From IMG/VR virus record IMGVR_UViG_3300030012_003031, positions 1 through 20,258 of that record: DNA of 20,258 bases. One strand, 5' to 3'. A program made the position numbers and the translations under genes. The stretch's first letter is position 1, and every line of letters starts with the position of its first letter. This DNA comes from a virus. Shown one piece after another: positions 1 to 20,258 of this stretch. A model generated the notes under the pieces. That model was given only the letters and a program-made list of their open reading frames with translations, ran no database searches and was not told where the DNA came from.

Positions 1-87
1 CAGTATCAGATTGCCTTCGTTGCGGATCAAGAAATAAACCTTCTGGCTTGTCTGACTGAAATTATGGTGGAGTGTGAGTTTAAATGA
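1..87 (+). CDS. 44: Sliding-clamp loader large subunit gp44, C-terminal end (partial)
   Basis: The window opens inside a gene read in frame 1. Only the last 28 codons are present, ending with TGA at 85-87. The translated tail contains VADQEINLLACLTEIMVECE, which matches my memory of the C-terminus of cyanophage gp44, the AAA+ ATPase of the T4-type clamp loader that places gp45 clamps on DNA. The ATPase motifs lie upstream of the window. The call also rests on position, since gp62 and regA follow as in T4-like phages. Its stop overlaps the next start in an ATGA. Confidence 0.75.
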   Translation, partial: QYQIAFVADQEINLLACLTEIMVECEFK

Positions 88-1148
88 TATTATCTGAGGA
101 TGATGCAGTTTATGCTGCTAACAAGTTCATAGACTATTATTCTCAGTTCAATCGTATTGATGATTATTTAAGGCACATCAAGGAAGATAGAGGTGAGAAT
201 AGATCAGGATATCTTCCTGGTTTTGGTGCAGACTCGGATATGTTTGACAAGTTTGACATGTACCCTAATGATATGAATTTTGAAGTTCATGTCGTTGATA
301 CTGATACAAAAAGTCGTTCAAAGTATAATCAGTGGCTCTATTCAGAGACATTAAATTTGACTGCATCTAATCCTATCGAAGAAGCAATTCCTGGTAGGAC
401 ACATAAGTGGATTGTAGTTGAAACAAACACGGACAAAGTTGTTGGTGTTGTTAGGTTTGGTTCACCCACAATCAATAGCAAACCTCGCAATAATTACTTT
501 GGTGAAGTCAAGTCTCTTGGTGATATTAATGCTCATTTCGTTATGGGTTTCAATATTGTTCCTACTCAACCTTTCGGATACAATTATCTCGGTGGTAAGT
601 TGCTTGCACTTTTAGCATCATCTAAAGAACTGAAGCAACAGTTTGATGAGAAGTATGGAACAGATCTTAAATACTTTGAGACTACTTCTCTCTACGGAAG
701 TACTAAGGGTGTATCAATGTACGATGGACTCAAACCGTTCCTGAGGCACATCGGAGACACTGAAAGTAAGTTCTTGCCGCTGTTTCATGATGATGTATTC
801 AGAGACTTCTTCTGGTGGTTTAATGAACGTAATGGTGGGGAGCGTTTGATTTCCGCTGATAAGTCCTCAAAGAAACTAAAGATTCAAGTTAAGATGATTT
901 CTATCATCAAGAACTCTTTGAAAGATGATGACAAACTAAAGCAGTTCAATAGTTGTATTGAACACGCAATGTCTCTCACAGAAAAGAAAAGATATTATCT
1001 TGGGGATTTCCGCCATACTTCTGAGGAAGCAATCACCTGGTGGAAGAAGAAAGCATCTAAGCGTTTTGAAAAACTTAAGTCTGAAGACAGAGTAAGAACT
1101 GAACTTGAGATTTGGGGATCTACACAAAATATGGAGATCATTAGATAA
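84..1148 (+). CDS. Unknown 354-residue protein inserted between gp44 and gp62; weak DruA (DUF4338)-like layout
   Basis: The ATG at 84 overlaps the gp44 stop and the TAA overlaps the gp62 ATG at 1148, so it is translationally coupled on both sides. I do not firmly recognise the family. The order of conserved-looking blocks is a strand WIVVETNTDKVVGVVRFGSP near residue 109, a short N-N-Y-F-G block, then FVMGFNIVPTQPFGYNYLGG, then a YG block followed by ETTSLYGSTKGVSMYDGL. This resembles the layout of DUF4338/DruA proteins, where a 'stays similar' strand is followed by a land-on-P motif, a YG and an ETF-like block, but the residue match is loose. A GNAT/Mom-like fold is an alternative. No signal peptide or membrane segment is seen. 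It has no known place in the clamp loader. The coding call is secure; the family is not. Confidence 0.85.
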   Translation: MILSEDDAVYAANKFIDYYSQFNRIDDYLRHIKEDRGENRSGYLPGFGADSDMFDKFDMYPNDMNFEVHVVDTDTKSRSKYNQWLYSETLNLTASNPIEEAIPGRTHKWIVVETNTDKVVGVVRFGSPTINSKPRNNYFGEVKSLGDINAHFVMGFNIVPTQPFGYNYLGGKLLALLASSKELKQQFDEKYGTDLKYFETTSLYGSTKGVSMYDGLKPFLRHIGDTESKFLPLFHDDVFRDFFWWFNERNGGERLISADKSSKKLKIQVKMISIIKNSLKDDDKLKQFNSCIEHAMSLTEKKRYYLGDFRHTSEEAITWWKKKASKRFEKLKSEDRVRTELEIWGSTQNMEIIR

Positions 1149-1516
1149 TGGAACTCAAAGATTGGTTGAACTCTATCAACTTTACAAAAGAAGATTTGTC
1201 TGAGGACATGAAGTCCTATCCACCATATATCGTCAATCGTTGCTTGTCTGGACACATTGATTGTGTATTATTCGCTAATGAGATGAACAAGAATCACTTT
1301 CTTGATAAAGATATGCAATATAAATTTTATCTAAATAGTCTGAGGAAAAAGAAGAGATTTTCTCCCTGGCTCCGTAAGGATAAAGTCACGGATCTCGAAA
1401 GTGTCAAACAATACTATGGTTATAGTAATGAAAAGGCATGTCAAGCTCTGAAAATCCTGACTACAGAACAGATTAACTTTATTAAAAAACGACTTGACGT
1501 TGGAGGAACAAAATGA
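1148..1516 (+). CDS. 62: Clamp loader small subunit gp62
   Basis: This 122-residue protein matches cyanophage gp62, the small, non-ATPase subunit that joins gp44 to form the T4-type clamp loader. The recognisable block is YPPYIVNRCLSGHIDCVLFA (residues 25-44), followed by FANEMNKNHFLDK, then LRKKKRFSPWLRKDKV and YYGYSNEKA. Cyanophage gp62 is shorter than T4 gp62 (187 residues), so the length is normal for the group. It overlaps the upstream unknown gene by one base (TAATG) and the regA start by 4 bases. It is normally directly behind gp44; here a 1-kb gene separates them. Confidence 0.9.
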   Translation: MELKDWLNSINFTKEDLSEDMKSYPPYIVNRCLSGHIDCVLFANEMNKNHFLDKDMQYKFYLNSLRKKKRFSPWLRKDKVTDLESVKQYYGYSNEKACQALKILTTEQINFIKKRLDVGGTK

Positions 1517-1950
1517 GTAATACTGTGGAACCTCAGTATCACTGGACTCAGGATCAGATGATCGAAGTCCTACTTAATGAACCAGATGATTTCCTAAAGG
1601 TAAGAGAGACACTGACAAGAATAGGAGTTGCTTCTAGGAAAGAGAAGAAACTTTATCAGTCTTGTCATATTCTTCACAAGCAGGGCAAGTATTATATTGT
1701 TCATTTTAAGGAATTGTTTGCGCTGGATGGAAAGCACGCTAATCTTTCTATTAACGATGTTCAGCGTCGTAACCGTATTGTTCGTCTGCTTTCGGACTGG
1801 GGACTAATCTCTATTGTTGATGAGGATACTGTTCTTGATATTGCTCCTCTTAATCAAATCAAAGTTCTTTCTTACAAGGACAAGGGTGAGTGGATTCTTG
1901 AGCAGAAATACAATATTGGTAAGAAGGGTAAAAATCAGGAAACCGAGTGA
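1513..1950 (+). CDS. regA: Translational repressor RegA
   Basis: The protein is 145 residues long. From residue 17 it follows T4 RegA closely: MIEVLLNEPDDFLKVRETLT, then RIGVASRKEKKLYQSCHILH, then KGKYYIVHFKELFALDGK, and a later LLSDWGLISIV and YNIGKKGK tail. RegA binds the start regions of early mRNAs and blocks their translation, which shifts phage expression away from early proteins. A strong ribosome site (GGAGGA at 1502-1507) precedes the ATG. The N-terminus is about 16 residues longer than T4 RegA, so a start at the internal Met-17 cannot be excluded, but the ribosome site favours the given start. The gene closes the gp44-62-regA block. Confidence 0.95.
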   Translation: MSNTVEPQYHWTQDQMIEVLLNEPDDFLKVRETLTRIGVASRKEKKLYQSCHILHKQGKYYIVHFKELFALDGKHANLSINDVQRRNRIVRLLSDWGLISIVDEDTVLDIAPLNQIKVLSYKDKGEWILEQKYNIGKKGKNQETE

Positions 1951-1973
1951 CAGTTTGAAAACTGATCTATCAA

Positions 1974-2003
1974 GTCACATTTTTGTTTGGGTGGGCGTAT
2001 AAT
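1974..2003 (+). promoter_or_regulatory. Probable sigma-70 promoter for the restriction-modification pair
   Basis: A perfect TATAAT lies at 1998-2003. A GTCACA at 1974-1979 matches TTGACA at four of six positions with an 18-base spacer. Transcription would begin near 2010 and leave only about 18 bases before the GTG at 2028. It is the only promoter-like site in the 77-base gap after regA, where a new unit begins. Confidence 0.5.
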
Positions 2004-2027
2004 AGATCTGTTCGGGCAAACTAAACC

Positions 2028-2546
2028 GTGGCACTCCTTAAGTATATTGGTTCTGTCATCAATCTCGCCAATAGTTTCTCACAAGCAACACGTCCAAAAC
2101 ACGTTGGACAGATGAGTGAATTGATCCAACAATTCAGAGAGGATTGTGACACTCATGAGGTAGAAGATTGGGCAGATTATTATAATGGTGATGAGAAGAT
2201 TGATGTAGCAACAGATAAAAACTGGGAGGTTGTGCTTGTAATAAAAGAGAATCTTAATAAACTTACCAAGGATGATGTGCGTGAGTGGACACGAGATCTT
2301 ATCATCAATAAGACACATGCAGGTTTGCAAATTCAACTTGACGTGCTAAAATTATGTGCTGGTGATCAGTCCTATCGTCTTGCTAACGTAGTAGAAGAAT
2401 CAAAAGGGATTGATGGTTTCATTGGTGACGAACCAGTATCAATCAAACCTAACACATACAAGAAGACTATCAATGCTGGTAAGGAAATCATTCCTTATCG
2501 CATCATCTACTACACTAAAGGATCTAAAGGAGTTAAGATTGTATGA
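2028..2546 (+). CDS. Probable MjaI-family type II restriction endonuclease
   Basis: This 172-residue protein resembles the MjaI restriction endonuclease family (the archaeal founding member cuts CTAG). The features I recognise are TRPKHVGQMSELIQQF (residues 21-36), RDLIINKTHAGLQIQ (89-103), and EESKGIDGFIGDEPVSIKP (123-141). The last is a PD-(D/E)XK-type core with Asp-129 and the S-I-K of residues 138-140, where the usual acidic residue before x-Lys is Ser. Length fits the family. The start is GTG at 2028; an in-frame TAA at 2022-2024 rules out anything earlier and there is no good ribosome site, so the next Met (2112) is an alternative, though it would lose the VGQMS block. Its TGA overlaps the ATG of an adjacent DNA methyltransferase, the classic partner gene. 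Family identity is from memory of the motifs; the target site is inferred. Confidence 0.68.
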   Translation: MALLKYIGSVINLANSFSQATRPKHVGQMSELIQQFREDCDTHEVEDWADYYNGDEKIDVATDKNWEVVLVIKENLNKLTKDDVREWTRDLIINKTHAGLQIQLDVLKLCAGDQSYRLANVVEESKGIDGFIGDEPVSIKPNTYKKTINAGKEIIPYRIIYYTKGSKGVKIV

Positions 2547-3304
2547 ATGAAATCATCTGTTCAGATTCTCTCGTTGCTCTGAAAGAAATGGAAGATGAGT
2601 CTGTTGATATTGTTCTGACTTCACCTCCATATAATTATGGTATGGAGTACGATACTCATAATGATAATGGTGATGCTGACGAATACCTTGAGCAAATCCT
2701 TGCAGTCTTTGTTGAGTGTAAACGTGTGTTGAAACCTGGCGGCAGACTTATCGTTAACATTCAACCTAACTATAAACAGTATTCTCCTACTCATCATAAG
2801 ATTACTGAGCGAATGATCAGTGAAGGTATGATTTGGAGAGGAGAAATTATTTGGTTGAAGAATAATCTTAGAAAACTCACAGCATGGGGTAGTTGGAAGT
2901 CACCATCGTGTCCTTATCTATCATATCCTTTTGAGTTTATTGAAGTCTTCAGTAAAGATACTCTCAAGCATTCTGGAAACAAAGAAGATATTGACATTAC
3001 TAAAGATGAATTCATCAAATATGTAAATGGACATTGGGCAATGGCACCAGAGACTAAGATGAAAGACTATGGACATCCAGCAATGTTTCCTGAAGAATTA
3101 GTAGAACGTTGTTTGAAACTTTTTTCGTATAAAAATAATGTAATTCTTGATCCTTTCAATGGGGCGGGTACTACAACCTTTGTAGCAAATAAACTTGGCA
3201 GAAAATATATTGGTATTGATATGAGCGAAACTTACTGTGAGGTAGCAAAAAATAGAATTGAAAGATTTTCTCCCTTAGATAAATTTTTACAAGAAACCGA
3301 ATAA
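2543..3304 (+). CDS. Beta-class DNA methyltransferase, likely partner of the MjaI-like nuclease
   Basis: The protein has 253 residues. Motif IV, TSPPY, is at residues 26-30 and precedes the AdoMet-binding motif I, DPFNGAGTT, at 203-211, which is the beta-class order. S/TPPY with a serine is typical of N4-cytosine enzymes, though some N6-adenine enzymes also have it. RVLKPGGRLIVNI (61-73) and the TAWGSW...P block (113-124) are also typical of the family. It would transfer a methyl group from AdoMet to an amino group of a base in a short palindrome, here presumably the nuclease target. A strong AAAGGAG at about 2526-2532 precedes the ATG, in contrast to the nuclease. It could also be an orphan methylase, but the overlapping nuclease argues for a complete system. 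Confidence 0.9.
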   Translation: MNEIICSDSLVALKEMEDESVDIVLTSPPYNYGMEYDTHNDNGDADEYLEQILAVFVECKRVLKPGGRLIVNIQPNYKQYSPTHHKITERMISEGMIWRGEIIWLKNNLRKLTAWGSWKSPSCPYLSYPFEFIEVFSKDTLKHSGNKEDIDITKDEFIKYVNGHWAMAPETKMKDYGHPAMFPEELVERCLKLFSYKNNVILDPFNGAGTTTFVANKLGRKYIGIDMSETYCEVAKNRIERFSPLDKFLQETE

Positions 3305-3311
3305 AAATATA

Positions 3312-3336
3312 AGGGTTTTCCACACCCGCTTTTTTA
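3312..3336 (+). terminator. Weak intrinsic terminator after the methyltransferase
   Basis: GGGT at 3313-3316 can pair with ACCC at 3324-3327 around a 7-base loop, followed by a T run at 3330-3335. The stem is only four base pairs, so the call is tentative, but it lies just after the stop of the methyltransferase and before a new promoter. Confidence 0.35.
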
Positions 3337-3346
3337 TGCTTAGTTG

Positions 3347-3352
3347 TATAAT
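3347..3352 (+). promoter_or_regulatory. Probable -10 box of the hsp20 promoter
   Basis: A perfect TATAAT at 3347-3352 lies in the 107-base gap before hsp20. No good -35 box is visible at 16-18 bases spacing, so an activator or a phage-modified polymerase may be needed. A CTTAAATA at 3392-3399 resembles the T4 late -10 element with two mismatches and could add late expression; that is weak. Confidence 0.4.
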
Positions 3353-3411
3353 TAGTATGTACGCCGGAAGGGTACACACAACACACTCTCGCTTAAATAA
3401 GGAGAAGTCAA

Positions 3412-3843
3412 ATGACTAACTTAATGAAGTTTAATGCTGCCGATTTGGATCAGTTGATGGATAAGATCACCCGCAATTCTATCGGGATTGATGACTATCT
3501 AAACAACGTCTTCCATACCCAAACACAAAGCAACTATCCCCCATATAATGTTGTACAATTAAACAATACTGAGACTAAACTTGAGATTGCTCTGGCTGGA
3601 TTTACAAAAGATGAAATCAAAGTTTATACAGAGTATGGTAAACTCACAGTCAAAGGGGAGAAAGAAGCAACCACCGAGGAGGGACAATACCTTCATAAAG
3701 GACTTGCTCATAGGAACTTTGAAAGATCATGGACACTTGCTGAGGGAACGGAAGTTACTAATGTGACTTTTGAAAATGGACTTCTCTGTGTTCTTGTTAA
3801 AAAGATAGTTCCTGAACACCATGCCCGAAAGGATTATCTTTAA
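3412..3843 (+). CDS. hsp20: Small heat shock protein, Hsp20/alpha-crystallin family
   Basis: The protein has 143 residues, a normal cyanophage Hsp20 length. The alpha-crystallin core runs from about residue 42 to 128: YNVVQLNNTETKLEIALAGF, KVYTEYGKLTVKGEK, NFERSWTL, and ENGLLCVLVKK, the 'NG-L-hydrophobic-hydrophobic' signature. The tail ends HHARKDYL, as in other cyanophage copies. Small Hsp20s hold unfolding proteins in an ATP-independent way; in cyanophages the role may be in scaffold folding or in stabilising host thylakoid complexes. A strong GGAG at 3401-3404 lies just before the ATG. It forms its own unit, with a promoter before it and a strong terminator behind. Confidence 0.95.
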   Translation: MTNLMKFNAADLDQLMDKITRNSIGIDDYLNNVFHTQTQSNYPPYNVVQLNNTETKLEIALAGFTKDEIKVYTEYGKLTVKGEKEATTEEGQYLHKGLAHRNFERSWTLAEGTEVTNVTFENGLLCVLVKKIVPEHHARKDYL

Positions 3844-3851
3844 ATGATGAT

Positions 3852-3875
3852 AGGAGGTTTTACACCTCCTTTTTT
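3852..3875 (+). terminator. Strong intrinsic terminator between hsp20 and ndhD
   Basis: A perfect 7-base-pair stem AGGAGGT (3852-3858) with ACCTCCT (3864-3870) closes a 5-base loop and runs straight into six Ts. It sits 9 bases after the hsp20 stop. The -35 box of the ndhD promoter lies within this hairpin. Confidence 0.9.
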
Positions 3876-3886
3876 AATGTTATAAT
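3859..3886 (+). promoter_or_regulatory. Sigma-70 type promoter for ndhD
   Basis: TTTACA (3859-3864, five of six matches to TTGACA) and TATAAT (3881-3886, perfect) are separated by 16 bases. The predicted start near 3893 leaves a leader of about 17 bases without a clear ribosome site before the ATG at 3910. The -35 box is in the loop and 3' arm of the preceding terminator, so the two signals are nested. Confidence 0.7.
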
Positions 3887-3909
3887 TAATCCAACCTTGT
3901 GTTTATTTT

Positions 3910-5445
3910 ATGCCCTGGTTGAGTTTAGCTATTTTGTTCCCAATTGTGTGTTCTCTTGGGATCTTTTTTTTACCCGATGGAAACAAAGTAGTCAGGTGGT
4001 ACTCACTTGGTGTCACTCTGATTACATTCCTAATTACAGTTGTTGCTTATGTGACTGGATATGATCCATCCATAAGTGGTTTACAAATGTCTGAGAGAAT
4101 ACCTTGGATTCCTTCATTAGGACTTACATGGGCAGTCGGTGTAGACGGTTTGTCTATGCCTTTGATTCTTCTTACTAGTTTTATTACGAGTCTTGCAGCA
4201 CTCGCTGCGTGGCCTCTTACATTCAAACCAAAACTATTTTTCTTCTTACTACTACTAATGGATGGTGGGCAGATAATGGTTTTTGCAGTGCAAGATCTTA
4301 TTTTATTTTTCTTATCATGGGAACTAGAATTAGTGCCTGTTTATTTAATGATCGCTATCTATGGCGGCAAGAAACGCCAGTACGCTGCGACTAAGTTTAT
4401 TTTGTACACCGCAGGTAGTTCTCTGTTTATTCTCCTTGCAGGACTCGCTATGGGTTTCTATGGTGGAGGAACTCCTAACTTTGAATATTCATATCTTGCA
4501 GAGCAGGGTTTTCCTAAGAATTTTCAACTTTGGTGTTATGCAGCATTTTTAATTTCTTTTGGAGTTAAATTACCCATTGTTCCATTACACACCTGGTTAC
4601 CTGATGCACATGGTGAAGCCACTGCACCAGTACACATGCTGCTTGCAGGTATTCTTCTTAAAATGGGTGGATATGCTCTTCTAAGATTTAATTGTCAACT
4701 TCTTCCCGAAGCACACTCAGTGTTTGCACCACTTCTCATTGTTTTTGGTGTAGTTAATATTATCTACGCTGCACTAACTTCATTTGCTCAAAGAAATTTG
4801 AAACGTAAGATTGCTTATAGTTCAATCAGTCACATGGGTTTTGTTTTGATTGGTATCGGAACATACAGTGCTCTCGGAACTAGCGGTGCAATGTTGCAGA
4901 TGATTAGTCATGGACTAATTGGTGCATCACTGTTTTTCCTTGTGGGTGCTACCTATGACAGAACACATACCCTTCAACTTAATGAAATGGGTGGTGTTGG
5001 TAAGAGTATGAAAGTAATGTTCGCTCTTTGGGTGGCATGTTCTATGGCATCTCTTGCCCTTCCTGGTATGAGTGGATTTATCAGTGAACTAATGGTTTTT
5101 GCTGGATTTGTTACAGATGCAACATATACTATTTCTTTCAGAATAATTATATGTCTTCTGTCTGCTATTGGTGTTATCCTTACCCCAATTTATTTACTTT
5201 CTATGCTACGAGAAATATTCTTTGGTAAAGAAAATAAAGAACTTATCGATCACGCTAATCTTGTAGATGCGGAACCTCGTGAAGTATATATCGTTAGTGC
5301 TTTATTAGTGCCAATTATTGCTATTGGTTTATTTCCAAAAATCATGATTGATTCATATAAGAGTTCAGTAGAAGCATTAGTTGAGAGAGATAAGTCGGCA
5401 TTGGTAGTATATTCTAATAAAGTTTATGCTCCTCCAACTATCTAA
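3910..5445 (+). CDS. ndhD: NAD(P)H dehydrogenase (NDH-1) subunit 4, NdhD1-type, full length
   Basis: The protein has 511 residues and is close to cyanobacterial NdhD1, a proton-pumping membrane subunit of the thylakoid NDH-1 complex used in respiration and cyclic electron flow around photosystem I. It is very hydrophobic, with about 14 membrane segments. Key residues of the antiporter-like channel are kept: Glu-138 in [10 protein letters not shown], Lys-220 in [20 protein letters not shown], Lys-251 in [13 protein letters not shown], and Glu-393 in [10 protein letters not shown]. It lacks only some residues at the N-terminus and some at the C-terminus relative to host proteins (about 520-535). 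A Y-to-D change near residue 118 (MDGGQ, hosts usually YGGQ, from memory) lies in a membrane segment. It stands alone between two terminators with its own promoter, so it is a moron-like auxiliary gene of host origin. No ribosome site is evident. Confidence 0.96.
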
Positions 5446-5473
5446 ATATAACTGAATATCGTCGTCGCTGACG

Positions 5474-5514
5474 GAGGGGCAACTGGCCAAATCCAGTTGA
5501 CGCCCCTCTTTTTT
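5474..5514 (+). terminator. Strong intrinsic terminator after ndhD
   Basis: GAGGGGC (5474-5480) pairs with GCCCCTC (5502-5508), followed by a T run (5509-5514). Within the loop a second inverted repeat, AACTGG with CCAGTT, extends the hairpin. It begins 28 bases after the ndhD stop. Confidence 0.92.
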
Positions 5515-5529
5515 ATTGCTAAACTACTA

Positions 5530-5540
5530 AAAGGTATACA
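5530..5540 (+). promoter_or_regulatory. Possible promoter and ribosome site at the head of the replication block
   Basis: A TATACA (5535-5540) and an AAAAGG (5529-5534) lie just before the ATG at 5547. Since a strong terminator ends at 5514, some start signal is needed for the genes from 5547 on. No -35 box at normal spacing is seen, and a -10 at this place would leave almost no leader, so AAAAGG may simply be the ribosome site. Confidence 0.25.
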
Positions 5541-5546
5541 CTAAAA

Positions 5547-5909
5547 ATGACTGTAAAACTTTTGCTGCTGAAGTCCGGTGAGGACGTGATTGCTGATGTA
5601 AGTGAGATGGCAGTGGGTGAAGATGCCGACAAAAAAGTCCTTGGATATTTTCTTGATAAACCCTGTGTTGTCAAGATTCTGAATGCTGAGCAGCAAGAAG
5701 AAGGAGATAAAAAGGCAGCGTTTAATGTATCAATGTATCCATGGTGCCCTCTTGCGGAAGACAGTGTTATTCCTCTTCCTGTAGACTGGGTGGTAACAAT
5801 CGTTGAACCTAAGCAAAAACTCAAAGAAATGTATTTGGAGGATGTAGTCGGAAATGGACAAACTAGTGAAGGTGATTCTACTGACGAGCAACCAGAGACT
5901 GATCAGTGA
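5547..5909 (+). CDS. Small conserved cyanophage protein, Sm-like, member 1 of a related pair
   Basis: This 120-residue protein starts VKLLLLKSGEDVIADVSEM (residues 3-21), a beta-strand/turn pattern of the Sm-like kind, continues FLDKPCVVKI, MYPWCPLAEDSVIPLP and VVTIVEPKQKLKEMYLE, then ends in an acidic, probably disordered tail (DSTDEQPETDQ). I recall this as a conserved cyanophage protein before gp43 without an assigned role. The same order of blocks appears in the next gene, so the two look like tandem paralogs. Sm-like proteins bind RNA as rings, but whether this one does is unknown. It opens the block leading to DNA polymerase and overlaps the next gene by 56 bases. Confidence 0.88.
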   Translation: MTVKLLLLKSGEDVIADVSEMAVGEDADKKVLGYFLDKPCVVKILNAEQQEEGDKKAAFNVSMYPWCPLAEDSVIPLPVDWVVTIVEPKQKLKEMYLEDVVGNGQTSEGDSTDEQPETDQ

Positions 5910-6111
5910 AATTGAAGAGGTAGGTGCTGAGATTGGTGAACCTGATTGCAAGTTGATCAATCCCATGGAAATTTGTGAGGGTAACATGCTTGCTCCATGG
6001 ATGATGGATCACACGATGCAAGACACTTTTATGATTAGTTCGGACAAGATCATCACACTTGCTGATCCTATGCCAACATTGCTTGAAAAATACCTAGAAC
6101 AGACTAAATGA
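5854..6111 (+). CDS. Small conserved cyanophage protein, Sm-like, member 2 of a related pair
   Basis: This 85-residue protein begins inside the acidic tail of the previous gene and overlaps it in another frame (5854-5909). A GGAGG at 5837-5841 supports the start. Its blocks match the preceding protein in order: VKVILLTSNQRLISEIEEV against VKLLLLKSGEDVIADVSEM, INPMEIC against DKPCVVKI, LAPW against MYPW, and IITLADPMPTLLEKYLEQ against VVTIVEPKQKLKEMYLE. It lacks the acidic tail. It ends in an ATGA overlap with the DNA polymerase gene, so the two are co-translated. Function is not known; the Sm-like fold is inferred. Confidence 0.88.
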   Translation: MDKLVKVILLTSNQRLISEIEEVGAEIGEPDCKLINPMEICEGNMLAPWMMDHTMQDTFMISSDKIITLADPMPTLLEKYLEQTK

Positions 6112-8606
6112 AATTTTACACCAACGTTCAGCTGATCGGTAATCAGTTTTTGGTTCGTGGAGTTGAAGACGGAAAGAGATTTGAGATTCGGGACAGTGAA
6201 TTCTGTCCGACTCTTTTCGTCAAAAGTAAAAGAGAAACCAAGTACAAAACGCTGGATGGTGAGAGTGTAGAACCTATCCAACCTGGACAGGTTCGTGATT
6301 GTCGTGAGTTCTATAAAAAGTATCAGGATGTAGATGGTTTTGCCATTTATGGCAATGATCGGTACATCTATCAATACATCTCTGAGAAGTATCCTCAGGA
6401 TGAAGTCAAATTTGACATCAGTAAGATTAAACTGGTGACACTTGATATTGAGACTACTGCTGAAAAAGGATTCCCTGATGTAGAATCTGCATCAGAAGAG
6501 ATTCTGGCAATTACTATTCAGGATTACACTACTAAGAAGATTATCACTTGGGGTGTAAAACCATTCATTAATAAACAAAAGAACGTAACTTATCACCATT
6601 GTGCTGATGAACATAGCCTCCTGAATAGTTTCATCAACCATTGGATGCAGGATGTGCCTGATGTCATTACAGGTTGGAACATTCAACTGTTCGATATCCC
6701 GTATATCTGTAAGCGTCTTAATAGGGTGCTTGGAGAGAAATTGATGAAACGCTTCTCACCGTGGGGGCTGGTGAGTGAAGGTGAGATGTATATTCAGGGA
6801 CGTAAACACATCATGTTTGATGTTGGTGGCGTTACTCAACTTGATTATCTCGATCTGTATAAGAAGTTTACTTATAAGGCACAGGAATCATATCGCCTGG
6901 ATTATATTGCCAGTGTAGAACTGGGACAGAAGAAACTGGATCACTCCGAATACGATACGTTTAAGGACTTCTATACAAAAGGATGGCAGAAGTTTATTGA
7001 ATATAACATCGTTGACGTAGAATTGGTTGACAGGTTAGAAGATAAGATGAAACTTATCGAACTTGCTCTAACTATGGCTTATGATGCTAAGGTGAATTAT
7101 AACGATGTGTTCTATCAAGTTCGCATGTGGGATAACATCATTTATAACTATTTAAAAAAGAGGGATATTGTTATTCCTCAGAAACGCCAGACGGACAAGA
7201 ACGAAAAGTACGCAGGTGCTTATGTCAAGGAACCAATTCCGGGAAAGTATGACTGGGTTGTCAGTTTTGATCTTAACAGTCTTTATCCTCATCTTATTAT
7301 GCAATACAATATCTCACCAGAGACGCTCCTGGATGAGAGACACCCAACAGTTACCGTTGATAAAATACTTAATGAGGAGATAAATTTTGAACTCTATAAG
7401 GACAATGCAATTTGTGCTAACGGTGCAATGTATCGCAAAGATGTTCGTGGGTTCTTGCCTGAGTTGATGGAGAAGATGTATGGAGATCGTGTTGTCTTCA
7501 AAAAGCGAATGCTCACTGCCAAGCAGCAGTATGAGAAGACGCCTACTAAAGCACTTGAAAAAGAAATCGCCCGATGTAACAACATTCAAATGGCGAAAAA
7601 GATTTCTCTTAACTCTGCTTATGGTGCTATTGGTAATCAATACTTCCGCTATTATAAATTAGAGAACGCAGAAGCGATTACTCTTTCGGGGCAGGTTTCA
7701 ATCCGTTGGATTGAGCAGAAGATGAATAAGTATTTAAATAATCTGTTAAAAACAGAAAACGATGATTATGTCATAGCATCTGACACTGATTCCATTTATC
7801 TTAATATGGGCCCTGTCGTTGACAAATTTCTTGCTAATCGCTCTAGTGACAAAGCAAAAGTAGTAGAACTACTTGATATGATTTGCCGCGACAAGCTTGA
7901 GCCGTATATTGACGATTGTTATAGCAATCTTGCGACATATGTATCTGCATATGATCAAAAGATGCAAATGAAACGTGAGAATATTGCTGATCGTGGTATT
8001 TGGACTGCAAAAAAACGATATATTCTCAATGTATGGGACAGTGAAGGTGTTCGATATGAAGAACCTAAACTAAAGGTGATGGGTATTGAATCTGTTAAAT
8101 CTTCTACTCCTGCTCCTTGTCGTCAGATGTTGAAAGATGCATTTAAAATTTTAATGACTGGTTCTGAAGATGAAATGATTAAGTTTATCGACTCTAAACG
8201 TGAAGAGTTTAAGAAGTTACCCCCTGAAGAAGTTTCTTTTCCCCGATCTGTTTCAGATGTTATAAAATATAAGTCTCACGCGAGCATCTATACTAAAGGA
8301 ACTCCTATTCATGCTAGAGGCGCACTTCTCTATAATCACTATATTAAAGAGAAAAAACTTGATGCTAAATATTCTCTTATTCAGAATGGTGAGAAGATTA
8401 AGTTCTGCTATCTAAAAAAACCAAATCACATTCATGAAAATGTCATTTCATTTATTCAAGACTTTCCTAGAGAATTAAACCTTGACAAGTATGTTGATTA
8501 CGATTTACAATTTGATAAGTCATTCCTTGAACCTCTAAAAGCCATCCTTGATGCTATTGGATGGAGCGTGGAAAAAACTGTAAACCTTGAATTATTTTTC
8601 GGTTAA
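6108..8606 (+). CDS. 43: Family B DNA polymerase gp43
   Basis: The 832-residue protein is the phage replicative polymerase with proofreading. Exonuclease motifs: DIE at residues 113-115, GWNIQLFDIP at 189-198 with Asp-196, and YNIVD at 299-303. Polymerase motifs: A, DLNSLYP at 388-394; B, KKISLNSAYG at 497-506; C, ASDTDS at 557-562; and a KKRY in the palm/thumb near residue 655. The C-terminus ends NLELFFG, a short hydrophobic tail of the sort that binds the gp45 clamp. Slightly shorter than T4 gp43 (898), with all catalytic residues intact. No split or intron is seen, although cyanophage gp43 is sometimes interrupted. Start ATG overlaps the previous stop. Confidence 0.99.
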   Translation: MKFYTNVQLIGNQFLVRGVEDGKRFEIRDSEFCPTLFVKSKRETKYKTLDGESVEPIQPGQVRDCREFYKKYQDVDGFAIYGNDRYIYQYISEKYPQDEVKFDISKIKLVTLDIETTAEKGFPDVESASEEILAITIQDYTTKKIITWGVKPFINKQKNVTYHHCADEHSLLNSFINHWMQDVPDVITGWNIQLFDIPYICKRLNRVLGEKLMKRFSPWGLVSEGEMYIQGRKHIMFDVGGVTQLDYLDLYKKFTYKAQESYRLDYIASVELGQKKLDHSEYDTFKDFYTKGWQKFIEYNIVDVELVDRLEDKMKLIELALTMAYDAKVNYNDVFYQVRMWDNIIYNYLKKRDIVIPQKRQTDKNEKYAGAYVKEPIPGKYDWVVSFDLNSLYPHLIMQYNISPETLLDERHPTVTVDKILNEEINFELYKDNAICANGAMYRKDVRGFLPELMEKMYGDRVVFKKRMLTAKQQYEKTPTKALEKEIARCNNIQMAKKISLNSAYGAIGNQYFRYYKLENAEAITLSGQVSIRWIEQKMNKYLNNLLKTENDDYVIASDTDSIYLNMGPVVDKFLANRSSDKAKVVELLDMICRDKLEPYIDDCYSNLATYVSAYDQKMQMKRENIADRGIWTAKKRYILNVWDSEGVRYEEPKLKVMGIESVKSSTPAPCRQMLKDAFKILMTGSEDEMIKFIDSKREEFKKLPPEEVSFPRSVSDVIKYKSHASIYTKGTPIHARGALLYNHYIKEKKLDAKYSLIQNGEKIKFCYLKKPNHIHENVISFIQDFPRELNLDKYVDYDLQFDKSFLEPLKAILDAIGWSVEKTVNLELFFG

Positions 8607-9133
8607 TGAATGTTGCTATAGTTATTGCATTGCCACAAGAGGCAGAAGACATTGATGGATATCCAGTTTATCTGAGTGGATGTGGAAAGGTAAATGCTAC
8701 TATTGCCACTATGGCAGCAATTCGAGATGGTGCTGATTGTATTATAAATTATGGCACTGCTGGAACTGTATCCGAAAAGTCCGGATTACTTGAAGTAACT
8801 GGATTTGTCGATAGAGATATGGATGCAAGGCCTTTAGGTTTTGATTTAGGACAAACACCATTTGAGGATGGTGTTTTAATTGGAAAATGTGGTATAGTGT
8901 GTGGGACAGGAGATACATTTGCGATATCAACTCCAGAAATTGAGTGTGATATTGTAGACATGGAATCTTTTGCAATTGCAAAAACATGTCTTAAGGAAGG
9001 TGTAACTTTTAAATGTTTTAAATACGTATCAGATTCTACCGATGAGAATTCGGCAAATGATTGGGAACTGAATGTTCGTAAAGGAAACGAACTGTTTAAA
9101 AATTTACTTATTCAAAATTATGGACTTTCTTAA
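8606..9133 (+). CDS. Nucleosidase/phosphorylase-superfamily protein (MTA/SAH nucleosidase-like)
   Basis: The protein has 175 residues, shorter than bacterial MTA/SAH nucleosidase (about 230). Family blocks are present: an IALPQEAE start, SGCGKVNATIA (24-34), NYGTAGTVSE (48-57), VDMESFAIAK (117-126) whose Met-Glu binds the ribose, and SDSTDENSANDW (142-153) containing the position of the catalytic Asp. Such enzymes cut the glycosidic bond of 5'-methylthioadenosine, S-adenosylhomocysteine or related nucleosides. It sits between gp43 and uvsX, a place where I recall cyanophages carrying such a gene. The start overlaps the gp43 stop by one base and the end overlaps uvsX by 14. It could clear SAH left by the phage methyltransferase; that is inferred. 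Confidence 0.85.
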   Translation: MNVAIVIALPQEAEDIDGYPVYLSGCGKVNATIATMAAIRDGADCIINYGTAGTVSEKSGLLEVTGFVDRDMDARPLGFDLGQTPFEDGVLIGKCGIVCGTGDTFAISTPEIECDIVDMESFAIAKTCLKEGVTFKCFKYVSDSTDENSANDWELNVRKGNELFKNLLIQNYGLS

Positions 9134-10127
9134 AGAAATTGTAAAAGAAATCGGAGATGACTACACAAAACTCGCATCAGACATCGACGATACTGAACAA
9201 TATGTGGACACGGGTTCGTACATTTTTAACGGACTTGTTTCAGGGAGTATATTTGGTGGTGTATCTGGGAATAAGATTACTGCCATTGCTGGCGAGTCTA
9301 GCACTGGAAAAACTTTTTTCTCCCTTGCTGTCGTCAAAAACTTTTTGGATTCTAATCCCGATGGGTATTGCTTATATTTTGATACTGAAGCCGCTGTTAA
9401 CAAGTCTCTTCTCGCAGATAGGGGTTTAGATCTTAATCGTGTCGCTGTTGTTAATGTTGTCACGATTGAAGAGTTCCGAAGCAAGGCACTCAAAGCAGTT
9501 GATCTATACTTAAAAAAACCTGTAGATGAACGCAAACCATGTATGTTTGTGTTAGACTCTTTGGGGATGCTTTCCACAGAGAAGGAGATTACAGACGTTC
9601 TGAATGACAAGCAAGTTCGTGACATGACTAAATCACAACTTGTTAAAGGTGCTTTTAGGATGCTAACTCTGAAACTAGGACAAGCAAATATTCCTATGAT
9701 TGTTACGAATCACACTTACGATGTCATTGGTGCTTATGTTCCTACAAAAGAAATGGGTGGAGGTAGTGGACTCAAGTACGCTGCATCTACAATCATCTAT
9801 CTTACAAAGAAAAAAGAAAAGGATGGAACGTCAGTCGTTGGAAATCTTATCAAGGCAAAGACTGCTAAGTCGCGTTTAAGTAAGGAGAACAAAGATGTTA
9901 CGGTTCGTTTATATTATGATAAGCGTGGCCTTGATCGTTACTATGGTTTGCTCGAACTGGGAGAACTTGGAGGACTCTGGAAAAATGTAGCAGGACGCTA
10001 TGAAATAGATGGTAAGAAAGTCTATGCCAAGGCGATCTATAAAGATCCAGAACAATACTTCACCCCGGAGGTGATGGAAAAATTAGACGAGATTGCAAAA
10101 CAGGAGTTTAGTTATGGACAATGTTGA
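9120..10127 (+). CDS. uvsX: Recombinase UvsX (RecA family)
   Basis: The protein has 335 residues and is the T4-type RecA homologue that drives strand invasion in recombination-dependent replication and repair. The Walker A motif GESSTGKT is at residues 58-65, DTEAAV at 88-93, and Walker B CMFVLDSLGM at 141-150. A GGGSGLKYAAS block corresponds to the L2 region. An upstream in-frame Met at 9072 lies within the preceding gene; I chose the ATG at 9120 because MDFLKEIVKEIGDDY is the usual cyanophage UvsX start. The 14-base overlap with the previous gene and a 14-base overlap with gp41 suggest coupled translation. Confidence 0.97.
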   Translation: MDFLKEIVKEIGDDYTKLASDIDDTEQYVDTGSYIFNGLVSGSIFGGVSGNKITAIAGESSTGKTFFSLAVVKNFLDSNPDGYCLYFDTEAAVNKSLLADRGLDLNRVAVVNVVTIEEFRSKALKAVDLYLKKPVDERKPCMFVLDSLGMLSTEKEITDVLNDKQVRDMTKSQLVKGAFRMLTLKLGQANIPMIVTNHTYDVIGAYVPTKEMGGGSGLKYAASTIIYLTKKKEKDGTSVVGNLIKAKTAKSRLSKENKDVTVRLYYDKRGLDRYYGLLELGELGGLWKNVAGRYEIDGKKVYAKAIYKDPEQYFTPEVMEKLDEIAKQEFSYGQC

Positions 10128-11487
10128 GTTTCTAATTCTTAGAAACCTACTTCATAATGAGGAATATGTCCGTAAGGTAATTCCATTTATCAAAGCAGAT
10201 TACTTTGAAAATCGTAGTCAAAAAATTGTCTATGAAGAGATTCTCAAGTTTGTAGAACAATATAATAAACCCGTCACCAAAGAGATTCTTTGTATTGAAA
10301 CAGAGAAGCGTCAGGACATTACTGATGGTGATTATAAAGAAATCACACAACTTATTTCTTCATTAGAAGAAGCACCTACAGAGTTTGATTGGTTGGTATC
10401 CACCACTGAAAAGTGGTGTCGTGATCGTGCCATCTATTTGGCACTGATGGAGTCTATTTCCATTGCGGATGGACAGGACGAAAAAAAGAATCGTGATGCC
10501 ATCCCAACCATACTCTCTGATGCCCTTGCAGTGTCATTTGACACTCATGTGGGACACGATTATCTTCAGGATTATGAGGCACGTTATGAGTCTTACCACA
10601 AGAAAGAAGACAAAACCGAATTCGACTTGGAGTATTTCAACAAGATTACGAAAGGTGGTTTGCCTAATAAAACGCTTAATATTGCTCTGGCTGGCACTGG
10701 TGTCGGTAAGAGTTTGTTTATGTGCCATGTCGCTGCTTCGGCACTCCTTAACGGAAAAAATGTGTTATATATCACGCTTGAAATGGCTGAAGAAAAGATT
10801 GCAGAGCGAATTGATGCAAACTTGCTCAATGTTAACATTCAGGAGATAGCAGATCTTCCCAAGATGATGTATGAGAGTAAAGTTACAAAACTCTCAGAAA
10901 AAACTCAAGGCACTCTAATTATTAAAGAGTATCCTACTGCGTCAGCACATGCAGGACATTTCCGTGGTTTACTTAATGAACTAGCTATTAAGAAATCATT
11001 TCGTCCTGACATCATTTTTATTGATTACCTTAATATATGTGCTTCCTCTAGATATCGCGGAAACCTTTCTGTAAATTCATATAGTTATATCAAGGCGATT
11101 GCTGAAGAACTTAGAGGACTAGCTGTTGAAGCAAATGTTCCTATCGTATCTGCTACCCAGACTACCCGTTCTGGTTATGGTAGCTCTGACGTTGAGCTTA
11201 CTGATACCAGTGAGTCCTTTGGACTTCCCGCTACTGCTGATTTTATGTTTGCCCTAATTAGTACTGAAGAGCTAGAAGAATTGGGACAAATTATGGTAAA
11301 GCAGTTGAAGAATCGATACAATGATCCGACTGTTTACAAGCGTTTTATTGTCGGTATTGATCGTGCCAAGATGCGTCTTTATGATTGTGAACAGACTGCT
11401 CAGAATGATATGGTTGACAGTGGACAGGATGAGGAGTATACTTACGAAGACAAACCTAAAAAGTCCTTTGATGGATTCAAATTCTAA
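10114..11487 (+). CDS. 41: Replicative DNA helicase gp41 (DnaB family)
   Basis: The 457-residue protein is the 5'-3' helicase of the T4 primosome (T4 gp41 has 475). An N-terminal helical domain is followed by the RecA-like motor: Walker A GTGVGKSL at 194-201, LEMAEEKIAERIDANLL, Walker B IIFIDYLNI, and ATQTTRSGYGSSD. The start at Met 10114 is chosen over the upstream 10093 because AGGAG at 10102-10106 precedes it and MDNVEFLILRNLLHN is the normal start. It works with gp61 primase encoded at 18607, here 7 kb away. The tail is acidic and ends DGFKF. Confidence 0.97.
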   Translation: MDNVEFLILRNLLHNEEYVRKVIPFIKADYFENRSQKIVYEEILKFVEQYNKPVTKEILCIETEKRQDITDGDYKEITQLISSLEEAPTEFDWLVSTTEKWCRDRAIYLALMESISIADGQDEKKNRDAIPTILSDALAVSFDTHVGHDYLQDYEARYESYHKKEDKTEFDLEYFNKITKGGLPNKTLNIALAGTGVGKSLFMCHVAASALLNGKNVLYITLEMAEEKIAERIDANLLNVNIQEIADLPKMMYESKVTKLSEKTQGTLIIKEYPTASAHAGHFRGLLNELAIKKSFRPDIIFIDYLNICASSRYRGNLSVNSYSYIKAIAEELRGLAVEANVPIVSATQTTRSGYGSSDVELTDTSESFGLPATADFMFALISTEELEELGQIMVKQLKNRYNDPTVYKRFIVGIDRAKMRLYDCEQTAQNDMVDSGQDEEYTYEDKPKKSFDGFKF

Positions 11488-11789
11488 TGAACGGTTACTA
11501 TTCTGTATTTGATCCAAACGGCAAAAAAATTGCTGACTGTGGTATCGAAAGAGATGCAGTCAACCTTATGCATAGTAGAAACAAATACCAGGATGGGCAT
11601 TACTTCACGTTCAATCCTCTTCCAGGTGACATCATTAATGTTTCTAATAGCAAACAACTTCCCACTCGTGACATTGTAGTTAACATGGACGGTGGTATTG
11701 GAGGCAGTTGGCAAGAGGTGGAATACATTGAAGTCGCAGGACAAAAACTAGAACTACAACAATCTGAATTACCTGAAGTAGATTTATGA
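11487..11789 (+). CDS. Small conserved hypothetical protein between gp41 and mazG
   Basis: This 100-residue protein begins MNGYYSVFDPNGKKIADCGI and has a YFTFNPLPGDIINV stretch and a DGGIGGSW motif. I do not recognise a family. The ATG at 11487 overlaps the gp41 TAA and its TGA overlaps the mazG start, so it belongs to the same transcript. No clear ribosome site, membrane segment or catalytic motif is visible. The first 30 residues resemble a short beta domain that could bind a ligand. Coding is supported by tight packing and normal composition. Confidence 0.85.
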   Translation: MNGYYSVFDPNGKKIADCGIERDAVNLMHSRNKYQDGHYFTFNPLPGDIINVSNSKQLPTRDIVVNMDGGIGGSWQEVEYIEVAGQKLELQQSELPEVDL

Positions 11790-12178
11790 ACAACTATACT
11801 GAATTTGTTAAGCAAACCACTAGTGCTCCAAGTCTTGACTATGCTGTTATGGCAACTAGGTTTGCAGAACTTGAAGCAAATGGAACTAATACCACTCAAC
11901 TTCTGACTGCTGCACTTGGTTTGACTGCAGAGTCTGGTGAGTTTACTGAAGTTGTAAAAAAAATTGTCTTTCAAGGTAAACCTTATAATGAAGACAATGT
12001 GTTCCACATGAAACGTGAACTAGGAGATATCTGCTGGTATCTTGCTCAGGCATTCATGGCACTTGATACTAACTTTGAAGAGATTCTTGATATGAATATT
12101 GAAAAACTCAGTGCTCGATATCCTAAGGGAACATTCGACGAATACTATTCTGAAAATCGCAAGGAGGGTGATCTGTGA
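11786..12178 (+). CDS. mazG: MazG-type nucleotide pyrophosphohydrolase
   Basis: The protein has 130 residues. The MazG metal-binding pattern is present: AESGEFTEVVKKI (residues 49-61, the ExxE pair) and RELGDICWYLAQ (73-84, the ExxD pair), with ARYPKGTF near the C-terminus. These enzymes cut nucleoside triphosphates to monophosphates. Cyanophage MazG was first thought to lower host (p)ppGpp, but biochemistry on cyanophage MazG pointed to dGTP/dCTP, possibly for recycling host high-GC DNA. It is encoded beside replication genes and a class I ribonucleotide reductase, which fits a pool role. The TGA overlaps the GTG of the next gene. Confidence 0.93.
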   Translation: MNNYTEFVKQTTSAPSLDYAVMATRFAELEANGTNTTQLLTAALGLTAESGEFTEVVKKIVFQGKPYNEDNVFHMKRELGDICWYLAQAFMALDTNFEEILDMNIEKLSARYPKGTFDEYYSENRKEGDL

Positions 12179-12375
12179 TTAAACTTGAAATGAATCCGCG
12201 AGAAGCAGCAGCGATTGCTAACGCTTTGTTTCTTCATACTAAAGACGACTCTGAATTTTTCGCATCTGAACGTGTGCAACTTGTAAGAGGAGTTCTTGGA
12301 AGACTTAATAAAGAAATTGAAGTAGATTTTGAACAACGGCGAGAGGCATCAAAGAATGAAACTACTGACACTTGA
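12175..12375 (+). CDS. Small conserved hypothetical protein, GTG start
   Basis: This 66-residue protein begins at GTG 12175, preceded by a strong AAGGAGG at 12161-12167. Its first residues are MIKLEMNPREAAAIANALFL, a helix-turn-helix-like helical pattern with a charged tail; there is no certain family. It overlaps mazG by four bases and the next gene by about 20. The composition is mainly helical and hydrophilic. Confidence 0.78.
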   Translation: MIKLEMNPREAAAIANALFLHTKDDSEFFASERVQLVRGVLGRLNKEIEVDFEQRREASKNETTDT

Positions 12376-12583
12376 AGACTACGAAAAGGCTGGAGAAACG
12401 TTTTGGCCTAAGTATTGGTATGTGGCAAAAGAACTTGGTGAAGATGCAAAACCAGAACAAGTTCTTAAAGTTATGGAAGCAGTCGGTGGACTTGCACTTA
12501 AACTCGCACTAGACAAAAAGGAAGGCCCCTTTGGATTCAACAAATCAAATGACGGAAATACAGAAGACGATTCAAATTCCTGA
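12356..12583 (+). CDS. Small hypothetical protein of the mazG cluster
   Basis: Reading from the ATG at 12356 gives a 75-residue protein, MKLLTLEDYEKAGETFWPKY..., mostly helical, ending in an acidic and probably disordered tail (DGNTEDDSNS). A GAGAGG at 12340-12345 fits as ribosome site. A TTG at 12329 would add nine residues, but sits inside the previous gene without a ribosome site. It overlaps its neighbours at both ends. I do not recognise a family; an EAVGGLALKLALDKKEGPFGF stretch is the most conserved-looking part. Confidence 0.75.
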   Translation: MKLLTLEDYEKAGETFWPKYWYVAKELGEDAKPEQVLKVMEAVGGLALKLALDKKEGPFGFNKSNDGNTEDDSNS

Positions 12584-12797
12584 TGGTTCAGAACTGATCG
12601 ATGAAGCATTTTATGTCTGGAAAACACGTTTTGGACTTTTTAGCACTATGACTGTTCAGGGAAGAAAAATGCTTACTGGACTAAAAAAAGATGATGTTGT
12701 TGATATGACACGATGGCATCTTAAGTGTGAGATTGATGGAACACTAGAAGATTATACAAGAGTTATTGGTGATGCCTTTGTTGAAGGTAAACTCTAA
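12549..12797 (+). CDS. Small hypothetical protein ending the early block
   Basis: From the ATG at 12549 the protein has 82 residues, starting MTEIQKTIQIPDGSELIDEA, followed by GRKMLTGLKKDDVVDMTRWH and IDGTLEDYTRVIGDAFVEGK. A TTG at 12531 would add six residues. It overlaps the previous gene by 35 bases, in a different frame. I do not recognise the family. Its stop lies inside a CTAAATA late-promoter-like element for the next gene, the usual cyanophage arrangement. Confidence 0.75.
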   Translation: MTEIQKTIQIPDGSELIDEAFYVWKTRFGLFSTMTVQGRKMLTGLKKDDVVDMTRWHLKCEIDGTLEDYTRVIGDAFVEGKL

Positions 12798-12800
12798 ATA
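12794..12800 (+). promoter_or_regulatory. Late-type promoter element CTAAATA
   Basis: CTAAATA is a variant of the T4 late -10 element TATAAATA used by cyanophages. It lies 12 bases before the ATG at 12813 and overlaps the stop codon of the previous gene. The leader would be very short, and no ribosome site is clear, so the call is moderate. Confidence 0.45.
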
Positions 12801-12812
12801 GTTAGAAAAAAA

Positions 12813-13511
12813 ATGGCTGGCGAAGCAGGTTTTATATACGAAACCAAAATCCATAAAGCGTTGAAAGCACAAGACTTAGTTCCTGCGGGTTTTACTCCTG
12901 CAGGTTCTGATGCTAATGCTCCCGACGCTATGTTTTTGTATGGGGGCAAAGATAATAAATTAGAGATTAAACTTGATCTAAAGGCAGACTATGGACAAGG
13001 TTCTCTTTCGTATGATTTTAAGAAAAAGAAGTGGGGATTAGGAGGAGCAAAAACAGCAGCAGCACAAGAGATGCGTGATCTCTTAAATGCAGTCGGTATT
13101 CTGAAGTTCGTTAATAATAAATGGGGAAGTAAAGGAGATCCAAATAAAGGATTGATACCGTCAAAGTCATTCACTGACGACATGGTTAAATCTGATTACG
13201 CAAGATTTAAAGATGCATTTCTCCCAATAAGTACAAAGGCACTCTGGGATTATTATGCTACTAAGAAGACATATTATATTCAAGTGGGTGGATATGGATT
13301 ATATTATATGCAGCAAAACCCTGCAAAACTTCCTGTTCCACAGTTCAATCCTAAATTAAGAATTCGCATTAGGGTTAAACGTGGAGGAAGTCGTCCAATC
13401 GACAATTATCGGTTTACTACAGCACTACAGGTAGTCACAAAACCCAAAAAATCTCCTTATGATTTAGATAATGATGTGAATTTCTTAAAAGCAGATTATT
13501 CAACTCGATAA
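12813..13511 (+). CDS. Conserved cyanophage protein with a PD-(D/E)XK nuclease-like core
   Basis: The protein has 232 residues. Residues 24-62 contain GFTPAGSDANAPDAMFLYGG followed by NKLEIKLDLKADYGQGSL. An Asp (PDA) on a strand followed about 15 residues later by an E-I-K pattern matches the PD-(D/E)XK nuclease active site, with Asp at 38 and Glu-Ile-Lys at 51-53. The rest has a Y-rich strand near YYIQVGGYGLYYMQQN and a basic RIRIRVKRGG region that could bind DNA. The family is known to me only as a conserved cyanophage hypothetical. It is the first gene after a late promoter-like element. A role in DNA packaging, resolution or host DNA breakdown is possible; none is established. Confidence 0.85.
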   Translation: MAGEAGFIYETKIHKALKAQDLVPAGFTPAGSDANAPDAMFLYGGKDNKLEIKLDLKADYGQGSLSYDFKKKKWGLGGAKTAAAQEMRDLLNAVGILKFVNNKWGSKGDPNKGLIPSKSFTDDMVKSDYARFKDAFLPISTKALWDYYATKKTYYIQVGGYGLYYMQQNPAKLPVPQFNPKLRIRIRVKRGGSRPIDNYRFTTALQVVTKPKKSPYDLDNDVNFLKADYSTR

Positions 13512-13514
13512 ATA
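13507..13514 (+). promoter_or_regulatory. Late-type promoter element GATAAATA
   Basis: GATAAATA matches TATAAATA at seven of eight positions, overlaps the previous stop codon, and lies 23 bases before the ATG at 13538. A ribosome site AAGGAAAA follows at about 13521-13528. Confidence 0.6.
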
Positions 13515-13537
13515 ACTTATAAGGAAAACGTATATAC

Positions 13538-14764
13538 ATGAAAAGTTTCTTTAAGTTCCTAGGTGAAGCGGAGTCACAAGCTGCAACACAGGCGAGAAAA
13601 CTTGGTTTGAAAGGTGATGGACACGGTGGTTGGTTAAATCGTGCTGGAGAGTTTGTTGCGAAGACAGAAGACGGTAAGTTAAAATTTTTCAATAAGAATC
13701 AGAAACCTGGTAAGGATCCAGATCAAACTCCTAACACAAAGAAAACAACTCCTGTTCTCAAGACAAAAACAATGTCTGTGGACAAAGCACCGCAGAAGAA
13801 AAAAGGTGGTGAAGAAGAGGGTGGTGAAGAAAAAGAAGCAAGTACGGACACTCTCACACTTGCATTTGGTAGATTCAACCCCCCAACTGTTGGGCATGAA
13901 AAATTGCTTCAAATGGCAAGAAAGACTGCCGCTGGTGGAGATTTAAAAATATATCCATCAAGAACACAGGATCCTAAGAAAAATCCTCTTGATGCTGACA
14001 TGAAAGTCTCTTTCATGAAGAAGATGTTCCCAGACTTTGATGAGAACATCGTTAATGATGATGAGATGAGATCTATCTTCAATGTATTACAAACTGCTGA
14101 TGGTGAGTACAAAAATGTAACCATCATCGTCGGTTCAGATCGTCAGTCTGAGTTTGAAAGTCTTGCCACCAAATATAATGGTGAGTTATACAACTTTGAT
14201 GACATTCGTGTTGTGTCTGCAGGGGTTAGAGATGCAGATGCTGAAGGTGTAGAAGGAATGTCTGCATCCAAGATGAGAAAAGCAGTTGTTGATGACGACT
14301 TTGAAGCATTTAAGAGAGGTGTTCCTTCTAGCGTAAAGGACGCTGATGCTCAAGCACTTTATGATGCAGTTCGCACTGGTATGAAGATTAAGAAGAAAGC
14401 AGTCACTGCAGAAATGTGGGAGATTGCTCCAAAGTTTGATACGAGGGGACTTCGTGAGCAATATGTTAATGGACTCATTTATAAAATGGGTGACATTGTT
14501 GAGAACCTCAACACCGGATTGATTGGTGAGATTGTTCGCAGGGGAACTAATCATCTCATTTGTGTTACTCAAGAGAACGTAATGTTCAAGTCTTGGATTC
14601 GTGATGTTATGGAATATACTGAGAAAACGATGGAACGCCGTATGAGAGTTCCTGGTAAACCAAACACTCTCGATGGCACTGGTGGATATCTAAAAAATGC
14701 AATGGCAGCAACTGGTACTACTACTATTAAGAATTTCATAAATAAGTACAAAGCTAAAAAGTAG
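13538..14764 (+). CDS. Nucleotidyltransferase-domain protein with T4 internal-protein-like N-terminus, probable virion protein
   Basis: The protein has 408 residues. Residues 1-14 (MKSFFKFLGEAESQ) resemble the head-targeting start of T4 internal proteins (MKTYQEFIAEA), with an L-G-E/A site like the gp21 protease cut (I/L-x-E). Residues 13-52 are a QAATQARKLGL...DGHGGW...GEFVAKT block that I recall in other cyanophage structural proteins. Residues 55-105 are a charged linker. The nucleotidyltransferase core follows: FGRFNPPTVGHEKLL (110-124, the T-x-G-H signature), VTIIVGSDRQ (194-203) and GMSASKMRKAV (240-250, the S-x-x-x-R signature). A C-terminal domain contains GDIVENLNTGLIGEIVRRGT, similar to a small beta-barrel. 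Such cores make NAD or CDP/ADP-linked compounds; the substrate is unknown. The late promoter agrees with packaging. Confidence 0.88.
   Translation: MKSFFKFLGEAESQAATQARKLGLKGDGHGGWLNRAGEFVAKTEDGKLKFFNKNQKPGKDPDQTPNTKKTTPVLKTKTMSVDKAPQKKKGGEEEGGEEKEASTDTLTLAFGRFNPPTVGHEKLLQMARKTAAGGDLKIYPSRTQDPKKNPLDADMKVSFMKKMFPDFDENIVNDDEMRSIFNVLQTADGEYKNVTIIVGSDRQSEFESLATKYNGELYNFDDIRVVSAGVRDADAEGVEGMSASKMRKAVVDDDFEAFKRGVPSSVKDADAQALYDAVRTGMKIKKKAVTAEMWEIAPKFDTRGLREQYVNGLIYKMGDIVENLNTGLIGEIVRRGTNHLICVTQENVMFKSWIRDVMEYTEKTMERRMRVPGKPNTLDGTGGYLKNAMAATGTTTIKNFINKYKAKK
14737..14744 (+). promoter_or_regulatory. Late-type promoter element CATAAATA
   Basis: CATAAATA matches TATAAATA at seven of eight positions and lies 29 bases before the ATG at 14774, inside the end of the previous gene. 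Position is right for a late promoter of the next gene, but a chance match in A+T-rich coding DNA is possible. Confidence 0.45.
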
Positions 14765-14773
14765 TAGATAGCC

Positions 14774-16228
14774 ATGTCTAATGGAATCGGTAAGAATCCT
14801 TTGAATGATATTTCAGAGGTATACTTAAAAATGCGTGAATCATACAAGATTGAACCTCCCAAGGAAAAGTTGAAGACTGATCGCGATATGTTCAACATTC
14901 CTAAGGACGAACAAAAGGCTGCTAAGGAGCGTCTGTTAGCGAAGGCAGCTGCTAAGCGTGCTAAGATGAAAGAGGGACTTGATCCTGTCGGTAAGGAAGA
15001 TGGCGATGTCAATAATGACGGTAAGAAGGACAGCACTGATTCTTATCTGATGAAGCGTCGTAAGGCAATTGCTAAAGCGATGAAGACTCGCAAAGAAGAA
15101 CTTGAGATGCAGGAAGGTGTCCGTGATGTAGATCCTGAGAAGGGAACTGTTGAGCGTAAGGCACGTCTTGAGAAGAAGCGTGGTATGAAGATGGATGATC
15201 ATCCTCAGTACAAAAAAGAAGAAGTAGAAGTTGATGAAGCGATGAGTTCTTACGATAGAAATCGTAAGAGAGCAGCACAAAGAGCAGCAGAAAGAAATGC
15301 TGCTCGCGCTGCAGGAAAGACTGGTGTAGTTCCTGGTGTTGGTTATGTTTCTCCAAGAAAGGAGAGAGAAACTTATGTTGATTCTGCAGGCACAACCAGA
15401 CATAAGTCAGGTGCTAAAATGGAGGGTTTCTCTAATTGGAGAACTGATCTCATTGAAGTGATGGATGAAGATGAGGCAGATAAACCAATCAAAGAGAAAA
15501 AGGTAAACAATAAGGTAAAAATCAATCCTAAACTTGGTGAAGCAATCGAAGAAATTGGAGGTTCTTTGATTGAAGCAGTCGAAGATGATGAACTTGATAC
15601 CATTGTTGAGAGTGTATATGATGAACTGATTGAAGAAGGATACTCTGAGGATGACGTTGAGGATGCGATTGAGTTTGCTCTGACTGAGCAACTTAATGAA
15701 GTAAGTGATAGTTACTATGACTCTGCTGTGAAGTCATCTAAAGCAGCTGCTGCTAAACTCAAAAGAGCAGAGATGATGAAGAGAGCAAAGGGACGCCTTA
15801 AGTTCATGAAGAGAAAGGCGGGTGAAGTTGCTGGTAAACTTCAAAAGAAAGCAGTAAACAAGGCAGTTGATGTTGCATTCGCTGGATCTGCTGTTAAGGA
15901 TAAAGTAAAGAGTGCTGCTGCCACTGCTAAGAAGAGAGTTGCTGATGCCCCTAAAGTTGCAAAAAGAAGTCTTAAGGATAGAATCAAAAAAGGAGCACTC
16001 GCTGTTGCAAAACGTATGAGCGAAGAGATGTCTGTTGCTGATCAGATGAAAATCTCTCAGAAGTATAATAGAATGTCTCCTGAGCAGAAAAAAGCAGCAA
16101 ATAAAAAAGCAGTTGCTGGTATTCCTAAAGACACTCCTGAGAAAGACACCAGAACTGATGCTCAAAAAATGGCAGATGCATACGCCTCTCCACGTAAGGG
16201 GCCTGGTGGTGCAACCAGGGCAGACTGA
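14774..16228 (+). CDS. Large charged virion-like protein with a dockerin/EF-hand-like motif
   Basis: The 484-residue protein is very rich in Lys, Glu, Asp and Ala. Residues 77-89 (DGDVNNDGKKDSTD) form a D-x-N-x-D-G-x-x-x-D calcium-binding loop followed by a basic helix, the dockerin-like pattern. Repeated acidic segments EEVEVDEAMSSYD (about 148-160), EEIGGSLIEAVEDDELDT and EEGYSEDDVEDAIEFALTE alternate with basic helices (SKAAAAKLKRAEMMKRAKGR). I recall similar proteins in cyanophage virions, without a specific name. The many (I/L/V)-x-E sites could be prohead protease cuts. It is likely an internal head or scaffold-like protein, but that is inferred. It follows the nucleotidyltransferase gene at a gap of 9 bases. 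Confidence 0.8.
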   Translation: MSNGIGKNPLNDISEVYLKMRESYKIEPPKEKLKTDRDMFNIPKDEQKAAKERLLAKAAAKRAKMKEGLDPVGKEDGDVNNDGKKDSTDSYLMKRRKAIAKAMKTRKEELEMQEGVRDVDPEKGTVERKARLEKKRGMKMDDHPQYKKEEVEVDEAMSSYDRNRKRAAQRAAERNAARAAGKTGVVPGVGYVSPRKERETYVDSAGTTRHKSGAKMEGFSNWRTDLIEVMDEDEADKPIKEKKVNNKVKINPKLGEAIEEIGGSLIEAVEDDELDTIVESVYDELIEEGYSEDDVEDAIEFALTEQLNEVSDSYYDSAVKSSKAAAAKLKRAEMMKRAKGRLKFMKRKAGEVAGKLQKKAVNKAVDVAFAGSAVKDKVKSAAATAKKRVADAPKVAKRSLKDRIKKGALAVAKRMSEEMSVADQMKISQKYNRMSPEQKKAANKKAVAGIPKDTPEKDTRTDAQKMADAYASPRKGPGGATRAD

Positions 16229-16794
16229 TGCCTTTAGATCTAAAGAAGGACGATATGGGGGATGTCATTAAGGACTTTTATAAGTCCAAGGCACCCCAGT
16301 TTAAAGGCAAGTCTAAGAAAAAAAGAAGAGATATGGCTATCGCTGCCAAGTTAAGTGCAGAGCGTGGCCCTCTTCCTGAAGAAGATAATCCACGTATTCC
16401 TAGAAAGAAGGGACAACCCGCCAATTCTAAGAAACATTCTGATCTTTATACTGATGAGAATCCCAAAGGAACTATTCATGGTTTAGGATTTAAGGATGTT
16501 GCAACTGCTAAAGCATCTGTTACTAAGATTCGCAATTCATCAAGATCTCATGCTCACAAAATCCAGGCAGCAGTTGCTATGGAACAGAGAGCAAGAGAAA
16601 TGGGTAAAACTTCAGAAGCAGCAGTCTTCAGAAAATACATCAATATGATGAAAAAGAAGACTAAGAAGATGAATGAAGGCTGGAGTGATAAGTATAAGAA
16701 GTCTATTGATTGTAACAATCCCAAGGGATTTTCTCAGAGAGCACACTGCCAAGGAAAGAAAAAGACATTTAAGGAGTTTTTGGAGAATATATAG
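16228..16794 (+). CDS. Basic conserved cyanophage protein, possible virion component
   Basis: The protein has 188 residues and a strongly basic composition. Its N-terminal half has KGKSKKKRRDMAIAAKLSAE (residues 27-46) and PRIPRKKGQPANSKK. The middle carries SSRSHAHKIQAAVAMEQRAR (104-123), with RKYINMMKKKTKKM after it. A DCNNPKGFSQRAHCQGKKK block near the end has two Cys residues. The last residues, KTFKEFLENI, resemble the F-x-F/L-E head-targeting-like motif seen at the N-terminus of the nucleotidyltransferase. The ATG overlaps the stop of the previous gene. I recall it as a conserved marine phage protein of unknown role. Confidence 0.82.
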   Translation: MPLDLKKDDMGDVIKDFYKSKAPQFKGKSKKKRRDMAIAAKLSAERGPLPEEDNPRIPRKKGQPANSKKHSDLYTDENPKGTIHGLGFKDVATAKASVTKIRNSSRSHAHKIQAAVAMEQRAREMGKTSEAAVFRKYINMMKKKTKKMNEGWSDKYKKSIDCNNPKGFSQRAHCQGKKKTFKEFLENI

Positions 16795-16815
16795 TGTGTA
16801 GAACTGAGGTTCATT

Positions 16816-17016
16816 ATGCTCGCATTTTTACTTCCTTTAGCTTCAAAAATTATCAAAGATGCCGTCGCTCAGATTCCAGAAAATGAGGAACTTGGTGAGA
16901 AGATGGTTGAGATCTGTCTTATTATTCTTGCTAAAGCAGTTAAGTTAACTAAGACTGATATGGATGATCAACTGCTCGAAGTTGTGACAAAAGCAATCAA
17001 AGCGAGAGAAGAATAA
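16816..17016 (+). CDS. Small helical protein with hydrophobic N-terminus
   Basis: This 66-residue protein starts MLAFLLPLASKIIKDAVAQI, a hydrophobic to amphipathic helix, followed by a second helix MVEICLIILAKAVKL and an acidic/basic end. GAGG at 16806-16809 is a good ribosome site seven bases before the ATG. I do not recognise a family. It could be membrane-bound, but neither helix is long enough for a firm claim; a holin is a weak alternative. Confidence 0.75.
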   Translation: MLAFLLPLASKIIKDAVAQIPENEELGEKMVEICLIILAKAVKLTKTDMDDQLLEVVTKAIKAREE

Positions 17017-17018
17017 TT

Positions 17019-17026
17019 TATAAATA
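17019..17026 (+). promoter_or_regulatory. T4 late promoter, exact TATAAATA
   Basis: A perfect match to the T4 late -10 element lies just after the stop at 17014-17016. It is 32 bases before the ATG at 17059 and gives a leader containing a purine-rich AGAGAGAGA ribosome region (about 17046-17055). It would need the phage sigma factor gp55 and clamp, as in T4. Confidence 0.75.
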
Positions 17027-17058
17027 TCTTATAGCAAATAAATTACAGAGAGAGACAC

Positions 17059-17628
17059 ATGGCACTCTGGGGCAATAATGACAATCGCACTGCACAGGGT
17101 ACAGTAACCCTTGATTATGCAACTGGTATTTGCACTGGTTCAAATCAGGAAGCATTTGGTGCTGGCACTCAATTTGGGGAAACTGGTTCTATTCAAGTAG
17201 GAGATGTCATCCGTTTTGGTGATAGAGTAAAAGGTGGCGGAAAGGCATATTTTGGTGAAGCAATTGTTGTAAGTATTGCTAGTACTACTTCGCTGACTAT
17301 TGGTTCCACTGCCAATCTCAGTGGTGTTGCGATTGCTGCTACATCTTTCTCTGCTTCTCAATCTCCTAAGTGGTGTGTTACTGATTCTTCCTTCAGTGAA
17401 GCACAAGCACAGGGACATGGATATTCCAAACTCACTTATGGTGTCGCCTCCGGCGGTGCTAATGATGCGAATGGCACTGTCTATGAGACTGGTGTAGGTT
17501 GGGTTGGTGTTACCACTTATAACGACAATGCTGGTAATCTGAGAGTCAAGAAAGAAATTCTTGTCGCCATGTCTGGAATCACCACGGGTAACGTTCCCAC
17601 TTATCCAAATATTGAGAACGCTGTTTGA
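17059..17628 (+). CDS. Probable virion structural protein, Gly/Ser/Thr-rich
   Basis: The 189-residue protein begins MALWGNNDNRTAQGTVTLDY and is rich in Gly, Ser, Thr and Ala with few charged residues, the composition of a beta-rich outer virion protein. GDVIRFGDRVKGGGKAYFGE and SIASTTSLTIGSTANLSGVA are probable strands. I recall the MALWGNND start in cyanophage structural proteins, but not which structure it belongs to (tail, baseplate or head decoration). It has an exact T4 late promoter, which supports late, virion-related expression. Confidence 0.83.
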   Translation: MALWGNNDNRTAQGTVTLDYATGICTGSNQEAFGAGTQFGETGSIQVGDVIRFGDRVKGGGKAYFGEAIVVSIASTTSLTIGSTANLSGVAIAATSFSASQSPKWCVTDSSFSEAQAQGHGYSKLTYGVASGGANDANGTVYETGVGWVGVTTYNDNAGNLRVKKEILVAMSGITTGNVPTYPNIENAV

Positions 17629-17637
17629 TATTGAAGG

Positions 17638-18024
17638 ATGTTATTTAATGAATTGAATTCGGAGAACTTTCTCCTCTTTGCCATTAAAAATTATGAAAAT
17701 CCTCAGGCAGTAACGAGAGAAGACTTTGATAAAGATCTAAATCATTTCAAATATATTAAACGGTTGCTTAAAAGGTATAAGTCAACTGGTGAATTGAAGA
17801 CTCATCTTCTTCTCAATCACTTTATTGTACTTTATAATATTTTTGGAGAAGCAACAACACCAATGTTGTTCTTCAAGATTGATGAGAAAGAATTGTGGAG
17901 TTGTCTAAAAACTTTTGTGGTATTTTTAGATAAACTTCCAGATTATCCTCATACTTATATTCATGATTTAAAATTAGATAATATTTGTTTGAAAGAACTT
18001 ATTTCTTTTCACAATGAGCAGTAA
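17638..18024 (+). CDS. Conserved cyanophage hypothetical protein, helical
   Basis: The 128-residue protein begins MLFNELNSENFLLFAIKNYE and contains FKYIKRLLKRYKSTGELKTH and LLLNHFIVLYNIFGEATTPM, then DKLPDYPHTYIHD. It looks like an all-helical protein with a T4-like counterpart of unknown role. The AAGG at 17634-17637 abuts the ATG, which is too near for normal use, so translation probably depends on the preceding gene, 9 bases upstream. Its end overlaps the next gene by 11 bases. Confidence 0.82.
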   Translation: MLFNELNSENFLLFAIKNYENPQAVTREDFDKDLNHFKYIKRLLKRYKSTGELKTHLLLNHFIVLYNIFGEATTPMLFFKIDEKELWSCLKTFVVFLDKLPDYPHTYIHDLKLDNICLKELISFHNEQ

Positions 18025-18235
18025 ATCAGTCGATAAATTTTTACATCTTTTTAGAGAAATGATGGGGGCGGGAGCCATGGGTGCTCCTACCAATAATGTT
18101 GGAGATGGAAAAATCGCTGGCACTGCTGAAGCAGGAGATGATCCTCCGGTTAGATTAAAAAAGAAAAGAAAACCTACTCCAGTAGGGAGATACGGCACAC
18201 GTAGAACCTGGCGTCAAAATGGCGGAGCAAGTTAA
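18014..18235 (+). CDS. Small basic hypothetical protein
   Basis: The protein has 73 residues. After a short helix (MSSKSVDKFLHLFREMMG) comes a low-complexity Gly/Ala/Asn-rich piece (AGAMGAPTNNVGDGKIAG) and a basic tail with KKKRKPTPVGRYGTRRTWRQ. The basic tail could bind nucleic acid. Overlaps the previous gene by 11 bases and the next by 17. I recall similar small cyanophage proteins with the GRYGTRRTW tail but no function. Confidence 0.72.
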   Translation: MSSKSVDKFLHLFREMMGAGAMGAPTNNVGDGKIAGTAEAGDDPPVRLKKKRKPTPVGRYGTRRTWRQNGGAS

Positions 18236-18620
18236 GGTAGCAGTTTTAGAAGAAAGACTTCAAAACTTTGAGACATTAGTCTCTAGGTTGGACTCTGCTA
18301 TTGAAAAAATTGCTGAGGTAAATAATAACGTGTCAAGGATGCTTGCCGTCCATGAAGAAAGAATTACAAAGCAAGAAGAAATCGACGCGGTATTGTTTGA
18401 TAAGATCGACAAACTCCGTGATAAAATGGACAGCGATCATGACTGCGTTACTAAACGATTATCATTATTGGAACGGAAACTTTGGATTGGAATCGGAGCA
18501 TTGGGAGCAGTATTAATCTTGACTAATCCACAAGCAATTAAAATTGTTAAACCCTTGTTATCCTCTACTGAAAGTGCTATAGTAGCACCAGTAGTTGCCT
18601 TCGTGAATGGATCATATTGA
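18219..18620 (+). CDS. Coiled-coil protein with C-terminal membrane segment
   Basis: The 133-residue protein has a long coiled coil (about residues 5-90, with heptad-like LEERLQNFETLVSRLDSAIE and LAVHEERITKQEEIDAVLFD) followed by a hydrophobic stretch LWIGIGALGAVLILTNP (88-104) and a weaker second one near the end. It may be a tail- or envelope-associated factor, such as a holin- or spanin-like lysis helper, but orientation is wrong for a typical spanin (no signal at the start). No family is certain. It overlaps the primase gene by 14 bases. Confidence 0.78.
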   Translation: MAEQVKVAVLEERLQNFETLVSRLDSAIEKIAEVNNNVSRMLAVHEERITKQEEIDAVLFDKIDKLRDKMDSDHDCVTKRLSLLERKLWIGIGALGAVLILTNPQAIKIVKPLLSSTESAIVAPVVAFVNGSY

Positions 18621-19578
18621 TTCTAAGTTCATCGGGATTATTTCTCCACGCTTAGGAAAGTTTAAGAGAGTAAAAGCAAATCTTTACAACTTCCGTTGTC
18701 CTATCTGTGGCGACTCGAAGAAGAATAAAAACAAAACACGGGGTTACATTTACTCTGTGAAAGCAAATACAAACTTCAAGTGTCACAATTGTGGTGCTTC
18801 AATGTCTTTTAATAATTTTTTGAAGCATGTAGATCCTCCGACTCATAAACAATATTCATTAGAGAAATTTAAGGAGGGACACTCAGGTGGTAGAAATTTT
18901 GTTGTTGAAGAACCTGATTTTAAGTTTGAGGCACCAAAATTTAAAAAGAGTTTGAATCTTCCCAAAGCTTGTGATAATGCTAGATCAGATGGATATTTGA
19001 CTGCAAGAAAACTTGATACTTCTCAGTTTTACTATGCAAAAAAATTTAAAAAATTTGTAAATACACTCAAACCAACCTTTGATGATACTCGTTATGATGA
19101 GGAGAGAATCATTATTCCAATCTATTACAATAAAAATCTGATTGGACTTCAGGGAAGATCTATAGATCGCAACCCTGTTAAATATATCACTGTGATGCTT
19201 GATGATGATGCACCAAAAATCTACGGACTGGATAACATCCGAAAAGATGCTCCAGTCTATGTTACAGAAGGACCTTTTGACAGCACGTTCCTTCGCAACG
19301 CGATTGCAATGTGCGGTGCTGATGCTGATGTTAGTAAGTGGGGGATTAGCAATCCTGTGTGGATTTATGATAACGAACCACGCAACAGAGAGATTGTCAA
19401 TCGAATCAGCAAAACAATCGATAGTGGCGACTCCGTAGTTATTTTTCCATCATCCATGGATGAGAAAGATATCAACGACATGGTGATCGCTGGACATGAT
19501 GTTCAGAAGATTGTAGAATGTAACACTTACAGTGGCTTAGAAGCAAAACTTAAATTCAACACCTGGAAGAAAATATGA
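18607..19578 (+). CDS. 61: DNA primase gp61
   Basis: The 323-residue protein is the T4-type primase that makes RNA primers with gp41 helicase (T4 gp61 has 342). A zinc-binding site is at the N-terminus: C-P-I-C at 31-34 and C-H-N-C at 59-62. A TOPRIM domain follows: VYVTEGPFDSTFLR, ALIMCGAD-like block (AIAMCGADAD), IYDNEPRNREI and FPSSMDEKDINDM. YIYSVKANTNFKCHNCGA is typical of cyanophage gp61. The start overlaps the previous gene by 14 bases and its TGA overlaps the nrdA ATG. Confidence 0.96.
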   Translation: MDHIDSKFIGIISPRLGKFKRVKANLYNFRCPICGDSKKNKNKTRGYIYSVKANTNFKCHNCGASMSFNNFLKHVDPPTHKQYSLEKFKEGHSGGRNFVVEEPDFKFEAPKFKKSLNLPKACDNARSDGYLTARKLDTSQFYYAKKFKKFVNTLKPTFDDTRYDEERIIIPIYYNKNLIGLQGRSIDRNPVKYITVMLDDDAPKIYGLDNIRKDAPVYVTEGPFDSTFLRNAIAMCGADADVSKWGISNPVWIYDNEPRNREIVNRISKTIDSGDSVVIFPSSMDEKDINDMVIAGHDVQKIVECNTYSGLEAKLKFNTWKKI

Positions 19579-20258
19579 GTAACGGTATCAAGGTTAAAAA
19601 GCGAGACGGTAGAATTGAGTCTCTTGATTTGGATAAAATGCACCTAATGGTTGATGAAGCAACCAGTGGAATTGCAGGTGTATCGGCCAGTCAAGTTGAA
19701 ATGAAGTCTGGCATTCAGTTCTATGATGGCATCACCACTGAAGAGATTCAGGAAATTCTTATTCGTGCTGCTTCTGATCTGATTGACTTAGATCATCCCA
19801 ACTATCAGTTTGTCGCTGCCAGACTGCTTCTATTCTCGCTTAGAAAGCAATTGTATGGCAAGATGAGAGAACTGCCTGATCTTGAGGCACACATCATGGA
19901 TTGCACTTCCAGGGAAGTGTATGATAAAGAAATTTTTGTTAAATATTCTAAAGAAGAAATTGCGAAAGCAAATTCTTACATTGATCATACTCGCGATTTT
20001 CTTTTTACATATGCCGGACTGCGTCAAGTAGCAGACAAGTATCTAGTTCAGGATCGTAGTACTGGTGGAGTGTATGAAACTCCTCAGTTCATGTATATAA
20101 TGATTGCTCTGACTATTTTTGCAGAGTATCCAAAAGAAACACGAATGTCATACGTTAAGAGGTACTATGACGCAATCTCCAAACACAAAATCAACATTCC
20201 CACACCTATCATGGCGGGAGTGCGAACTCCACTTCGACAATTTGCTAGCTGTGTTCTT
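19575..20258 (+). CDS. nrdA: Ribonucleotide reductase class Ia large subunit NrdA, 5' part (partial)
   Basis: An open frame of 228 codons runs from the ATG at 19575 to the window end. It encodes an N-terminal ATP-cone (IKVKKRDGRIESLDLDKMHL) and the start of the barrel: ANSYIDHTRDFLFTYAGLRQ, DRSTGGVYETPQFMYIMIAL, and TPIMAGVRTPLRQFASCVL, whose Cys is the active-site redox Cys corresponding to E. coli Cys-225. The enzyme makes deoxyribonucleotides for phage DNA. Its ATG overlaps the primase TGA. NrdB and the rest of NrdA lie beyond the window. Confidence 0.96.
   Translation, partial: MSNGIKVKKRDGRIESLDLDKMHLMVDEATSGIAGVSASQVEMKSGIQFYDGITTEEIQEILIRAASDLIDLDHPNYQFVAARLLLFSLRKQLYGKMRELPDLEAHIMDCTSREVYDKEIFVKYSKEEIAKANSYIDHTRDFLFTYAGLRQVADKYLVQDRSTGGVYETPQFMYIMIALTIFAEYPKETRMSYVKRYYDAISKHKINIPTPIMAGVRTPLRQFASCVL

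Follow-up and report, generated by a model that had tools for sequence, protein, structure and literature searches.

Among the described systems close to the pair of genes considered here are MthZI of Methanothermobacter, whose plasmid we take to be pFZ1, and MjaI of Methanocaldococcus jannaschii, both of which are CTAG systems with a nuclease of family PF09568, the family that is also found in our sequence. The recognition site of MthZI is CTAG, and its 4mC methylase has been characterised (PMC5867850, citing Nolling and de Vos 1992). Both are plasmid or cellular systems, whereas the pair described below is phage-borne; restriction enzymes are mostly presented as a means by which bacteria defend themselves against phages, and here lytic ocean phages carry one. 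Virus-borne restriction enzymes are familiar from chloroviruses of the PBCV-1 type, where their presumed task is to break down the DNA of the host as infection begins, while a role in exclusion was tested and not supported (PMC7019647). Chloroviruses likewise encode nuclease and methyltransferase side by side, but these viruses and their hosts are unrelated to ours and their nuclease is packaged in the virion, which that of the cyanophages is not known to be. Among T4-like cyanophages, Syn19 also holds a nuclease-methyltransferase pair, of RsaI type (R.RsaI endonuclease and methylase), with a different nuclease annotation and GTAC as its expected target; GTAC is not unusually depleted in Syn19.

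How does the present locus compare? The stretch analysed (the window) is 20,258 bases long and belongs to a viral record of 43,947 bases from a T4-like cyanophage; its best GenBank phage match by aligned length is S-SM2 (56% covered, 78.6% identity). The T4-like replication core runs clamp loader gp62, RegA, cassette, Hsp20, gp43, UvsX and gp41 (Table 1), and the two cassette genes, which the initial annotation had placed in overlap within a cyanophage core region, were both found as open reading frames sharing ATGA. The ends of the cassette are clean, a relative with 95% identical gp43 (L059) having a 2OG-oxygenase gene at the same junction, where other relatives hold ndhD (L102), a gene for a GmrSD-type protein (L078) or one for a Mom-family protein (L103); the regA-hsp20 junction is thus a cargo site. 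Most homologous cassettes, wherever inserted, have a TATAAT-like box at a similar distance before the nuclease gene, which suggests that the cassette may carry its own promoter. Two neighbouring genes deserve mention in their own right: a full-length NdhD-like NADH dehydrogenase gene (complex I antiporter-type, 511 aa) at 3910-5445, right after hsp20 (in L102 it lies between regA and hsp20), and a gene for a DruA-like (Druantia) protein at 84-1148 beside the clamp loader, where S-SM2 and SynMITS9220M01 have, in the corresponding position, a gene annotated as 'putative cytoplasmic protein'.

Table 1. Features of the cassette and its flanks, in window coordinates
Feature	Coordinates	Strand	Basis
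regA, left neighbour of cassette	1513..1950	+	Pfam Translat_reg, 3.4e-44
Inserted cassette, extent between regA and hsp20	1951..3312	+	Homology to cassette-less L059 and S-SM2 resumes at about 3313; in S-CAM3 and L006 this junction is likewise occupied by the cassette
TATAAT box 5' of nuclease gene, putative promoter element	1998..2003	+	Read from sequence; similar box in homologues
MjaI-family type II restriction endonuclease gene, 172 aa, GTG start	2028..2546	+	Pfam RE_MjaI, PADLOC REase_II, likeness to pFZ1 enzyme, dN/dS
Putative active-site segment: D129 (2412-2414), S138-I-K140 (2439-2447), E153 (2484-2486)	2412..2486	+	Conservation; catalytic role putative
Beta-class DNA methyltransferase gene, probable CTAG N4-cytosine methyltransferase, 253 aa, ATG start	2543..3304	+	Pfam, PADLOC, motifs, distant pFZ1 match
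hsp20, right neighbour of cassette	3412..3843	+	Pfam HSP20, 3.2e-14

The assignment of the first product to the MjaI type, as half of a complete pair, had been made from motifs, and the Pfam run then suggested for it bears the assignment out: the protein matches RE_MjaI (PF09568) over its full length (profile positions 3-164 of 164; E=8e-44, 149.8 bits against a cut-off of 22.7), and PADLOC REase_II as well. Its start codon is backed by homologues that start at the same position, with ATG or GTG. All of 18 phage homologues share the residues D129, S138, K140 and E153, which the pFZ1 enzyme has kept too, and the SxK-x12-E spacing resembles active sites of the NgoMIV/Cfr10I type, which we regard as a lead. 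The predicted structure is of moderate confidence (pLDDT 73), and when it was compared with solved nucleases for a PD-(D/E)xK fold, the best PDB match, restriction endonuclease 3ndh, was not significant (E=0.8). Pairwise dN/dS values of 0.06-0.20 among the nucleases (0.06-0.16 between that of the window and its homologues) place the gene under strong purifying selection, and the same holds for the methyltransferase (0.05-0.15). The latter matches Pfam N6_N4_Mtase (PF01555; 2.2e-45) and PADLOC MTase_II (Type II MTases; 3.1e-72), and its TSPPY motif (2618-2632, residues 26-30) precedes the SAM-binding motif DPFNGAGTT (3149-3175, residues 203-211), the order of the beta class to which it had initially been ascribed. 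TSPPY and a distant similarity to the pFZ1 methyltransferase point to m4C in CTAG as the probable mark.

The only plasmid matches of the nuclease were the MjaI-family enzyme of pFZ1 and near copies in Methanothermobacter, at 40% identity and with the D...SxK...E residues in common, and a pattern-limited alignment scan of genome contigs found no cellular relative of either protein. Both systems have a TSPPY methyltransferase as partner, but that of the window is shorter (253 versus 355 aa, 25% identity), and the pFZ1 genes are convergent whereas those of the phage are co-directional and overlap. Closer relatives lie in cyanophages, although the initial annotation knew of none of this family in T4-like ones. 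That statement did not hold, since ten GenBank/RefSeq records found by tblastn, representing the four phages S-RIM32, S-H9-2, S-CAM3 and S-SM2, carry the nuclease annotated as a restriction enzyme, and the presence of the pair in cyanophages was thus already in databases. Their 'type II R/M system 1' belongs to the same families as the window genes. S-CAM3, S-RIM32 and S-H9-2 have both (nuclease 83-85%, methyltransferase about 90% identical to those of the window), S-CAM3 at the same regA-hsp20 junction as the window phage, S-RIM32 and S-H9-2 at the psbA locus, between psbA and a thioredoxin gene. S-SM2 has a nuclease only, 60% identical to that of the window and at another locus with no adjoining methyltransferase, and its regA-hsp20 junction is empty. 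All told, adjacent nuclease-methyltransferase pairs occur in three GenBank phages and in more than 15 metagenomic contigs (many in IMG/VR), and separate, adjacent genes kept together in this way are the orthodox layout of a type II restriction-modification system. A GC-rich (52%) viral contig, L178, holds a related methyltransferase (61%) beside a nuclease frame broken after 107 aa (5876-7135).

If these genes form a CTAG system, have their carriers been marked by it? Many prokaryotes avoid CTAG irrespective of their restriction enzymes (PMC4687349), and controls are therefore essential. CTAG was counted in fetched sequence and compared with a Markov expectation; in sixteen cyanophages or large contigs checked to be without the nuclease, of each of which 27-200 kb were counted, observed/expected lay between 0.76 and 1.12. 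In view of these near-normal values, general CTAG avoidance was rejected as the explanation of the depletion in carriers. The isolates with both genes gave 0.07 (S-RIM32), 0.13 (S-H9-2) and 0.18 (S-CAM3), and S-SM2, with the nuclease alone, has no CTAG in 190,789 bases against about 299 expected (0.00). When all 136 reverse-complement tetramer classes were tested with none preselected, CTAG was the only class among those listed in which carriers and non-carriers did not overlap. It was also the sole strong outlier of S-SM2, where it lay 8.1 log2 units under the mean of the non-carriers and the next class at 0.2. An exact rank test of the four carrier isolates against twelve isolate non-carriers gave p=0.0005, a value that ignores relatedness, S-RIM32 and S-H9-2 sharing both locus and gene order. 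Where the genome of Bellamy was aligned with that of S-SM2, none of 193 CTAG sites was kept, against 0.32-0.47 of other palindromes; aligned with the window phage, 11 of 39 were kept. Metagenomic loci follow the same trend, with CTAG at 0.35 for pairs, 0.08 for nuclease only and 0.89 for neither. The correspondence is imperfect, as two carriers besides the window phage are not depleted (G006, 0.85; L008, 14 sites against 12.6 expected), while four short fragments without a visible nuclease (L065, L121, L126, L133) and two contigs with the methyltransferase only (L182, L183) are CTAG-poor.

This loss in carriers, together with the 40% identity to the MthZI plasmid nuclease, makes CTAG the likely target of the cassette, as the initial annotation had inferred, and indicates that the nuclease would be functional in those carriers that erased CTAG. 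Genome marks alone thus name a nuclease target and suggest activity, and a search for carriage-linked loss of one short word offers a general way to detect nucleases borne by phages, together with the sites that they cut. The open-licence literature yielded no paper that connects CTAG with cyanophages, and the carriage-linked loss and the CTAG-free lineage with the nuclease only, which raise the system above an annotated pair, are new as far as that literature was searched. Complete or near-complete losses of other tetramers were seen among S-RIM32, S-H9-2, Syn19, S-SCSM1, S-RIM12, S-B05 and S-CAM7: CCGG is absent from the counted sequence of several cyanophages, and in S-CAM7 GGCC is absent and CATG strongly reduced.

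The nuclease-only state of S-SM2 has company. Loss of METHYLTRANSFERASE is seen in contigs L151-L155, where a helicase gene comes straight after the nuclease gene and no methyltransferase gene separates the two; in S-SM2 an unrelated 379-aa gene takes that place, and no PF01555, PF00145 or PF02086 methyltransferase was found in the whole S-SM2 record. Related contigs with partly the same neighbourhood, among them L169 and L174-L177, have both nuclease and methyltransferase. In a tree of 25 nucleases, rooted by one long outgroup branch, the nuclease-only sequences form one clade (96/93) within the pair-carrying ones, as would be expected had the methyltransferase been lost only once, and their nucleases are still under purifying selection (dN/dS 0.07-0.11). 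With a single such clade arising among the pair carriers and its nuclease still selected for, it is probable that erasure of the sites came first and loss of the methyltransferase second, and since several pair-carrying relatives are already CTAG-poor (L175 has 2 CTAG against 26 expected), the probable order is carriage of the pair, loss of CTAG sites and then loss of the methyltransferase. Two members of the clade, L151 and L154, have two CTAG each, which would call for a methyltransferase at another place or for tolerance of some sites. We lean slightly towards the view that a lytic lineage has in this way made itself a nuclease-only weapon, erasing all its own CTAG, dropping the methyltransferase and being immune by sequence alone, with pair carriers, the window phage included, at various stages of the same path. 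Such a path would show, in a clear and testable way, how a phage can keep a DNA-cutting enzyme when the customary antidote is gone.

What would the cassette do for its carriers? It is probable that it is a working phage-borne type II restriction-modification system targeting CTAG and used against the DNA of host and rival phages. The methyltransferase would mark CTAG, probably as N4-methylcytosine, on newly made phage DNA, and the nuclease, expressed during infection, would cut CTAG wherever it is unmarked, both in the chromosome of the host and in rival phages; the latter, with the 1.4-4.4 CTAG per kb (hundreds per genome) of non-carrier cyanophages, would offer ample targets. In long-term carriers the nuclease might also damage imperfectly methylated phage DNA, so that CTAG would be lost by selection, and S-SM2 and its kin, with no or almost no CTAG, would be the end point at which the methyltransferase is lost and the nuclease alone kept. 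The identity of the genes, their intact motifs, the purifying selection, the CTAG loss that goes with carriage and the clade with the nuclease only are observed, whereas we infer catalysis, m4C, when the genes are expressed and that they are directed at hosts or rivals. The existing isolates S-SM2, S-CAM3, S-RIM32 and S-H9-2 make direct tests possible.

The main rival to this scheme is counter-defence driven by hosts that hold a CTAG enzyme, the methyltransferase having been gained for protection, the nuclease being a passenger and CTAG loss ordinary avoidance. Phages do commonly avoid host restriction sites, even to complete loss (PMC6286503), other cyanophages are without any CCGG or GGCC, and methyltransferase-only contigs (L182, L183) exist. 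In the S-SM2 clade, however, it is the methyltransferase that was lost and the nuclease, still under purifying selection, that was kept, which is the opposite of what counter-defence predicts. CTAG loss, moreover, tracks carriage of the nuclease and not the host used for isolation: both S-H9-2 and Sf-CH5 were isolated on WH8102, yet they stand at 0.13 and 1.12. We consider this explanation unlikely. That the cassette is selfish or inert cargo, moving among phages and persisting by post-segregational damage or by chance with no benefit to the phage, would agree with its different loci in different phages, with the regA-hsp20 hotspot and with the undepleted CTAG of the window phage. It is nevertheless highly improbable, given that both genes are under strong purifying selection and that phages without the methyltransferase have still kept the nuclease, which speaks for use; addiction needs the methyltransferase.

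Another alternative concerns the window phage itself, which, unlike the four isolates, is not depleted: its record has 79 CTAG against 95 expected in about 44 kb (0.83). CTAG depletion is uninformative on activity in this phage, as in G006 and L008, because none of them is depleted, and it is possible that the window nuclease is weak or dead. In its full form, with the nuclease inactive and only the methyltransferase of importance, for example in regulation or protection, this alternative is very unlikely: all putative catalytic residues are intact and the dN/dS values against homologues given above are low. On its side, time for change was available, since a different word has been purged even from the cassette. 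GACC/GGTC occurs once (at 19271) in the 43,947 bases of the record (the window plus L248 and L249), both strands considered, against about 171 expected, and not at all in the cassette, where homologues have 3-9; ndhD is purged as well. The simplest reading is that the window phage presumably relies on full protection by its methyltransferase. Recent arrival of the cassette as the reason for normal CTAG is favoured by the absence of the cassette from this junction in L059, but weakened by the cassette being already as free of GACC/GGTC as the rest.

The missing GACC/GGTC suggests strong nuclease pressure on GGTC. L059 has 1 against 19 expected, and L090 and L086 are also low, the other cyanophages checked being normal. 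Beyond the window, at 23235-23699 of the record, lies a gene whose 154-aa product resembles homing endonucleases in PADLOC (HEase, 3.1e-6) and is a possible candidate for the cause of the loss. The methyltransferase-only contigs have the same methyltransferase as the cassette, without a visible nuclease (L182 1423-2178, L183 973-1728), downstream of a gene that by eye only resembles SAICAR synthetase (purC), between hsp20 and gp43. At the regA-hsp20 junction of L103 (645-2068), the Mom-family DNA-modification protein stands beside a 189-aa protein with weak similarity to restriction enzymes, possibly another phage-borne pair of modification enzyme and nuclease.
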